Below, piece by piece: positions 1 to 64,000 of a DNA stretch of 64,000 bases. Made by a program: the position numbers and the translations under genes. Position 1 is the stretch's first letter. Every line of letters begins with the position of its first letter. Source of the DNA: Halarcobacter sp. (GTDB lineage Bacteria > Campylobacterota > Campylobacteria > Campylobacterales > Arcobacteraceae). The notes under the pieces are model-generated. The model made no database searches. It was not told where the DNA came from and was given only the letters and a program-made list of their open reading frames with translations. Location: the NCBI GenBank assembly GCA_030145305.1, contig JAQYVX010000003.1, positions 248,001-312,000 of the forward strand. The letters are read 5' to 3'.

Positions 1-1
1 T

Positions 2-82
2 TCTAAAATTTATCTTGCAAACTCAGCTGTAGCAGCAGCAAGTGCTATTTCTGGATATATAACAGATCCTAGAAGTTTATAA
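2..82 (+). CDS. C-terminal end of an aconitase-family dehydratase (LeuC-like), partial
   Basis: Only the last 26 codons are in the window; the gene begins before base 1. The frame reads KIYLANSAVAAASAIS and ends in DPRSL before a TAA stop. The pattern YLA(S/N)xxxxAAASAxxGxIxDPR is typical of the C-terminus of 3-isopropylmalate dehydratase large subunits and related homoaconitase-type enzymes, which isomerise a hydroxy-acid in leucine biosynthesis. The stop lies 2 bases before the start of mobA, so the two are probably co-transcribed. Identification rests on this short tail alone. Confidence 0.5.
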   Translation, partial: SKIYLANSAVAAASAISGYITDPRSL

Positions 83-84
83 CT

Positions 85-666
85 ATGTTAAGCACATATG
101 ATATACCTTGTGTAATTTTATGTGGTGGGAAAAGCTCAAGAATGGGAGAAGACAAAGCTCTTCTTCCTTTCTCACATTCAGACTCTTTAACTGAATATCA
201 ATACAAGAGACTCAAACCTTATTTTAAAAAAATATATCTCTCTTCAAAAAATGATAAATTTCCTTTTCTTAAAACTCAAACTAATAATTTAATTTTAGAT
301 ATAAAAGAAGAATCCTCTCCAATTGTAGCTTTGGAAGCTATACTAAAAACAATAAAATCTTCAAAAGTATTTATAATAACAGTTGATACTCCTTTAGTAA
401 AAATTGAATCAATAAAACAACTTGTTGAAAAATCTTTTGATAATGACATCTGCGTTGCCCAAACAGAAAGAACACATAATTTATGTGGAGTTTTTGATAA
501 ATCTTGTTTATCAAAAATTGAAGATATGCTAAAAAATGATATTCATAAAGTAGGTTATTTATTGAAAAGTATGGAAACAAAGTATCTAAACTTTGAAAAT
601 GAAGATGAATTTATCAATTTAAATGATAAAGAAGAATATGCAAGAGCCAAGTCTATTATAAGCTGA
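85..666 (+). CDS. mobA: Molybdenum cofactor guanylyltransferase MobA
   Basis: Transfers GMP from GTP to molybdopterin, making the guanine dinucleotide cofactor used by DMSO-reductase-family enzymes, in the cytoplasm. The nucleotide-binding loop CGGKSSRMGEDK is at residues 13-24 and an acidic metal-binding segment (ITVDTPLV) is near residue 100. The length of 193 residues is normal for MobA. The ATG is 2 bases after the upstream stop. The product would supply cofactor to the molybdoenzyme encoded at 5139-7592, a sensible functional neighbour. Confidence 0.9.
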   Translation: MLSTYDIPCVILCGGKSSRMGEDKALLPFSHSDSLTEYQYKRLKPYFKKIYLSSKNDKFPFLKTQTNNLILDIKEESSPIVALEAILKTIKSSKVFIITVDTPLVKIESIKQLVEKSFDNDICVAQTERTHNLCGVFDKSCLSKIEDMLKNDIHKVGYLLKSMETKYLNFENEDEFINLNDKEEYARAKSIIS

Positions 667-765
667 AGTAATAATTATAATTGAATTATTCAGTCTTTTC
701 TAAGTTTAGTATTATTTGTTTTTAGATACCCTTATAGATAAATTAACTAAATATAAGGACGTCAT

Positions 766-2250
766 ATGGGACATAAGGGAGATCTTAAAAAAGCATTAGA
801 TATTCTAGATACGGAACTAAAGAAAAAAGGTATTTCAAGAAGAGAGGCCTTTAAACTAGCAGGACTAGGCTCTGCATCTTTTTTAATGGGAAATACAACT
901 GAAGCAGAAGCTGCAACAGTTGCAAGTGCAAGTGAAGCTAAAGGTAAAATCTTAATTGTAGGTGGTGGATTAGCAGGGATCTCGACAGCAGCTAGACTTT
1001 CAAATTCCTTATCTACTCCTAATATTACTATAATTGAACCAAATCCAGAATCAGTCTCATACCAACCTGGCCAGACACTAGTTGCTGGTGGAGTTTGGGA
1101 CAAATCAGATATTGTTTATCAAACTAAAGATTTTATACCCTCTGGCGTTAAAATGATAAAAGATAAAGCAAAAGAGTTTGATCCTGAGAATAATAAAGTT
1201 ATAACAGAGGGTGGAGAAGTTATAAGTTATGATTATTTAATTGTTGCAACAGGATTAGTCTTAGATTTTGGAATGATAAAAGGCTTAGAAGGAGTAGGAA
1301 CATCTGCTTCAGCAAATCCTGAAATATCTAAAAAAATTGGTAAAAATGGTGTTCATTCTATTTATTATGCCGATGGTGCAGTTAATACATGGACTGGAAT
1401 GCAAGAATTAATAAAAGAAGCTAAAACTGGTAAAAACTTAAAAGCTTTATATACTCACCCAAATACTCCAATAAAATGTGGTGGAGCTCCAAAAAAAATT
1501 ATGTATCTTACTGATGCTAGATTAAGAGAAGCTGGAGTTAGAGATAACGTTGAATTATCTTTCTATCCAAATGGTGGAACAATGTTTGGAGTACCTGAAT
1601 ATCACGATGCAATTGTAAAACAATTTGAAGCACGGGATATGAAATGGGAATATAAAAATAATCTTGTAGAAATAGATGTAAATACTAAAAAAGCAATCTT
1701 TGAAAAAAGATGGTTAGAAAAAGGTGTTTATGATGAAGATATTGAAGATTATGAAATGATTCCAATGAGTAAAAAAGTCGAAAGAGATTATGATTTTATT
1801 CATGTTACTCCTCCTATGCGAGCACCTGATGCTGTTAAAAACTCTTCATTAGCTTGGCAAAAAGGTAGTGCTTCTAAAGGTGGCTGGGTAGAAGTAGATA
1901 AAGAAACTCTACAACATACTAGATATAAAAATGTATTTGCCTTAGGTGACGTAGCTGGTGTTCCAATGGGTAAAACAGGTGGAAGTGTTAGAAAACAATA
2001 TAAAGTATTAGTTGAAAATCTTATTTCTTTAATGGAAGGGAAAGAACTTACATCTAAATATGCTGGATATACAGTTTGCCCACTAATTACAGGAATTGGA
2101 ACTGTAATGCTGGCTGAATTTAACTGGACTAGAAAACCAACTCCATCTTTTCCTCTAGATCCAAGTGTGGAAAGATATATCTGGTGGTTATTAAAAGTTT
2201 ATGCTCTTAAACCTATGACAATATATGGTCTTCTTTCTGGAAAAGCATAG
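766..2250 (+). CDS. sqr: Tat-exported sulfide:quinone oxidoreductase, mitochondrial SQOR type
   Basis: Oxidises sulfide to sulfane sulfur and passes electrons to quinone. A twin-arginine signal (SRREAFK, residues 24-30) precedes a Gly/Ala/Ser-rich segment, so the mature enzyme should face the periplasm. The FAD-binding loop GGGLAGIS is at about 66-73. The two redox cysteines sit in IKCGGAPKKIMYL (Cys238) and YTVCPLITG (Cys438). Both contexts, and the C-terminal tail rich in Trp/Leu, closely resemble human SQOR rather than classic bacterial type I enzymes. A ribosome-binding site (AAGGA) precedes the ATG. Two cytochrome genes follow directly and could take part in sulfide-derived electron flow. 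Flavocytochrome c flavoprotein is the main alternative. Confidence 0.82.
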   Translation: MGHKGDLKKALDILDTELKKKGISRREAFKLAGLGSASFLMGNTTEAEAATVASASEAKGKILIVGGGLAGISTAARLSNSLSTPNITIIEPNPESVSYQPGQTLVAGGVWDKSDIVYQTKDFIPSGVKMIKDKAKEFDPENNKVITEGGEVISYDYLIVATGLVLDFGMIKGLEGVGTSASANPEISKKIGKNGVHSIYYADGAVNTWTGMQELIKEAKTGKNLKALYTHPNTPIKCGGAPKKIMYLTDARLREAGVRDNVELSFYPNGGTMFGVPEYHDAIVKQFEARDMKWEYKNNLVEIDVNTKKAIFEKRWLEKGVYDEDIEDYEMIPMSKKVERDYDFIHVTPPMRAPDAVKNSSLAWQKGSASKGGWVEVDKETLQHTRYKNVFALGDVAGVPMGKTGGSVRKQYKVLVENLISLMEGKELTSKYAGYTVCPLITGIGTVMLAEFNWTRKPTPSFPLDPSVERYIWWLLKVYALKPMTIYGLLSGKA

Positions 2251-2274
2251 TTTTAAAAGAAAAAAGAGAATATT

Positions 2275-2841
2275 TTGAAAAAACTATTATTAGGTCTTAT
2301 TTTATCATCAATCTATTTTGCAAATGCAGAAGAACTTACACTAGAAAAAGTAAAAGAAATAGCTTTAAAAGCTAGTTCTGAATTTGAGTCGAAATTAAAA
2401 AAAGACTTAAAACAAGCAAAGAAAGATTCTGGAATAAAGGGAATGACTGATTTTTGTATTGACAAATCTGAAAAAATTCTAGAAAAAATTGATAAAAAAT
2501 ATGGTTTAAAAGTTTCAATAAAAAGAGTTAGCTTAAATAATAGAAATGAAAAAGCAAAGGCTTTAGATAGTGAAATAAAAATCCTAAAATCTTTCGATTT
2601 AATACAAAAGTCAGATGCTTACTTACCAAATCAGATAGTTCAAATAGTTGATGATAATACTTATAAAGTATTTTCTCCCATTGAGATGAAAAGTAGAGAT
2701 TGTAAAAAATGTCATGGTTTAGAGAAAAAAGTAGATAAAGAGTCAAAAAAAAGATTTTCACAAGTTTATAAAAATGACAAAGGTTATGGCTATAAAAGTG
2801 GAGAAGTTAGAGGCGCGGTTGTTGTAACCATCTCTAAATAA
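2275..2841 (+). CDS. Exported monoheme cytochrome, DUF3365 (Tll0287-like)
   Basis: A hydrophobic N-terminal signal (residues 1-18) is followed by a domain with one heme c motif, CKKCH at 143-147. The arrangement (early Cys around residue 62, C-terminal CxxCH followed by a GxGYxxGxxRGAVVV segment) fits the DUF3365/Tll0287-like heme domain, also seen as a sensor module. Length 188 residues. The start is TTG preceded by AAAGAGAA. It follows the SQR gene by 24 bases, so it is probably in the same transcript. Likely a periplasmic redox or heme-sensing protein; its partner is not known. Confidence 0.7.
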   Translation: MKKLLLGLILSSIYFANAEELTLEKVKEIALKASSEFESKLKKDLKQAKKDSGIKGMTDFCIDKSEKILEKIDKKYGLKVSIKRVSLNNRNEKAKALDSEIKILKSFDLIQKSDAYLPNQIVQIVDDNTYKVFSPIEMKSRDCKKCHGLEKKVDKESKKRFSQVYKNDKGYGYKSGEVRGAVVVTISK

Positions 2842-2860
2842 AATGATAAAAGGAATTCAT

Positions 2861-3523
2861 ATGCAAATAAAAAAAGCAGTTTTATTAAGTTTCTTGAGTT
2901 TTGCTTTTATGGCAAGTGCAAGTGCCGCAGAACTTAAATACTCAAATTTAGAAATTTATACAAAAATGTGTAAAAAATGTCATGGGGCAAATGGAGAAGG
3001 GAATCCGCAAAAAAAAGGACCTGCTTTAAATGATTTAACAGCACATGAACTTGAAATAAGTTTGTATGATTTAAAAAATGGTGGAATGAACCAATCTTCA
3101 GGAACTGATCATGATGTTATGGAACATAACATGAAGAAAATTATTGAAAAAGGCATGGATTATAAACCTAAAGCAATGGCTGAGTTTATTTTTGTAGCTT
3201 TTAATCCAGAAGCAAAATATTTTGAAATAGATAATAAGAAAAAGAAATACACAATATCTGAGATTTATACAAAAATGTGTGCAAAATGTCATGGGGCAAA
3301 TGGAGAAGGGAATCCACAAAAAAAAGGGCCTGCTTTAAATGATTTAACAGCACATGAACTTGAAATAAGTTTATATGATTTAAAAAATGCTGGAATGAAC
3401 CAATCTTCTGGAACAGATCATGATGTAATGGAACATAATATGAAAAAAATTATAGAAAAAGGTATGGACTATGACTCAAAAGAAATGGCTAAATACATAG
3501 AAGATAATTTTTATAAAAAATAG
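2861..3523 (+). CDS. Periplasmic diheme cytochrome c with two near-identical domains
   Basis: A signal peptide (residues 1 to about 23, ending ASASAAE) is followed by two copies of a class I cytochrome c domain. Heme motifs are CKKCH at 37-41 and CAKCH at 140-144, so the repeat is about 103 residues or 309 bp. The copies share almost all residues, for instance GANGEGNPQKKGPALND in both. I chose ATG 2861 because AAAGGA lies just before it; an in-frame ATG at 2843 would put six extra residues before the signal. Length 220 residues. Probably a soluble electron shuttle for the SQR/Psr block. Confidence 0.82.
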   Translation: MQIKKAVLLSFLSFAFMASASAAELKYSNLEIYTKMCKKCHGANGEGNPQKKGPALNDLTAHELEISLYDLKNGGMNQSSGTDHDVMEHNMKKIIEKGMDYKPKAMAEFIFVAFNPEAKYFEIDNKKKKYTISEIYTKMCAKCHGANGEGNPQKKGPALNDLTAHELEISLYDLKNAGMNQSSGTDHDVMEHNMKKIIEKGMDYDSKEMAKYIEDNFYKK

Positions 3524-3532
3524 AGATAAAAG

Positions 3533-3556
3533 TAAAGGATAAGTCCTTTATTTTTA
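3533..3556 (+). terminator. Hairpin terminator after the diheme cytochrome gene
   Basis: AAAGGA (3534-3539) pairs with TCCTTT (3544-3549) across a 4-base loop and is followed by ATTTTTATT. It sits 10 bases after the cytochrome stop. The stem is short, so termination may be partial. Confidence 0.5.
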
Positions 3557-3572
3557 TTAAAAAAGGAAAGTA

Positions 3573-3797
3573 ATGAATATAAAAAAAGAATTGGTAATAT
3601 TTTTAATACTATTTATAGTAAGTTCAGGTTTATATCATTATATTTCTTGGAAGACAAATCCCTTGGAACATTTTCAAGCACTTTTTTCTCATCCTATGCC
3701 TTATCACCCTTTTTTGTATGTATTTATAATTTATTTGGGAATAGCAATTTTTAGAATTATATTTAATTTGCTAAAAAAACTTTTTTCAAGAAAGTAG
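3573..3797 (+). CDS. Small two-helix inner-membrane protein, unknown function
   Basis: A 74-residue protein with two hydrophobic segments (about residues 6-25 and 45-67) and a basic C-terminus (KKLFSRK). A good ribosome-binding site (AAAGGAAAG) precedes the ATG. I do not recognise a family. It lies between the diheme cytochrome and the b561-type cytochrome gene and may be an accessory subunit of that membrane complex; this is inference from position only. Confidence 0.55.
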   Translation: MNIKKELVIFLILFIVSSGLYHYISWKTNPLEHFQALFSHPMPYHPFLYVFIIYLGIAIFRIIFNLLKKLFSRK

Positions 3798-3813
3798 TTT
3801 TTAAAAAATGCTT

Positions 3814-3836
3814 AAAATGAATGAATACTCATTATG
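3814..3836. promoter_or_regulatory. Candidate operator, copy A, overlapping the b561-gene start
   Basis: AATGAATGAATACTCATT (3816-3833) is an imperfect palindrome ending at the ATG of the b561/diheme gene. Near-identical copies lie before psrA (5041, on the opposite strand) and upstream of the small exported protein gene (16843). The geometry suits a dimeric repressor such as a TetR-family protein, but the regulator is not identified. Confidence 0.5.
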
Positions 3837-4967
3837 TTAGAGAATCAAAAAGTAGAAAATAAAACTTACGTTTGGTCCTTTCTTGGAAGGCTTAATCATT
3901 GGCTCTTAGTAAGTTCTTTTTTTGCTTGTTATATAAGTTCTTTCTATGAAAATCTTTTATTACTCCATGTTTCACTTGGTTTTTTTGTCTTTGCAATGTT
4001 TTTGAAAAAGATTGTTTGGGGCTTGATTGGTCCAAAATATGCAAGATGGAGTGATTATAAATTTAGTTTATTGGATTTAAAGTTATATTTTAAAAGAAAA
4101 ATAGAAGATAGATATAGAGAGATAGAAGTAGGACATAATCCAGCTTCTTCATGGTTTGCTTTTCTAATTACTTGGATTGGGATTTTTTGTTGTATGGCAG
4201 GTCTTGTACTTTATGGAATTCAAGAAGGAAATGGAGTTTTATCTTTTTTAAATAAGGATTACTACTCTTTAATGTATGTATATGAACAAATACATAGTAT
4301 TTTAGTTTATGTTCTAATAGTAATGATATTTTTCCATATTTCTGGAGTTTTAATTGAGCAGTTCTATCATAAAACAAATATTATTATGTCTATGGTAACC
4401 GGATATAAAAAAGCCAAGGGCATAGATATTAAACCTAGATTACAAATGATATTTTTTGGTTCATTATATACTTTTTTCTTTTTTCTTTTTTCTTTCTATA
4501 CTTATTATACTCCTGATAATATTTTTGTAAAAAGTAAATTTGAAAAAATAGATTATAAAGCTTTACATAAAGATTTTCATTTTGAATGTTCTGATTGTCA
4601 TAATTTATTTGCTCCTCATCTTCTACCCAAAGAGTCTTGGGTGAAACTTATGAGTGAACAAGATAATCATTTTGAAGAGGATTTAGAACTTGATAAAAGT
4701 TTAGTGAAATCGATAGAAAAATTTTTAGTAGATAATTCGGCTGAAAACTCTACAAGAGAATCTTCATATAAACTTTTAAAAGAAATAAAAGAAAGCAAAC
4801 AATTTATAATTTCAAAAACTGAATATTGGAAAAAAACTCACCAAGATATTCCTGAAAAAGTATTCAAAAATGACAAGGTTGAATCAAAATCTAATTGCCT
4901 TGCTTGTCATAAGGATTTTGAATTAGGAATACTTTCTGATATGAATATTCTATACTTATCTAAGTAA
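3834..4967 (+). CDS. Cytochrome b561-type membrane protein fused to a diheme cytochrome c domain
   Basis: The N-terminal 220 residues hold about five hydrophobic helices with histidines placed as in b561/hydrogenase-type cytochromes b (RLNHW, LLHVSLG, QIHSIL, IFFHISG). The C-terminal region after about residue 235 carries heme c motifs CSDCH (252-256) and CLACH (355-359) and resembles the periplasmic diheme cytochrome (DHC) family. Such a fusion would pass electrons between membrane quinol and periplasmic carriers. The ATG overlaps operator copy A and has only a weak ribosome-binding site. It precedes the psrABC-like operon by 171 bases and may be its electron partner. Confidence 0.78.
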   Translation: MLENQKVENKTYVWSFLGRLNHWLLVSSFFACYISSFYENLLLLHVSLGFFVFAMFLKKIVWGLIGPKYARWSDYKFSLLDLKLYFKRKIEDRYREIEVGHNPASSWFAFLITWIGIFCCMAGLVLYGIQEGNGVLSFLNKDYYSLMYVYEQIHSILVYVLIVMIFFHISGVLIEQFYHKTNIIMSMVTGYKKAKGIDIKPRLQMIFFGSLYTFFFFLFSFYTYYTPDNIFVKSKFEKIDYKALHKDFHFECSDCHNLFAPHLLPKESWVKLMSEQDNHFEEDLELDKSLVKSIEKFLVDNSAENSTRESSYKLLKEIKESKQFIISKTEYWKKTHQDIPEKVFKNDKVESKSNCLACHKDFELGILSDMNILYLSK

Positions 4968-4985
4968 TAATTTGGCAAATTATTA
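4965..4985 (+). terminator. Inverted repeat at the b561-gene stop codon
   Basis: TAATAATTT (4965-4973) and AAATTATTA (4977-4985) form a perfect 9-bp stem around GGC, starting at the stop codon itself. It is AT-only and lacks a clear T-run, so it may be a weak terminator or mRNA-stabilising hairpin. Confidence 0.35.
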
Positions 4986-5000
4986 CAATTATCAATTAAT

Positions 5001-5040
5001 CTTATAATAGTTATAAAAGATTATAAAAACTTATAAAAAT
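5001..5040 (+). repeat. Four 10-bp-phased TTATAA repeats upstream of psrA
   Basis: The decamers at 5001, 5011, 5021 and 5031 (CTTATAATAG, TTATAAAAGA, TTATAAAAAC, TTATAAAAAT) repeat at exactly one helical turn. They end where operator copy B begins at 5041. Phased A-rich repeats commonly give intrinsic curvature or an UP-like element, or could be sites for a multimeric regulator. Confidence 0.45.
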
Positions 5041-5058
5041 ATGAATATTCATTCATTT
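5041..5058. promoter_or_regulatory. Candidate operator, copy B, upstream of psrA
   Basis: The perfect palindrome ATGAATATTCAT (5041-5052) continues into TCATTT. On the minus strand it reads AAATGAATGAATATTCAT, matching copies A (3814) and C (16843) almost base for base. It lies about 80 bases before the psrA start, a plausible operator position. Confidence 0.5.
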
Positions 5059-5138
5059 ATAAGAATAATTTATAACTTCTTATGCTAAAATTATTTAGTT
5101 AATTAATAATATAAAGAAAAAATTAAGAAGGAGAAAAA

Positions 5139-7592
5139 ATGCAAGTTGAAATTTCTAGAAGAAAATTCTTGCAAGGTACAGTTGCTTTATCTGTAATTGC
5201 AGCTTCAACTTCTGCACTTTCAAGTACAAGTTCTCAAGAAGATAAAAAAAGTCTAGGAACTACTAAAGTATCAAAGGACAAAAATTTAAAATTTGTTCCT
5301 ACACTATGTGAAATGTGTGTAAATAAGTGTGCAGCTTATGCTCGAGTAGAAAATAATGTTGTTACAAAATTAGATCCAAATCCGCATTTTCCAAAATCAA
5401 GAAATATGCTATGTGCTAGAGGAAATGCCGGGATTCAAGCTTTATATGATCCTGATAGACTTAAATATCCACTTATTAGAGTGGGAAAAAGAGGCGATGG
5501 AAAATATAAAAGAGTTACTTGGGATGAAGCTTATACTTATATAAGTGAAAAGATGACGAAAATCTTAGATGAAGAAGAAGATAATAAATCAACTATTGGT
5601 TACTGTGCCGGAGAAGGTTTAGCTGAACATACATTTAAAACTTTTATGTCAGATAAGATTGGTTCAACAAACTTTGTTAATCATGCTTCTATATGTTTGC
5701 AAACAGCAGTATCTGGATATGCACTTACTATTGGTGGGTATGGACAAGCTGATTTAGAAAATGCAAAATATGTGATTATGGCAGGAGCTAATAGAGCAGA
5801 AGCAATTGTAACTCCTGACACCATGGATTTATTTAAAAGAACAAGAGGAAAAGGGGCTAAGTTAATTGTTATTGACCCTAGATTCACAAATACTGCAATT
5901 CATGCAGATACGTATCTTGCAATAAAACCAGGAACAGATTTAGCTTTTGTTCTAGCTCTTACTTATCATGTAATTAAATACGAATTATATAATAGAACAT
6001 ATGTAAAAAACAATTTTTCAAATTTTGATAAATATAAAGAACATGTTTTAAGTAGTAATTATACACCTGAATGGGCAGAAGAAATTAGCGGAATCCCAGC
6101 AAAAGATATAAAAAAAGTTGCCGAAGATTTTATGGCAAATGCCCCACAATCTATTTATTATCAAGGTCGACGATCTACATGGGCAAAAAATGATTTTCAA
6201 TTAAGACGTGCTCAAGCAATTTTTTCAGCTTTAGGTGGAGGAATTGATGTAAAAGGTGGAATTGTATTTGGAAAAAAACTTCCTTTAGATTCACATGGAA
6301 CAAATGCACCATTCTATGCAAATGCTGAACCAAGAATTGAAAAAGATGCCGCAGCAGTTATTGGTGGTTCTGGTTCATGGATTGCTTGGAGAAATATGAT
6401 TATAGAAGATAAAGCTGCTTATCCTGTTAGAGCATTTTTTGTATATAAACAAAATCCAATGTTATCTGTTCCTAATACAGAAAAAACAAAACAATTATTA
6501 AACAAAATGGATTTAGTTGTAGTGATTGATACAATGCCAAGTGATACTGCAATGCTAGCAGACGTAATTTTACCTGAATGTACTTATTTAGAAAGAGAAG
6601 ATCCAATTAAGTCTTTTCCTGGTGTTGAACCTTCCATCGCATTAAGAAAAAAAGCTGTAAATCCTATGTATGAAACTAAGCCAGTTTTAGAAATAGTAAG
6701 AGGATTAGCTACAAAACTTTCACGTCCTTTATGGGAAGTTACTAAAAAATATGATGAAGATGTTCAAGATGAGATTAAAGGAAAATCAGAAGAAGAGATT
6801 GAAGAGTTCTATGAAGAGGGAGGCTTTAATTTAGCAGATGTTTACAGTCATTCACAAGAAGAGATGAATAAGCATATGTTTGTACCAAAATATGGTGAAA
6901 AAGCATGGAAAATACTAAGAGAAAAAGGTGTTTTTTACCCTAAATTCTTAGAAAGTTTTGCAAAAATAGATAATAATTCATTTAAATATTATAATGAAAA
7001 AGATAAATATCATACAGTTGTAAAACTTGAAAATGACTCTGATACTGATGCTATTGATTCTTGTATTAATCCACAAGATATTGCAGAATTAAAAAGATTC
7101 TTTTCAACACCTAGTAAAAAAATTGAATGTTATTTAACAAATTTAGCTAAAAAAGGTGTTGATCCAATGCCTGTATGGCGTGATACTGATATTAAAAAAG
7201 TTCCAAAAGGGAAATTTAAATTTATTAGTGGAAGACATGCTCAATTTACTCAAAATTCGACTGCAAATAACGTAATGTTATTAGAATTAATGCCTGAAAA
7301 TTATGTATGGATAAATCATTTAGAGGCAGAAGAATTAGGTATAAAACATGGAGATTTAGTTGAGGTTATAAGTAGCATAGGAATTGTAAAACTTAAAGCT
7401 TTCCCTACAAATAAAATAATTCCTGAAACAATTTTCTATGTACATGGATTTGGTTCACAATCAAGTTCTCAAACATTTGGGTATAAAAATGGGGCAAGTG
7501 ATAATCAAATCATTGAAGATGATATAGAGCCAGTATTTGGCAGTGCTATTATGCACGAAACTATAGTAACAGTAAGAAAGGCCTGGCTATGA
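5139..7592 (+). CDS. psrA: Molybdopterin oxidoreductase catalytic subunit, polysulfide/thiosulfate reductase type
   Basis: An 817-residue DMSO-reductase-family enzyme. The Tat signal SRRKFLQG is at residues 6-13. The [4Fe-4S] site is Cys57, Cys60, Cys64 and Cys92 (CEMCVNKC, later MLCARG). The molybdenum ligand is probably Cys186 in HASICLQTAV, as in PsrA/PhsA, not the Ser of DmsA. With the ferredoxin subunit and NrfD-like anchor that follow, it forms a periplasm-facing complex that reduces polysulfide, sulfur or thiosulfate, or runs in the oxidative direction. The upstream AAGGAG is strong. Operator B and phased repeats precede it. Exact substrate cannot be fixed from sequence; tetrathionate or arsenate activity is less likely. 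Confidence 0.82.
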   Translation: MQVEISRRKFLQGTVALSVIAASTSALSSTSSQEDKKSLGTTKVSKDKNLKFVPTLCEMCVNKCAAYARVENNVVTKLDPNPHFPKSRNMLCARGNAGIQALYDPDRLKYPLIRVGKRGDGKYKRVTWDEAYTYISEKMTKILDEEEDNKSTIGYCAGEGLAEHTFKTFMSDKIGSTNFVNHASICLQTAVSGYALTIGGYGQADLENAKYVIMAGANRAEAIVTPDTMDLFKRTRGKGAKLIVIDPRFTNTAIHADTYLAIKPGTDLAFVLALTYHVIKYELYNRTYVKNNFSNFDKYKEHVLSSNYTPEWAEEISGIPAKDIKKVAEDFMANAPQSIYYQGRRSTWAKNDFQLRRAQAIFSALGGGIDVKGGIVFGKKLPLDSHGTNAPFYANAEPRIEKDAAAVIGGSGSWIAWRNMIIEDKAAYPVRAFFVYKQNPMLSVPNTEKTKQLLNKMDLVVVIDTMPSDTAMLADVILPECTYLEREDPIKSFPGVEPSIALRKKAVNPMYETKPVLEIVRGLATKLSRPLWEVTKKYDEDVQDEIKGKSEEEIEEFYEEGGFNLADVYSHSQEEMNKHMFVPKYGEKAWKILREKGVFYPKFLESFAKIDNNSFKYYNEKDKYHTVVKLENDSDTDAIDSCINPQDIAELKRFFSTPSKKIECYLTNLAKKGVDPMPVWRDTDIKKVPKGKFKFISGRHAQFTQNSTANNVMLLELMPENYVWINHLEAEELGIKHGDLVEVISSIGIVKLKAFPTNKIIPETIFYVHGFGSQSSSQTFGYKNGASDNQIIEDDIEPVFGSAIMHETIVTVRKAWL

Positions 7593-8242
7593 AATATGCA
7601 ATGGCATTAGACTATCAAAATTGTATAAATTGTAAAGCATGTGAAACAGCATGTAAAGAAGAAAATGGTGTACAACTAGGTGCAAATAAACAAAGAATTT
7701 GGGTTGGAATGGTAGAGGGTACAATTTTTAGTAAACCTTTTATAAATTTATACCCATCTCAATGTAACCATTGTGAAGATGCTCCTTGTGTAAGTGTTTG
7801 TCCTACTCACGCGAGTCATATAGTTGCAGGTGGAATAGTAAAAGTAGATGCAGAGAAATGTATTTTATGTAAAGGTTGTATGGAAGCTTGTCCTTATGAT
7901 GCAAGATTTGTTGATGATACTAAACTCGCTGTTGATAAATGTACTTTTTGTGACCATAGAATTGAAGAATATGGAACAACAGCTTGTCAAGCAACTTGTC
8001 CAACAAATGTAAGAATGTTTGGGGATTTAGATGATGAAAATAGTGACTTAGTAAAACTTCTAAAAAAAGAGAGATTCTTTTTCTCAAAAGAGAAAGCCGG
8101 AACTTTACCAAAACTATTTTATATCGTTCCTAAAACAGAAAGTTATGCTAGACAAAGTATTTCTCATGATACTAGGATTTATACTTGGGATGAATATAAA
8201 GCTGAGTATTATCAAAATAGCTTAAAAAATAAAAGGAGCTAA
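7589..8242 (+). CDS. psrB: Four-cluster ferredoxin subunit of the Psr-type complex
   Basis: A 217-residue protein with four groups of cysteines for [4Fe-4S] clusters: CINCKACETAC near the N-terminus, CNHCEDAPCVSVC, CILCKGCMEAC, and CTFCDHR with the later CQATC. This is the usual electron-transfer subunit between a molybdoenzyme and an NrfD-type anchor. Its ATG overlaps the psrA stop (ATGA), indicating translational coupling. No signal peptide is visible, consistent with export bound to the Tat-dependent PsrA. Confidence 0.88.
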   Translation: MKYAMALDYQNCINCKACETACKEENGVQLGANKQRIWVGMVEGTIFSKPFINLYPSQCNHCEDAPCVSVCPTHASHIVAGGIVKVDAEKCILCKGCMEACPYDARFVDDTKLAVDKCTFCDHRIEEYGTTACQATCPTNVRMFGDLDDENSDLVKLLKKERFFFSKEKAGTLPKLFYIVPKTESYARQSISHDTRIYTWDEYKAEYYQNSLKNKRS

Positions 8243-8244
8243 TT

Positions 8245-9507
8245 ATGGGTAAATATATTATTGCTGGCCTTGAAATTAATAAGGTTTCATTTAAAGATTT
8301 ATTCCTAAATAAAACAATGTATTTTTCATATTTTTTAATTCTTCTTGCTCTTATTGGAGTAGTTGAAATTTTTGAATTAAGATATTTTCCTGAAGTAGCA
8401 ACTGCGCATTCTTTTGGGGTTGAACCTGTAACTGCTGAATTAAGACAAGCTATGAGAGATGCAATTTTTGGAAATGTAGGGGAAGTAAGTAGAGAAAATC
8501 CATGGACACTATTTATTGCAAATTATATGTACATGATATATACAGGAAGTGGAATTATTTTTCTTGTTGCTTTAGCTGAAGTATTACACTTAAAAATAGT
8601 TGCAAGATTAGCAGCTTCATTTATGGTTTTAGGGCTTGCTATGGTTTTTGCAGGACTTTTTACAATAGCAACAGACTTGAATTTATTAAATATGATGTGG
8701 ATGATTTTAGACCCTAATGTAAACACAGGAATGTGGTTAATGTTGCCACTTTATTTAACATATATTCCATTTGTATTATTTGAAATATATTTAATATTAA
8801 CAAATAAAAGAGAATTAGCTAGAAAATTAGCTTTTCCTATTTTGATTCTTAGTATTGGAGTTGACTTAGTTGAATATTATATTCAAGCAAAATTATTTTC
8901 TATGAATACAGCAAGACATTTATGGACTGAATTTCCTGTGCTAATGGTTTATTTTATAATATCAGCATTTGTATCATCTTTAGGAATAATGGGAGTCTTA
9001 TCTTATTTAGTTCATAGAAACAAAGAAGGTTATCCAGAATTAATGGCTTTAATTAGAAAAGGATTATTATTTTTTATATACTTATTAGCTATTTACGAAG
9101 TAGTTGGATATTTAGTAATTGATAAAGACTGGGCTTTTATAATTTTATTTGGTGAATTTAGAGGTTTATACTTTGGTGGATATATATTATTTACACTTGT
9201 ATTACCATTCTTATTACTTTTTAGAATTGTAAAACATTATATTTTAACGGCAAGTATTTCTGTTATAATAGGAGGATTTATTGGAAGAATTCTATTCGTT
9301 TATGGGGGAAATGCAAATCCCATGTCAAATAGATTTGGAATAGATTATGAAAAATATAATTTCTATGATTTAGTATCGAGATTTAACTATGTTCCTCCTC
9401 ATTTAGGAGAAGTTTTAATAGTACTTGGTTCCGTAGGAATTGTAATAATGATATATAAATTAGTAGATACTTTATTTTCTATAAATATAGAAAGAGAATC
9501 ACATTAA
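8245..9507 (+). CDS. psrC: NrfD/PsrC-family membrane anchor subunit
   Basis: A 420-residue protein with about nine or ten hydrophobic helices and few charged residues between them, the layout of NrfD/PsrC quinone-interacting anchors. It begins 2 bases after psrB, with an AAAAGGAGC ribosome-binding site inside the psrB end. Its role is electron exchange with the membrane quinone pool for the PsrAB heterodimer. The long soluble loop after helix 1 (about residues 45-85) is unlike minimal NrfD and closer to PsrC-like proteins of Campylobacterota. The family call is firm and the substrate of the complex is not. Confidence 0.85.
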   Translation: MGKYIIAGLEINKVSFKDLFLNKTMYFSYFLILLALIGVVEIFELRYFPEVATAHSFGVEPVTAELRQAMRDAIFGNVGEVSRENPWTLFIANYMYMIYTGSGIIFLVALAEVLHLKIVARLAASFMVLGLAMVFAGLFTIATDLNLLNMMWMILDPNVNTGMWLMLPLYLTYIPFVLFEIYLILTNKRELARKLAFPILILSIGVDLVEYYIQAKLFSMNTARHLWTEFPVLMVYFIISAFVSSLGIMGVLSYLVHRNKEGYPELMALIRKGLLFFIYLLAIYEVVGYLVIDKDWAFIILFGEFRGLYFGGYILFTLVLPFLLLFRIVKHYILTASISVIIGGFIGRILFVYGGNANPMSNRFGIDYEKYNFYDLVSRFNYVPPHLGEVLIVLGSVGIVIMIYKLVDTLFSINIERESH

Positions 9508-9540
9508 TAAAAATAAAAATTAATAAAATAAGGAGAAAAC

Positions 9541-10728
9541 ATGAAGTTAATTTTAAAAAGTTTAGTAGTAGTAGGTCTTTTGACAACAGGTGCCTTTGCA
9601 AATGATCCAGGTGATTTATCAAAACCAAGTGCAAAAGTTCAAGGTATGATTGATAAGTTTAATCTAGAAATGGTTAATTATGATTATATAAAAGCTAAAA
9701 TTGCAAAAGGAACAAGAAATAGTGCGAAAGCAATTTTAATTGATTCAAGACCAGCTAAAAAATATACAGCAGGAACTATTCCTTCGTCTTTAAATATTCC
9801 AGATACTGAATATGCTAATTATGTTGGACAACTAAAAGATGTTGCAAAGAATAAAGAAATTCTTGTATATTGTGGTGGTTGGAACTGTGGTAAATCACCT
9901 AAGGTTGCAAACTTACTTAAAAAAGATGGTTTTACTAATGTAAAACTTTATCAAGCAGGTGAACCTGAGTGGAAAAATAAGAACTATAGAGAAGTTGGTT
10001 TAGCAGTTGTAAAGGGAGCTCAAGCTAAAAATTCAGCTCTTCTTATTGATTCAAGACCATATAAAATGTTCTTAAAAGAGACTATTCCTGGTTCTATATC
10101 AATTCCTGATACTGATTTAGATTCTCTAAAAGGTAGATTCCCTACTAATCAAGGTGAAAAGATTATTGCTTATTGTGGGGGATATAATTGTGCTAAGTCA
10201 CATAAAGTTGCAAATAAGCTTATATCTTTAGGTTATAGAAATGTTTCAGTATTCGCTGCTGGAATTCCAGCATGGAAAAAAGCAGGTTTAGCAACTACAA
10301 AATCAGCTTCTACAGTAGCACCTAAAGCAAATGCTCCTAAAAAAGCTATGACTAGTAAAAATGGTGCAAAATTAGGAAGTGATGAAGGTAGTATTGATGG
10401 TGATTGGTTAAATGCTCTTATTAAAAAAGATCAAGTGCCTTCATACCTTCAAATAGTTTCTGTAGTATCAGCTGATGAGTTTAAAATAGGACATATTAAA
10501 GGTTCTATCCAAATTGAAGCAGAACCATTAAAAGCAAAAGAATTATATGCAAAATTACCAAAAGGTAAAACTATTGTATTTAATTGTACAGCAGGTGGAA
10601 GATCTATGGATGCATGGGGAAAATTAAAACAAGCAGGATATGATATTTCTGAAGTTTACTATTTTGATGCAAATATAGATTGTAAAGGAAATGATTGTAA
10701 AATTGAAGTTAATGAGCCAATTGACTAG
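9541..10728 (+). CDS. Periplasmic three-domain rhodanese-like sulfurtransferase
   Basis: A signal peptide (residues 1-20, ending GAFA) is followed by three rhodanese domains. Domains 1 and 2 have active loops CGGWNCGKS (Cys111, Cys116) and CGGYNCAKS (Cys212, Cys217). Domain 3 has CTAGGRS (Cys349), closer to the classical CxxGxR loop. A Lys/Ala/Pro-rich linker (about 250-275) separates domains 2 and 3. It should bind or transfer sulfane sulfur in the periplasm, and its place 33 bases after psrC suggests it feeds sulfur to or accepts it from the Psr complex. AAGGAG precedes the ATG. Confidence 0.85.
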   Translation: MKLILKSLVVVGLLTTGAFANDPGDLSKPSAKVQGMIDKFNLEMVNYDYIKAKIAKGTRNSAKAILIDSRPAKKYTAGTIPSSLNIPDTEYANYVGQLKDVAKNKEILVYCGGWNCGKSPKVANLLKKDGFTNVKLYQAGEPEWKNKNYREVGLAVVKGAQAKNSALLIDSRPYKMFLKETIPGSISIPDTDLDSLKGRFPTNQGEKIIAYCGGYNCAKSHKVANKLISLGYRNVSVFAAGIPAWKKAGLATTKSASTVAPKANAPKKAMTSKNGAKLGSDEGSIDGDWLNALIKKDQVPSYLQIVSVVSADEFKIGHIKGSIQIEAEPLKAKELYAKLPKGKTIVFNCTAGGRSMDAWGKLKQAGYDISEVYYFDANIDCKGNDCKIEVNEPID

Positions 10729-10746
10729 GCTCTAATCTTAAGAATA

Positions 10747-10784
10747 AAAAAAGGGTTGAAACCGAAGTTCCAACCCTTTTATTA
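10747..10784. terminator. Bidirectional terminator between the rhodanese gene and rplT
   Basis: AAAAAGGGTTG (about 10748-10758) pairs with CAACCCTTTT (10771-10780) around a 12-base loop. A-runs on one side and T-runs on the other allow termination from both converging transcription units. Confidence 0.85.
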
Positions 10785-10803
10785 TTTGAGCAAATTTATT
10801 AAA

Positions 10804-11163
10804 TTATGCTGCTATTGCTTCTTTTGCTTTTACAACTAATGATGCAAATGCTTCTGAATCATTCATAGCCATATCAGCTAAAATTTTTCTATCTAGTTCA
10901 ATTCCCGCTAATTTCATACCGTTCATGAATCTTGAATAGTTGATATCATTTAATCTGCAAGCAGCATTGATTCTTACGATCCAAAGTTTTCTAATATCTC
11001 TTTTTTTCTGTCTTCTATCTCTATAAGCGTAAACCATAGAATGTTCTAATTGTTCTTTCGCTTTTCTGAAATGTTTACTTCTACCACTAAAAAATCCTCT
11101 AGCGGCTTTTAAAACTTTCTTATGTCTTCTTCTTCTAACTACACCAGTTTTAACTCTAGGCAT
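10804..11163 (-). CDS. rplT: 50S ribosomal protein L20
   Basis: A 119-residue basic protein beginning [19 protein letters not shown] and containing the conserved FRKAKEQ and [15 protein letters not shown] segments of L20, which binds 23S rRNA early in large-subunit assembly. Length is normal. It follows rpmI in the standard infC-rpmI-rplT order. AAGGAAAG lies just upstream. The 104-base gap from rpmI contains a small hairpin (GTCCAC/GTGGA, near 11222-11236 on the plus strand) that could be part of L20 autoregulation, which is known in other bacteria. Confidence 0.97.
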
Positions 11164-11267
11164 ATCTTTCCTTTCTTTACCATATTTTTTAAATAGGTGT
11201 CGGGTTTATCACACCGAACTTGTCCACATATTGTGGAGGGACTATATAATTAACTAAATAAAGTTAA

Positions 11268-11465
11268 TTATGCTAAACATAACATTCTTCTAACTCTTGT
11301 AGCATCTACAGCTGCAACAGTTTTAGGTCCTCTAAGACCTCTTTTGCTTTTTTGACTCATCTTAGTTAAGATGTGGCTTCTGAAAGCTGATCCTCTTTTA
11401 ATAGAACCATTTTTCTTTACTTTAAATCTCTTTAAAGCACCACTATTTGTTTTCATCTTTGGCAT
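11268..11465 (-). CDS. rpmI: 50S ribosomal protein L35
   Basis: A 65-residue, very basic protein ([18 protein letters not shown]) with the typical L35 sequence and length. It lies between infC and rplT. AGAAAGGACACC precedes the ATG. A possible own promoter is visible on the minus strand with a TATAAT-like box at 11519-11524, downstream of the hairpin that follows infC. Confidence 0.97.
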
Positions 11466-11565
11466 CGTGGTGTCCTTTCTAATAAATTTGCAATTTCAAT
11501 CATATGAAAAAGTTTGACATTATACTTAAAATTTGCTTTAATTAAAATTAATTATAGTATAAAGA

Positions 11566-11595
11566 AGGGAAAAGGAGAGTAGTATCCTTTTCCCT
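11566..11595 (-). terminator. Hairpin between infC and rpmI
   Basis: An 11-bp perfect stem (AGGGAAAAGGA with TCCTTTTCCCT) has an 8-base loop and is followed on the minus strand by TCTTTATAC. The T-run is interrupted, so it may be a terminator, an attenuator or a leader structure for rpmI-rplT. Confidence 0.55.
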
Positions 11596-11608
11596 AATGT
11601 AGAATTTG

Positions 11609-12145
11609 TTAGCTTTTATTTTCGTTTGTAGGAACAATGTACATATTTACGAATCGTCCTTCTTGTTTAGGTTCAGTTTCTCTTATTCCATGCTCTTCTA
11701 GCATTGGCCATACTCTATCAAGTACTTTAGCTCCTGCTTCAGGATGAGCCATTTCTCGTCCTTTTAAGAATACTCTACATTTAACATGGTAACCTTTTTG
11801 TAAAAATTCAATCGCATGTTTAACTTTATAGTTAATATCATTATCCGCAATTTTAACAGAAAATTTAACTTCTTTAACCACAATAACTTTTTGGTTTTTT
11901 CTAGCTTCTTTTTTCTTTTTTTCTTGTTGATATCTAAATTTGCTATAATCCATAATCTTAGCAACTGGTGGTTTTCCATCAGGGGCAATAAGAACTAAAT
12001 CTAATCCTAAATCATCCGCAGTTGTTAATGCATCTTTTGTTGAAATGATTCCATAATTAGTACCATCATCTCCCATACACCTTACTTCTTTAGCTCTGAT
12101 ATCATCATTCATGATTACATCGTCTTTTTTGTTTTGTCTACTCAA
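11609..12145 (-). CDS. infC: Translation initiation factor IF-3
   Basis: A 178-residue IF-3 that binds the 30S subunit and controls start-codon choice. Hallmarks include [10 protein letters not shown] at the start of the N-domain, [17 protein letters not shown], and the C-domain segment [10 protein letters not shown]. The start is TTG at 12145-12143, overlapping the thrS stop as TTGA, with AAAGGAAG upstream. Use of a rare start codon is usual for infC, whose product discriminates against such starts and so represses itself. Confidence 0.96.
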
Positions 12146-13950
12146 ATTTTACTTCCTTTTTGAATTTCGTTTAATAATGTTAAGAACTCTTCTTTAGTCA
12201 TATTTGATTGTTCTCTTTTTCTTCTATCTCTTAATGCAATTGTTTGATTCTCTACTTCATCATCACCAATTACAACTATCATAGGAACTCTTTTCTTTTC
12301 AGCCATTCGAACTCTTTTATTTAATGATTCATTCATATCAAAAATTTCTGAATCTAGTTCTTCATATAAAAGTTCTTTTTGTAATTGTTTTGCATATTCC
12401 ACATGAGGCTGCGCAATTGGTATAAAAATTACTTGTGTTGGAGCAATTACAAATGGAAACTCTCCAGCACAGTGTTCAGTTAGAATACCAATAAATCTTT
12501 CAAAAGAACCTAAAATAGCTCTATGAATCATAACAGGTTGTTCTTTTTCACCTTGGTCATTGATGTATTCCATCTCAAACGCAGAAGGTAAATTCATATC
12601 AACTTGAACTGTACCACATTGCCACTTTCTTCCAATGGCATCTAATATTTTAATATCGATTTTCGGACCATAAAATGCTCCTCCACCTTCATCAATACCA
12701 TATGGTAAGTTTTCTGAATCAAGTGCATCCATAATACCTTTTGTTGTTGTTTCCCAAAAAATATCATCTCCAATAGCTTTTTTAGGTTTTGTAGAAACTT
12801 CCATTTCATAAGTAAAACCAAATTGCTTCATAAGAGAATCAACAAATTCAAGTACATCAATAATTACATCTTTTACTTGATTTTGCATACAAAAAATATG
12901 TGCATCATCTTGAGTAAATTCTCTTACTCTAAATAAGCCATGCATAGCTCCACTTAATTCATGTCTATGCACAACTCCATATTCAAAGAATTTCTTTGGT
13001 AAATCTTTATATGATACTAAATCATTTTTAAAGATTTGAATATGTCCTACACAGTTCATAGGTTTAATACCATATTCTTGCCCATCAATTTCAGTGAAGT
13101 ACATATTTTCTTTATAATTTGCATAATGTCCTGATTTAACCCATTGATTTGCTTTTAAAATCTCTGGACCACGAACAGGTTCATATCCTCTAACCCTATG
13201 CGCTTTGTATAAAAGCTTTTCAAGTTTTCCTCTAAGTCTCGAACCATTTGGAAGCCATAATGGAAGTCCAGCACCAATATCATCATTAAATGCAAATAAT
13301 TCTAGTTCTGTTCCAAGTTTTCTATGATCTCTTTTTTTAGCTTCTTCAAGCATTCTTACATAATCATTTAATTCTTTTTTATCAAAAAAAGCAATTCCAT
13401 AGATTCTTGTAATCATTTCATTCTCTTCATCACCACCAAGATAAGCCCCAGCAACACGAGTAAGTTTAAATGCTCTAATCATTCTAGTATTTGGTAAATG
13501 TGGCCCTCTACATAAATCTTCAAAGTCGCCTTGCTTATATAAGGTTAAGGTTTCATCGGTAATATTTTTTAGAACAGCTTGTTTTAATTCATCATTAGCA
13601 AATTTTTCTAAGATTTCGGTTCTAGTCGTCTCATATCTCTCGATAGGAAGTCTTCTGTTCGCAATCTCTTTCATCTTTTTTTCAATGGTAGGTAAATCTT
13701 CATCTGAGATTTTTGAATCTACTTTAAAATCGTAATAAAATCCTTCTTTTACAGTAGGACCTACGAAAAATTTTGCTTCAGGATATAACTCTTTGATAGC
13801 TTGTGCCATCATGTGAGCACAGGAGTGTCTAAGTATTTCTAGAGACTCTGCAGAATTATCAGCTTTAATAACATCACCTTGGATGTTTAAAGCTTCAGCA
13901 GTCTGAAGGTCATATATTTGACCTTCGTGTAATACACCAATTGGTTCCAA
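12142..13950 (-). CDS. thrS: Threonyl-tRNA synthetase
   Basis: Charges tRNA-Thr. The editing-domain motif [10 protein letters not shown] is near residue 44, so only about 40 residues precede it and the usual N-terminal TGS domain is largely missing, as in other 600-residue Campylobacterota enzymes. Class II motifs follow: motif 2 around [10 protein letters not shown], the zinc-site region with MNCVGH, and motif 3 near GSFERFIG. Length 602. It is translationally coupled to infC. The ribosome-binding site AAAGGAAA precedes the ATG. Confidence 0.96.
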
Positions 13951-14060
13951 TAATTTCCTTTTTATATTTAATTTTTTTTTAAATTCAATTATTTTATCGC
14001 AAATGCACTTAAAAGTAATCTTAAGTGCTATTTTTTAATCTAATTTAGTTAAAATGTGTA

Positions 14061-14573
14061 ATGATTTTAAACTTATCGAAAATAAAAACAGAAGCCTTAT
14101 TACTATTTTGTAAAGACTTAATATCCTCATATAAAGACAAAGATGAAAAATTATTTGACTTAAATGAAGATATTGATACATATATAAATGAAATATCAAA
14201 TGATATGTATAAACAGATGCAAAATTGTACCTTTCCAAATGAGCATTATATGAATAATAGGAACCATTATAGAATAAAAGCAGTTTTAGAAGCTTATAAT
14301 TTTATCAATAAAGAATTAACAAAAGAGCTAGAAAAAAATAAAATCTTTAATCCTGCAATGTTGTATTTTTCACTACTTGCTGTTTGGTTTAAAGAGTTAG
14401 ATAAAGAAAGACGCTCTAAAGAGTATATTTATTTTACTATTTATCCATATGCTAATGTTTATGATAAATTATTAGTAAATATGAAAAACCAAGAGTTTAA
14501 GTCTTTAAATATAGCAATGATAGAATTAGCTGAAAAAGTTGTGTATAAACTAGATAAAGTTTCTTTTAGATAG
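14061..14573 (+). CDS. Hypothetical cytoplasmic protein, 170 residues
   Basis: I do not recognise a family. The protein is predicted mostly helical, has no signal or membrane segment and is rich in Lys, Glu, Tyr and Asn. The open frame is long for this AT-rich DNA and ends just before a good terminator, which supports a real gene. It sits alone between the divergent thrS operon and the convergent porin-like gene. No strong ribosome-binding site is evident before the ATG. Confidence 0.65.
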   Translation: MILNLSKIKTEALLLFCKDLISSYKDKDEKLFDLNEDIDTYINEISNDMYKQMQNCTFPNEHYMNNRNHYRIKAVLEAYNFINKELTKELEKNKIFNPAMLYFSLLAVWFKELDKERRSKEYIYFTIYPYANVYDKLLVNMKNQEFKSLNIAMIELAEKVVYKLDKVSFR

Positions 14574-14603
14574 TTTTTTATTTAAGAATTTAAAGAAGAA
14601 ATA

Positions 14604-14625
14604 AAAAGAGCCGAAGCCCTTTTCA
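14604..14625. terminator. Terminator with a UUCG/CGAA tetraloop
   Basis: AAAAGAGC/GCCCTTTT form an 8-bp stem with a CGAA loop on the plus strand (TTCG on the minus). A-rich and T-rich flanks suit both converging genes, the hypothetical gene ending at 14573 and the porin-like gene ending at 14639. Confidence 0.75.
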
Positions 14626-14638
14626 TTTATAAAGTATT

Positions 14639-16261
14639 TTAGAATTTGTATCTTACATATGCTCTAATATCTCTAGCTTCTTCAACTGGATCTTGTCCTT
14701 GTGCTGTTGCTTGTGACATTGTCATAGGCGTACCTTCTGCTCCAAAGAATGCATTTGAACCTGTATAGTCATAATTTATTTGTGTATAACTTACTCCCCA
14801 AGATAAAGCATTATTGATTTTTTGATTTCTATAAATTTCCCAAGCTGTACCTCTTGTAGCAATTTTAGAACCTGCATATGTGTCTTCACCATATGTCATA
14901 GATCTCCAGTATTTAGAACCTTTATTCCATTCAACACCAATTCTTGAATCATCAGGTGAGATTGGACAAGGAGCATTTATTCCTATCCAAAATGAGTTAC
15001 CCGTTTCAGAATCTACTGATCCTAGCATTCCATCTGTCATTTGGTTATTTCCATTTGGACTAGTTTTTGACATTGCATATGAAGCAAAAACTGTTGTATC
15101 ATCTAAATAATCAGAAATTCCATCACCAATACCTTCAGATTTTAATAAAATAGTGAAAAAGTCAATATCTCCAACATCTTCAAATTGTAAGTTTGAATAA
15201 GCATCCATAACAGCAGATGGAGTAGTTGCTATACTCATTGCTGTTTGATATCTTCCCATTTGGTCATTATTAAAACCAATTAAATTCCAAGCATGTGCAT
15301 AATTCATATGAATTGAATATTGTCCATCATCATAAGGAGCGACAATGAATCCTAACATGTCAACATTTTCATTTAATTCTTTATCTTTTGAATAATCTGT
15401 TCCATCCATTTGGAATCTAGGTTTTGCATTAGTTAATCCTCTACCTCCACAAATTTTAAGCCATGAACCTGTAAGTCCTGTTACTTTTTCTGTATCAAGT
15501 TTAAGAGAATAACCATCAAATTCTACATCAACTACATGCGAAAGTGGTGAGTTTGCTCTTTGATTGTTTCTTAAATTAATTGGTAACCCATCAGTTGATG
15601 GACGACGACCAATTGATACAGTCCAAGGTATATCAGCTCCAAATAAAGTTTTGTCTTTATATAACCAATATGCTTCTTTTATTTTTACTTCATTATCAAC
15701 TGCATTTTCATTTGTAACCCAGTCAAAATCAGCATATCCTACACCCATAGCAGAATTTGATTGAGAGTGATTTGCAGTATCTCCCCAAGCTTTGTTGTAA
15801 GATAATTTACCTTTAAATATAGTGTTGTCATTTGGTGCATAAGCAGCACCTAGCCACAATCTATTTGTTAAAAGCCCACTATTCTTAGATTTTTGACCAC
15901 TTGCATGCTTATATTGAATATTATCCATTTGTGTTCTAAAGTCTATATCCCATTTGATATTATCACTAGCACTTTGAATTTTTGCTTTTTGTGCAGTGTT
16001 ACCAATAATAGCAACTTTCTTTTCTAGTTTTTTAAATCTGGCATCACTAGCTTTTGTAGTTTCATTATTCATCATTTTCTCTAAAGAAACTTTATTTGCT
16101 TTTGAAGTTGAGGCTGTAGTCCCTACTTTGTTCTCTAATGCAGTGATTTGTGCTTTTAAAGCTTCAATTTGTTTCATCATCTCCGCATTAGAAATATTAG
16201 CTGCGAAAGCTGATGTACTAAATGCCGCAATTGCAGATAATGCAATTATTGACTTTTTCAT
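14639..16261 (-). CDS. DUF3373-type outer-membrane beta-barrel protein
   Basis: A 540-residue protein with a signal peptide (residues 1-20, ending SAFA), a coiled coil (MMKQIEALKAQITALENKV region, about 28-50), then a long Gly/Asn/Tyr/Trp-rich region of alternating polarity. It ends in VRYKF, an aromatic C-terminal residue typical of barrel insertion signals. The features match the DUF3373 porin-like family common in Campylobacterota. It probably forms an outer-membrane pore; the solute is unknown. AAGGAAAT precedes the ATG. The upstream 16262-16424 stretch is an AT-rich promoter region with a long imperfect inverted repeat at about 16288-16338. Confidence 0.75.
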   Translation of the reverse strand: MKKSIIALSAIAAFSTSAFAANISNAEMMKQIEALKAQITALENKVGTTASTSKANKVSLEKMMNNETTKASDARFKKLEKKVAIIGNTAQKAKIQSASDNIKWDIDFRTQMDNIQYKHASGQKSKNSGLLTNRLWLGAAYAPNDNTIFKGKLSYNKAWGDTANHSQSNSAMGVGYADFDWVTNENAVDNEVKIKEAYWLYKDKTLFGADIPWTVSIGRRPSTDGLPINLRNNQRANSPLSHVVDVEFDGYSLKLDTEKVTGLTGSWLKICGGRGLTNAKPRFQMDGTDYSKDKELNENVDMLGFIVAPYDDGQYSIHMNYAHAWNLIGFNNDQMGRYQTAMSIATTPSAVMDAYSNLQFEDVGDIDFFTILLKSEGIGDGISDYLDDTTVFASYAMSKTSPNGNNQMTDGMLGSVDSETGNSFWIGINAPCPISPDDSRIGVEWNKGSKYWRSMTYGEDTYAGSKIATRGTAWEIYRNQKINNALSWGVSYTQINYDYTGSNAFFGAEGTPMTMSQATAQGQDPVEEARDIRAYVRYKF

Positions 16262-16424
16262 TTTATTTCCTTTATATTTATAGTGTATAAATTTATAATA
16301 TTAATTATAGTTAAAACTTATAATTAATATTTATAATAGTATGTTTTTTAGTTATTTTATATAATAAAGATAAAAAACTAGAAGTAAAAACTTCAAAATT
16401 TTTTATCTTTTTATTAAAAAAGAA

Positions 16425-16748
16425 TTAACAAGAAGGAACGTTTCCCGAATCATTTGCAAATTCATAAGAGAAATCATAAATATGAGGAATCCATTTGTCT
16501 TTAATTTGAGATTCTTTAACCTTTGGACAGATTTTGATAAATTCTTCCTTGAATTTTGCAGGATCTTTAACAGCTTCCCACTCAGCCTGAGTGTGCTTAG
16601 AAGCAAATTTAGCTCCATTGAATCCGCAATCAGCTTTGAATTTTTTTATAAATATTTTTTGACCTTTTACAACGTCTGCACTTGCAGTTGAACTTGCAAT
16701 TCCTAGAATCAAGGTACCAGCTAGCATTAATTTTAATAATTTTGTCAT
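16425..16748 (-). CDS. Small exported protein, copy 1 (cytochrome-like without heme motif)
   Basis: A 107-residue protein with a signal peptide (about 1-24, ending ASA). The mature part starts DVVKGQKIFIKKFKADCGFNG and contains three cysteines but no CxxCH. The KGQKIFxKKxKxxCGxxG start resembles small c-type cytochromes whose second cysteine and histidine are lost. Function is unknown; a periplasmic redox or metal-binding role is possible. It is almost identical to the gene at 16996. Operator copy C lies about 95 bases upstream, linking it with the b561 and psr genes. AGGAGATT precedes the ATG. Confidence 0.75.
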   Translation of the reverse strand: MTKLLKLMLAGTLILGIASSTASADVVKGQKIFIKKFKADCGFNGAKFASKHTQAEWEAVKDPAKFKEEFIKICPKVKESQIKDKWIPHIYDFSYEFANDSGNVPSC

Positions 16749-16842
16749 TATTAATCTCCTATTTTTTTATTACCAAAAATTATAAATAAGCGTTAGTAAT
16801 TATAAAATTATTATATAGTTAAAATTATTAAGCCAATCTTAA

Positions 16843-16860
16843 AAATGAATGATTATTCAT
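16843..16860. promoter_or_regulatory. Candidate operator, copy C
   Basis: AAATGAATGATTATTCAT matches the motif at 3816 and the minus-strand reading at 5041. It lies between the tandem small exported protein genes, in the promoter region of copy 1 (16425-16748). Confidence 0.5.
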
Positions 16861-16940
16861 ATTATGATTATAAGGTAATCTTATATTGTAAAAATATTAA
16901 GTCTAAAAAATTGGTAAAAGTGTTAAAAGTTTTGAGAAAT

Positions 16941-16978
16941 AAAAAAAGCTTGAAGTAAAAACTCCAAGCTTTTTTATT
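16941..16978 (-). terminator. Terminator after small exported protein copy 2
   Basis: AAAAAGCTTG (16943-16952) pairs with CAAGCTTTTT (16965-16974) around a 12-base loop, with A- and T-runs outside. It follows the stop of the 16996-17319 gene on the minus strand. Confidence 0.85.
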
Positions 16979-16995
16979 TTTTTATTAAAAAAGGA

Positions 16996-17319
16996 TTAAC
17001 AAGAAGGAACATTTCCTGAATCATTTGCAAACTCATAAGAGAAATCATAAATATGAGGAATCCATTTGTCTTTAATTTGAGATTCTTTTACCTTTGGACA
17101 AATTTTGATAAATTCTTCTTTGAATTTAGCAGGATCTTTAACTGCTTCCCATTCTGCTTGCGTATGTTTTGAAGCAAATTTAGCTCCATTGAATCCACAA
17201 TCAGCTTTAAACTTTTTAATAAATATTTTTTGACCTTTTACAACATCCGCACTTGCAGTTGAACTTGCAATTCCTAGAACTAAGGCACCAGCTAGCATTA
17301 ATTTTAATAATCTCGTCAT
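16996..17319 (-). CDS. Small exported protein, copy 2 (tandem paralogue)
   Basis: A 107-residue protein that differs from the 16425 product at only a few signal-peptide positions (R for T at residue 3, A for T and V for L in the hydrophobic core); the mature proteins are the same. The DNA differs at scattered third positions, so the duplication is not brand new or is held by selection. Regulation differs: it lacks operator C upstream and instead has an inverted repeat (17341-17360) before its start. AGGAGATAAAG precedes the ATG. Confidence 0.75.
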   Translation of the reverse strand: MTRLLKLMLAGALVLGIASSTASADVVKGQKIFIKKFKADCGFNGAKFASKHTQAEWEAVKDPAKFKEEFIKICPKVKESQIKDKWIPHIYDFSYEFANDSGNVPSC

Positions 17320-17340
17320 TCTTTATCTCCTAATTAAATT

Positions 17341-17360
17341 TCTGCTACAATTATAGCAGA
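17341..17360. promoter_or_regulatory. Inverted repeat between divergent genes
   Basis: TCTGCTA and TAGCAGA are separated by CAATTA. The repeat lies between the minus-strand exported protein gene (start 17319) and the plus-strand NFACT gene (start 17408), a typical operator position. No regulator is identified. Confidence 0.4.
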
Positions 17361-17407
17361 TGTAAATAAAATAACTCTTACATTATAATAAGAGAAAGTG
17401 AATTAAC

Positions 17408-18736
17408 GTGAAATATTATTTGTTAAAAGAGGTAGTATCCTACCTTCAAGAAAATGCCCAAAATATAAACCTTGCGAAGAGAATTGATAACAATATTATT
17501 ATAATAGAATTTAATAATAAAAATAACTTATACTTTGATATGGCAAAAGGCAATAGCCTTATTTATAAACGAAAAAATACAATAAAAGCTAAAAAAGATT
17601 TTAATGCTCCTTTTGATGTTGTCTTGCAAAAAAGATTTAATAATTCAAAAATAGAAGAAGTTGAACTATATAATGATGATAAAATCATCAATATAAAAGT
17701 GAATTCTTCCTCTTCATACAAAAAGCTTACAACAATACTACAGCTTGAATTTACAGGAAAACATACAAATATTATCATCTTAGATGAGAATAGAGTAATC
17801 TTAGAAGCGTTAAGGCATATAGATGAGTTCTCATCAAGTAGAGTTGTAAAAGTTGGCATAAAGCTCGATGAAGTACCAAAACAAAGTTTTATACCTAAAA
17901 TAGAAGAAGTTGAAGATATTGATGCTTATTTATATAAAGTTTATGAAGATATTGAAGCAAGAGATATTGAAAACTATAAAAAACAAAAAATCACACAAGT
18001 TAGTAAAAAGCTTAGAAAGCTAGAAAAAACTATTGCTTCTTTGCCCAAAAAAGAGGAGTTGGAGTTTGAATCAAACGAACTTTATGAAAAGGCAAATCTT
18101 ATATTGAGTAATCTTCATTCTCTAAAACCATATCAAAAATCCTTTAAAAGTATAAATTATACGGGAGAAGAAATTGAAGTAGAATTAGATACTAGAATGG
18201 CAGCTTCTACATATTCAAATGATTTATTTAAAAAAGCTAAAAAAGCAAAACATAAAGCCCAAAATATCAAAATTGAAAAAAATAATTTAGAAGAAAAAGT
18301 TGAATTCTTAAAAAGAATGCTTTCAAATTTAGAAAACTCTAATTCAATAGATGAAATGGAATTTTTATATCCTAAAAAACAAAAAAATCAAACAAAAACA
18401 AAAAAATCTCAAATGTATGAAAGTTTCTTTTTTGAAGGTTATAAAATTATGCTTGGATCTAGTGAAAGAGAAAATATATATTTATTGCAAAATTCAAAAG
18501 CAAGTGATTTTTGGTTTCATTTAAAAGATAGACCATCTTCTCATGTAATTGTCCAAAATAGTAAAAAAACAATTCCTGATTCTGTGATTAGTAAAGCTGC
18601 AAAAATTTGTGCTCAGTTTTCAAGTGATTTTGGAGGAACATATGATGTTGATTATACACAAAGAAGAAATGTAAAAATTCAAAATGGCGCAAATGTACTT
18701 TACAATCCGTATACAACAATAAGTGTAAAAGTTTAA
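17408..18736 (+). CDS. rqcH: NFACT-family protein, RqcH-like
   Basis: A 442-residue protein with an N-terminal NFACT-N-like domain (VVLQKRF, TGKHTNIIILDE segments), central coiled-coil helices (about 190-320) and a C-terminal NFACT-R domain with the conserved DFWFHLKDRPSSHV segment. Family members bind stalled large ribosomal subunits and add C-terminal alanine tails for quality control; older annotations say fibronectin-binding protein. It is shorter than Bacillus RqcH (about 570). The start is GTG. It stands alone, divergent from the small exported protein gene. Confidence 0.8.
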   Translation: MKYYLLKEVVSYLQENAQNINLAKRIDNNIIIIEFNNKNNLYFDMAKGNSLIYKRKNTIKAKKDFNAPFDVVLQKRFNNSKIEEVELYNDDKIINIKVNSSSSYKKLTTILQLEFTGKHTNIIILDENRVILEALRHIDEFSSSRVVKVGIKLDEVPKQSFIPKIEEVEDIDAYLYKVYEDIEARDIENYKKQKITQVSKKLRKLEKTIASLPKKEELEFESNELYEKANLILSNLHSLKPYQKSFKSINYTGEEIEVELDTRMAASTYSNDLFKKAKKAKHKAQNIKIEKNNLEEKVEFLKRMLSNLENSNSIDEMEFLYPKKQKNQTKTKKSQMYESFFFEGYKIMLGSSERENIYLLQNSKASDFWFHLKDRPSSHVIVQNSKKTIPDSVISKAAKICAQFSSDFGGTYDVDYTQRRNVKIQNGANVLYNPYTTISVKV

Positions 18737-18808
18737 AATAAAAATTTAATTTAAATTATTATAATTTAGTTTTTGCTATTATAAAGTAATTTAATTTCTG
18801 GAGGATAT

Positions 18809-19204
18809 ATGAAAAAATTTGTTAAATATGGTGTAATTGCCTTATTAAGTTTATTAGTCTTAACTGGTTGTAGAACTGCAGCAGTTTATAATGTTAATAA
18901 AAGTCCAATTGTAGGTAAAACATCAAGCTCTAAAGTATACAATGCTATTAAAAATGCAGGTCTTAGTAAAGGGTGGATTATTACTCAAGTTAAACCAGGT
19001 TTAGCAATGGGAACAATAAACATTAGAAGACATAGAGCAGTAGTTGAGATTCCTTACAATAGTAAATCTTTTTCTATTAATTACAAAAATAGTATGAATT
19101 TAAATTATGATGGAAGCAAAAACATTATTCATAATAACTATAATGGTTGGGTTCAAAACTTAGAAAATGCCATAAATCTTGAGTTATCAAGATATAGTAA
19201 GTAG
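18809..19204 (+). CDS. Lipoprotein of unknown function
   Basis: A 131-residue protein whose N-terminus has a lipobox (LLVLTGC, Cys21). The rest is a small basic domain with two beta-rich stretches (MGTINIRRHRAVVEIPY and SFSINYKNS). GGAGGA precedes the ATG. It lies 12 bases before the pigment cluster gene at 19217 and could be its first co-transcribed gene, but similar lipoproteins occur in unrelated contexts in this group, so its link to the pigment is uncertain. Confidence 0.7.
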   Translation: MKKFVKYGVIALLSLLVLTGCRTAAVYNVNKSPIVGKTSSSKVYNAIKNAGLSKGWIITQVKPGLAMGTINIRRHRAVVEIPYNSKSFSINYKNSMNLNYDGSKNIIHNNYNGWVQNLENAINLELSRYSK

Positions 19205-19216
19205 AATATTCATTAA

Positions 19217-20164
19217 TTGAAAAAAATACTTATTGTTAGTTACTCTCAAACAGGTCAGCTTAATGAAGTTCTTACTTCGTTAAGTTCTCCTTTCAAGTGT
19301 GATGAAATTGAAATAAATCACAAGATAATTAAACCAAAAAAACCATATCCTTTTCCTTGGAATTTTTTTGAGTTTATGGATTGTTTTCCTGAGTCTGTAT
19401 ATTTAGACCCATGTGAAATTGAAGAAATTGAAGATTCTAATGATTATGATTTAGTAATTATTTTTTATCAAGTTTGGTTTCTATCTCCTTCTTTACCAAT
19501 AACAGCCTTCTTAAAATCAAAGTTTGCAAAAGAAAAATTAAGAAATAAACCAGTTATAACTGTAATTGCTTGTAGAAATATGTGGGTAATGGCACAAGAA
19601 AAAATGAAAAGTTTATTAAAAAATATTGATGCAAAACTTATTGATAATATAGTTTTAGTAGATCAAGGAAGTTCTATTACTACTTTTATTACAACCCCTA
19701 GATGGATGTTAACAGGAAAAAGAAATGCTTTTTGGAAAATTTTCCCCAAAGCAGGAGTTAGTAAAGAAGATATAAAAAATACTTCAAGATTTGGTTTTGC
19801 AATTAAAGAGGCTTTGGAAAATAATTTAGAAAAAGAAAAAGTAAGTATTTGTTCTGGCTTGAAAGCTGTTTCTGTGGATGAAAAACTTATTAAAAGTGAA
19901 CAAATAGGAACAAAAAGTTTTATGATTTGGGGAAAACTTATTAGAAAAGTCGGTAAAATAGGGGATAAAAAAAGAAAACCTTTTATTGCTTTATATACAG
20001 TTTTTTTGATTTTGATGATTATAACTGTAGTTCCAATTAATATGATAGTTCAAACTATTATTAGAAAAGTGAATAAAGAAAAGATATTAAAACAAAAATC
20101 ATTTTATGAAATGCCCTCAGGTAGTGATGATTTTAGGATGAAGGATTTTAGTAAGTATGAATAA
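19217..20164 (+). CDS. darA: Dialkylresorcinol condensing enzyme DarA-like
   Basis: A 315-residue protein with a flavodoxin-like start (KKILIVSYSQTGQLNEVL) and a C-terminal hydrophobic stretch (about 257-280). The overall pattern matches DarA, the cyclase/aromatase that condenses two fatty-acid-derived chains into a 2,5-dialkyl-1,3-cyclohexanedione or resorcinol. The darB ketosynthase follows with an 8-base overlap, the same pairing as in flexirubin and dialkylresorcinol clusters. The start is TTG with a poor ribosome-binding site, so translation may depend on the lipoprotein gene upstream. Confidence 0.75.
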   Translation: MKKILIVSYSQTGQLNEVLTSLSSPFKCDEIEINHKIIKPKKPYPFPWNFFEFMDCFPESVYLDPCEIEEIEDSNDYDLVIIFYQVWFLSPSLPITAFLKSKFAKEKLRNKPVITVIACRNMWVMAQEKMKSLLKNIDAKLIDNIVLVDQGSSITTFITTPRWMLTGKRNAFWKIFPKAGVSKEDIKNTSRFGFAIKEALENNLEKEKVSICSGLKAVSVDEKLIKSEQIGTKSFMIWGKLIRKVGKIGDKKRKPFIALYTVFLILMIITVVPINMIVQTIIRKVNKEKILKQKSFYEMPSGSDDFRMKDFSKYE

Positions 20165-21296
20165 TGTGTATATAAATAATATTCAAAAATATATGCCAAA
20201 TGAGCCAGTCTTTAACGATGAAATTGAGGATTATTTGGGATTTATTGGTGGAAAGAAATCAAAAGCAAGAAAAATTGTTCTTAGAAGTAATGGAATAAAA
20301 AGAAGATTTTATGTTTTGGAAAAAGGAACACAAAAAGCGCTCTATTCAAATGCCCAATTAACTGCAAATGCAATTAGAAAATTAGAAAATGAAAATTTTA
20401 AATTAGACGAATTAGAGTGTTTATCTTGTGGGACAACATCTCCTGACCAGCTTATGCCAAATCATGCTTTAATGGTTCATGGCGAATTAAAACTAGATGA
20501 AATTGAAGTTTTAAGTGCTTCTGGAATTTGTTTAAGTGGCGTAAATGCTTTAAAATATGTCTATTATGCAATAAAATGTGATGAAATAAAATCAGGTGTT
20601 TCAACTGGTTCTGAAACGGCTTCGATGATTTTATGTGCTAAGAACTTTGAAGAAGAATCTAAAAACCTAGAAGCCTTGGAACAAAATCCTCAAATAGCTT
20701 TTGAAAAAGATTTTTTAAGATGGATGTTATCTGATGGTGCAGGAGCAATGCTTTTACAAAACAAAGCAAATGAAGATAAAATTTCTCTAAAGATTGACTG
20801 GATTGATACTTTATCATATGCAGGAGAAATGCCTGTTTGTATGTATAGTGGAGGGGAAGTATTAAATAATTCTTTTTCTAGCTGGAGAAACTATTCACAA
20901 GATGAAGTACAAAAAAAATCACTTTTAAGTATAGCGCAAGATGTTAAATTATTAAATGAAAATATTGTTGAGTATACAGTAGTAAAACCACTTAGAAAAA
21001 TTCTTAAAAAAAGAGATATAACTGTAGATAGTATTGATTATTTCTTGCCTCATTACTCTTCTGAGTTTTTTAAAGATAAATTATATGCTGGACTAAAAGA
21101 AGTTGGATTTGAAATTCCTTATGAAAAATGGTTTACAAACTTAACGCAATTTGGAAATACAGGTTCTGCCTCTATATATATAATTTTAGAAGAGTTATTT
21201 AATTCTGGAAAATTAAAAAAAGGTGAAAAACTACTTTGTTATGTTCCTGAAAGTGGTAGATTTTCGACAGCCTTTATGTTATTAGAGGTTGTTTAG
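20157..21296 (+). CDS. darB: Ketosynthase III-like DarB
   Basis: A 379-residue FabH-type ketosynthase. The nucleophile is Cys125 (SASGICLSG); the catalytic His lies in FLPHYSSEF and the Asn in FGNTGSASIY, so the Cys-His-Asn triad is complete. In dialkylresorcinol formation DarB joins a beta-keto acyl thioester with an alpha,beta-unsaturated one before cyclisation by DarA. Its start lies inside darA. It is the first dedicated sign that the cluster makes a resorcinol tail for a flexirubin-like ester. Confidence 0.78.
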   Translation: MNNVYINNIQKYMPNEPVFNDEIEDYLGFIGGKKSKARKIVLRSNGIKRRFYVLEKGTQKALYSNAQLTANAIRKLENENFKLDELECLSCGTTSPDQLMPNHALMVHGELKLDEIEVLSASGICLSGVNALKYVYYAIKCDEIKSGVSTGSETASMILCAKNFEEESKNLEALEQNPQIAFEKDFLRWMLSDGAGAMLLQNKANEDKISLKIDWIDTLSYAGEMPVCMYSGGEVLNNSFSSWRNYSQDEVQKKSLLSIAQDVKLLNENIVEYTVVKPLRKILKKRDITVDSIDYFLPHYSSEFFKDKLYAGLKEVGFEIPYEKWFTNLTQFGNTGSASIYIILEELFNSGKLKKGEKLLCYVPESGRFSTAFMLLEVV

Positions 21297-21697
21297 TGGA
21301 AGAAATAAAAGTTCCAAAAGAAGATAATACAACTTTAAATGGAATGCAAAAAGTTATGTATACAACGGACTCTTCAGGGGATTTTGTAAGAGAAAATTAT
21401 GGAAGCAATATTGAAGAGTTTGCTACACAAACAGCAGTTGATGAGTATGAACTTTTAAAAGAAGAGGCTCTTCTTAATATCTCAAAAGGTATATCTTCTC
21501 CAATTTGTTTTTATATGTATGAAAATAGAATGGATTTGCCAACATTATCAAGTATGGTTGATATGTTTTCGTTTAGAGTAAAAAGACATTTACAGATGAA
21601 ACACTTTAAAAAACTAAATGAAAAGATACTTAGTAAATATGCTTTGGTTTTTAATATTAGTATTGAAGAGTTAAGGGATTTTACAAGTGGAAAATAA
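21296..21697 (+). CDS. Pigment-cluster protein of unknown function, 133 residues
   Basis: A soluble, acidic-then-basic protein without recognisable motif. The start is GTG, overlapping the darB stop by one base, and its end overlaps the next gene by 11 bases, so it is firmly in the darA-darB operon. The N-terminal part (EDNTTLNGMQKVMYTTDSSG) looks flexible and the C-terminal half (VDMFSFRVKRHLQMKHFKKL) is helical and basic. A small partner of the resorcinol enzymes is possible. Confidence 0.65.
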   Translation: MEEIKVPKEDNTTLNGMQKVMYTTDSSGDFVRENYGSNIEEFATQTAVDEYELLKEEALLNISKGISSPICFYMYENRMDLPTLSSMVDMFSFRVKRHLQMKHFKKLNEKILSKYALVFNISIEELRDFTSGK

Positions 21698-22676
21698 TTT
21701 TAAACACTCTCAATTTGCTCACTGTGAAAGTGGTGTAATTTCAACTCTTATCTCATCTTATGGTTTAAAATTATCAGAACCCATGGCTTTTGGAATTACT
21801 AGTACTTTATCTTTTGTATTTATTCCTTTAGTAAAAATAAATGGTTTGCCTTTAATCGCATATCGGGATTTGCCAAAAAATATAGTGAAAAAAATATCTA
21901 AAGTTTTAGGTATAAAAATGAATAAAAAAACTTATTCAAATAAAGAAGAAGCAAATAAAGAGCTAACATCTTTAGTAAATGATGGCAAGTTAGTAGGTTT
22001 ACAAACTTCTGTATTTTATCTTCCTTATTTTCCAAAAGATATGAGATTTCATTTTAATGCTCACAATTTATTGGTATATGGAAAAGAGAATAGTGATTAT
22101 CTAATTTCAGATCCAGTATTTGAAGAAGAAGTTAAGTGTAATGAAAATGAATTAAATAAAGCAAGATTTGCAAAAGGTGCTTTTGCTCCAAAAGGTTTTA
22201 TTTATTATCCAAATGAAATTCCAAAAAATATTGATTTTACTTCTATTATAAAAAAAGCTATTAAGAAAAATGCAAAATCAATGCTTACTCCTTTTCCTTT
22301 TGCAGGAGTTAAAGGCATGAATAAATTAGCAAAAAAGATTTCTACATTAAAACGTGAAAACAACGATAGATACTTAAAAAACTATTTAACTCATATTGTA
22401 CGAATGCAAGAAGAAATTGGAACAGGTGGTGGAGGTTTTAGATTTTTATATGCAGCTTTTTTAACAGAGTCAAAAAAATATAATCTTGATGAGAGAATTT
22501 TAGATGAGGCTGCATCTTTGTTGATTAAATCAGGAAATACTTTAAGAGAGTTTGCTTTATATTGTGTTGAAGCTAGTAAAAATTTAGATAAATTTGATGC
22601 TAATAAAATTGCAAAGAAATTACAAGAGGCTGCTTTATATGAGAAAGAAGCTTTTTCTTTATTAAAAAAAATATAA
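21687..22676 (+). CDS. BtrH N-terminal-domain protein
   Basis: A 329-residue protein with the start FKHSQFAHCESGVISTLISSYG, typical of the BtrH N-terminal domain. The His-x-x-Cys-Glu segment and later HFNAHNLLVYG and LISDPVF resemble a cysteine-peptidase-like fold. In butirosin biosynthesis BtrH transfers an acyl chain from a carrier protein to the aminoglycoside. Here it could move the resorcinol or polyene acyl group from an ACP. The C-terminal half is helical. GTG start inside the preceding gene; it ends 3 bases before a convergent gene. Confidence 0.65.
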   Translation: MENNFKHSQFAHCESGVISTLISSYGLKLSEPMAFGITSTLSFVFIPLVKINGLPLIAYRDLPKNIVKKISKVLGIKMNKKTYSNKEEANKELTSLVNDGKLVGLQTSVFYLPYFPKDMRFHFNAHNLLVYGKENSDYLISDPVFEEEVKCNENELNKARFAKGAFAPKGFIYYPNEIPKNIDFTSIIKKAIKKNAKSMLTPFPFAGVKGMNKLAKKISTLKRENNDRYLKNYLTHIVRMQEEIGTGGGGFRFLYAAFLTESKKYNLDERILDEAASLLIKSGNTLREFALYCVEASKNLDKFDANKIAKKLQEAALYEKEAFSLLKKI

Positions 22677-22679
22677 AGA

Positions 22680-23513
22680 TTATTTAGTAAACTTTACTAA
22701 ATAACCTTTGTTATTTATATCCATTGCTAAATATATAAAACTCTTTTTATCACTATTTAACATAGAGATTATATTTACACTTCCGTGAACATTATCATGT
22801 GAAAAAACTAAATCTTTATTTATCTGCAAGTCATTTATTTGTTTTGTAGCATATTGGTTTAATATGGCTAATTCAAAGCTTGTATTTTTAAGTAATTCAT
22901 TTAGTTCATTAATATTTGTAAAAGCTGAAAATGTTTCTATTTTTGCAAGTGAATCATCTTTTTGTTTATTTATATAAATCCAAGCGCTGAGGTCTTTTGA
23001 TGGTTTTTTTTCTACATTAGATATATATTTATTAAAGTTGTTTATCTCATCAAGAGATTCATCTACATTTCCAATTAGAGCGTCTTTTACTTCATCTATT
23101 TCTAAATCAAATAGAGCAAGTTCTAAGGCTTTTTCAAAGGATAAATCATGTGAAGTTAGTACCATATTTTTACCCTTAGATTCTAAGGCTTGAGATACAT
23201 AAAAACTTACATTATTGCTATTAATATTTAAAAAATCAAAGGGCATTACAATACTATCTTGGCTTACTTGCTCTAAGACATTTTTAACGCTAGTTATTGA
23301 ACCATATTCACTAGCAAGATAAATTCCCATATTATCGCTATAAGTTTTTTCTTTCATACATTTTAAAGCACCTAAGACTGCTAAAATATTAAACTTACTA
23401 GATCTTCTTAAATTTATTTTCGAAATCTCTTTTAATAAAGATTTATAGACTTTAATATTTTCATTTGTATTTTGCTTTTCATTGCTAATTGAGTACGTGT
23501 GATGAATATACAT
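22680..23513 (-). CDS. Cysteine-less ketosynthase-like partner (chain-length-factor type)
   Basis: A 277-residue thiolase-fold protein that aligns by position with a ketosynthase N-terminal half. Where a catalytic Cys is expected the sequence reads MVLTSHDLSFEKALELA, so it cannot act as a ketosynthase. Such proteins pair with an active ketosynthase and set chain length in aryl polyene and type II polyketide systems (compare ApeC). The active partner is encoded 1 base upstream at 23515-24669. It is the last gene of the long minus-strand operon. Confidence 0.65.
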   Translation of the reverse strand: MYIHHTYSISNEKQNTNENIKVYKSLLKEISKINLRRSSKFNILAVLGALKCMKEKTYSDNMGIYLASEYGSITSVKNVLEQVSQDSIVMPFDFLNINSNNVSFYVSQALESKGKNMVLTSHDLSFEKALELALFDLEIDEVKDALIGNVDESLDEINNFNKYISNVEKKPSKDLSAWIYINKQKDDSLAKIETFSAFTNINELNELLKNTSFELAILNQYATKQINDLQINKDLVFSHDNVHGSVNIISMLNSDKKSFIYLAMDINNKGYLVKFTK

Positions 23514-23514
23514 A

Positions 23515-24669
23515 TTAACTCTTATTGCTTAAGATTATTGAACTATTATTTCCACCAAAAGCCACAAAATTGAATAAGATAGTTGAACTATGATTTATTT
23601 TTTTATGCTTTTCTAGGGGAAGAAATTTTAATTCCTGTTCAGATTTTAAAAATCCTAAGGTTGCAGGTAAAAATCCTTTGTCTATACAATAAAGTAAAAA
23701 AACAATTTCATTAGTACCACAAGCACCTAAGGTATGACCTAAGTATGGCTTTAAAGCTGTAACATCAGTACTTGTTTTGTATTTATCAAATAATAAATTT
23801 ATTGCTTTAGCTTCAGATGAGTTATTATTTTCACTTCCTGTTGCATGGGCTTTTATTAAATCAATATCATCTAAGGTAAACTTGGCGTTTTTAATTGAAT
23901 TATGCATACAATTAAAAATTGCTTCTCCTGTAGGATTACTAGTTGTTTCAGAATAATTATCACAAACATTTGAAGAAGAAACATATCTAAAATCTGTATC
24001 TTTATTTTTCTTTGAATCCAAAATAACAGCAGAGCAAGCTTCTCCTAATATTATTCCATCACTTTTTTCATCAAAAGGTCTATAGACTCTGTTTTGAGAT
24101 AAAAGCATAAGTGAAGAAAAACCATCAAAGGTACTTTTATTAAATAATTCAACACCAATTACAATTGCTTTTTTTATTTTATTATTCTGTATTAATTTTG
24201 ATGCGTATGCTAAGGCATTTGTACTTGATGTACAAGCAGTTGAAAAGATAGTAGCTTTGTATTTACTTTGTAAATATTCTTCAATAAAAGTGCCAATATA
24301 TCCATATCCAATATGAGACAATTCATCTAAATGCTTTTTTTCATAAAACTCTTTATTTGTTTGTTCATCAATTGAAATTCCCATTGAGGTTGAGCCAATA
24401 AATATATGCAAATCTTTTTTATCTTCAGTAGAAAGTTTGGCATCTTTAACTGCTTCATCTAGTATATTTCTTAGAATTCCAAAGAATTTATCTTTTTGAC
24501 AATCATAACTTTCTGGAATTGAGTAAAAAGCTTTTTCTTTGAATTTATCTTCTAAGAATGATAAGTAATTATCTTGATTTAGTTTATTGATTTCTTTGGT
24601 AATAGTGTCTTTATTCTTACCTAAAGTACAAGATAAAGCTTTTCCTATTATGTAAGCTTGTTTTTTCAA
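23515..24669 (-). CDS. Beta-ketoacyl-ACP synthase II type, pair 1
   Basis: A 384-residue elongating ketosynthase. The triad is Cys146 (STACTSSTN), His275 (KAHATGSE) and His312 (YLGHTLGACG), complete. It probably extends the polyene chain with malonyl-ACP, together with the cysteine-less partner downstream. It is flanked by an ACP gene 2 bases upstream, giving an ACP-KS-CLF set that is mirrored at 35550-37540. Confidence 0.88.
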   Translation of the reverse strand: MKKQAYIIGKALSCTLGKNKDTITKEINKLNQDNYLSFLEDKFKEKAFYSIPESYDCQKDKFFGILRNILDEAVKDAKLSTEDKKDLHIFIGSTSMGISIDEQTNKEFYEKKHLDELSHIGYGYIGTFIEEYLQSKYKATIFSTACTSSTNALAYASKLIQNNKIKKAIVIGVELFNKSTFDGFSSLMLLSQNRVYRPFDEKSDGIILGEACSAVILDSKKNKDTDFRYVSSSNVCDNYSETTSNPTGEAIFNCMHNSIKNAKFTLDDIDLIKAHATGSENNNSSEAKAINLLFDKYKTSTDVTALKPYLGHTLGACGTNEIVFLLYCIDKGFLPATLGFLKSEQELKFLPLEKHKKINHSSTILFNFVAFGGNNSSIILSNKS

Positions 24670-24671
24670 AA

Positions 24672-24938
24672 TTATTCGGGCTTAATATAGTCAGCTAAAG
24701 TATTAATTGAAACCATAATTTTTCTAAGTTTTTTACTGTCATTTGCTTCAATTCCATACTCTTTTTGTAAGGCCATTGAAATTTGTAAAGCATCCATAGA
24801 GTCTAGTTCTAAAGCACACTCTTCACTAAATAAAATATCATCATCATTAATCTCTGATGCTTCTATATCTTTATCACACTCTTCAATTATGAGCTCTTTT
24901 AGTTCTTTTTTGAACTTATCATCTTTTGAACCAATCAT
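24672..24938 (-). CDS. Acyl carrier protein 1 of the pigment cluster
   Basis: An 88-residue acidic protein with the phosphopantetheine site ELDSMDALQ (Ser47). It differs clearly from a housekeeping ACP (long charged N-terminus, LDSMDA in place of ADSLD), as expected of a dedicated carrier. It overlaps the ABC permease gene by 4 bases and precedes the ketosynthase. Confidence 0.88.
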   Translation of the reverse strand: MIGSKDDKFKKELKELIIEECDKDIEASEINDDDILFSEECALELDSMDALQISMALQKEYGIEANDSKKLRKIMVSINTLADYIKPE

Positions 24939-26095
24939 TTGCTACCTTTTTTAATTAATAATATATACGAAATGATAAAACAGATTATAGCAAAAAGAGT
25001 TAATTTTAAAATATACTCTTTTATATCTACAAAGGTTCCACCTTTTACAAAAACTTCTAAAAAACTATCTAATGCCCAAGACATAGGAGATAATTCTGAT
25101 AATTCTTGCATACTTTGAGGCATTATGAATTTTGGCACCATAATTCCTCCTAAGGCTGCAAGAATAATATTTGATATTCCACCAATAGTTGTGGCATCTT
25201 CACTTTTATTTGCAATATTTGCAATAACTAAAGCAAAAGATATTGCACTTAATGAAACAACTGAGGATAATAAAAATATAAGAAAAATATTTCCTTTTAT
25301 TTGTAAACTGTCTGCTCCTAAAATAGGCATAAGATAAATACCAATTAAAATCATAAATAGAACTTGAAATAAGTTGATTACATAATAAGGAACAATTTTT
25401 CCAAAAAGTATAGGCAACATAGATACATTAATACTTTTTATTCTATTTAATGTGCCAAAATTTTTTTCATTTATAAAAGTATTTGATATTGGAATCAAAA
25501 TAAAAAACATAGAAAATATAAGCCATGCAGGCACACTTTGTTGAACTGAAGTTATATTAAAACTATTTTCTTTTGAAACATAGTGATGTTTTATGCTTTT
25601 ATTAAAATCCTTTGTTTCTTGCGTATTTACATCAAGTTGAATAAGAAGATTTTTTATTAGTTGCTTACTAATATTTGAACTAATTTGGCTTTTTAGAAGA
25701 TTAATATTTTGAATAGACATATCAGCTGTAGAAAAAACATCTACATTTATATCTTTATTATTTTGAATATCTTTTAGATATGAAGCTGGAATTTTGATTA
25801 AAAAATCATAGTTTTTTGAATATAAAATAGTTTTATCATCTGAACTTTTTTGAGAATAGCTAATATTAAAAAAGTTATTGTTTTGAAGTTTTTTTAATAA
25901 ATCTTCAATATCTTTTGATTTGTTTTCTGATCTTAATAGAACCTCAAATTTTACATCAATACTATTTGAATAGGTATTTTTTAAAGCCAAAGACATAATG
26001 ATAATAAAAACACTAGGCATTACAAATAAAACAAGTAAGGCATGTATATTTCTAAAGATTAGTAAAAACTCTTTTTTTAATATATATTTAAACAT
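24935..26095 (-). CDS. ABC-2 type exporter permease
   Basis: A 386-residue protein with one N-terminal helix (about 20-40), a large extracytoplasmic domain (about 45-180) and five or six C-terminal helices from about 188 on: the layout of ABC-2 permeases such as YhhJ or NatB. It overlaps the ATPase gene by one base and the ACP gene by four. With the ATPase it probably exports a product or intermediate of the pigment pathway. Confidence 0.82.
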   Translation of the reverse strand: MFKYILKKEFLLIFRNIHALLVLFVMPSVFIIIMSLALKNTYSNSIDVKFEVLLRSENKSKDIEDLLKKLQNNNFFNISYSQKSSDDKTILYSKNYDFLIKIPASYLKDIQNNKDINVDVFSTADMSIQNINLLKSQISSNISKQLIKNLLIQLDVNTQETKDFNKSIKHHYVSKENSFNITSVQQSVPAWLIFSMFFILIPISNTFINEKNFGTLNRIKSINVSMLPILFGKIVPYYVINLFQVLFMILIGIYLMPILGADSLQIKGNIFLIFLLSSVVSLSAISFALVIANIANKSEDATTIGGISNIILAALGGIMVPKFIMPQSMQELSELSPMSWALDSFLEVFVKGGTFVDIKEYILKLTLFAIICFIISYILLIKKGSK

Positions 26096-26955
26096 TAGTC
26101 TCTTAAATCCTGTTTTGTGATTTTTAAAAACATCTCTTCTAAACTTTTATTTCCATAGTTGATTTTTTTTATTTTTTTATTTTCTTGTTTTATTTTTTCA
26201 AAAGTGTTTAATAGTTCTTCATAGCCATTTTGTGTATTTATTTTTATCTCTTCATTTTCACAATATATTGTAACTAGGGCATTTTCATTTATTAGATTTT
26301 CTTTTGAGTCTTTTTTAATTATATAAGCCTTATCTAAAATAGCAATTTCATCACATAAATACTCAATTTCATCCATATAATGTGAAGTATAAATAATAGT
26401 TGTTTTTTTATCTTTATTTATATTTTTTATAATATCTAAAATGTATTTTCTAGATTGGGGATCTATTCCAACTGTTGGTTCATCTAAATATAAAATCTTT
26501 GGATTATTTAATAATCCAATTGCAATATTTAACCTTCTTTTTAATCCACCTGAAAAAGTTTTTGCTTGTTTATTTCTATATTTTTCAAGTGCTGTCATTT
26601 CTATTGATGAGTTTATTGCATCTTTCATTGAAGAGCTTTTTATTTTGTATAAAGCAGCAAAAAATTCTAAGTTTTCATAGGCTGTTAAATCTGGATAAAA
26701 AGCATAAGATTGAGGAACATAGCTACTTATACTTTGAATATAGTTTTTATTTTTTTCATAAGTTTTCCCAAAAACTTCTATTTGCCCAGAGTCTTTTTTT
26801 TCTAGATAGTTTAAAATTGAGATTAATGTAGTTTTCCCTGCACCATTAGGTCCTAATAAACCAAATATTTCACCTTCTTTTATTTCTAAATTTAAGTTTT
26901 CTAATACTTTTGAGTTATCATAACTTTTGTTTAGTGCTTTTATTTTAATTGCCAT
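26095..26955 (-). CDS. ABC transporter ATP-binding protein
   Basis: A 286-residue ATPase. Walker A is GPNGAGKTT (about 36-44), the signature is FSGGLKRRLNIA (variant of LSGGQ) and Walker B is ILYLDEPTVG. It is the partner of the ABC-2 permease directly downstream. Its last codon overlaps the permease start and its first codon overlaps the ligase stop, so expression is tightly coupled with the biosynthetic genes. Confidence 0.88.
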   Translation of the reverse strand: MAIKIKALNKSYDNSKVLENLNLEIKEGEIFGLLGPNGAGKTTLISILNYLEKKDSGQIEVFGKTYEKNKNYIQSISSYVPQSYAFYPDLTAYENLEFFAALYKIKSSSMKDAINSSIEMTALEKYRNKQAKTFSGGLKRRLNIAIGLLNNPKILYLDEPTVGIDPQSRKYILDIIKNINKDKKTTIIYTSHYMDEIEYLCDEIAILDKAYIIKKDSKENLINENALVTIYCENEEIKINTQNGYEELLNTFEKIKQENKKIKKINYGNKSLEEMFLKITKQDLRD

Positions 26956-28193
26956 TAAATATTTACCCTAAGCTTTTTCCCTACACTTGAAGTTGGAATT
27001 TTATCAATACATTTTAAATCCATTGAAAATTTCAAATTTGATAGACTATTTTGTAAAATCTTTTTTATCTCTTTTGCTTTAAAATCTTTTTTTGTTTCAA
27101 GTGTAATATCAAGAATTTCACCTCTTAATGACTCTTTGTCATTTTTTACATAAACTAAAGCTTTTTCTATGTGTTCTTGTTCTTCTAAAATATTTTCTAT
27201 TTGTATAGTTGAATATCTTTTCCCTGCAATTTTTAGTATTTGAGAACTTCTTCCAATTAATTTAAATTTATCATCTTCTTTTTCAATTTTTTCAATGAAA
27301 TCAAAAGTTTGTATTTCTTCTTTTGTATCTTTAAATTCATTTTCATAAATATACTTTGAAACAAAAGGTGATTTTACTTTTAGTTCATTATTTTCATTTG
27401 TTAAAATACTAACATTATGCAAGGCTGTCCATAAAACTTCGTCATCAAATTTATATGCAATACCACCTGTCTCTGTTGAGCCAAAGAGTTGCATTATAGA
27501 GCAAGAAAACTTTTGATTAAACTCTTTAGCCTCTTTTGGATCAAGTGGGGCAGTTGAGCTTAAAAATAGTGATTTAGATAAGTCTTTACTAGCACTTATT
27601 TTGTTTAAAGCTTTTATATAAAGTGGAGTTGTTACTACAAGAGAATTATCTTGGCAAATTTCAAGTAAGTCATTTGGTAAAAAATGCTCTTTTAAAATAA
27701 TATCAATATCATTAAAATAAGGATAAAAAAGCCCAGTAAGTGATCCGTAAATATGAATAAAAGGAACAGTTACAATTACTCTTTTTATGTCATACTTTTT
27801 AAGTAAAATGCTTAAAGCTTTGATTTCACTCTCTATGTTGTTTTTTGTTTTAAGAGCTGCTGTACTTTCACCTGTGCTTCCACTAGTAAAATAAATGAAT
27901 GAAAATTCTTTATCATCAAAAATTGTAGGTGTATTTGTTTTACTCTCAAAAGAAGGAATATTTAAAGATTCTAGTTTTTTAACTAAAAGTTTATTTGTAT
28001 CATCAAAGAGTATTGATTTTGCATCGTTAAAATATGATTTGAATATGTTTAAAGCATTTATCTCTTTTGATGAACTAGAAATATAAGAGACTTTATTTTT
28101 ATACTCTTTATTTTTAAATTTATCTATAAACTCACTTTTATTTATTTCATGTGAATTTATAGAACCGTTATCCTTATAAACTTTTAGATGCAT
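26955..28193 (-). CDS. AMP-forming acyl/aryl-CoA (or ACP) ligase
   Basis: A 412-residue member of the adenylate-forming family, on the short side. The P-loop is FIYFTSGSTGES (about 96-107), the A5 region is QLFGSTETGGIAYK, and the C-terminal hinge is LIGRSSQILKIAGKR with the catalytic Lys in SSVGKKLRV. In aryl polyene pathways this enzyme activates the aromatic acid starter made by the ammonia-lyase. It overlaps the MMPL gene by 20 bases. Confidence 0.8.
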   Translation of the reverse strand: MHLKVYKDNGSINSHEINKSEFIDKFKNKEYKNKVSYISSSSKEINALNIFKSYFNDAKSILFDDTNKLLVKKLESLNIPSFESKTNTPTIFDDKEFSFIYFTSGSTGESTAALKTKNNIESEIKALSILLKKYDIKRVIVTVPFIHIYGSLTGLFYPYFNDIDIILKEHFLPNDLLEICQDNSLVVTTPLYIKALNKISASKDLSKSLFLSSTAPLDPKEAKEFNQKFSCSIMQLFGSTETGGIAYKFDDEVLWTALHNVSILTNENNELKVKSPFVSKYIYENEFKDTKEEIQTFDFIEKIEKEDDKFKLIGRSSQILKIAGKRYSTIQIENILEEQEHIEKALVYVKNDKESLRGEILDITLETKKDFKAKEIKKILQNSLSNLKFSMDLKCIDKIPTSSVGKKLRVNI

Positions 28194-30276
28194 TATCTAC
28201 CTTTTGAAAAAGAATTAAAATTAAAATCGCAAATTTTCCTAAAGAAGCTACACTTCCAATAGAAAATAAGGAATTAATATCTGAGAATACTAAAACACCA
28301 AATCCTGCAAAAGAACTAATAGCAGAAAATATAATCGCTTTTTTTGTCTGTTTTTTGTTATCTTTACTAGAATAAATTGCATAATCAATACTAATTGATA
28401 GAATAATAAAAAACATAAATATATGCAAAATATTAACAGCTACAAAACTTAAATAGATAAATATTAAAGCACTTGGAAATAATAAAAAATTAAGTGCTTG
28501 AATCATTTTCTTTTTTGTTATAAATATTATTATAAGTGTAATAAAAATAAGGCTTAAAAGACCTAAAATAACTATTTTTTCGAGTTCATTTTGTAGATTT
28601 TCTTCAAAAAGTGTTTTTAAACTTAAAGAATAGATAAATTCTTCTTTTAAAATATCATTGTATTTTTCTTTTGATACATTGATATATGAAATATAATCAT
28701 CTTTATATTTTTTTAGTGAAATATTATATTCAAGTAGTTTTTCATATGAATACTCAGGTGCTTCAAGTTCATAAACATAGGCATTTTTAAAGGAATCTTT
28801 TTTAAAAGGAGTATTTACAATGTATTTTTCTAACTCTTCTTTTATTTTTTTTAGTTTACTTTTTGATAGTTCTTTATGTTTTTTTATAAACTTTTCTTTG
28901 CTTATTAGTTTATCTAAAGAAGAATTTGAAGTGTTATCTATTTTTTTAATTTGTTCATTATATAAAATAAGTTCATTTATACTAGAAGCTTTTACTAAAA
29001 CTGTTTGAGCATCTTTATTGTTTAAATGTGTTTTGAAGAAATTTTCTTTTTCTTTTAACTCTTTATTATTATAATCCAAAGACTTAATATCAAAATCATA
29101 ATTTATATTTTGTAAAGATATAGATAAAATTGCAAGGGAAAAAATAAAAAAATAGAGTTTTTTAATTGAGATACTTTTTTGCTCATATAGCTTAAACTCT
29201 TTTTGTTTAAAAGTGATTTTGGGATATATGAAACTAAATATAATGTAAGAAAGAAAAAGCGAAATCATAGCAAATCTAGTAATTTGCTCAATTAATAAAA
29301 AGTCACAAAAACTTAAAATAAAAAAAGCCAAAAAAGTTGTAAAAAAACCTAAAAAAACCTCTTTATTAAAGCCTTTTTTTTCTTCATAATTTCTATGAAA
29401 ATAGTGATGAAACATATAATCAATAGCAATTGTGCTAATTGATAAACCAAAAACTAAAACAAATAAAGAAATTTCTTCATAAATAAGAGTTAAACATATT
29501 GTTGCAAATAAAGAAGAGGAACCAAGTGTTAAAAGAGTATTGCTTAATAAGTTGATATTTTTTAATATAAAAAAGTATAAAAAAATCAATAAGCAAGTAG
29601 CAAGTAAAACAATTTTATTTACATCATTTTTTATATATCTTGAGTTTTCTACAAAATAATATATAGAAGAAAAAGTTGTGATATTACTAGTCTCTTGCTT
29701 TTTTATTTCATCATAAATTCTTTCATAGTCATTTAAAGAATTAACACTTTTTTCTAAAGAAAATAAAGACACATAACCATACTTTTCTAAGAATAATTTC
29801 CCATTTTTTATATTTAGTTTTATATCTTCTTTTTTTACTAATTCAAAAGGATCTTTTTTATTAATATCAACTGTTAGAAAGGAGTTGATAACAGAATCAT
29901 ATAAATTGTTTAGTTCTTGTTTTACATTTAAGTTATTAGTTTTTTCATTGTTTAATTCATTTAAATAAAAATAGTATTTGTTTTGGTATTCTTTAAAACT
30001 AGAAGAGCTTATACTATTCTCTTTTTTTATTCCTTTTATTTTTAAAATATTTTTTTCAAAACTTCGCAATTCTTCTAAAGCTTCTTTTTCTAAACCTTTT
30101 ACAGCTACTAATATTTTTTTATTTGATTCAAACTCAAGAAATTGTTTTAATAATTCTTTATTTTCAGATTTAGGTAATAAGCTGTGGATATTTGTAGATA
30201 TTTTACTGTTAATATTAAAAACAAAAAATAGAGTTATTAATATACTAAATAAAATATAATTAAAATATTTAATCAT
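28174..30276 (-). CDS. MMPL/RND-family exporter
   Basis: A 700-residue membrane protein with the two-fold RND pattern: helix 1, a large extracytoplasmic domain (about 30-215), five or six helices, a second domain (about 395-575) and a final set of helices. MMPL-like proteins of this size are constant members of aryl polyene, flexirubin and xanthomonadin clusters and are thought to extract lipid-like products from the inner membrane. LolA-like carrier upstream fits that. Overlaps both neighbours. Confidence 0.82.
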   Translation of the reverse strand: MIKYFNYILFSILITLFFVFNINSKISTNIHSLLPKSENKELLKQFLEFESNKKILVAVKGLEKEALEELRSFEKNILKIKGIKKENSISSSSFKEYQNKYYFYLNELNNEKTNNLNVKQELNNLYDSVINSFLTVDINKKDPFELVKKEDIKLNIKNGKLFLEKYGYVSLFSLEKSVNSLNDYERIYDEIKKQETSNITTFSSIYYFVENSRYIKNDVNKIVLLATCLLIFLYFFILKNINLLSNTLLTLGSSSLFATICLTLIYEEISLFVLVFGLSISTIAIDYMFHHYFHRNYEEKKGFNKEVFLGFFTTFLAFFILSFCDFLLIEQITRFAMISLFLSYIIFSFIYPKITFKQKEFKLYEQKSISIKKLYFFIFSLAILSISLQNINYDFDIKSLDYNNKELKEKENFFKTHLNNKDAQTVLVKASSINELILYNEQIKKIDNTSNSSLDKLISKEKFIKKHKELSKSKLKKIKEELEKYIVNTPFKKDSFKNAYVYELEAPEYSYEKLLEYNISLKKYKDDYISYINVSKEKYNDILKEEFIYSLSLKTLFEENLQNELEKIVILGLLSLIFITLIIIFITKKKMIQALNFLLFPSALIFIYLSFVAVNILHIFMFFIILSISIDYAIYSSKDNKKQTKKAIIFSAISSFAGFGVLVFSDINSLFSIGSVASLGKFAILILILFQKVDNASKSL

Positions 30277-30748
30277 CTAACTCTCTAATTGTTGTGATAT
30301 TTCCATTTGTCATTTTTATAGTCATAAAATCAAGTTTTTTGTCTTTTTTAAACTCTACATTTTTAATATAGTTTTTTAAAGATTCTTTTGGTTCTAATAG
30401 GGTTGTTTGTTTCTCTTTTTTTATTAAAAAATACTCTTCTAATGTTTTTAAATCATTTGTATGAATAGCTTCAATTAATAAAAAAATCATTTTTAATGCA
30501 AGTTGCTTATTTAAATCCACTCTTTGAATATCTTCGCCACTTTTAATAGTAAGATTATCATCTTCATATATTAAAACTCTATTTGAATTTTTGTATTTTA
30601 AACTTATTTTATTTTCTTTAAAATCTAAAGTACCTTTTCTAAAGACTGAATTATCGATAACTTCAATATACTTTTCTTCTTGAAAATTAATAGTAGAAGC
30701 ATTAAGATTTAAGAAAAAAGTAAAAAACAAAAGAATAAATCTACTCAT
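30269..30748 (-). CDS. LolA-like periplasmic carrier
   Basis: A 159-residue protein with a signal peptide (1 to about 17, ending NLNAS) and an all-beta pattern with repeated charged strands (IEVIDNSVFRKGTLDFKE), like LolA-type lipoprotein carriers. Cluster-specific LolA homologues accompany MMPL exporters in aryl polyene loci and probably ferry the pigment to the outer membrane. It overlaps the neighbouring genes by 8 bases on both sides. Confidence 0.7.
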   Translation of the reverse strand: MSRFILLFFTFFLNLNASTINFQEEKYIEVIDNSVFRKGTLDFKENKISLKYKNSNRVLIYEDDNLTIKSGEDIQRVDLNKQLALKMIFLLIEAIHTNDLKTLEEYFLIKKEKQTTLLEPKESLKNYIKNVEFKKDKKLDFMTIKMTNGNITTIRELDD

Positions 30749-31280
30749 GTGAAACCTTTAAAAAAACAAATTTTCGATGCAGGTATTGTAAAATCCCTGC
30801 AAATATAAATAAAAGATACCAGCCAAAAGAACTATAAAATATCCATGAACTTATATCTTCATTTTGAAATATAAGAAGATGAAAATAAATATTTATACAT
30901 GATATTATGACCCAAAAAAGTGTAGATTTGTGTATATACTCTTTTTCTTTTTGTGATATTTCTTTTTTTGTGAACTTTTTTGCAAAATATAAAATTACAG
31001 ATTTTTTATTTAAATATGAAATAAATATTATGAGGGTAAAAATTGATGAAATAATTAAAGGCATAGCTTTTAATACTAAAAAATCTTTAAAAAAATAAGT
31101 ACATAAAGACAAAAGAATATATAAAAAAGGATATAAAGACTCTTTATATCCTTTTTTTATAGTAAAAGAAAACCAGATACAAGAGCTAATAAATAAAATA
31201 ATACTCACAAGTTCAATATCAAAATATCTTAAAGCTAAAAACACCAAGGGTGCATAAATTAAAGATATGATGATATTCAT
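30741..31280 (-). CDS. Inner-membrane protein of the aryl-polyene cluster (COG4648-like)
   Basis: A 179-residue protein with about six hydrophobic helices and short loops. A membrane protein of this size, annotated COG4648, occurs in many aryl polyene clusters next to the ligase or glycosyltransferase genes; its role is not known. The assignment rests on size, topology and context rather than a clear motif. Confidence 0.6.
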   Translation of the reverse strand: MNIIISLIYAPLVFLALRYFDIELVSIILFISSCIWFSFTIKKGYKESLYPFLYILLSLCTYFFKDFLVLKAMPLIISSIFTLIIFISYLNKKSVILYFAKKFTKKEISQKEKEYIHKSTLFWVIISCINIYFHLLIFQNEDISSWIFYSSFGWYLLFIFAGILQYLHRKFVFLKVSHE

Positions 31281-31283
31281 AAT

Positions 31284-31997
31284 TTATCGAACCATCGCGC
31301 CACTGATATTTAATACTTCTCCACTAACATAAGTAGCTTCATGCCCCATAAAGTAAGCACATTTAGCTACTTCTTCCACCTTACCAAATCTACCAAGAGG
31401 AATTGCTTTTTTCATCTGTTTTACATTTGGAATGTTTTCAATCATTTCTGATTCAATGATACCAGGAGCAAGGGCATTTACTCTAATATTATAACGTCCT
31501 AGTTCAATAGATAAAGTTTTTGTAAGTGCAATTATTCCACCTTTTGAAGCTGAATAATTAGATTGTCCTTGGTTTCCAACAAGTCCAGATATGGAAGCCA
31601 CATTTACGATACTTCCACTTTTTTGCATCATCATATTTTTTACAATAGTTTTTATAATGTGATAAGGTCCAGAAAGATTAGTATTTATAACATCTTCCCA
31701 TTCATCATCGCTCATAAAGAAAAATAGATTATCTTTGATAATTCCTGCATTATTTATAAGTACATCAATTTTTAAATCACCTAGTTTTTCTTTGATGTCT
31801 TCTTTATTTTGCATATCAAAAGTTATTAGTTCACCATATTCTATTTGCTCTAAAATACTTTGTGCTTTTTCTTGATTTGAATTATAATGCACATATACAA
31901 AGTAACCATTTTCTGCATACTCTTTTACTATCGCTTCTCCAATACTTCCTGTAGCACCTGTTACTAATACTTTTTTTCTATGTATTTCTTTATCCAT
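31284..31997 (-). CDS. 3-oxoacyl-ACP reductase, FabG type
   Basis: A 237-residue short-chain dehydrogenase with the NADPH loop TGATGSIGEA (about 13-22), NNAGI, catalytic Ser in NVASISGL and the YSASKGG pair. It reduces the beta-keto group during polyene chain extension, the role of ApeQ in known aryl polyene pathways. It is separate from the housekeeping fabG, which is not in this window. Three bases separate it from the membrane protein downstream. Confidence 0.85.
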   Translation of the reverse strand: MDKEIHRKKVLVTGATGSIGEAIVKEYAENGYFVYVHYNSNQEKAQSILEQIEYGELITFDMQNKEDIKEKLGDLKIDVLINNAGIIKDNLFFFMSDDEWEDVINTNLSGPYHIIKTIVKNMMMQKSGSIVNVASISGLVGNQGQSNYSASKGGIIALTKTLSIELGRYNIRVNALAPGIIESEMIENIPNVKQMKKAIPLGRFGKVEEVAKCAYFMGHEATYVSGEVLNISGAMVR

Positions 31998-32006
31998 GTT
32001 AATTCT

Positions 32007-33527
32007 TTATATAAATTTTCCATCAATTAATAATGTTTTTAAATTCTTAATATCAATATCCATTCTTCTATCTTCATATAAAGGTTTAACCAAAGTTCTA
32101 ATTTCATTATGAATATTTTTTAAATGTGGAGAAACTTCTTTACTTCCTCTAATATCAACAGCTTGTGCCATACCTATAAAGGCAATTGAAAGCATATTAT
32201 GTAAATCAGGCATCATTTTTGCAAAGTCATTTGCAGCTGTTGTTCCCATAGATACTTTATCTTGATTTAATGATTCTGTTGGTCTTGAGTGAATTGAAGC
32301 AGCTGTTGTATTTTTGATAACATCAGCACTTAATGAACTTAAACTTATTTGCATAGCTTTAAATCCATGGAAAAATGGCTCTTTTGATAGTTTTAGATTT
32401 TCACCTAATCCACGGTTGAATTTATGATCAACTAATAAAGCAAATTCTTTATCTAATAAATCTGCTAAATTTGCCGCACAAATTTTAAGTGTATCCATAG
32501 CATGTGCAACATATCCACCGTAGAAGTTTCCAGAAGTATAAATCTTTTGATTTTCACCATCAATTAATGGATTATCATTTACAGAGTTTATTTCTGTTTC
32601 TACCCAGTTTTTAGATATTTCTAAATTGTCTCTAATCACACCTAAAACTTGTGGGGCACATCTCATTGAGTATGTATCTTGAATATTTAGGTTATTATCA
32701 GCAAAGAATTTATCATATCTTCCATCTCTACCATGAGTTAATTTTGAACCTGATATTTTTCTTTGAATATTTTTTGCAGCTTTTATTTGTCCAGAAAAAG
32801 GTTTTGAATCATGTACAAAATCAGCAACAGGAGTATCATCTCCTAATAAAACTTCAAACATACCAGAAACATAAGATTCCATAGAATCTAAAATTATCTC
32901 AAATTCTTCTATTGCTTTAAGAGCAATTGCACTCATAATTGTAGTTCCATTCATAATTGCCAAGGCTTCTTTTGGTTCAAATACATAAGGAGTAATATTA
33001 AGTTCATTATAAACTTCCATCACATCTTTAATCTCACCTTTATAATATACTTCTCTCTCCCCTGCAACAACAGCTGCTATGTAAGATAAGGGTGTTAAAT
33101 CTCCACTAGCTCCAACTGAGCCTTGAGATGGAATTACAGGAATAATATCTTTTTCTATCAACATTTCTAATCTATGTAAAAGATTTAATGAAACCCCTGA
33201 ACGAGCCTTGCTTAAAGAAATAGTTCTACAAATTACAGAATATTTACATACTTCATAACTTAAATTTACCCCGATTCCACAACCATGGAATCTAAAAAGA
33301 TTTGTTTGTAATTTTGCTGCATCTTCATAATTTACATAATTTCTTCCAGCATCCCCATAACCAGTAGTAATTCCATAAATTGGCTTACCTTGTTTAATAG
33401 TATTCATCATAAAATCATGTGTATGATTAAGCTGCTCAACAAACTCTTTATCTTCAGATATTTTAATACTTTTTGCTTTACTAATCTCTTCTAAAGATAT
33501 GTGCCTTTTATCTATATTTAATTTCAT
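32007..33527 (-). CDS. Aromatic amino acid ammonia-lyase (HAL/PAL/TAL family)
   Basis: A 506-residue lyase with the MIO cofactor triad Ala140-Ser141-Gly142 in SVGASGDLTPL and the conserved YGITTGYG near the N-terminus. It should deaminate tyrosine or phenylalanine to a cinnamic acid, the aryl starter. Residues Phe80-His81 (LFRFHGCG) occupy the positions that separate histidine (Ser-His), tyrosine (His-Leu) and phenylalanine (Phe-Leu) lyases, so they do not decide the substrate. Context (pigment cluster, no hut genes) argues against histidine degradation. Confidence 0.85.
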   Translation of the reverse strand: MKLNIDKRHISLEEISKAKSIKISEDKEFVEQLNHTHDFMMNTIKQGKPIYGITTGYGDAGRNYVNYEDAAKLQTNLFRFHGCGIGVNLSYEVCKYSVICRTISLSKARSGVSLNLLHRLEMLIEKDIIPVIPSQGSVGASGDLTPLSYIAAVVAGEREVYYKGEIKDVMEVYNELNITPYVFEPKEALAIMNGTTIMSAIALKAIEEFEIILDSMESYVSGMFEVLLGDDTPVADFVHDSKPFSGQIKAAKNIQRKISGSKLTHGRDGRYDKFFADNNLNIQDTYSMRCAPQVLGVIRDNLEISKNWVETEINSVNDNPLIDGENQKIYTSGNFYGGYVAHAMDTLKICAANLADLLDKEFALLVDHKFNRGLGENLKLSKEPFFHGFKAMQISLSSLSADVIKNTTAASIHSRPTESLNQDKVSMGTTAANDFAKMMPDLHNMLSIAFIGMAQAVDIRGSKEVSPHLKNIHNEIRTLVKPLYEDRRMDIDIKNLKTLLIDGKFI

Positions 33528-34385
33528 CTATTCTCCCCAAAAATTGTAAAAATTGAACCATTGATTTGGATACTCTTTTAAAGTTTTTTCTAAAATGTTT
33601 ATATATTCTTTCATTGCAATTTCTACTGCAAGATCTTCTTTTTTACTATAATCTAATTCAATTTTTAAGTGTTTGATTCTATATGTTTGTTTTTTTGTAT
33701 AAACAACAAAAAAAACAAGGATACTCTTTTTTAATTTGTATGCAATTTGAAAAGGATTTTTATTAAATCCCGCTTTTTTATTAAAAAAATCTAATTTCTT
33801 ATGATACTTTTTGTCATTGGCTCTATCTGCCATCATAGCTACTACTTGGTCTTCCATTAAGGCATTCGCAATTTTAATAGAAGAAATAATTCCACCTTCA
33901 TTTAAATCTATTATATTTACTTGTTGATTTTGTTTTTCTATAGAGTTTTCAATACTTTTTATACTCTGAAGTAAGACTTCTTGCATTACAATATTTATAA
34001 TATTTTTTGTAAGTGGAACATTTGCAGCAGTTGCCCAACCTCCATGATGAGAAGCTAATAAAACTGTTCCTTCAGTTAAAGTTTTTGAAAACTCTTCTTT
34101 ATTATCATATTCAAAAGTATATGATTGGGGTGAAAATTTTGAAATAAATCTATCTACCATACAATTTGCAAATAATCTTAGGTGAGTAAAATATATATAA
34201 TTATTAAAAGGTAAATCCAATTGTTTATAATATATTTTTAGTGATTTTCTTACATTTGAAGCAAAGATAAAATAAAAAAATGAAACAGGATACATTAGGT
34301 AATAAATAAAGTTATAACCAAATATCTTATAAAAATTAAAAACTAAGGCAATACTCCAGCCACTACCTCTTTGTTTAGTCTGCAT
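33528..34385 (-). CDS. LpxL/HtrB-like lipid acyltransferase
   Basis: A 285-residue protein with a short N-terminal hydrophobic segment and the acyltransferase pattern LLASHHGGWA (H-x4-D-like motif with HHGGW), MMADRANDKK, and a C-terminal WFNFYNFW. Related enzymes in aryl polyene and xanthomonadin clusters attach the polyene acyl group to a glycerol- or sugar-linked acceptor at the inner membrane. It abuts the ammonia-lyase gene with no gap. Confidence 0.78.
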   Translation of the reverse strand: MQTKQRGSGWSIALVFNFYKIFGYNFIYYLMYPVSFFYFIFASNVRKSLKIYYKQLDLPFNNYIYFTHLRLFANCMVDRFISKFSPQSYTFEYDNKEEFSKTLTEGTVLLASHHGGWATAANVPLTKNIINIVMQEVLLQSIKSIENSIEKQNQQVNIIDLNEGGIISSIKIANALMEDQVVAMMADRANDKKYHKKLDFFNKKAGFNKNPFQIAYKLKKSILVFFVVYTKKQTYRIKHLKIELDYSKKEDLAVEIAMKEYINILEKTLKEYPNQWFNFYNFWGE

Positions 34386-34388
34386 AAA

Positions 34389-35099
34389 CTACTTTTTTAA
34401 ACCCAAAAGTTTTAAGAAATATCTTAACCATTTTAAAGGTAAAATTTGTATATGTACCCATACAATAGCTGCTGTATCCCAAAATTTTCTAAAATGACTA
34501 ACTCTATCTTCAGAAGTTGGATAGTAACATTCAATTAAAACTTCTTTTATTGGTTTTCCAGAGTCTGCATGTCTTACAATTACTTCCATCTCCCAATCAA
34601 ATCTAGATGTTTTAATTGGTAAATCCAAAATACTTACAGGATAAATTCTAAATCCAGATAAAGAATCTGTTATTTCATATCCTGTGTCCCAAGAAGCCCA
34701 GAAATTACTAAACCATCTTCCAAATTTTGAACCCTTAGGAACATTTGAAATATCAAAATTTCTTGCACCTATTATTATTGTTTCATCTTCATAAGCATCA
34801 ATTAAAACTTTTGCTTGGCTAGCAAGGTGTTGTCCGTCCCCATCTAAACTAACAACATGTGTATATCCCAACTCTTTAGCTTTTTTAGTTCCAGTTATTA
34901 TGGCCTGACCTTTGCCTTTATTTAGGCTGTGTCTTTCAATAATTAGTTTTTCATTTTTAATTAAAATATCACTTAAGGGCTTACTTGAACCATCATCAAT
35001 TACTATTAGATTATGCCCATGAGAAAGCACATCATCAACTACACTTTGAATCGTGTCAAAGTTATTATAAGTAGGGACTATTACAATAAAATTATTCAT
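34389..35099 (-). CDS. Glycosyltransferase family 2
   Basis: A 236-residue GT2 enzyme of the dolichyl-phosphate-sugar type: VVPTYNNFDTIQ at the N-terminus, VIDDGSSKP, and the metal-binding DGDGQH. A C-terminal hydrophobic/basic tail (about 205-236) suggests membrane association. In aryl polyene clusters a GT2 and an acyltransferase are paired or fused, and here they are adjacent genes. Confidence 0.82.
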   Translation of the reverse strand: MNNFIVIVPTYNNFDTIQSVVDDVLSHGHNLIVIDDGSSKPLSDILIKNEKLIIERHSLNKGKGQAIITGTKKAKELGYTHVVSLDGDGQHLASQAKVLIDAYEDETIIIGARNFDISNVPKGSKFGRWFSNFWASWDTGYEITDSLSGFRIYPVSILDLPIKTSRFDWEMEVIVRHADSGKPIKEVLIECYYPTSEDRVSHFRKFWDTAAIVWVHIQILPLKWLRYFLKLLGLKK

Positions 35100-35394
35100 A
35101 AATTATTTCACTTATTTTTTTGTTTTCAAGTGTGGTAAGTGTAATTTTATTTTTTATTTGATTAAAAATAATTTGATCCTTTGGCTTTATAATACTTAAA
35201 AACTTAGCTTTTTTAATTTTCTTAATTTTTATATTAAATAATTCTTGGGCAATATCAATTTGTAGAAAGCCTGGCAATATGGGGAAAGTAGGAAAATGTG
35301 CAGAGAAAACAGGATGTTCCTTGTTTGCTAATAAAATTTCTATACCTTTATCAAGTTTATTAGTTATAGTATATAAATTATTAGTAAAACTCAT
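35092..35394 (-). CDS. Small hot-dog dehydratase-like protein
   Basis: A 100-residue protein whose HPVFSAHFPTFPILPGFLQID resembles the active-site region of FabA/FabZ dehydratases (xxHFPxxPxxPG). It is shorter than FabZ (about 145) and seems to be a single minimal hot-dog domain. It is probably one of the dehydratases creating the polyene double bonds, like ApeI or ApeP. It is the first gene of the minus-strand operon and is divergent from the ACP at 35550. Confidence 0.7.
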   Translation of the reverse strand: MSFTNNLYTITNKLDKGIEILLANKEHPVFSAHFPTFPILPGFLQIDIAQELFNIKIKKIKKAKFLSIIKPKDQIIFNQIKNKITLTTLENKKISEIIYE

Positions 35395-35430
35395 TTTTTT
35401 CTTTCCATTAAAATTAGTAGTATTTTACTT

Positions 35431-35531
35431 TTTTATCACTAAAGATTGTATTAACTTATAATTATTCTTAAATATATTATCAATATAAATAAGCTATAAG
35501 CACTATAATAATATACTTTTAGTGACTAAAA
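35431..35531. promoter_or_regulatory. Divergent promoter region with paired palindromes
   Basis: This 154-base gap (35395-35549) drives both halves of the pigment cluster. TTTTAGTGACTAAAA (35517-35531) is a perfect palindrome with a central G. TTTTATCACTAAAG (35431-35444) looks like a degenerate second copy 86 bases away. Both are candidates for a cluster-specific repressor; no regulator gene lies in the cluster. Confidence 0.45.
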
Positions 35532-35549
35532 ATAAGGAAGCATAGAGCA

Positions 35550-35804
35550 ATGGCAATATCAAGTAAAGAGTTTAAAGAAGTATTAATTGAAGGCTTACAT
35601 TTAGAAGACATTGAAACAGATGAAATAGATGATAACGATGCTTTATTTGGAGATGATGGTTTAGGTTTAGATTCAGTTGATTCTATTGAATTAGTTTTAA
35701 TTATTGAAAAAGAATATGGTGTAAAAATTCAAAATCCTGAAGAGTATAATACAATATTTGCATCAGTTAATAGCCTATTAACATTTATAAATGAAAATAG
35801 ATAA
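35550..35804 (+). CDS. Acyl carrier protein 2 of the pigment cluster
   Basis: An 84-residue acidic protein with the phosphopantetheine site GLDSVDSIEL (Ser42). Its sequence differs from ACP 1 (24672), which suggests separate partners. It starts the plus-strand half of the cluster and overlaps the ketosynthase gene by 14 bases. AAGGAAGCATAGAGCA precedes the ATG. Confidence 0.9.
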   Translation: MAISSKEFKEVLIEGLHLEDIETDEIDDNDALFGDDGLGLDSVDSIELVLIIEKEYGVKIQNPEEYNTIFASVNSLLTFINENR

Positions 35805-36909
35805 GAAAGTTTATATAAACAACTTTCATTCTATTTCTTGTGCGGGAAATACCTCAGAAGAATTGTTTGAATCTATTTGTGAAAAAAAAGATTGTATTTC
35901 TATTGATTCAACTTATGTCAAAGATAGAGATGTTGCTATTGGCAAAATAAAAAATAATAAAAGCTTTAAAACATTACTTTATGATGGATGTAAAAAAGTA
36001 TTAGAAGAATCAAACTTAGATGATTATTCTAATACTTTACTTATTGTAGGCTCTTCAGTTGGTGGAATGCTAAGTACAGAGAAGAGTTTTTTTAAAGATA
36101 AAAACTATAAAAACATAGATTATAAACAACACTCAATTGATTCTATTGCATATAATTTAAAAAAAGAGTTTACTTTTTATGATGATATTTCATTTTCTAC
36201 TGCTTGTACTTCAAGTGCAAATGCTTTAGGTTATGCAAAAGAAGTACTTTCAAAAGGTATTTATAAAAATGTATTAGTTGTTGGCGTTGATTCTTTATGT
36301 TCAACAACAGTATGTGGATTTTCAGCTTTAAGTGTACTATCTTCAAAACCTTGTACTCCTTTTGAAAAAAATAGAGAAGGAATGAATGTATCAGAAGCAC
36401 TTGCTGTAATACTTTTACAAAATGATAAAAATAAAAATAGCGTAGAACTATGTGGCGTTGGTTATAGTTCAGATTCACATCATATGACTCAGCCACATCC
36501 TGATGGATTAGGTGCAAAAAATGCAATTGAAAATGCCCTAGATGATGCAAAAATAAGTTTTAAAGAGGTTTCTTATATAAATGCTCATGGTACAGGAACC
36601 ATAGCAAATGATAATTCAGAGGGAAAGGCAATAGCTAGTCTTTTCTCCAATAAACCCTATGTTAGTTCTACAAAATCAATTACGGGACATACTTTAGGAG
36701 CTGCTGGCGCATTAGAAGCTATTATTTGTGCTATGTGTATACAAAAACAGATAATACCTCCTTCTAAAAATATAGAAAATCCTTTTTTAGAGGATATATT
36801 ATTTACAAATGAGATGACTTTCCAAGATGTTAATTATGTAGTGAGTAACTCTTTTGCTTTTGGTGGAAATAATACTTCTTTAGTCTTTGGAAAATGTAAT
36901 GAAAATTAA
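35791..36909 (+). CDS. Beta-ketoacyl-ACP synthase II type, pair 2
   Basis: A 372-residue elongating ketosynthase with Cys139 (STACTSSAN), His266 (NAHGTGT) and His300 (ITGHTLGAAG), all three catalytic residues present. It is followed by a cysteine-less partner with an 11-base overlap, the second ACP-KS-CLF set in the cluster. It probably builds either the aryl polyene or a resorcinol alkyl chain, the other set doing the remaining one. Confidence 0.88.
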   Translation: MKIDKKVYINNFHSISCAGNTSEELFESICEKKDCISIDSTYVKDRDVAIGKIKNNKSFKTLLYDGCKKVLEESNLDDYSNTLLIVGSSVGGMLSTEKSFFKDKNYKNIDYKQHSIDSIAYNLKKEFTFYDDISFSTACTSSANALGYAKEVLSKGIYKNVLVVGVDSLCSTTVCGFSALSVLSSKPCTPFEKNREGMNVSEALAVILLQNDKNKNSVELCGVGYSSDSHHMTQPHPDGLGAKNAIENALDDAKISFKEVSYINAHGTGTIANDNSEGKAIASLFSNKPYVSSTKSITGHTLGAAGALEAIICAMCIQKQIIPPSKNIENPFLEDILFTNEMTFQDVNYVVSNSFAFGGNNTSLVFGKCNEN

Positions 36910-37540
36910 TTTAGAAATTATTGATGCTGTAAATATTATTGCAAAAGATGAAATAAGTGATTTAAGAACAAAAGAATTAGTTCCTAAAATGGTTTTTAGA
37001 AGAAGACTAACAAGAGCTGCAAGACTTGTTGTTGAGGTAGTTGATAAAATAGGTTTTGAAAATGGAAGAATTATTTACGGTAGTGCCTTTGGGGAGTTAA
37101 ATGCTAGTGCAAAGATTCTAAACGCGATTTCAAAAGATGAAATGCTCTCTCCTACAGATTTTCAAAATTCCGTTTATAATACAGCAGTCTCTTATCTATC
37201 CATTTTAAAAAATAATAAGAATGAAATCTTGACAATTTCAAGCGGAGATAATACTTCAGAAAAGTTATTAAAAATTGGTGCAATTAAAGCTCTTGATGGG
37301 GATGAAATTCTATTATTATCAACTGAAACTATTAATATAGAGAATATTGATGAGATTAATAAATGCATAGATACCTTAGAAACAGTTGTTGCTTTAAAAG
37401 TAAAAGTTACTAATGAAAAAGCAACTTTAGATTTTCCTCTTAAAATAAATCCTGCTTATCCAAAATCTATTGCATTATTAATTGAATTATCAAATAAGTT
37501 TGATAAAAATACGAAAAATATTATTGAGGTTCAAATATGA
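36899..37540 (+). CDS. Cysteine-less ketosynthase-like partner, pair 2
   Basis: About 213 residues from the ATG at 36899; a TTG at 36887 would add four residues. The fold pattern is that of a ketosynthase N-terminal half. At the nucleophile position it reads TISSGDNTSEKLL, with no Cys. This is the chain-length-factor type seen in aryl polyene clusters. It is shorter than the pair-1 partner. Start codon lies inside the ketosynthase gene, and the stop overlaps the next start. Confidence 0.65.
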   Translation: MKINLEIIDAVNIIAKDEISDLRTKELVPKMVFRRRLTRAARLVVEVVDKIGFENGRIIYGSAFGELNASAKILNAISKDEMLSPTDFQNSVYNTAVSYLSILKNNKNEILTISSGDNTSEKLLKIGAIKALDGDEILLLSTETINIENIDEINKCIDTLETVVALKVKVTNEKATLDFPLKINPAYPKSIALLIELSNKFDKNTKNIIEVQI

Positions 37541-37890
37541 ATTTACCCCATGAAAAACCAATTAGATTTGCAAATAGAATATTAACTTCATCAGAAAAAA
37601 AAATTAGAGTAAGTTGTATTTTTCCTTTTATACCTTCTCTTGCTATGGCTTGTGAAGCAGCAGCACAAAGTAGTGCAGGTTTTGCAGAAGAAGACACAGC
37701 TATTAAAATGGGGTTTTTAGTCTCTTTAAAAGATGTAGTTTTAGAAAAAGAGATGAATTTTTTAGAAGCAGTTGTAGAAATTGAAAAGACATTTGATTTT
37801 GGTAGCATGAGTGAATATAGTTTTGAACTGCAAAACAATAATATAGTGTATGTTACAGGAAAAATTACAATAGCACTAAATGAAGAATAA
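37537..37890 (+). CDS. Hot-dog fold dehydratase/thioesterase-like protein
   Basis: A 117-residue protein with the segment VSCIFPFIPSLAMACEAAAQSSAG, which resembles the central helix region of FabZ-like or ApeP-like dehydratases (E-x2-AQ-x-A). The usual catalytic His at the start of this segment is replaced (IFPF), which may alter or remove catalysis. Overlaps the previous stop by 4 bases. It probably works with the 35092 protein in dehydration. Confidence 0.65.
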   Translation: MNLPHEKPIRFANRILTSSEKKIRVSCIFPFIPSLAMACEAAAQSSAGFAEEDTAIKMGFLVSLKDVVLEKEMNFLEAVVEIEKTFDFGSMSEYSFELQNNNIVYVTGKITIALNEE

Positions 37891-37908
37891 GAGGAAATAA
37901 GTAAAACT

Positions 37909-38973
37909 ATGGAAAAAGAGTTTTTTAAAGATTATGAAAATTTAACAGCCTTAGAAGCTCAATACGAAGCACAAAAAATTGCTTTTGCTCCTATTGTTTT
38001 TCAAGTTGTAAGAACAATGCGGGATTTGAATATCTTAGATGTTTTATCAAAAAATAAAACTGGCTTGACTTATGATGAGTTATCAAAAGAGTGTGAAATA
38101 TCAAAATATGGAATTCAAGTTTTATGTGAAACAGCTTTGAGTGCTGGAGTTGTATTTATAAAAGAAGAAAAAGTAATTCTTTCAAAAATAGGTTTTTTTA
38201 TTAATAGCGATAAAATGACTAAAGCAAATATGAATTATAATCATCATGTAAATTATCAAGGTTTGTTTTATTTAGATGAGGCAATTAAAAATGAAAAAGC
38301 TGAAGGTTTAAAAGTATTTGGAGAATGGGAGACTATTTATCCAGCTTTATCAACTTTACCTAGGGAAGCTAAAGAGAGTTGGTTTACTTTTGATCATTTT
38401 TATTCTGATTCTGCTTTTTCATATGCAATAAAAAAACTTAAAGAGTTAAAGCCTAAAAAGATTTTAGATATTGGTGGAAATACGGGAAAATTTGCCACCT
38501 TATTTGCTTTAGAAAATCCAAATATAGAAATTACAATAATGGATCTTCCTCAACAAATAAAATTAGCAAAACAAACGATTTATGAAAAAAATATTCAAAA
38601 TATAGCTACTTATGAAGGAAATATATTATTAGAAGAGACTCTTATTCCAAAAGATTTTGATATTTATTGGATGAGTCAATTTTTGGATTGTTTCAAAGAA
38701 GAACAGATTGTTTTTATTTTAAAAAAATTAAAAAAATCAATGGGAAAAGAAAGTGAAGTTTGTATTATGGAACCTTTTTGGGATAAACAAAATAATGAAA
38801 CAGCAGCTTATTGCGTGATTAATACTTCTCCTTATTTTACAGCAATGGCAAATGGCTATAGTAAAATGTTTAAATATACAGATTTTGTAAAGCTTTTAGA
38901 AGAAGCAGAATTTGAGATTATAGAAACGATTGATAATATTGGATTATGTCAAACAATTATTAGATGTAAATAA
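37909..38973 (+). CDS. SAM-dependent O-methyltransferase
   Basis: A 354-residue protein with an N-terminal winged-helix dimerisation domain (about 20-95) and a class I SAM-binding loop ILDIGGNTGKFA (about 185-196). The later MDLPQQI and EPFWD segments fit the plant-type O-methyltransferase fold found in flexirubin and aryl polyene loci, where it methylates the aryl head group. It is the last gene of the plus-strand half. Confidence 0.82.
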   Translation: MEKEFFKDYENLTALEAQYEAQKIAFAPIVFQVVRTMRDLNILDVLSKNKTGLTYDELSKECEISKYGIQVLCETALSAGVVFIKEEKVILSKIGFFINSDKMTKANMNYNHHVNYQGLFYLDEAIKNEKAEGLKVFGEWETIYPALSTLPREAKESWFTFDHFYSDSAFSYAIKKLKELKPKKILDIGGNTGKFATLFALENPNIEITIMDLPQQIKLAKQTIYEKNIQNIATYEGNILLEETLIPKDFDIYWMSQFLDCFKEEQIVFILKKLKKSMGKESEVCIMEPFWDKQNNETAAYCVINTSPYFTAMANGYSKMFKYTDFVKLLEEAEFEIIETIDNIGLCQTIIRCK

Positions 38974-39051
38974 TCCTAGTTTTTGTAAAAATTTAAAAAA
39001 AAGCCAAACTTTAGTATAATCTATGTTATATCAAAAAAATTAGGATTATAA

Positions 39052-39816
39052 ATGTCTTTTTCAGAAATAGTATCTTCAAGTTCTACAAGAATAAAAACAG
39101 CATTAGCACTTTTTATGATTGCCGCAATTGTAGGTTACATTGATTCATTTTTTTTAATGTGGCTCCTTTTTGGAGGTTTATTAGTTGTTTCAATTAATGA
39201 ATCTATGAAATTATATAAAATGGAAAGTAATTCAATCTTTCTTTATAGTGGTGTTTTATGGTTTACAGCATATTTTTATCCAAATCCAGAGGATTTAATC
39301 TTTGTAATTGCTTTAGTATATGCTTCGGTTTTAGCATACTCAAAAAAATTAGATAAGAAAATCTTTTTACCTCTTTTATATCCAACTGCATCATTTCTAT
39401 TTTTATTAACTTTATATATTGAATATGGTGTTATGTCTCTTTTATGGCTTCTTGTAATTGTTGCAGGTGCTGATATTGGAGCATATTTTGTAGGACGTAC
39501 AATAGGAAAAACAAAATTTTGTGAAACAAGTCCAAATAAAACTTTAGAAGGTGTTGCTGGTGGTTTAGTTTTTGCAACTATTTTTGGGCTTATTTTTGCT
39601 ATTGATAATATCTCAACTTTTGGAGCTATAGTTATCTCTCTTGTTGTAGCATTAGCTTCAGTCTTTGGAGATCTTTTTGAAAGCTATTTAAAAAGAGAAG
39701 CTGGAGTAAAAGATAGTGGAGATATTTTACCTGGTCATGGTGGGATTTTAGATAGAACTGATGGATACTTGTTTGGTGGAATTATCATGTTAGTTCTTTT
39801 ACGAGCAATAATGTGA
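39052..39816 (+). CDS. cdsA: Phosphatidate cytidylyltransferase
   Basis: Makes CDP-diacylglycerol from phosphatidic acid and CTP in the inner membrane. A 254-residue protein with about seven or eight helices and the C-terminal CDS signature (REAGVKDSGDI, then GHGGILDRTD). It starts a housekeeping block and overlaps dxr by 4 bases, the usual cdsA-dxr pairing. Confidence 0.93.
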   Translation: MSFSEIVSSSSTRIKTALALFMIAAIVGYIDSFFLMWLLFGGLLVVSINESMKLYKMESNSIFLYSGVLWFTAYFYPNPEDLIFVIALVYASVLAYSKKLDKKIFLPLLYPTASFLFLLTLYIEYGVMSLLWLLVIVAGADIGAYFVGRTIGKTKFCETSPNKTLEGVAGGLVFATIFGLIFAIDNISTFGAIVISLVVALASVFGDLFESYLKREAGVKDSGDILPGHGGILDRTDGYLFGGIIMLVLLRAIM

Positions 39817-40880
39817 TTTTATTAGGAAGTACAGGCTCAATTGGAGTAAATACTCTAAATATAGCTAGAAAGTTTAACCTTAATGTTGAGGTTTTAGTAG
39901 CAGGTTGTAATATAAAACTTCTAAATGAACAAATAAAAGAGTTTAATCCTAAAAAAGTAGTAATAGCAAATAAAGAAGATATAACAAAAGTAAATCATAC
40001 AAATGTATCTTTTGGAGAAGAAGCAATTTTAGAAGCTATTGAAAATAGTGAAGCTAAAACTGTAGTAAATTCTTTGGTTGGTTTTTTAGGATTAAGACCA
40101 ACACTAAAAGCAATAGAATGTGGAAAGAAAATAGCTCTTGCAAATAAAGAATCTCTTGTAGCTGCTGGAAAATTTATAGACCAAAGTAAGTTAAGTCCAA
40201 TAGATTCTGAGCATTTTGGTTTATGGTATTTAATTCAAGATAAAAAAATAAACTCTATGACAATCACTGCAAGCGGGGGTTCATTTAGAGATTATGATTT
40301 AAAAGAACTTGCTAATGTTTCTATAAAAGAGGCTTTGAATCATCCAAACTGGTCAATGGGAAATAAAATCACAATAGATAGTGCTAGCATGACAAATAAA
40401 ATGTTTGAGTTAGTTGAAGCTGCTTGGCTTTTTAATACAAATAAAGTTGATGCAATAATTGAGACAAAATCATTAATTCATGCAATGGTAAACTTTGAAG
40501 ATGGAAGTACAACCGCGCACATAGCAAACGCTTCAATGCAACTTCCAATTGCTTATGCAATACTTGGAACTTGTGATGAAGAGATTTTAAAACCTGTTGA
40601 TTTACTAAAAGTTGGAAGCTTAGAGTTTAGAGAAATTGAAACATCAAGATATCCAATTTGGGAAGCTAGAAAAGATATTTTAAACAATCTTGATTTAGGG
40701 GTTGTATTAAATGCTGCAAATGAAATTGCAGTTGATAAGTTCTTAAAAAGTGAAATTGGATTTTTAGATATTTCTAAAATATCATTAGATGCTTTAAATA
40801 AATTTCATAATATAAGCACAAAAAACATAGATGATATTTTTGAGATAGATAAAGAAGTAAGAGCTTATTGTGAGTTTTGA
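39813..40880 (+). CDS. dxr: 1-deoxy-D-xylulose 5-phosphate reductoisomerase
   Basis: Second step of the MEP isoprenoid pathway. A 355-residue protein with the NADPH loop LLGSTGSIGVNT at residues 3-14, the metal/substrate region PIDSEHFGLW, and the flexible-loop segment ASGGSFRD. The start is GTG in ATGTGA, overlapping the cdsA end. Slightly shorter than E. coli Dxr (398), as in other Campylobacterota. Confidence 0.94.
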   Translation: MILLGSTGSIGVNTLNIARKFNLNVEVLVAGCNIKLLNEQIKEFNPKKVVIANKEDITKVNHTNVSFGEEAILEAIENSEAKTVVNSLVGFLGLRPTLKAIECGKKIALANKESLVAAGKFIDQSKLSPIDSEHFGLWYLIQDKKINSMTITASGGSFRDYDLKELANVSIKEALNHPNWSMGNKITIDSASMTNKMFELVEAAWLFNTNKVDAIIETKSLIHAMVNFEDGSTTAHIANASMQLPIAYAILGTCDEEILKPVDLLKVGSLEFREIETSRYPIWEARKDILNNLDLGVVLNAANEIAVDKFLKSEIGFLDISKISLDALNKFHNISTKNIDDIFEIDKEVRAYCEF

Positions 40881-41151
40881 TTTACTTATTCCTTTTGGAA
40901 TTTTAATAAGTTTAGCTATATATTTAGTCTATTCACGAAGTAGATTTGAAAAAGATATTGTAAATTTATACGAAGAAAAATTTGAAGAATGGAAACAAGC
41001 TAATCAAGATACTAAAACAGAAGAAAAAAAAGCTTGTAAAGAATTAGTTGGCTTGGTTTATAAAGAAGAGTATAAAGTTAGTATAGAATTATTAGATAAT
41101 AGTGTGCTTGATCGCATAGAACGAGGAAAATTCTCTATAAAGGAGAAATAA
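40870..41151 (+). CDS. Hypothetical membrane-anchored protein
   Basis: A 93-residue protein with one N-terminal hydrophobic helix (residues 3-20) and a charged cytoplasmic remainder, possibly coiled-coil at about 27-55. The GTG start overlaps dxr by 11 bases and the stop touches the next ATG (TAATG). No family recognised. It belongs to the cdsA-dxr-tsaD operon. Confidence 0.65.
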   Translation: MSFDLLIPFGILISLAIYLVYSRSRFEKDIVNLYEEKFEEWKQANQDTKTEEKKACKELVGLVYKEEYKVSIELLDNSVLDRIERGKFSIKEK

Positions 41152-41576
41152 TGAAATATTTACTAGTTGTATTTTTGTTATTTACTTTCTGTTTTTCAAA
41201 TAATTTAAAAAGGAATTCTTCAAAAGTCGTAATAGATGGAACAAATAATCTAATGTGGCAAGATGACCTTAGTGTAATTAAAACTAAAAAAAATCATGAA
41301 GAAGCAATTCTTTTTTGTGAAAAATTAAGCCATGCTGGATATACAAACTGGAGAATTCCAACTATAGATGAGTTTAAAACAATAGTTAATAAGAAAAATA
41401 AAAAAAATTATATAAATAAAGCCTTTCGCTTTAATGTTCCAGATGGATATTGGGCTTTAAAATCACATTGGCGAACATTTTGGTATTACGCTGATTATAT
41501 GCATTTTGTAAGTGGTACCCCATATTTTGACAGTAGACATAAAATAAAATATGTTAGGTGTGTTAGAGATTTTTAA
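41151..41576 (+). CDS. Exported DUF1566 (Lcl-type) domain protein
   Basis: A 141-residue protein with a signal peptide (about 1-17). The mature part has the DUF1566 pattern: GTNNLMWQDD, AILFCEKLSHAGYTNWRIPTI, and a closing YVRCVRD. This is a C-type-lectin-like fold seen in many exported proteins. Function unknown, perhaps adhesion or envelope binding. AAGGAGAAATA precedes the ATG. Confidence 0.78.
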   Translation: MKYLLVVFLLFTFCFSNNLKRNSSKVVIDGTNNLMWQDDLSVIKTKKNHEEAILFCEKLSHAGYTNWRIPTIDEFKTIVNKKNKKNYINKAFRFNVPDGYWALKSHWRTFWYYADYMHFVSGTPYFDSRHKIKYVRCVRDF

Positions 41577-41588
41577 AAAGAGAGATAG

Positions 41589-42128
41589 ATGAATAAAAGA
41601 GTTTTAATATTACACGGTTTAGGTGGAAGTGATTATCCCCATTGGCAAGCACATTTAGCTTGTGATTTAATCAAACAAAATACAGCTGTTTCTTTTCCCC
41701 TTCTTCCAAATAAAAATAACCCAGATTTAGAAGAGTGGAAAGAATTTTTAAAAAAAGAGATAGAGCAGTTTAAACCTACTATTATAGTTTGTCACTCTTT
41801 AGCAAATTTACTTTGGTTTCATATTTGTGAAGAGTTAGATATAAAATTAGATAAATTAATGCTAGTTGCTCCTGTTAGAAATGAAGAACTAGAAGCAGCT
41901 AAATCATTTTTCCCTTATCCTATTTCTAAAGATTTAAAAGCAAAAGAGATTATGATTGCAGCTTCAACTAATGATCCATATATGAATGTGGAAGAAGTTA
42001 TAAGATTACAAAGTAAACTAAAAGTTGGAATGAAATTATTAAAAGAAGCTGGACATATAAATGCAGATTCAGGATATGGAAAACTTGAGTGTGCTTTAGA
42101 TTGGATAAATAAAGAGGAAGAGTCGTGA
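41589..42128 (+). CDS. Small serine hydrolase, RBBP9/YdeN family
   Basis: A 179-residue alpha/beta hydrolase starting [15 protein letters not shown], with the nucleophile elbow VCHSLAN (Ser near 67), Asp in STNDPYM and His in [10 protein letters not shown]. The compact size and motif set fit the RBBP9/YdeN family. Substrate unknown. The stop overlaps the GTG of tsaD. Confidence 0.85.
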
Positions 42129-43123
42129 TATTAAGTATAGAATCATCTTGTGATGATAGTTCAATTGCAATCACAGATATAGAAACAAAAGAGTTAATTT
42201 ATCATAAAAAAATATCTCAAGAATTGCAACATAGTGTTTATGGTGGAGTTGTACCAGAATTAGCCGCAAGATTACACGTGGAAGCCTTACCAAAAATACT
42301 TGAAGAGTGTAAAGATTTTTTTCCAAAATTAAAAGCAATCGCAGTTACAAATGCCCCTGGACTTTCAGTTACACTTATGGAAGGTGTTACAATGGCAAAA
42401 GCCTTAGCTCTTAGTTTAGAACTTCCTATAATTGCTGTAAATCATCTAAAAGGACATATTTATTCACTATTTATTGAAAAAGAAGAGGTTTTTCCTATAA
42501 CTATTCTTTTGGTATCAGGTGGACATACTCAAATAATTGAAGCAAATTCTTTAAATGACATGAAAATAATTGCAAGTACTATGGATGATAGTTTTGGTGA
42601 AAGTTTTGATAAAGTTTCTAAAATGATGGGATTAGGATATCCAGGTGGTCCAATTGTTCAAGAAAAAGCATTAAAAGGGAATGAAGATAGATTTGCTTTT
42701 CCAATTCCTTTAAGACAAAGTCCAAATATAGAGTTTTCTTATTCGGGATTAAAAAATGCAGTAAGACTTCAAATTGAAAAACTTGGAGATAAAGAGATAA
42801 ATGAACAAGATATGTGCGATGTTTGTGCTTCTTTTGAAAAAACAGCAGTTGCTCATATTATGCAAAAAACAAAAAAATATTTTAAACAAAAAGTACCTTC
42901 GAATTTTGCAATTGTAGGTGGAGCTAGTGCAAACATACGTTTACGAACAGCAATTGAAGAGTTATGTGAAAAAAATAAAACAAAACTATTTTTAAGTCAA
43001 TTAAAATATTGCTCTGATAATGCAGCGATGATAGGACGTGTTGCTTTAGAACAATATAATCAAAATAATTTTATTGGTATAAATGAAATTGATGTGCAAA
43101 CTAGACTCAAGGATTTCAAATGA
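42125..43123 (+). CDS. tsaD: tRNA threonylcarbamoyladenosine synthase subunit TsaD
   Basis: Transfers the threonylcarbamoyl group to A37 of ANN-decoding tRNAs. A 332-residue ASKHA-fold protein with the metal-binding HLKGH (about residues 112-116), the ATP loops LVSGGHTQ and VGGASAN, and [13 protein letters not shown] at the N-terminus. GTG start coupled to the hydrolase gene. Confidence 0.95.
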
Positions 43124-43485
43124 TATTTGAGATGGGAGCCAAACTTGAAGATGAAATATATGAAACATCTAAAACAGATAAAAAAGTAAAAAATAAGAAA
43201 AACAATAAGAAAACTAATTCAAATACTACATTTAATAAAGATGAAATTTTACCTAAAAACCAACATCAATTGGTTTTTACTTATGAAAAAAGAAAAGGTA
43301 AACCAGTCACTTTAGTTGGTAGATTCTCATTATCTGATCAAGATAAAAAAGAAGTGCTCAAACTTTTAAAGAAAAAGCTTGCTTGTGGTGGTGCTGTTAA
43401 AGATGAGTGGATTGAACTTCAAGGTAATGTAAAAGAAAAGGTTATAACTATTTTAGAAAAAGATGAGTGGAAGTTTAGAAAATAG
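43120..43485 (+). CDS. SUI1/eIF1-like (YciH family) protein
   Basis: A 121-residue protein with a low-complexity Lys/Asn-rich N-terminal third (about 14-40) and a C-terminal SUI1-type domain: [32 protein letters not shown]. The CGG(A/S)VK element is diagnostic. Such bacterial proteins are thought to bind the 30S subunit; the physiological role is unclear. ATG overlaps the tsaD stop. Confidence 0.85.
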
Positions 43486-43606
43486 ACATTCATAACTTAA
43501 AGTTATAATTAATATAAACTAACTATAATAATACAATGGCTACAATTCTTTCATAAAGTTAATTATTTGGGAAAAGTATAATTAAAACTTATAGAAGGAA
43601 AAATAC

Positions 43607-43969
43607 ATGAGAATAGTATTCCCCACAAATGAAGACATGGGTTATCTTAGTAAAAGAGGTGCTCATTTTGGAAAAGCAAAATTTTACACAATCATTACAT
43701 TAAAAGAAGAGAAAATCTCTGATGTAGAAGTTATTCAAAATCCTGGTCATGAAGGTGCTTGTAGCGGTGCTATAACAAATATTATGAATCTAAAGCCAGA
43801 TGCTTTAATAGTAAGTGGAATTGGAGCAAATCCTGCAAAAGGATTTTTTGAACAAGGGTTAGACGTATATTTTGATAGTGAAAGTCCAAAAGTTGAAGAC
43901 TCAATTAATATGTTTATTCAAGGAAAACTAGATAAATTGGAAAGTGAAGGAACTTGTACAGCTCATTAA
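43607..43969 (+). CDS. NifX/NifB-type dinitrogenase iron-molybdenum cofactor domain protein
   Basis: A 120-residue single-domain protein with the RNase-H-like NifX/MTH1175 pattern (MRIVFPTNEDM, HFGKAKFYTII, SGIGANPAKGF) and a Cys near the C-terminus (GTCTAH). Stand-alone members bind metal clusters or molybdenum species outside nitrogen fixation. Two permease half-genes follow directly, suggesting a metal/metalloid or cofactor transport role. AGAAGGAAAAATAC precedes the ATG. Confidence 0.8.
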   Translation: MRIVFPTNEDMGYLSKRGAHFGKAKFYTIITLKEEKISDVEVIQNPGHEGACSGAITNIMNLKPDALIVSGIGANPAKGFFEQGLDVYFDSESPKVEDSINMFIQGKLDKLESEGTCTAH

Positions 43970-43997
43970 AGTAAACATATGAGTGTAAGGTTAAACT

Positions 43998-44432
43998 TTG
44001 AAAGAAAATAACTCTTTACTAGAAGCATTAAAAAAAGCAATACTTGGTCTTTTTTCAATGCTTCCTATGCTTTTTACAATAATTTTGTTATTAGGTATAT
44101 TTGATACATACATCACAAAAGAAATGCTAGCCTCACTTTTTATATCAAATAATTTAATTGATACCGTAATTGGAACTTCATTAGGCGCTGTTTTAACAGG
44201 TAATCCTATGATTTCATATATTCTAGGTGGAGAATTGACTAATGCAGGAGTACCTTTATACGCAGTAACTGCTTTTGTCTTATCTTGGGTAACTCTTGGT
44301 CTTATTCAACTTCCAGCAGAGCTTGAAATCTTTGGTTTAAGATTTACTTTTTATAGAACTTTATTTACTTTTATTTTTACTATTTTAATCTCTTTATTAA
44401 CAGTATCTACAGTAAACTTGATTCTTCCATGA
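43998..44432 (+). CDS. Half-size permease, first subunit (COG0701-like)
   Basis: A 144-residue membrane protein with about four helices and the conserved GNPMISYILGGEL and LGAVLTG segments of the ArsP/SO_0444 permease family. Its size equals one half of the usual protein. The start is TTG (GTAAGG upstream). The second half is encoded next with a 4-base overlap, so the transporter is probably a heterodimer. Substrate unknown. Confidence 0.7.
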   Translation: MKENNSLLEALKKAILGLFSMLPMLFTIILLLGIFDTYITKEMLASLFISNNLIDTVIGTSLGAVLTGNPMISYILGGELTNAGVPLYAVTAFVLSWVTLGLIQLPAELEIFGLRFTFYRTLFTFIFTILISLLTVSTVNLILP

Positions 44433-44938
44433 GTGAAAATAAGATGAAAAAAATAGAGTTTAAAGGGACTAAATTTCTTTTTTTTGTTATAATTATTCAT
44501 ATTCTAATTTTTTTATTTGATAGACAAAATTCAAGTTTATCTTTGGAAAAAAGTTATGAAGTATTATTAAAGCTTTTACCAATTTTTCTTATGATAATTG
44601 TTATTACAACTTTGATTAACTATTTTTTAAAGCCAAAATCTATAATGAAACATTTTGGAAAAGATAGTGGAATAAAAGCTTGGATTTATACAGTTTTAGG
44701 TGGTATAGTTAGTCATGGACCAATGTATGTTTGGTATCCAATGCTTACACAACTAAGACAAAATGGTTTAAAAGATGGCTTACTTGCAACATTTATGTAT
44801 ACAAGATCTATAAAAATACCATTTATACCAATAATGATTGATTATTTTGGAGTACTTTTTACTGTAGTTCTTTTTATTTATATAATAATAGGAGGAGTTC
44901 TTCAAGGTATAATCATAGAAGCATTAAGTAAAAAATAG
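44429..44938 (+). CDS. Half-size permease, second subunit (COG0701-like)
   Basis: A 169-residue membrane protein with about four helices and the pattern LGGIVSHGPMYVWYPML and YTRSIKIPFIPIM, typical of the second half of permease family COG0701. ATG overlaps the first half-gene. The pair sits between the NifX-like gene and the NAD(P)H-hydrate repair gene. Confidence 0.72.
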   Translation: MSENKMKKIEFKGTKFLFFVIIIHILIFLFDRQNSSLSLEKSYEVLLKLLPIFLMIIVITTLINYFLKPKSIMKHFGKDSGIKAWIYTVLGGIVSHGPMYVWYPMLTQLRQNGLKDGLLATFMYTRSIKIPFIPIMIDYFGVLFTVVLFIYIIIGGVLQGIIIEALSKK

Positions 44939-44951
44939 ATTAGGAATTTAT

Positions 44952-46337
44952 ATGCAAAAACTATTTTATGAAGTGGCCTCTTTAGATAAAAGATGTTATG
45001 AAGAATTTCATTTAACAGAAGATTTATTAATGGAGCATGCTAGTGCTTCCTTATGTGATTATATTGAAAAAAAATTTGATACATCCAAGTCAATTTTGAT
45101 AGTTTGTGGAATGGGAAACAATGGGGCAGATGGTATTGCCCTAGCTCGCTTACTTTATGCTAAGTATGATGTAAATCTATATATTCCCTTTGGTACAAAA
45201 TCAAAAATGGCAAAACTTCAAGAAAAGAGAGCTCAGCTTTTAGGCGTGCATATTGTTACAGAACTTATTAAGTGCGATGTAATAGTAGACTCTTTATTTG
45301 GAAGTGGTTTAAATAAAGACTTAGATAAACAATCTCAAGAAATAATCAATACTCTAAATTCTTATGAAGCTTTTAAGATAGCTTGCGATATTCCAAGTGG
45401 TGTAAATAATCAAGGGCAAGTTACTACAAGTGCTTTTGAAGCTGATACTACAATTACAATGGGAGCTTTGAAAGTCTCTTTATATACAGATACAGCAAAA
45501 GATTATGTGGGAAAAGTAATAGTTGCAAATCTTGGTGTGCAAAGAGAAGTTTATGAGAGAACTTCAAATATCTTTTTATTAGATGAAGAGGATATGAAAC
45601 TTCCATTTCGAAATAAAAAGAATTCACATAAAGGAAGTTTTGGACATTTAAATGTAATTGCAGGTTGTAAAAAGGGAGCGGGTGTAATAGCTGCAAAAGC
45701 AGCCTTTGGATTTGGTTGTGGTTTAGTAAGTGTTGTTTGCCATGAAGAAATAGATTTACCTTATCATATTATGCAAACACACTTTTTAAGTCCAAATTGT
45801 ACAGCAATAGCTGTTGGTATGGGATTAGGAATTTATGAAGTTGATGAAATAAAGAAAATCTTAGCAAAAGATATTCCTACAATAATAGATGCGGATTTAT
45901 TACATGAATCTCTTGTCTTAGATGCTTTAGAAAAAGAAGTTGTATTAACTCCTCATCCAAAAGAGTTTTGCTCCCTATTAAAACTTTGTGGAATGGGCGA
46001 TCTTGATATTGAAACTTTGCAAGATAATAGATTTACTTATGTTGAGAATTTTTGTAAAAAATATCCAAAAGTTGTTTTGGTATTAAAAGGTGCAAATGTT
46101 CTAATAGGACAAAATGACAAAATATATGTGAATAGTTTTGGAAGTGCAATTTTGGCAAAAGGTGGAAGTGGAGATGTATTAAGTGGACTTATTGGTTCTT
46201 TGTTAGCACAAGGTTATACTGTTCTTGATGCAGCTATTAGCGCAAGCCTTGCCCATGTAAAAGCTGCAAAAAACTATAAAAAGAATAATTACTCTTTGAT
46301 TCCTGCTGATTTAGTAGAGGAGGTTAGGAAATTATGA
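44952..46337 (+). CDS. nnr: Bifunctional NAD(P)H-hydrate epimerase/dehydratase
   Basis: Repairs hydrated NAD(P)H. A 461-residue fusion: N-terminal epimerase domain (GMGNNGADGIALA, about 53-65; DIPSGVN) and C-terminal ADP-dependent dehydratase (HKGSFGHLNVIAG; VLTPHPKEF; NSFGSAILAKGGSGDVLSG). Both active regions look intact. It is followed by cutA with a 4-base overlap. Confidence 0.92.
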   Translation: MQKLFYEVASLDKRCYEEFHLTEDLLMEHASASLCDYIEKKFDTSKSILIVCGMGNNGADGIALARLLYAKYDVNLYIPFGTKSKMAKLQEKRAQLLGVHIVTELIKCDVIVDSLFGSGLNKDLDKQSQEIINTLNSYEAFKIACDIPSGVNNQGQVTTSAFEADTTITMGALKVSLYTDTAKDYVGKVIVANLGVQREVYERTSNIFLLDEEDMKLPFRNKKNSHKGSFGHLNVIAGCKKGAGVIAAKAAFGFGCGLVSVVCHEEIDLPYHIMQTHFLSPNCTAIAVGMGLGIYEVDEIKKILAKDIPTIIDADLLHESLVLDALEKEVVLTPHPKEFCSLLKLCGMGDLDIETLQDNRFTYVENFCKKYPKVVLVLKGANVLIGQNDKIYVNSFGSAILAKGGSGDVLSGLIGSLLAQGYTVLDAAISASLAHVKAAKNYKKNNYSLIPADLVEEVRKL

Positions 46338-46642
46338 GTCTTATTATTGTTCAAACTACGTGTTCTAGTAAAATGGAAGCTTCAAATATTGCAAGAGTTT
46401 TAATATACGAAAAACTTGCAGCTTGCGTACAAATGAGTGAAATAGAGTCTTTTTATAGCTGGGAAAATGAATTTTGTAAAGATAAAGAAGTCTTAATAAG
46501 TGTGAAAACAAAAAAAGAAAATTTCAAAAAAATCAAAAGCAAAATTAAAGAATTACATAGCTATGATGTGCCCGAAATTATATCTATAAACATAGATAAT
46601 GTAAGTAAAGATTATAAAAAATTTGTAGATAAAAACTGTTAA
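46334..46642 (+). CDS. cutA: Divalent-cation tolerance protein CutA
   Basis: A 102-residue trimeric-fold protein with LAACVQMSEIESFYSWE, VLISVKTKKENF and HSYDVPEII, the standard CutA1 landmarks. Exact function remains debated. ATG overlaps the preceding stop. Confidence 0.93.
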   Translation: MSLIIVQTTCSSKMEASNIARVLIYEKLAACVQMSEIESFYSWENEFCKDKEVLISVKTKKENFKKIKSKIKELHSYDVPEIISINIDNVSKDYKKFVDKNC

Positions 46643-46687
46643 GAAAAATAAAAATTATATAAAATGAATAATTGAAGGAAAATAAAA

Positions 46688-47470
46688 ATGAATAACAACA
46701 TCCTAAAAGTAGGAAAGTATGAATTTAATAGTAGATTAATAGTAGGTTCAGGAAAATATGCAGATTTCCAAACAACAAAAGATGCTACGATAGCTTCAGG
46801 AAGTGAGTTAATAACTGTTGCAATTAGAAGAGTTAATATTACAAATCCAAATGAAGAAAATTTATTAGATTATTTTAAAGATACAAATGTAAAACTTTTA
46901 CCAAATAGTGCAGGATGTTTCACAGCAGAAGAAGCAATCACTACCTTTAGACTTATGAGAGAAGCTACAGGAATTGATCTTATTAAACTTGAAGTAATAG
47001 GTGATGCTAAAAAAACTTTATACCCTGATGTAATAGATACAATCAAAGCTTGTGAAATATTAAAAAAAGAAGGCTTTACTGTAATGGCTTATACAAGTGA
47101 TGATCCAATTATTGCAAAAAGATTAGAAGATGCAGGTGCTGATGCTATTATGCCACTTGCTGCCCCAATTGGTTCAGGACTTGGAATTCAAAACCCATAT
47201 AATATTGCATTTATAAGAGATGCAGTAAATGTTCCAGTTTTAGTAGATGCTGGATTAGGCTGTGCAAGTGATGCTTCTTATGCAATGGAATTAGGTGCAG
47301 ATGGGATTTTAGCTAATACAGCAATCGCTCAAGCACAAAATCCTATGCAAATGGCAGAAGCTTTTAAGTATGCAACAATTGCAGGAAGAATGAGTTATTT
47401 GGCGGGAAGAATCCCTAAAAAACCTTATGCGACAGCAAGTTCTCCTGTTGATGGATTGATACAGTTTTAA
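46688..47470 (+). CDS. thiG: Thiazole synthase ThiG
   Basis: Makes the thiamine thiazole ring from DXP, dehydroglycine and ThiS thiocarboxylate. A 260-residue TIM barrel with [10 protein letters not shown], the catalytic Lys in [24 protein letters not shown] and ANTAIAQA. No other thi genes are adjacent. AAGGAAAATAAAA precedes the ATG. Confidence 0.95.
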
Positions 47471-47480
47471 TCAAAGAAAC

Positions 47481-47522
47481 AAGGGATTTCAAAAAAATAT
47501 CTATTTTCTTGCAAAATCCCTT
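47481..47522 (+). terminator. Terminator-like inverted repeat after thiG
   Basis: AAGGGATTT (47481-47489) pairs with AAATCCCTT at 47514-47522 around a long AT-rich loop. It directly precedes and touches the -35 box of the tRNA promoter. Confidence 0.5.
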
Positions 47523-47549
47523 GACATAACTATTAAAACATAGTATAAT
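47521..47549 (+). promoter_or_regulatory. Consensus promoter of the tRNA operon
   Basis: TTGACA (47521-47526) and TATAAT (47544-47549) are both perfect sigma-70 hexamers with a 17-base spacer. Transcription would start about 25 bases before tRNA-Pro. Confidence 0.9.
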
Positions 47550-47580
47550 TCCGTCCACTTTTTGAAAGAATAGTGTTTGT

Positions 47581-47657
47581 CGGAGTGTAGCGCAGCCTGG
47601 TAGCGCACCTGGTTTGGGACCAGGGGGTCGGAGGTTCGAACCCTCTCACTCCGACCA
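47581..47657 (+). tRNA. tRNA-Pro (TGG)
   Basis: A 77-nt cloverleaf: acceptor CGGAGTG/CACTCCG fully paired, anticodon loop TTTGGGA with TGG, T-arm GGTTCGAACC, encoded CCA. First gene after the consensus promoter. Confidence 0.97.
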
Positions 47658-47666
47658 TTTTGAACT

Positions 47667-47744
47667 GGTAGGTATAGCTCAGTTGGTTAGAGCATCTGGT
47701 TGTGGTTCAGAGGGTCGCCGGTTCGATTCCGGTTACTTACCCCA
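47667..47744 (+). tRNA. tRNA-His (GTG)
   Basis: Acceptor GTAGGTA/TACTTAC, anticodon loop TTGTGGT with GTG, and encoded CCA. The extra G(-1) at 47667 faces C73, the hallmark of tRNA-His. Confidence 0.97.
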
Positions 47745-47755
47745 TTTTAATATAA

Positions 47756-47832
<77 letters not shown>

Positions 47833-47899
47833 TTTTACAAGATTTTGTTGAATTACCAATCAACTAAATCTTTTTTTTTGTCTTTTTAAGACACTCAGT

Positions 47900-47984
47900 G
47901 CGGATGTGGTGAAATTGGTAGACACGCCAGACTTAGGATCTGGTGCCTCGCGGTGTGAAGGTTCAAGTCCTTTCATCCGCACCA
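47900..47984 (+). tRNA. tRNA-Leu (TAG)
   Basis: An 85-nt class II tRNA with a long variable arm (TGCCTCGCGGTGTG region), anticodon loop CTTAGGA with TAG, acceptor GCGGATG/CATCCGC and encoded CCA. Confidence 0.97.
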
Positions 47985-48051
47985 TCTTTTAAAACAAAAC
48001 TTATTTTACAATTTATCTCACGATTCATTCTAATTTGTTTTTTATTCAAAT

Positions 48052-48128
<77 letters not shown>

Positions 48129-48165
48129 ATCAATTGAAATCACTTCAATTTTACAACTTCGAGAT

Positions 48166-48242
<77 letters not shown>

Positions 48243-48303
48243 AAATACTACGTAACAATTTATCCTCTCTAAATTTTATGTCAAAAATAAAAAAGGAGAA
48301 AAC

Positions 48304-48453
48304 ATGACAATAGCAAATATAACGCTAAGTGAAAAAGAAGAAGTTTTTATGAGACTTGTTCTAAATAATGAGAATGTATTCGATGCTTGTAGCAAAGCTG
48401 GAATAATTCTTTCATCTACAGTACTATCCGTAATTAAAAATACAAATAAGTAA
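48304..48453 (+). CDS. Small protein, 49 residues, HTH-like
   Basis: ATG 48304 has a strong ribosome-binding site (AAAAAGGAGAAAAC) and opens a 49-codon frame: LSEKEEVFMRLVLNNENVF, then DACSKAGIILSSTVLSVIKN. The second part resembles a small helix-turn-helix (xACxxAGI..STVxxVI). An inverted repeat CTATAGGT/ACCTATAG (48462-48482) follows the stop. It lies between the last tRNA-fMet and tRNA-Arg(TCG). I do not know a family; it might be a regulator of the integrated element or a chromosomal small protein. Confidence 0.5.
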   Translation: MTIANITLSEKEEVFMRLVLNNENVFDACSKAGIILSSTVLSVIKNTNK

Positions 48454-48461
48454 TTGTTGTT

Positions 48462-48482
48462 CTATAGGTTCCGCACCTATAG
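48462..48482. repeat. Perfect inverted repeat after the small HTH-like gene
   Basis: CTATAGGT and ACCTATAG form an 8-bp stem around TCCGC. No T-run follows, so it may be an operator or RNA hairpin instead of a terminator. Confidence 0.45.
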
Positions 48483-48625
48483 TAATACCCCTAAAAATGG
48501 CCTTATACCCTTTATTAAAGTTCACCATAGATTATAATCAATTTTCAGAACTTTTTAAAGAAAAAAGATGTACAATTCCCATCTATTTACTAGGGGATAG
48601 AAACCTAAGTAAAAATTATAAACAT

Positions 48626-48702
48626 GCGTCTGTGGCTCAACTGGATAGAGCACTGGGTTTCGGCCCCGGCGGTTGGGGGTTCGACTCCCTCCAGGCGTAC
48701 CA
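48626..48702 (+). tRNA. tRNA-Arg (TCG), probable integration site
   Basis: A 77-nt tRNA: acceptor GCGTCTG/CAGGCGT, anticodon stem CTGGG/CCCGG with loop TTTCGGC (TCG), T-arm GGGTTCGACTCCC and encoded CCA. All genes to its left are chromosomal and all to its right are accessory, as expected where an integrase uses the tRNA 3' end as attB. Confidence 0.95.
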
Positions 48703-48707
48703 TAAAG

Positions 48708-48754
48708 AAGCCCGATTTAATCGCTGTTTGCAGTGTTTAGGTCGGGCTTTTTTT
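48708..48754 (+). terminator. Terminator after tRNA-Arg(TCG)
   Basis: AAGCCCGA (48708-48715) pairs with TCGGGCTT (48742-48749), with an inner CGCTG/CAGTG-like pairing, followed by TTTTT. It ends the tRNA transcript. Confidence 0.85.
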
Positions 48755-48826
48755 ATTCCCACCAAAAAGTCAATTCACACTTATTTCACACCTAATATTA
48801 AATATATAATTACATACATATAAAAA

Positions 48827-49134
48827 TATCGTACTTTGAGACATTCAAAAGGCTTTGTTTAAGGCTTTGATATAAAGGTATCGTAAATTGAGACACAAAC
48901 CTATCGTACTTTGAGACATTCAAAGGCTGGTTTTTTGTTAAAAGGTATCGTACTTTGAGACATTTCAAAGGCTTTATTTAGGGCTTTAATGCAAAGGTAT
49001 CGTAAATTGAGACACAAACCTATCGTACTTTGAGACATTCAAAGGCTGGTTTTTTGTTAAAAGGTATCGTACTTTGAGACATTTCAAAGGCTTTATTTAG
49101 GGCTTTGATACAAAGGTATCGTATTTTGAGACAT
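48827..49134 (+). repeat. Eight iterons with a 119-bp higher-order period
   Basis: The 17-mer TATCGTA(C/A/T)TTTGAGACA (variant TATCGTAAATTGAGACA) occurs in one orientation at 48827, 48879, 48902, 48946, 48998, 49021, 49065 and 49117. Spacings are 52, 23, 44, 52, 23, 44, 52, so a 119-bp unit holding three sites is repeated about 2.5 times. Between sites the spacers (CAAAGGCTTTATTTAGGGCTT, CAAAGGCTGGTTTTTTG types) are conserved too. The array looks like a Rep-binding replication origin or another multimeric binding array. Confidence 0.85.
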
Positions 49135-49594
49135 AAAAGTGTTTTATTTTTAAGGTTACATAAATTATAATAGTAATCCTCCAAAGAACTTAAATTAGAG
49201 ATATTACTATTAGTACAACTTTAAGTATTATCTCGACTATTCTTAAAATATTTGGAGTACTTTTGTGCTTCAAATACTTAATTTTCATAAATTTCTTTAT
49301 ATAAAAAGATAAATTTTAAAATTCTTTTCACTTATAAAATAAAATTATTTTTTACTAACCAAATTATTAAACATAAAAATCTATAAACATGATAATTCCC
49401 AAGAAATAGGCAATAAAAAATTATTTTACACGGGTTTCGTGTAAAATTACACCAATAAAGACTATATATAAGGATTATTAAAAAAATTCTTAGTTAATTT
49501 TTAGTTATTTTTTAGTTATTTTAAAAATTATATATTGACAAAGTTAACAATATGTGATTATAATTCCAATGATAAATAATGAAAAGGAAAAATT
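49135..49594. promoter_or_regulatory. Gene-free control region upstream of the excisionase-like gene
   Basis: No credible gene in 460 bases. It holds an inverted repeat TTTTACACG/CGTGTAAAA (49424-49446, 5-base loop) followed at once by GTGTAAAATTACAC, short direct repeats TTAGTTATTT (about 49498-49521), and a promoter with TTGACA (49535-49540) and TATAAT (49559-49564) 18 bases apart. Together with the iterons this could be an origin or oriT region; I see no IncP-type nic sequence I trust. Confidence 0.55.
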
Positions 49595-49837
49595 ATGAAA
49601 TTATTAACAATTGAAAATATCGATGAATTATTTCCAATGAGTAGACAATCTGTGAACTTGCAAACAAAAGATGCTGCAACATTCATTGGAGTACATCAAA
49701 ATACTCTGCGTTATTGGACTAGTTTAGCGTTAGGACCAAAATACATAAAAATAAACAATGGACGGAAAGCAAAAGTTTTATACCCTAAAAATGAACTCAT
49801 TTCATGGTTAGAAGAAAATACAGCAACAACAGTATAG
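49595..49837 (+). CDS. Excisionase/AlpA-like MerR-type DNA-binding protein
   Basis: An 80-residue protein whose residues 22-75 match the excisionase-type winged helix: LQTKDAATFIGVHQNTLRYW, then GPKYIKINNGRKAKVLYPKNELISWLEEN. Such proteins act as recombination directionality factors or activators of element excision. The first 20 residues (with SMRQSV-like FPMSRQSV) are an extra segment not usual in the family. A consensus promoter (49535-49564) and AAAAGGAAAAATT serve it. Confidence 0.78.
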   Translation: MKLLTIENIDELFPMSRQSVNLQTKDAATFIGVHQNTLRYWTSLALGPKYIKINNGRKAKVLYPKNELISWLEENTATTV

Positions 49838-49839
49838 GT

Positions 49840-49878
49840 GTCCACTTTTAATAGTTTTGGCGACGGTCAAAAGTGGAC
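49840..49878. terminator. Inverted repeat after the excisionase-like gene
   Basis: GTCCACTTTT (49840-49849) and AAAAGTGGAC (49869-49878) are perfectly complementary over 10 bp with a 19-base loop. It begins 3 bases after the stop. No strong T-run follows; it may be a terminator, an operator or an RNA structure. Confidence 0.5.
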
Positions 49879-49948
49879 TATTATCACCGATAAGATGATA
49901 TGAAATATTATCATAAATATCTTATTGGTTAAGTAAATAAGGTTAAAT

Positions 49949-50287
49949 TTGAATAGTAAAAATGAAAAAATAAAACTAGGTTTTACCACGATTCAACATG
50001 ACCCTAGGATAAAGTTTAATTTATCAAATAATGATTACTGCATTGCAGATGCTATTTATAACTTATCAAATAACCCTTCCTCAATTTGTCCAGGTTGGTG
50101 TTATGCAAGTAGAGAAAAAATTGGGACATTTTTTGGAATGAGTAGACAATCTGTAATTACTATAGTTAAAAAATTAGTAAAAAGTAATTTAGTTGAAATT
50201 CATAATGAAACAAAGTATATTCGAACAACCCAATTATGGTATGACGAGTTTGTAACATTTCAAATGAAAAAATCAAACAGGGTGTAA
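49949..50287 (+). CDS. Winged-helix protein of replication-initiator type
   Basis: A 112-residue protein with a winged-helix domain: FNLSNNDYCIADAIYNLSNN, then SREKIGTFFGMSRQSVITIVKKLVKSNLVE. This is the N-terminal domain layout of phage and plasmid replication proteins (helix-turn-helix replisome-organizer type). It ends at the first of three GTGTAAAGAA repeats. After the stop the other frames read VKK/VKNLYTI-like peptides, as commonly seen at the 3' ends of such genes, so the C-terminus may be frameshifted or naturally variable. The listed start is a TTG at 49949. Confidence 0.55.
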   Translation: MNSKNEKIKLGFTTIQHDPRIKFNLSNNDYCIADAIYNLSNNPSSICPGWCYASREKIGTFFGMSRQSVITIVKKLVKSNLVEIHNETKYIRTTQLWYDEFVTFQMKKSNRV

Positions 50288-50346
50288 AGAAACTTGATAG
50301 CAAGGTGTAAAGAAAGTTTACAGCAGGGTGTAAAGAATCTTTACAC
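50281..50346 (+). repeat. Three GTGTAAAGAA direct repeats with palindromes
   Basis: GGTGTAAAGAAACTT, GGTGTAAAGAAAGTT and GGTGTAAAGAATCTT lie about 29 bases apart across the end of the winged-helix gene. The third forms a perfect palindrome TGTAAAGA-A-TCTTTACA. The core GTGTAAA also occurs in the inverted repeat at 49424. These may be binding sites of the winged-helix protein. Confidence 0.6.
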
Positions 50347-50393
50347 AATAAGAATATATATAACAATATCCATAAAGAAGAAGAGGAAGAAGA

Positions 50394-50774
50394 ATGGAAT
50401 ATACAAATGAATTTAAGAATTCTAAGTTTGAATCTTTTTACCAGTTTATAAAAAGTGATGGTTTAGTTCCAAAAAAAAGTGAACGATTACATAAGAAAAA
50501 GATTTATAGTAATTTGATGAATAATCAAAAAATGACACTTGAAAATTTTGAAGATTTTTTAGTATGGGATAAGAAAGAATTGATTAGAAGTATTATTGGT
50601 GAAGTAATAAATTATAAGGGATTAAATGGACAAGTGATTGATGTAATTTTTGAAGAGGACGATTATTTTAAAGTTCATATGCAAGAAGGAAATATTCGTA
50701 TTCAAATAAAAGATTTCGAAAATTTTAAAAAGTTGATATCACCTATTAAAATAAAAAGGGGTAACAATGAATAG
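50394..50774 (+). CDS. Hypothetical protein of the element, 126 residues
   Basis: No family recognised. Soluble, charged; N-terminal half helical (NEFKNSKFESFYQFIKSDG), C-terminal half beta-like (GEVINYKGLNGQVIDVIFEEDDYFKV). A purine-rich ribosome-binding site (GAAGAAGAGGAAG) precedes the ATG. Overlaps the next gene by 8 bases, so both belong to the operon leading into trbJ. Confidence 0.6.
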   Translation: MEYTNEFKNSKFESFYQFIKSDGLVPKKSERLHKKKIYSNLMNNQKMTLENFEDFLVWDKKELIRSIIGEVINYKGLNGQVIDVIFEEDDYFKVHMQEGNIRIQIKDFENFKKLISPIKIKRGNNE

Positions 50775-51195
50775 TATAAAATTAAAATATTCAGATACAG
50801 TTTTTAAGAAAGAAGAAAACTTTAGGTTTTATAGTTTAAAAGATTCAATTGTTAATATTTCAATCAACAAAAATATATTAAAACTATTTTCAAATGATAG
50901 CTGCGAATTTTTGGATTTGCATTCAATCAAAACAAATAGGGTATTAATCCCAATTGTAAAATCTTTTAAATATCACAATTCAAAAATATATGTATTTGAA
51001 GTACAAATATTTAATAAAACTAAAACTGCAGAAATAAAAAAATCTTTAATTAATCTAATAAATGAATTAAGAAGTTCATTTCAAATATCTAAAGATGATA
51101 CTAAAAGTCTTTATAGATTAATAATTAAATATACAAACTTTACTAAATTTGAAGAAATAGAATTTTATTTAGAGGATGAAAGGATAGCATCATGA
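50767..51195 (+). CDS. Hypothetical protein of the element, 142 residues
   Basis: No family recognised. Mixed alpha/beta, Lys- and Ile-rich, no signal peptide. AAAAGGGGTAAC precedes the ATG. Overlaps the preceding gene by 8 bases and the trbJ-like gene by 4, so it is co-transcribed with the transfer genes and may be a regulator or accessory transfer protein. Confidence 0.6.
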   Translation: MNSIKLKYSDTVFKKEENFRFYSLKDSIVNISINKNILKLFSNDSCEFLDLHSIKTNRVLIPIVKSFKYHNSKIYVFEVQIFNKTKTAEIKKSLINLINELRSSFQISKDDTKSLYRLIIKYTNFTKFEEIEFYLEDERIAS

Positions 51196-51977
51196 AAAAA
51201 TTAACTTTAAGTATTATTGCTGCTGCAGTTCTGAATATGAATGTTTCAGCAAGTGGGGTTTTCGCTGGAGCGACTGAATTTACACAAATGGCTCAATGGG
51301 GTAGTGATACTGCTGCATGGGCTGCGGATTATGCTAAACAAGCAGCACAATTAAGTAAATTAACAAGTCAATTACAACAAGACATAATGGCTGTTCAAAT
51401 GATGACACAAAACTTAGAAGATTTAGGCAATTTTGATTGGACGGATTTTGCTTCGAGTGTATCGCAACTTCAAACGGTGATGAACCAATCAAACGCTTTG
51501 TCATACAGTATGTCAAATTATGATCAAATGTTTAGAGATCAATATAAAGATTATGCGAATTATTACAATATAGCAAATAGTAATTCTACACCAGGAGAAA
51601 AAGCCACAAGCTTTTCTCATCAATATCAAAAATTGACTGCAAATACAAGAAATACAGTTAAAGGTACTCTTGATAGTTTGAACTTACAGCAAGATGATTT
51701 TTCCGATGAAGACTCAACAATAAGAACATTAAAAAGTAATTCTGAAAATGCAACTGGTAACAAGGCTGTTATTCAAGCTGCTAATGATATTGCTCTCTTT
51801 CAAGTTGATCAAACAAGAAAATTAAGATCCACAATGATGAATCAAATTAATTTACAAGCTCAATATATAGCTTCTCAAAATGAAAGACTTGAAATGAGTG
51901 AGGCTCAATTACAACAAAGAAGAACTGGTGGATTAAATCCAATTATAGGGAATGAAAAGAAAGTAACGGATTGGTAA
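51192..51977 (+). CDS. trbJ: TrbJ-like conjugative transfer protein (VirB5 type)
   Basis: A 261-residue exported protein with a signal peptide (about 1-21, ending VSASG) and a helical mature part rich in Gln and Ala (AQLSKLTSQLQQDIMAVQMMTQNLEDL; QINLQAQYIASQNERL), as in TrbJ/VirB5 proteins at the pilus tip. In RP4 trbJ is followed by trbK and trbL, the same order as here. Its C-terminal 13 residues, NPIIGNEKKVTDW, are repeated at the end of the next protein. Confidence 0.78.
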   Translation: MKKLTLSIIAAAVLNMNVSASGVFAGATEFTQMAQWGSDTAAWAADYAKQAAQLSKLTSQLQQDIMAVQMMTQNLEDLGNFDWTDFASSVSQLQTVMNQSNALSYSMSNYDQMFRDQYKDYANYYNIANSNSTPGEKATSFSHQYQKLTANTRNTVKGTLDSLNLQQDDFSDEDSTIRTLKSNSENATGNKAVIQAANDIALFQVDQTRKLRSTMMNQINLQAQYIASQNERLEMSEAQLQQRRTGGLNPIIGNEKKVTDW

Positions 51978-51988
51978 AAGGAAATAAA

Positions 51989-52246
51989 ATGAAAAACTTA
52001 TTATTTATATCATTGACAACAATAGTATTTTTAACTGGTTGTAATGAATTCAAAGCAAAAGACAAAGGCTATTATTTAGAACATATAGAAATAGCAAAAT
52101 CAAGAGTTGAAGAGTGTAAAAAAAATGGTGCTGCTTCTGAAAATGAGAAAATAGATTGTTCAAACGCTCAAAAAGCTGTAAACGAAGTGATTTCAAAATC
52201 AAATAACCCAATTATCGGGAATGAAAAAAAAGTAACGGATTGGTGA
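51989..52246 (+). CDS. Entry-exclusion lipoprotein, EexN/TrbK-like
   Basis: An 85-residue lipoprotein: signal and lipobox VFLTGC, then KGYYLEHIEIAKSRVEECKKNG, typical of EexN-type entry-exclusion proteins (YYxxHxEEAxxxxxxCK). I chose ATG 51989 with AAAAGGAAA upstream; a TTG at 51971 would overlap trbJ. Position between trbJ and trbL equals trbK of RP4, the entry-exclusion gene. The C-terminal NPIIGNEKKVTDW copies the end of TrbJ. Confidence 0.72.
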   Translation: MKNLLFISLTTIVFLTGCNEFKAKDKGYYLEHIEIAKSRVEECKKNGAASENEKIDCSNAQKAVNEVISKSNNPIIGNEKKVTDW

Positions 52247-52250
52247 AAAT

Positions 52251-53486
52251 ATGAAAAAGATATTTATTTTATTAAGTTTATTAATTATATCAAGCCCTTT
52301 GTTTGCAGTTGTAACTACAGATAATCAAGCTGAGAATATATTAACAATTTTTAAAACTGGTGCTAGCAATTGGGAAAGTGTAATTATTCCTGCAGCATTG
52401 TGGCTGTTTTGGTCTTTAGTAGCAATTGATTGGGTTTTTTCATTTGGATTTATGGCAATAAAAGGTACCGATTTCGCAGAGCTATTTTTTGAACTTATTC
52501 GAAAAGTAATTATTATTGGCTTCTTTTTAATTCTTTTTACAATGGTTGATATGTTAGATACTATTCCTCAATCATTATCTCAACTTGCAAATAATGCAAC
52601 TGGAGTGGATATTCAGCCTGATACAATTATTGAACAAGGTTTTCTAATTGTAAAAGCTATTTGGGCTGCAATAGGATGGTCTATTGATAGTATAGGCTTA
52701 TTTTTTGCTGGAGTAATAATCTTAATTGCATTTGCTCTTATGACGGCACAATTATTTATCACTATTGTTAAACTGTATCTTTTAATTGCTGGAACTTATA
52801 TAGTTTTTGCACTTGGTGGGCTTTCACAAACTAGATCATATGCAATAAATCCAATAATTTCAGTTATTAAGGCTGGGATGGAATTATTCTTTATAAAGTT
52901 AATTCTAGGTTTGTCTGTAACAACTATACAAAGTATGGCTGCAAATGTAGCAACAGATAATAACTCAATAATGGCAATGATTGCAGTAGCTATTATCCTT
53001 GCCTCTCTTGTTCAAATGGTTCCTGGATTAGTAGAGTCTTTAATTTCTGGGCATTTTGCTGGGAATTCTACCTCTGGCATGGGAATGGCTAAAGCTGTAG
53101 GTGCTGCTGCCGTTGGTGGAGCGGTAGGTACTGTCGCTGGTGGAATAGCTGGAAATAGTGCAATTTCTGCAGCTAAAGATCTTTCTGCAGCTGGTCAAGG
53201 TTCAATGATGGGTAACTTAGCAAAAGCTGCTGGAGCTGATGCGATGAATTCAATTACTGGAGCTAATAAATACGCTGCTGGTAATATGGGTGTAAGGATG
53301 TCGAATAATATGAACCAAAAATCAGAAATATTAAAGGCTTCTGATAATTCATCTTCTTTTAGTACTCCAAAAAATGATTTTAAAGATGCAATAAAATCAT
53401 CAAAAAGTGAATCTTCAGATAGTAATAGCGATTCTCCAAATTCAGAGTATATCTCTGGAGTAGATGAAAATATTTTAAGAGACTAA
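52251..53486 (+). CDS. trbL: TrbL-like inner-membrane channel protein (VirB6 type)
   Basis: A 411-residue protein with a signal-like first helix, about six hydrophobic helices up to residue 275, a Gly/Ala-rich segment (KAVGAAAVGGAVGTVAGGIAG) and a polar Ser/Asp/Asn-rich tail (about 365-411). This is the TrbL/VirB6 layout. It forms part of the inner-membrane pore of P-type secretion systems and, as VirB6/TraG-like proteins do elsewhere, may determine exclusion specificity. Starts 4 bases after the lipoprotein gene. Confidence 0.82.
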   Translation: MKKIFILLSLLIISSPLFAVVTTDNQAENILTIFKTGASNWESVIIPAALWLFWSLVAIDWVFSFGFMAIKGTDFAELFFELIRKVIIIGFFLILFTMVDMLDTIPQSLSQLANNATGVDIQPDTIIEQGFLIVKAIWAAIGWSIDSIGLFFAGVIILIAFALMTAQLFITIVKLYLLIAGTYIVFALGGLSQTRSYAINPIISVIKAGMELFFIKLILGLSVTTIQSMAANVATDNNSIMAMIAVAIILASLVQMVPGLVESLISGHFAGNSTSGMGMAKAVGAAAVGGAVGTVAGGIAGNSAISAAKDLSAAGQGSMMGNLAKAAGADAMNSITGANKYAAGNMGVRMSNNMNQKSEILKASDNSSSFSTPKNDFKDAIKSSKSESSDSNSDSPNSEYISGVDENILRD

Positions 53487-53487
53487 A

Positions 53488-53868
53488 ATGAGAAAAGCAA
53501 TTAATCCTGAAAAAAGAAGAGATATAAAGATAACCATTAGGGTAAATAAAGAAGAAGAAAAGAATCTTATTTCAAACTCTAATAATCATGGATTAAAAAT
53601 ACCAGGATATTTAAGATCGTTAGGTCTTAATTATCCTATAAAATCAATAGTTGATGAAAAAGCAGCAGCTAATCTTTTAAAAGTAAATGCAGATATAGCT
53701 AGGCTTGGAGGTCTTTTTAAATTGTGGTTATCAGATAATAGATTTGATAAATTTGATTTCAGCTCTACAAGATCATATAGAGATATTGATGATCTTGTAA
53801 CTGAGATTGAAAAGCTCCAAATAGTATTAAAAAATGAAGCATTAAAGATAATGCAAAAGCAAATATGA
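53488..53868 (+). CDS. Relaxosome accessory protein, TraJ/MobC-like
   Basis: A 126-residue basic protein with a ribbon-helix-helix-like N-terminus (DIKITIRVNKEEEKNLISNS, PGYLRSLGL) and a helical C-terminus, the pattern of TraJ/MobC proteins that bind oriT and recruit the relaxase. It lies 1 base after trbL and overlaps the relaxase gene by 4 bases, as RP4 traJ precedes traI. The oriT is not located: no intergenic space is left next to it. Confidence 0.72.
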   Translation: MRKAINPEKRRDIKITIRVNKEEEKNLISNSNNHGLKIPGYLRSLGLNYPIKSIVDEKAAANLLKVNADIARLGGLFKLWLSDNRFDKFDFSSTRSYRDIDDLVTEIEKLQIVLKNEALKIMQKQI

Positions 53869-55454
53869 TTGTAAAAAGGGTACCATCAAAAAAGGCTACT
53901 AAATCAAGTTATAAAGCTTTAGCTAATTATATACTTGATAAATCAAATAATATGGAAAAAGTTGAATCATATTATTTCTCAAATTGTAGTTATACTGAGA
54001 TAGATCATAATATACTAGAAATTGAAAATACACAATTCTTGAATCAAAGAGCAAAGCAAGATAAAACTTATCATTTGATTGTCTCATTCCAGGAAGATGA
54101 AAATCCAAGCAATGAGATAATACAAGATATTGAAAAGGAATTATTATCTTCTATTGGTCTTGAAGATTGTCAAAGATTGAGTGTTATTCATAACAATACA
54201 AATCATAAGCATATACATATTGCAGTAAATTTAATAGATCCAATAAGTCATAAAATAAAAAATCTTTCTTTTGATAAATTCACGTTGCAAAGAACAGCTG
54301 CAGAACTAGAGAAGAAACATAATCTAAAAATCACTAATCATACTAGATTAAATCAAGAAGAAAAAGAAAAGAAAATTGATGATAAGACAATTCATACAGG
54401 TGTAATTAATTTTAAGGATTGGGTAAAAAATACAGCTGCAGCAGATATAAAAAAAGTATTTGCAGATGATAAAAGCACCTGGAAAGATCTTTATAAAACA
54501 TTAGCTAAATATGATCTGGAGTTAAGAGATCGAGGAAATGGAAATGTAATATCAAGTAGAACACAAAAACTATTCATAAAAGCGTCAGAAATAAGCAGAG
54601 AGCTTTCAAAAGCAAAACTTGATAAAAGATATGGCTCTAAAGATAAAGAAGCTTTACAAGCTATTATAAATCAAACAGAATCAATACATAAGTTTGAATC
54701 AAAAACTAATTTAAAATCAACTTTTTGGAATGAATATAAGGAATTAGAAGATTCAAAACACCAGGAAAAAGTAAAATTATTAGATCAAGAAAAAATAGAA
54801 AGAGAACGACTAAAATTAAATGTTAAAAAGAAATGGCAGCTCTACAGAGAGAAGACAATGAAAAATAGAACAATCTCTAAACAAGAAAAACAAAAAATCT
54901 ATAAAATGATAAATGAGTCTAGAAAAAAAGAGTTAACTAATTTTCAAAATAAGTTCAAAGATCAAAGAGCTGAAATATATTCAAAGTATAAAAAACTTTC
55001 ATATAAAGATTATCTGATAAATAGATCATTATCTGGAGATAAAAAAGCACTAGAGGCATTAAGAAAATCTAAACCAAAAATAGATCCAGGAGAAAATACT
55101 TTAGCTGCTGTAGAAAAGAAAGAGAATAATCAAATTTTTTCTTTTGGAGATAAGATAATAAATAAAGATGGTACAGTAACTTATAAGATCAATGAAGAAA
55201 GTAGAGTATTAGATAAAGGTAATCATTTAAAAGTAAATATCAACAATAACAGATCTAATGAAATTTTGACTGTTTTAAAAATGGCCATTGCAAAATATGG
55301 AAATGAATTAGATATCACAGGTACAGAAGACTTTAAAAGAGAAGTAATTAAAACTGTACAAAAACACAATTTAAATATAGTATTTAAAGATCAAAAGATG
55401 CAGTTGATTAAAAATATTCATGATAAGAAAGTAGAAAATGGATATTCTTACTAA
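53865..55454 (+). CDS. traI: MOBP relaxase, RP4 TraI-like
   Basis: A 529-residue relaxase that nicks oriT and pilots the transferred strand. The N-terminus aligns with RP4 TraI: MIVKRVPSKK, nick tyrosine Tyr22 (ANYILD), Ser74 in LIVSF, and the HUH histidines His114, His116 and His118 in NTNHKHIHIAVN, with the same numbering as the RP4 catalytic residues 22, 74 and 116. A Lys/Glu-rich coiled coil (about 240-370) follows and the C-terminus has an LPD7-like segment (VLKMAIAKYGNELDITGTEDF). All catalytic residues are present. Confidence 0.9.
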   Translation: MIVKRVPSKKATKSSYKALANYILDKSNNMEKVESYYFSNCSYTEIDHNILEIENTQFLNQRAKQDKTYHLIVSFQEDENPSNEIIQDIEKELLSSIGLEDCQRLSVIHNNTNHKHIHIAVNLIDPISHKIKNLSFDKFTLQRTAAELEKKHNLKITNHTRLNQEEKEKKIDDKTIHTGVINFKDWVKNTAAADIKKVFADDKSTWKDLYKTLAKYDLELRDRGNGNVISSRTQKLFIKASEISRELSKAKLDKRYGSKDKEALQAIINQTESIHKFESKTNLKSTFWNEYKELEDSKHQEKVKLLDQEKIERERLKLNVKKKWQLYREKTMKNRTISKQEKQKIYKMINESRKKELTNFQNKFKDQRAEIYSKYKKLSYKDYLINRSLSGDKKALEALRKSKPKIDPGENTLAAVEKKENNQIFSFGDKIINKDGTVTYKINEESRVLDKGNHLKVNINNNRSNEILTVLKMAIAKYGNELDITGTEDFKREVIKTVQKHNLNIVFKDQKMQLIKNIHDKKVENGYSY

Positions 55455-55498
55455 ATCTAATTCTAATATAACTATCATCTATCAAACAATGAAAAGCT

Positions 55499-55529
55499 AA
55501 ATGCTTAGGATTGATTAACCTAAGCATTT
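55499..55529. terminator. Terminator between traI and the convergent gene
   Basis: AAATGCTTAGG (55499-55509) and CCTAAGCATTT (55519-55529) form a perfect 11-bp stem with a 9-base loop. It lies between the converging traI and 55552-55920 genes and can serve both. Confidence 0.75.
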
Positions 55530-55551
55530 ACAAGATAAAAAAAGGAAAGTA

Positions 55552-55920
55552 TTAATTTTTTCTTTCTTCTTTATTTTGTTTTTTTTGATAAAAAAATATG
55601 AAGAATAAACCTATAGGTGCAATGAATATTGCAAGTGCCCAACATAAAGTCATTGTAATAAATTTCCACATGAAGAATACTAAGCTATTATGAATAAATA
55701 TATTGTTTCCTAATATAAACTCCATAATTGATTCATATGCAAAACGTGAATAAGGATATAGTATTGTATTTACAATTGCCATTGCAATTAATTCATACTT
55801 TGGTGGCATTCCTCCCTGTAAGTCAATATATATAATTAATCCTGCTATGAGTGCACCAAAAAATAACTGTCTAAAAAAATACCCAGTTGTCAATCCTTTA
55901 AATAAATCTAAAAATTTCAA
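55552..55920 (-). CDS. Small membrane protein, colicin E1/microcin-immunity-like
   Basis: A 122-residue protein with three hydrophobic helices (about 15-33, 42-60, 84-112). The stretch LYPYSRFAYESIM and the closing LAIFIAPIGLFFIFFY resemble the colicin E1/microcin immunity family (FPFAKxxxENI, later SIPLGLxY). No bacteriocin gene is nearby, so the protein may protect carriers, or the similarity may be only topological. TTG start with AAAGGAAC upstream. It runs opposite to the transfer genes. Confidence 0.45.
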   Translation of the reverse strand: MKFLDLFKGLTTGYFFRQLFFGALIAGLIIYIDLQGGMPPKYELIAMAIVNTILYPYSRFAYESIMEFILGNNIFIHNSLVFFMWKFITMTLCWALAIFIAPIGLFFIFFYQKKQNKEERKN

Positions 55921-56099
55921 TTTTAAAGTTCCTTTTTTTAGTTAGCATAATACTAAATATTATCTTTGCAAAGGCTTATATATCTATAAAAATATTATTT
56001 ATTAAATTTGACAAGAAAATATGTTTTTGTTAGAATTATTAGGACTTTAAAAACAATTTTGCATTATATTAGTCTGATTAACTGATATGAAATATCCTT

Positions 56100-56129
56100 A
56101 AAAAGAGGTGCTAGACACTATCTCTTTTT
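56100..56129. terminator. Bidirectional hairpin in the spacer
   Basis: AAAAAGAG-GTG (56100-56110) pairs with CAC and CTCTTTTT (56116-56129), loop CTAGA. Flanking A- and T-runs suit a terminator, though no gene is seen reading into it, which hints at a small RNA or lost gene. Confidence 0.5.
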
Positions 56130-56425
56130 ATAGCTAGTACTGTTCCTAGTAAAGTAATATTTTAGCTTCAATAACTTGATAATAAACAGATTTTTAAATT
56201 TTTATACAAGAAAAAGTATATTTTATTATATTTATAATACATTTTGTATAGTTTTATAGTAATCATGTGGTAATTTTTACTAGCTATCACTATTTTATTT
56301 TGCAGTATTAGTAAAATTTTACAAATTATTGTGTAATTTTGTAAAATATGCTTGAATTTTCCTTAAAAACATAAAACATCAGAATATTACGCAAAAATAT
56401 ACAAAATTTCACAAGAGAAAAAAGG

Positions 56426-56480
56426 CAAGATGTGTAAAAGACTGTCATTAATAAATTAATTGACAGTTTTCACAATCTTG
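56426..56480. repeat. Imperfect 55-bp inverted repeat upstream of the McrC-like gene
   Basis: CAAGAT at the left end and ATCTTG at the right end, with inner ACTGTCA (56441 region) and TGACAGT (56461-56467), form a long interrupted dyad centred on TTAATAAATTAAT. It lies about 70 bases before the McrC-like start and may be an operator. Confidence 0.45.
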
Positions 56481-56548
56481 AACTTATTCGCAACTACATT
56501 GCTCAACAACTTTCTAGATAGTAAGATATAAGAAGATATAATCTTGAT

Positions 56549-57715
56549 ATGTATTTATCTGAACATGAAAAAATAGATTTAAATAATGATTGTCTACAAG
56601 AACTTGGAGAACATATACTTAACAATAAAATATTGCATAAATACTTTAAATATGAATGGGGAATATTAAAGACAAAGCAATACTGTGGAGTGCTTAACTT
56701 TAAAAGTACAGACTATTTTATCCTTCCCAAAATATCAAAAGATAAAGATGAGAACTTAGATATATTTATGTATATGTTAATTTATGCGTATGATATGAAG
56801 TTAGAAAATGAAGAGATAGCATCTTGTAAAAATCATAAATATAACCTAATGGAAGTATTTGTCCAAATATTTGCTAAAAATCTTTTAAAAGAATTAAAAA
56901 AAGGTATCTATAAAGAATATATAACAGAAGAAGATAATTTGAATGTTCTAAGAGGCAAATATTTAGTGAATGAAAATCTAAAATATAATTTTACTAAAAG
57001 TAAAATTTATTGCGAGTATGATGAATTTAGTATGAATAACTCTTTAAATCAATTTTTTTTATTTGCTATAAAATCTTTAATAATTGGAGTTAAGGATAAA
57101 AAACTATTAAAAAAATGTGAACTAATTTTTGATGAAGTTGAATATAAAACTTTTGATATTAAAAATATAACTATGAATATTAATAGATTAAATATAAGGT
57201 TCAAAGATAGTTTTGAACTTGCACTTTTACTATTGAATCAATTTATCCCTTTGTTTCAAAAAGACAAGAAATCTTTTGCTTTTTTATTTGACATGAATGT
57301 ATTATTTGAAAAATTTATAGGTAAAGTAGTAAAGAATACATATGAAAATATAAGTATCCCAAAAGAGAATGAAGATTTTGGAAAGTTGTCATTAAGGCCA
57401 GATATAATTCTTAATGATCAAAGATTAATTATCGATTGTAAATATAAGATTAAAAATAATAAAGATGGAATAAATAGAGAAGACAAGTATCAAATGTATG
57501 TTTATGGAAATAACTATTATAAAAAGATTGATAAAACAATACTTTTATATCCAAAGTATAATGATGAAATTAAAAATTCATTTGTGTTGGGAGATAATGA
57601 AAGAAAAGTTCCACTTGAGATAAGAACATTAGATTTAAAGATGGAGATAAACACATATTCCAACTATATAAAAAAAATTACGAAAGAAATAAAGGAAATA
57701 ATTGATGGAATATAA
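56549..57715 (+). CDS. mcrC: McrC-like nuclease subunit
   Basis: A 388-residue McrC-family protein. The PD-(D/E)xK-type site is Asp285 (LRPDIIL), Asp296 and Lys298 (IIDCKYK). The N-terminal two thirds fit the McrC domain that docks on the McrB ring. With the AAA+ partner downstream it should cleave DNA after nucleotide-driven translocation. The gene order McrC before McrB is the reverse of E. coli. ATG start; upstream ribosome-binding site weak. Confidence 0.82.
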   Translation: MYLSEHEKIDLNNDCLQELGEHILNNKILHKYFKYEWGILKTKQYCGVLNFKSTDYFILPKISKDKDENLDIFMYMLIYAYDMKLENEEIASCKNHKYNLMEVFVQIFAKNLLKELKKGIYKEYITEEDNLNVLRGKYLVNENLKYNFTKSKIYCEYDEFSMNNSLNQFFLFAIKSLIIGVKDKKLLKKCELIFDEVEYKTFDIKNITMNINRLNIRFKDSFELALLLLNQFIPLFQKDKKSFAFLFDMNVLFEKFIGKVVKNTYENISIPKENEDFGKLSLRPDIILNDQRLIIDCKYKIKNNKDGINREDKYQMYVYGNNYYKKIDKTILLYPKYNDEIKNSFVLGDNERKVPLEIRTLDLKMEINTYSNYIKKITKEIKEIIDGI

Positions 57716-57772
57716 TAAGTTTTTCACTAGATTATTAAAAAAATAAAAGAACATTAGAAAAAAGGAATATCT

Positions 57773-59203
57773 GTGAATAAAAATGATTTTATAGTTTGGT
57801 TAGACAAAAAAGGCCATTCTTCAAGTGTTAAGAGTAACTACCCACTATATTTAGAAAAATATATACCTAAAATTTTAAAAGAAGAGTTTACTGAAGAATC
57901 AAAAGATCTCTTTGGTATGCAGCAAGTAGATGAAGTTAAAAAGATTTTAAATTTGTTTATTAGAAATTCGGATTTAAAAAAATATAACAAAGAGAAGTCT
58001 AGTTTCCCTACTTCTTCAATGAGAAAGTACATTGATTTTCTTAATGATAAAAAAGATAGAAGAATAAAAGTTAAAAATTTGATGCTTTATGGAGCCCCAG
58101 GTGTTGGTAAGACATATAATTATAAAAACTTAATTACGATGATTGAGAGTGGTAATAAAGATATAAAAGAAATTCTTAAAACAATTGAGAGTGAAGAAGA
58201 TAGTCCTCTTGAAAATAAAGTCTTTGATTTAATAAAAGATGAAAGAAGAGTTGAGTTTGTTACTTTTCATCAGAGTTATTCATATGAAGATTTTATAGAG
58301 GGCTATAGACCAAATAAAGATAATGGTATTCAATTAGAAGATGGAATATTTAAAAATATATGTGAAAAAGCTATTAATAACTCGAATAAGTCAACTGCTA
58401 CTGAAAAGCTAGTGTTTAGCGATGCTTTAGATATTTTATTAAGTGCTTCAATTGAAAATGAGGAAATGGTTAAGATTAATTTAAAAAGAGATAATAGCTA
58501 TTTTGAAATATATGATTATGATGAAAAATCTATATTCTATACTAGGCAAGGAAGAGGTCCAAATGAGAAATATCATACATTATCAATTTCAACATTAAGT
58601 ACAATGTATAGTGATGAAAAAAATAACTTTGTAGTTGGTGGTTTGAAAACTTATTATAATCCGTTATTAGAAACGCTTTTAAAAATTGGAAAAGAAAATA
58701 AAGTTGAAAGTGTTGATAAGAAAAACTTTTATATTATAATTGATGAAATAAATAGAGGAAATATTTCTAAAATATTTGGAGAATTAATCACTTTAATAGA
58801 GGAAGATAAAAGAGATAATTATGAAGTGACACTCCCTTACTCTAAGAATCAGTTTAAAATACCATCTAATCTATATATTATAGCTACAATGAATAGTACA
58901 GATAAATCAATAGCGACTATTGATATAGCATTAAGAAGACGGTTTACTTTTATTAAAATGAAACCTAAAGAGACATTGGTGAAAAATATGGAAGCAAGAG
59001 AACTTATGCATAAACTTAATGAATTTATTGAGAAGTTTTTAGGGGAAGACAATAAGTTAGGACATAGCTATTTTATGGGAGATAATATTGATTTAGAATT
59101 TATTAAAGAATATAAAATAAAACCACTTTTAGAGGAGTATTTTTACGCAGATGATGATAGATTAGAAAAAGTACTTGATTTATTATATAAGAAGGAAAAA
59201 TAG
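57773..59203 (+). CDS. mcrB: McrB-like AAA+ GTPase
   Basis: A 476-residue protein with an N-terminal helical domain (about 1-95) in place of the E. coli cytosine-flipping domain, then the AAA+ motor: Walker A GAPGVGKT (107-114), Walker B with DEINRGNISKIFGEL (from 324) and the McrB sensor MNSTDKS (373-379) followed by LRRRF. It drives the McrC nuclease. The N-terminal domain should set what DNA is recognised and is not of a type I know. GTG start with AAAAAGGAAT upstream. It ends 10 bases before a convergent operon. Confidence 0.85.
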   Translation: MNKNDFIVWLDKKGHSSSVKSNYPLYLEKYIPKILKEEFTEESKDLFGMQQVDEVKKILNLFIRNSDLKKYNKEKSSFPTSSMRKYIDFLNDKKDRRIKVKNLMLYGAPGVGKTYNYKNLITMIESGNKDIKEILKTIESEEDSPLENKVFDLIKDERRVEFVTFHQSYSYEDFIEGYRPNKDNGIQLEDGIFKNICEKAINNSNKSTATEKLVFSDALDILLSASIENEEMVKINLKRDNSYFEIYDYDEKSIFYTRQGRGPNEKYHTLSISTLSTMYSDEKNNFVVGGLKTYYNPLLETLLKIGKENKVESVDKKNFYIIIDEINRGNISKIFGELITLIEEDKRDNYEVTLPYSKNQFKIPSNLYIIATMNSTDKSIATIDIALRRRFTFIKMKPKETLVKNMEARELMHKLNEFIEKFLGEDNKLGHSYFMGDNIDLEFIKEYKIKPLLEEYFYADDDRLEKVLDLLYKKEK

Positions 59204-59213
59204 ATACTTCTTT

Positions 59214-60503
59214 TTATATGACTTGAGTTATTCCTAATCTACTTGAATATGCACTATATTCAACTTGCATTTCAGAAAGCAGCTCTTTATTAAATACTTT
59301 TATTTTTTTAAACTTTTTACAAAATATATTCTCTGGAACAGAGAAAACATATCTAAAATCAAAGATTAACGCAACATCATCTTGGTCTGTTGAGAAGTAT
59401 AAATGATCGTACAATTTTATTGAATCAGGTTTTTGTGCTAATTTTATATCTTTTCTTAGATTTTCTTTTCTTTTTGGATTTTTAATAATTAGACCACTTA
59501 TTAGTTTTAAATTTTTGCCAAATTTTTCCTGTGCAATATCACAGGGTCTTGATATTAATAATGTAATGTCAATTAACTCTTTGCTTTCATCAATTTGAGT
59601 TTTTATATATTTTTTTACAACTTCATCATCTTGTAAACTATAAGTATTTTTTAGAAATTCATTTTCATATGTTGTAATTATCCCAATTTGAAGTTTATTA
59701 TCTAAAGGCTCTTTATGTAGTTTAAAATGAAACCAACTATTAAGTTTAGAGTCAATATCAGATTCAATATTTTCTCCAATTTTATATAAAGAGTCACTAT
59801 TGTGTGAAGAAATTATAGTATTTGGTAGAGTTCCTTTTGAGTTTGAAATAAGAATATTGTCTAGGGCATCGAATAGAACTTCTCTTTTTTCTAATTGTTT
59901 GTCTTCTGAAATAAAACTCTTACCACCATGTCCAATAATTATTTTTTGAAGTTTTTTTATTAACAATTCATTAGATTCTAAATCTTTTGTTAAGTGTCCA
60001 ATAATAGAATTAGAAGAACTTTTTACATTTTTCTTCCATAATCCTAATTCTTCTAATGGATGACACTCTTTTACTTTTGTATTTATATCATCATAAAGTT
60101 TTTCTATTTTCCAAGATCCATCTTCATTTTTATATTCCATCCCCTTTAGAAAAGGGAATATTACATATGGTTTTCTCTTAATTTTTATTAAGTCTTCTTC
60201 TATAGCTTCTGTATGATGGGTGTCTCTGGACCAAATTACTAGAACATAAAAGGAATCTTTTGGAATAATACTTTCTATCCAACCTGTACATAGTTCAACA
60301 TCAAAATTTGTTGAATCATAATAAAGATCTAAAAAAATCAAATTTACATCAGAGAAAGGTTTGTCTGGCTGAGTATTTCCATCTACTACATCAGCATTAT
60401 AGAACTTACAGCCTATTCCTTCTTTTCTGTACTTTTCAATGAGTTCAATTACTTCATCTTCTTTATCATCAATGAAAATTATGTTTGGTTCAAATGATAG
60501 CAT
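59214..60503 (-). CDS. Receiver-like protein of a GHKL-linked defence module
   Basis: A 429-residue protein. The N-terminal 120 residues look like a response-regulator receiver domain: acidic pair Asp12-Asp13 (IIFIDDKED), phospho-acceptor Asp59 (LIFLDLYYD) and a VIWSRDT strand in place of the usual (A)T/S strand. The C-terminal domain (about 150-429) holds LLISRPCDIAQEKFG and DDVALIFDFRYVFSVPE and is not a known DNA-binding output. The start codon overlaps the stop of the double-GHKL gene (TAATG), so the pair is coupled like a kinase and its regulator. Confidence 0.7.
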   Translation of the reverse strand: MLSFEPNIIFIDDKEDEVIELIEKYRKEGIGCKFYNADVVDGNTQPDKPFSDVNLIFLDLYYDSTNFDVELCTGWIESIIPKDSFYVLVIWSRDTHHTEAIEEDLIKIKRKPYVIFPFLKGMEYKNEDGSWKIEKLYDDINTKVKECHPLEELGLWKKNVKSSSNSIIGHLTKDLESNELLIKKLQKIIIGHGGKSFISEDKQLEKREVLFDALDNILISNSKGTLPNTIISSHNSDSLYKIGENIESDIDSKLNSWFHFKLHKEPLDNKLQIGIITTYENEFLKNTYSLQDDEVVKKYIKTQIDESKELIDITLLISRPCDIAQEKFGKNLKLISGLIIKNPKRKENLRKDIKLAQKPDSIKLYDHLYFSTDQDDVALIFDFRYVFSVPENIFCKKFKKIKVFNKELLSEMQVEYSAYSSRLGITQVI

Positions 60504-62869
60504 TATTGATTCCTTGTAAATGATAGTTTGAGAATTGCACCTGTATATTTTGAAGGAATTTCAATCTCTTTAATTTCATCTTCTGAATTTACAATTTCAA
60601 GTTTTCCATACTTCATCATAATTGTATCAACTAAATAAAGTCCAATTCCTATTCCATCATCTTTTCGTGTAAAGAAAGGTCGTACAATATCTGTTATTTC
60701 ATCCTTAAACCCTGGTCCATTGTCCGCAATAACTATAGATACATTTTTGTTTTCATCTAAGAATGTTTTTATGAATATACTCTTATCGTCTTTATAAATC
60801 GTATCCAGCCAGTAAATACTATTATCAATCATATTCATCATCATTGTAATAAAATATCTTTTATCACATTTGATAGTTTTAATACTTTCATTAAACTCTT
60901 CTGCAATTAATATATTTCGTCTTTTAAGTTTAGATCGGTAGTTTGATATGGCTTTTTTAAGGGACTCATTTAAGTCGATTGGTTTATTTCCACCTTTTCT
61001 TAATACAGAAAGTACTCCATCCAGATAATCTTTCAATTCATCGATTTTTTCAAGTGCTAAATCTTTTTTAAATGGATTATCTTTAATTACTTCTTCCATT
61101 AATGGAACAAGTTTATCCATTTCATGAAGAGCAACAGATGCGGTCATTCCTACTCCTGCAGGGATTAACATTGTTTCTTTCTTTTCTTCATAATCTTTTT
61201 GAAGTTTTTCAGCTTCTTTTTTTAGTTTTTCTTTTTGTTTTTCTTCTGAAAAATTGGTTGAGTCAATTAATTTGTTAAATAAAGAGAGTTTGTCTTCTTC
61301 TGTTGAAAATCCTTTTGCAGAATGAAGATAAGATAACCATTTATTTCTATCTTTTAATCTTTCAGCTTTAAAGTCTGTTAAAATTTCAATTATGCATTTA
61401 TAAAAGATTTTGAAGCTTTCATTATCTATAAAACCTTCTCTACTTGTTTTTTCAACAAGCGAAGTAGATTGTTCTGCATCTAGGTATATAAATCCAATAT
61501 TTTGATTATTAGAAAACCAATCTTTATTTTGAACCCTCCTGATGTCAAGTTCTAGCCAATCATTGCCTCTTTCTCCATAATCATAAACTCTCATTTGATC
61601 TTTAAAAACTTTTATCCCTGATTGGTATTTTAATATATCTTTTAATGTCTTTGCATCAAAAGTATAATTTCTTAATGTTTCTGGATCAAGATCAAATGAA
61701 TATATTTCTAATAGTATATCCCCAAAAGGATTTTCTTGAGATTCAAATAATTTTATTTTTTCTTTTATTTCTTCTTCTGTTAAATTTTCTTCTTCTAGTT
61801 CTTCTCTTATTGCTGGAATTAATCTTCCTTTAATATTATCTTTTGAGTTAATTATCTCTCTATACCCAAATTCATCATTTAAAGATAGTTTAAAATCATA
61901 GTTGATTGTAATATTGTAATTTTTATCGAGCCAAGCTTCATATTTATAGGGTGCTATATCAAGTATTTTTTTTGCATCAGGAAAGTCTTTAAGCCAGTCA
62001 TTTTCGAAATTTAAGTGAATATTGAATTTTTTTGAATTATTTTTTGGAGATAGCATAGCTAAGGTATTTCTTTTTAAATCTCTTCCCATCCTTTTCGTCC
62101 AAGGTTCTTTAAGATGTGATATTTCAATTTTTGTTCCTGAAGACTTTTTAAAATGGAATTTATCTTGATTTAATTCTTTTACCCAACTTACAGGTATTTC
62201 TTCTAGGTATTGTTTTTGAGAGAATACATTCCAGTCTATTTCTAATACAATTTCATAATCAAGAAGTGTTCTATTTTCAATTTCTCCGTCTTTATTAATT
62301 TCAATTTTTTCAGGCCTAGTAATTAATTTTATTCGATCTCCTAGTTTATGAACAGCAAATCTACCCACACCTTTCTCTCCCATAGGAACTCTTCCAAAAA
62401 TAGGACTTCTATTTATTATTCTATTTCCTCTTTTATCAATAGGCTTTCTATGATCTGTGCCAGGTTCTAACCAAACATTTTCTATTGTGTCTGAAGTTAA
62501 TCCTGTTCCATTATCTTCAATGGTTATAGTTGGTTCTTTAAGAGTTTTAATTGTATTGATAGCATTTTTAACTTCTTCTATGTTTTCAATAGTATTTTGT
62601 ATATTTTCAATAAGTTCTTCAATTTCATCAATATTTTCAGCATTTATAGTAGTTTGTTCTATAGCTTCAATATTTTTAATTGTATTTCTAGCGTTATTAA
62701 GTTCATCAATATTTTCAATATTTTTAAAATCAACATTAACCGATTTTGAGTCTGCATCATAACTATTTTTCACAAGCTCATAAATTGCCATTATGGGATT
62801 TTTAATTAGTTCGTTACCTAGCAGCCTTAGAATGTGTGCTTTAGGTTTAAAATATTTAGTATTCTTCAT
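60503..62869 (-). CDS. Protein with two GHKL ATPase domains (Hsp90/MutL-like plus histidine-kinase-like)
   Basis: A 788-residue protein. Domain 1 is an Hsp90/MutL-type GHKL: N-box YELVKNSYDAD (30-40), G1 EDNGTGL (118-124), G2 GEKGVGRFAV (164-173). Domain 2 is histidine-kinase-like: HEMDKL (from 582) at the dimerisation-helix position, N-box MNMIDNSIYWL (678-688), G1 ADNGPGF (715-721), G2 GIGIGLYLV (739-747). Residues about 50-112 are a repetitive Asn/Ile/Glu insertion between N-box and G1 of domain 1. It overlaps the methyltransferase gene by 14 bases. Probably a sensor or switch of the restriction module. Confidence 0.78.
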   Translation of the reverse strand: MKNTKYFKPKAHILRLLGNELIKNPIMAIYELVKNSYDADSKSVNVDFKNIENIDELNNARNTIKNIEAIEQTTINAENIDEIEELIENIQNTIENIEEVKNAINTIKTLKEPTITIEDNGTGLTSDTIENVWLEPGTDHRKPIDKRGNRIINRSPIFGRVPMGEKGVGRFAVHKLGDRIKLITRPEKIEINKDGEIENRTLLDYEIVLEIDWNVFSQKQYLEEIPVSWVKELNQDKFHFKKSSGTKIEISHLKEPWTKRMGRDLKRNTLAMLSPKNNSKKFNIHLNFENDWLKDFPDAKKILDIAPYKYEAWLDKNYNITINYDFKLSLNDEFGYREIINSKDNIKGRLIPAIREELEEENLTEEEIKEKIKLFESQENPFGDILLEIYSFDLDPETLRNYTFDAKTLKDILKYQSGIKVFKDQMRVYDYGERGNDWLELDIRRVQNKDWFSNNQNIGFIYLDAEQSTSLVEKTSREGFIDNESFKIFYKCIIEILTDFKAERLKDRNKWLSYLHSAKGFSTEEDKLSLFNKLIDSTNFSEEKQKEKLKKEAEKLQKDYEEKKETMLIPAGVGMTASVALHEMDKLVPLMEEVIKDNPFKKDLALEKIDELKDYLDGVLSVLRKGGNKPIDLNESLKKAISNYRSKLKRRNILIAEEFNESIKTIKCDKRYFITMMMNMIDNSIYWLDTIYKDDKSIFIKTFLDENKNVSIVIADNGPGFKDEITDIVRPFFTRKDDGIGIGLYLVDTIMMKYGKLEIVNSEDEIKEIEIPSKYTGAILKLSFTRNQ

Positions 62870-64000
62870 TTATAATTTGCCTTTTTATTTGTGATGCAAT
62901 TTCTTTTGCCATTAATGGTGGCACGGCATTTCCAATCTGTCTAAATGCTGCTGTTCTACCACCTTCAAAATAGTAACTATCTGGAAAAGATTGTATTCGT
63001 GCTGCTTCTCTTACCGAAATAGATCTAACTTGTTTTGCATCAGGATAAATGTAGTGATGTCCATCTTTTGAAATATGAGCTACCATAGTATGAGAAATAC
63101 CACTTGGATCAACTACTTTATATCTATCAGTAAATGATTTTTGGTTTTTATGTGTTTTAAGTTCTTCTGGAAGGTCTGGGTATTTTAATCTTTCTCTATT
63201 TTTTTGCCATTTGTTAATTGCAATTTTATAGATAGTAAGATCTCTTTCATTGTGTGGTCTTGCTATATGTTGTGTAACAAATGTTTCTTCTTTTCTAATC
63301 CCAGATTTTTTCAGATATTCATTAGCTTCGGAAGTATATTTAGCCATATGTACTTTATTCCCAGGTTTAATTTTTTTAAGATCAGATAGTATATCTTTTA
63401 TTGAAAAATTTTGTTCTTGTTTCGTAAACTTTGGATATTCAAAATTTAGACCTTTTTGCCATCCTATTAGAATGATTCTTTTTCTACTTTGTAATACCCC
63501 AAAGTCTACAGAGTTTTGAATGGTGTAATCTAAATTATAACCAACTCTTTTAAAATATGCTTTCATATTTTTAAAATATTTGCCTTCTTCTGCTGTAATT
63601 AATCCCATTACATTTTCAAATACAAAAACTTTTGGGGTATATCTTTTTAGAAATTTAGCATATTCTTTATATAAATGATTTCTGGGATCATTTTTCATTT
63701 TATTTTTATCTCTTGCCCTTCCTACTAAGGAATAGGCCTGACATGGTGGACCTCCAATAATTAGATCAACCTCATTTCCTTCTAATATATTATCAATTTT
63801 ATCAAATATGAATGAATTTTCTACGCCAATAGGTTTATTTATAATTGATCTTTCAATTTTAGAATCACTATATTTATTTAAAAATTCTTCTCTTTTTATT
63901 TTGTCAAGTAGATAGTCATTATAAACACTAAGATTGTTTTCTTTTTTTAATTTATGATAAATAAGTCTTGTTTCAAGCGTTTTACAAGCATTTTCATCTA
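62856..64000 (-). CDS. DNA C5-cytosine methyltransferase, N-terminus outside the window
   Basis: The frame is open from the window end to the stop at 62856, about 380 codons, with no frameshift. Motif IV is GGPPCQAYS near 63740 (catalytic Cys), motif VI is FENVMGL, motif VIII is QSRKRIILIGW and motif X is GNAVPPLMAKEIA. Motif I lies beyond the edge. An internal ATG at 63698 is not the start because the essential PCQ motif lies upstream. The enzyme makes 5-methylcytosine at an unknown site and opens an operon with the double-GHKL and receiver-like genes. Confidence 0.92.
   Translation of the reverse strand, partial: DENACKTLETRLIYHKLKKENNLSVYNDYLLDKIKREEFLNKYSDSKIERSIINKPIGVENSFIFDKIDNILEGNEVDLIIGGPPCQAYSLVGRARDKNKMKNDPRNHLYKEYAKFLKRYTPKVFVFENVMGLITAEEGKYFKNMKAYFKRVGYNLDYTIQNSVDFGVLQSRKRIILIGWQKGLNFEYPKFTKQEQNFSIKDILSDLKKIKPGNKVHMAKYTSEANEYLKKSGIRKEETFVTQHIARPHNERDLTIYKIAINKWQKNRERLKYPDLPEELKTHKNQKSFTDRYKVVDPSGISHTMVAHISKDGHHYIYPDAKQVRSISVREAARIQSFPDSYYFEGGRTAAFRQIGNAVPPLMAKEIASQIKRQIINEEY

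Follow-up and report, generated by a model that had tools for sequence, protein, structure and literature searches.

Gene organization at the locus

The 64,000-nucleotide stretch of the Halarcobacter sp. contig analyzed here (the window) ends in an operon on the minus strand. Its gene order is C5-cytosine DNA methyltransferase, 788-amino-acid protein, 429-amino-acid protein, and each gene overlaps the next. Two McrBC-like genes run toward it from the opposite strand. The features are as follows.

56549..57715, plus strand: McrC-like gene (PF10117, E 1.6e-55)
57773..59203, plus strand: McrB-like AAA+ gene, converging on the receiver gene at a distance of 10 bp; candidate restriction partner
59214..60503, minus strand: 429-aa protein, receiver plus putative output domain (ORF list, structure model)
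59217..59771, minus strand: its C-terminal putative output domain, residues ~245-429 (conserved in long receivers, absent from short ones)
60045..60494, minus strand: its receiver (REC) domain, residues 4-153, acceptor Asp59 (fold search, conserved Asp)
60503..62869, minus strand: 788-aa MORC/MutL-type ATPase fused to a histidine-kinase core (ORF, Pfam, structure; full-length homology to HEF_HK-type proteins)
60506..61159, minus strand: its DHp-CA histidine-kinase core, residues 571-788, candidate phospho-His582 (structural alignment, invariant residues)
61340..62863, minus strand: its GHKL + S5 (MORC/MutL/Hsp90-like) ATPase module, residues 3-510 (structural alignment, invariant residues)
62856..64000, minus strand: 3' part of the C5-cytosine DNA methyltransferase gene, which extends past the window to ~64133

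The three overlapping reading frames had been proposed in a preliminary description of this DNA and were confirmed from the ORFs and the DNA. The overlap is 14 bp between the methyltransferase and the 788-aa gene and 1 bp (TAATG) between the 788-aa and the 429-aa gene, both read from the DNA, which is consistent with translational coupling of all three genes. The complete methyltransferase, found in the assembly (contig C18), has 425 amino acids and an ATG start at ~64133 in window numbering, past the window's end, and at full length it matches PF00145 with E 1e-68. It is the only 5mC methyltransferase of the host genome, where two matches fall on one gene. Candidates for its restriction endonuclease are the convergent McrBC-like genes 10 bp away. 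In this pair (window 56549-59203, plus strand), which adjoins the 5mC methyltransferase operon, McrC comes first, followed by McrB with a GTG start.

The operon is part of a genomic island. An exact 46-bp repeat of the 3' end of tRNA-Arg(tcg) lies at window 48657-48702 and at L008:12702-12747 (~window 66701), and the match between the two copies continues past the 46 bp. The repeats bound a mobilizable island of ~18 kb that carries NikA-like, relaxase, and TrbL genes, McrBC, the methyltransferase-kinase-receiver operon, and two further genes:

L008:10222-11340: tyrosine integrase gene, adjoining the Shedu SduA-type gene
L008:11353-12525, just past the window, minus strand: Shedu SduA-type gene (PF14082, E 1.1e-33)

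This context supports a defense role of the operon, by company only.

The 788-residue protein joins a MORC-type ATPase to a histidine-kinase core

Pfam finds two ATPase domains in the 788-aa protein, HATPase_c_3 (PF13589, E 8e-12) and HATPase_c (PF02518, E 1e-11). In the AlphaFold model (pLDDT 84.9, with segments 520-525 and 567-575 below 50), structural alignment separates the protein into two known modules. Residues 3-510 of the predicted structure align with MORC3 (Z 19.7, 307 residues, 3.4 A), MutL (Z 18.1), and Hsp90 (Z 17.8), while residues 571-788 align with HK853 and similar DHp-CA kinases (Z ~19.9, ~198 residues). The initial suggestion that one protein holds both an Hsp90/MutL-type and a histidine-kinase-type GHKL domain was therefore borne out by Pfam and by structure. 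Judged from the ends of the aligned ranges in the model, His582 would lie at about the position of His260 of HK853.

Both modules are predicted to be complete. Across 62 of 62 kinases, E31, N35, D38, D119, G121, G123, K166, and K474 are invariant in the ATPase module, as are H582, N679, D682, N683, D716, G718, G720, G741, and G743 in the kinase core. The protein contains the DHp-CA core with N and G boxes and the phospho-His position by which two-component kinases are recognized, together with the GHKL + S5 ATPase module characteristic of MORC and paraMORC proteins.

A different role is suggested by two matches of the N-terminal half, one to the PADLOC REase_II model and a weak one to the BbrUII/HgiDII model NF050001 (54 bits, relative to a cut-off of 550). 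The 788-aa protein could accordingly be a restriction subunit in the manner of the BbrUII/HgiDII-type GHKL proteins, with its partner as a structural cofactor and phosphorelay as a secondary matter. But no nuclease domain was recognized in the protein, and its C-terminal half is a histidine-kinase core with an invariant His582 and nucleotide-binding motifs, so we consider this explanation improbable.

The 429-residue partner carries a receiver domain and a conserved C-terminal domain

The structure model of the 429-aa protein has a pLDDT of 92.5. All 50 structural neighbors listed for its N-terminal domain are response regulators or receiver domains (best Z 10.1, 122 residues aligned), and the landmark residues D12/D13, D59, S92, and K120 are at the expected places. 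The acidic pair, acceptor Asp, Ser/Thr, and Lys of two-component receivers are all present, and the N-terminus is receiver-like, as previously assumed. All 58 long receivers keep D12 and D59, and all 18 short ones keep Asp58, the counterpart of D59.

The long receivers share a C-terminal domain of ~180 residues, with invariant N255, G274, C321, D322, R422, and G424 (N, G, CD, and RxG motifs). No convincing Pfam match to this domain was obtained in the 58 members, nor any PDB sequence match up to E 10. The preliminary description had the partner lacking a known output domain; this holds for named Pfam output domains, but a conserved C-terminal domain (residues ~245-429) is present. Weak matches to BRCT_2 (2 of the 58 receivers) and DUF4898 (the window protein alone) were taken as chance. 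A MazF identity, suggested by one chain at Foldseek rank 14 with the whole model, was dropped, since the comparison with the PemK/MazF profile gave P 0.3%. A plasmid search yielded no close relative of the receiver.

Gene neighborhood and origin

With a kinase profile we searched genomes at one per species and surveyed the best 80 of 368 matches, picked by kinase similarity. The counts of methyltransferases and Vsr depend on the seeds of their profiles, two sequences for the former and one for the latter. The homologues in these best 80 span Bacteroidota to Pseudomonadota, Chloroflexota, Actinomycetota, and one archaeal assembly. Immediately downstream of the kinase gene, 78 of the best 80 carry the receiver gene; at the other two loci, L041 and L046, the contig stops before the receiver gene. 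At 64 of these best 80 matches a 5mC methyltransferase is encoded no more than 3 kb away, and at 71 no more than 10 kb away; as a background, the host and 20 relatives (21 genomes) average fewer than one such gene per genome. Vsr is found within 10 kb at 45 of the best 80 loci and was not found at the remaining 35 or at the window locus. Nearby genes in the homologue operons include EcoRII-C, HaeII, MvaI/BcnI, Z1/DUF4420, and AIPR.

The expectation that homologues usually sit beside methyltransferases is upheld by these counts, and linkage to DNA methyltransferases and nucleases is constant; a like co-occurrence with McrBC, also put up for survey earlier, is not. A profile of the window's own McrC type placed such a gene next to the kinase-receiver pair at the window locus alone among the best 80 matches. 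McrBC was therefore left out of the core system and may be an unrelated passenger of the island.

One locus from a genome of the same order (L014:5670-10585) carries methyltransferase, kinase, receiver, and Vsr. A frame break near 7680 divides its kinase gene into two ORFs (324 and 348 aa); phase variation, decay, or an assembly error may be the cause.

In the kinase tree the window protein falls inside a Bacteroidota clade, nearest to Wenyingzhuangia, Marivirga, and Marinilabilia, with up to 65% identity. In the host phylum a relative of the receiver occurs in 2 of 397 genomes, the host itself counted. Because of this placement and this rarity, the operon was likely acquired by horizontal gain.

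The output module is swapped among relatives

Short receivers are devoid of the C-terminal domain, and a separate nuclease or toxin gene is present instead; on the kinase tree the output changes at least three times. The output module of the receiver is thereby swapped among relatives. In Bacteroidota, short receivers of 239-265 aa (16 aligned) are followed by a ComEC-like metallo-beta-lactamase (MBL) gene. The encoded protein of 318-361 aa is related to the ComEC nuclease domain, retains intact DVGQGDS/HPHxDH motifs, and matches PDB 9ic4 with E 1.7e-15.

At two further loci, L063:12183-13609 and L082:12103-13652, receiver and toxin-binding domain of Xre/MbcA/ParS antitoxins (ParS_C) form a single protein, and a RES toxin gene follows. 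The antitoxin domain matches with E 4.5e-7 in L063 and weakly (0.0034) in L082, the RES gene with E 1.8e-12 and 4.2e-16, respectively; in L063 the first receiver strand is absent from the called ORF, owing to an assembly or start-site issue. A RES toxin has been described to deplete NAD in Pseudomonas (PMC11535050). Given that a receiver comes with one or the other, a C-terminal domain of its own or a nuclease or toxin encoded separately, we infer an output role for this domain in the window protein.

The swapped genes also bear on whether the pair could instead regulate expression of the restriction-modification (R-M) genes, in the role of a C-protein, with the kinase sensing the state of the cell and the receiver adjusting synthesis of methyltransferase and nuclease. 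Transcription is the usual target of two-component systems, and signaling control of R-M systems was suggested by the authors of a 2021 study (PMC8011034). However, no DNA-binding domain was recognized in the 58 long receivers, the short receivers precede nuclease-type genes and not regulators, and the receiver-antitoxin fusion adjoining RES points to direct protein control. We regard such a regulatory role as unlikely, and direct control of an effector remains the preferred reading.

A divergent set on viral contigs

A second, far more divergent set comprises 67 loci on viral contigs. Among 54 prophage-borne receiver-like partners with a mean identity of 10%, the acceptor Asp is the sole invariant column (54/54); the start Met is shared by 53, and the two acidic positions of the first strand are kept in 54 and 51 of the 54. 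His582 is conserved in 65 of the 67 kinases. Asp59, already named as the acceptor in the preliminary description, is in this way matched by equivalents in the short and the prophage-borne receivers. Such conservation of Asp and His would be expected of a working relay but not of a dead scaffold.

Behind each of the 12 viral receivers shorter than 240 aa lies either an MBL gene (3) or a gene with an HNH-type CxYC motif (9). Among the latter nine, Pfam confirmed two as HNH, and one is PtuB-like in PADLOC. The order kinase, short receiver, HNH-type gene is seen in L136, L144-L147, L149, L153, L155, and L158, several of which have a gene with an N6/N4-methylase motif in front. Of 61 prophage loci, 24 have such a motif gene ahead of the kinase; the three tested by Pfam are N6 methylases, one of them below the cut-off. 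At some prophage loci no methyltransferase was detected, which weighs against the mechanism proposed below. A PADLOC scan of one set, L146, returned no receiver model and only partial models for the kinase and the HNH protein.

The frequency of Vsr among the best 80 genomic loci and the MutL-like fold would also fit an adjunct of repair or genome maintenance that acts with Vsr on 5mC deamination through the MutL-like ATPase. Yet Vsr was not found at the window locus nor at 35 of the 80, some prophage loci pair the kinase with N6/N4-methylase-motif genes, and RES toxin and HNH outputs are unsuited to repair. A repair function is very unlikely in our judgment.

Relation to known systems

Bellieny-Rabelo et al. 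(2021) linked the HEF_HK kinase (PF19191) and the Response_reg_2 receiver (PF19192) with C5 methylases and Vsr and proposed a signaling role in R-M (PMC8011034). As described there, these pairs resemble the window operon in the order methyltransferase, double-GHKL kinase, receiver, often with Vsr. Three true PF19192 loci have the same gene order as the window. HEF_HK also shares with the window kinase the architecture of HATPase_c_3, an H-box (His-bearing DHp), and HATPase_c, and the two are homologous over the full length (hhalign P 100, E 8.8e-48). The window branch nevertheless falls outside both Pfam models. At the curated cut-off PF19191 has no match in the window kinase (hmmscan) or the host genome, and none in 14 of 14 control genomes either; PF19192 at its cut-off misses the window partner and all 58 long receivers, and the same model did match other genomes. 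The window receiver has 429 aa compared to 555-617 aa for the Response_reg_2 type, and profile comparison with the latter is marginal (P 12.9 for the receiver, 16.7 for the C-terminal part).

The signaling relay put forward earlier for this locus therefore stands with respect to architecture, Asp59, and linkage to DNA methyltransferases and nucleases, but not as a new idea: a system of two-component type connected with R-M and C5 methylases was already proposed in 2021 (PMC8011034). Output swapping is not mentioned in the Results and Discussion of that paper (PMC8011034). Within the literature searched, our additions are the exchange of outputs, a prophage-borne set that includes N6-methylase genes, and the division of the kinase protein, by structure, into MORC ATPase and kinase core. 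No experimental study of such kinase-receiver pairs was found in open-licence papers.

The paraMORC/MutL-like ATPases of R-M systems (Iyer et al. 2008, PMC2292703) likewise have a MORC/MutL-type GHKL + S5 ATPase in an R-M neighborhood, to which the window system adds a complete histidine-kinase core and a receiver partner; some window-type homologues adjoin MutL-like/Z1/DUF4420 clusters. The defensive two-component system Detocs is similar in outline (kinase, receiver, effector), whereas the window kinase also contains a MORC-type ATPase and has a coupled methyltransferase. Among Detocs effectors the one described best is an ATP-cleaving PNP (PMC11249213), which was not seen here. PADLOC 2.0.0, which may or may not include Detocs models, gave no match named Detocs. 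The swapped outputs resemble LmuA/RTasMBL of Lamassu (MBL), PtuB of Septu (HNH), and the Xre-RES toxin-antitoxin (RES), but here these effectors are attached to the receiver instead of their usual partners.

Proposed mechanism and significance

We propose, with a probability of roughly 0.6, that the 788-aa and the 429-aa protein work together as a cytosolic phosphorelay within an R-M-type defense operon, and the best reading is that this relay gates a restriction or toxin effector. By its family, the methyltransferase would mark self DNA. The MORC/MutL-type ATPase, of predicted fold, could clamp or bind DNA or sense a DNA state produced by invasion, and would close upon ATP binding. Closure might yield a kinase-competent DHp-CA dimer in which His582, surrounded by invariant catalytic residues, becomes phosphorylated. 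The phosphate would then pass from His582 to Asp59 of the partner, whose receiver fold and residues are in place. The phosphorylated receiver would switch the output, in the window presumably its own C-terminal domain; in relatives, where the swap itself is observed, it may switch a separate nuclease of MBL or HNH type, or a RES toxin that the receiver-antitoxin fusion keeps in check. As a result, the invader would be restricted or the infected cell shut down.

More tentatively, and at slightly less than even odds, these operons may represent a broad class of phosphorelay-gated defense systems. In such a class a MORC-type DNA clamp would act as the sensor and a kinase core as the switch. The receiver would be a socket into which different effectors fit: its own C-terminal domain, an MBL or an HNH nuclease, or a RES toxin restrained through fusion of receiver and antitoxin. 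Self DNA would be marked by 5mC or N6/N4 methylation.

The common view of R-M systems is that of simple mark-and-cut machines. If a conserved His-Asp relay does operate within them, many would be gated by a signal. The swapped outputs offer a direct route to testing the effect of this signal, for which NAD loss in the receiver-antitoxin/RES variant would be a clean readout, and study of the MORC part could reveal what bacterial MORC-type ATPases sense.
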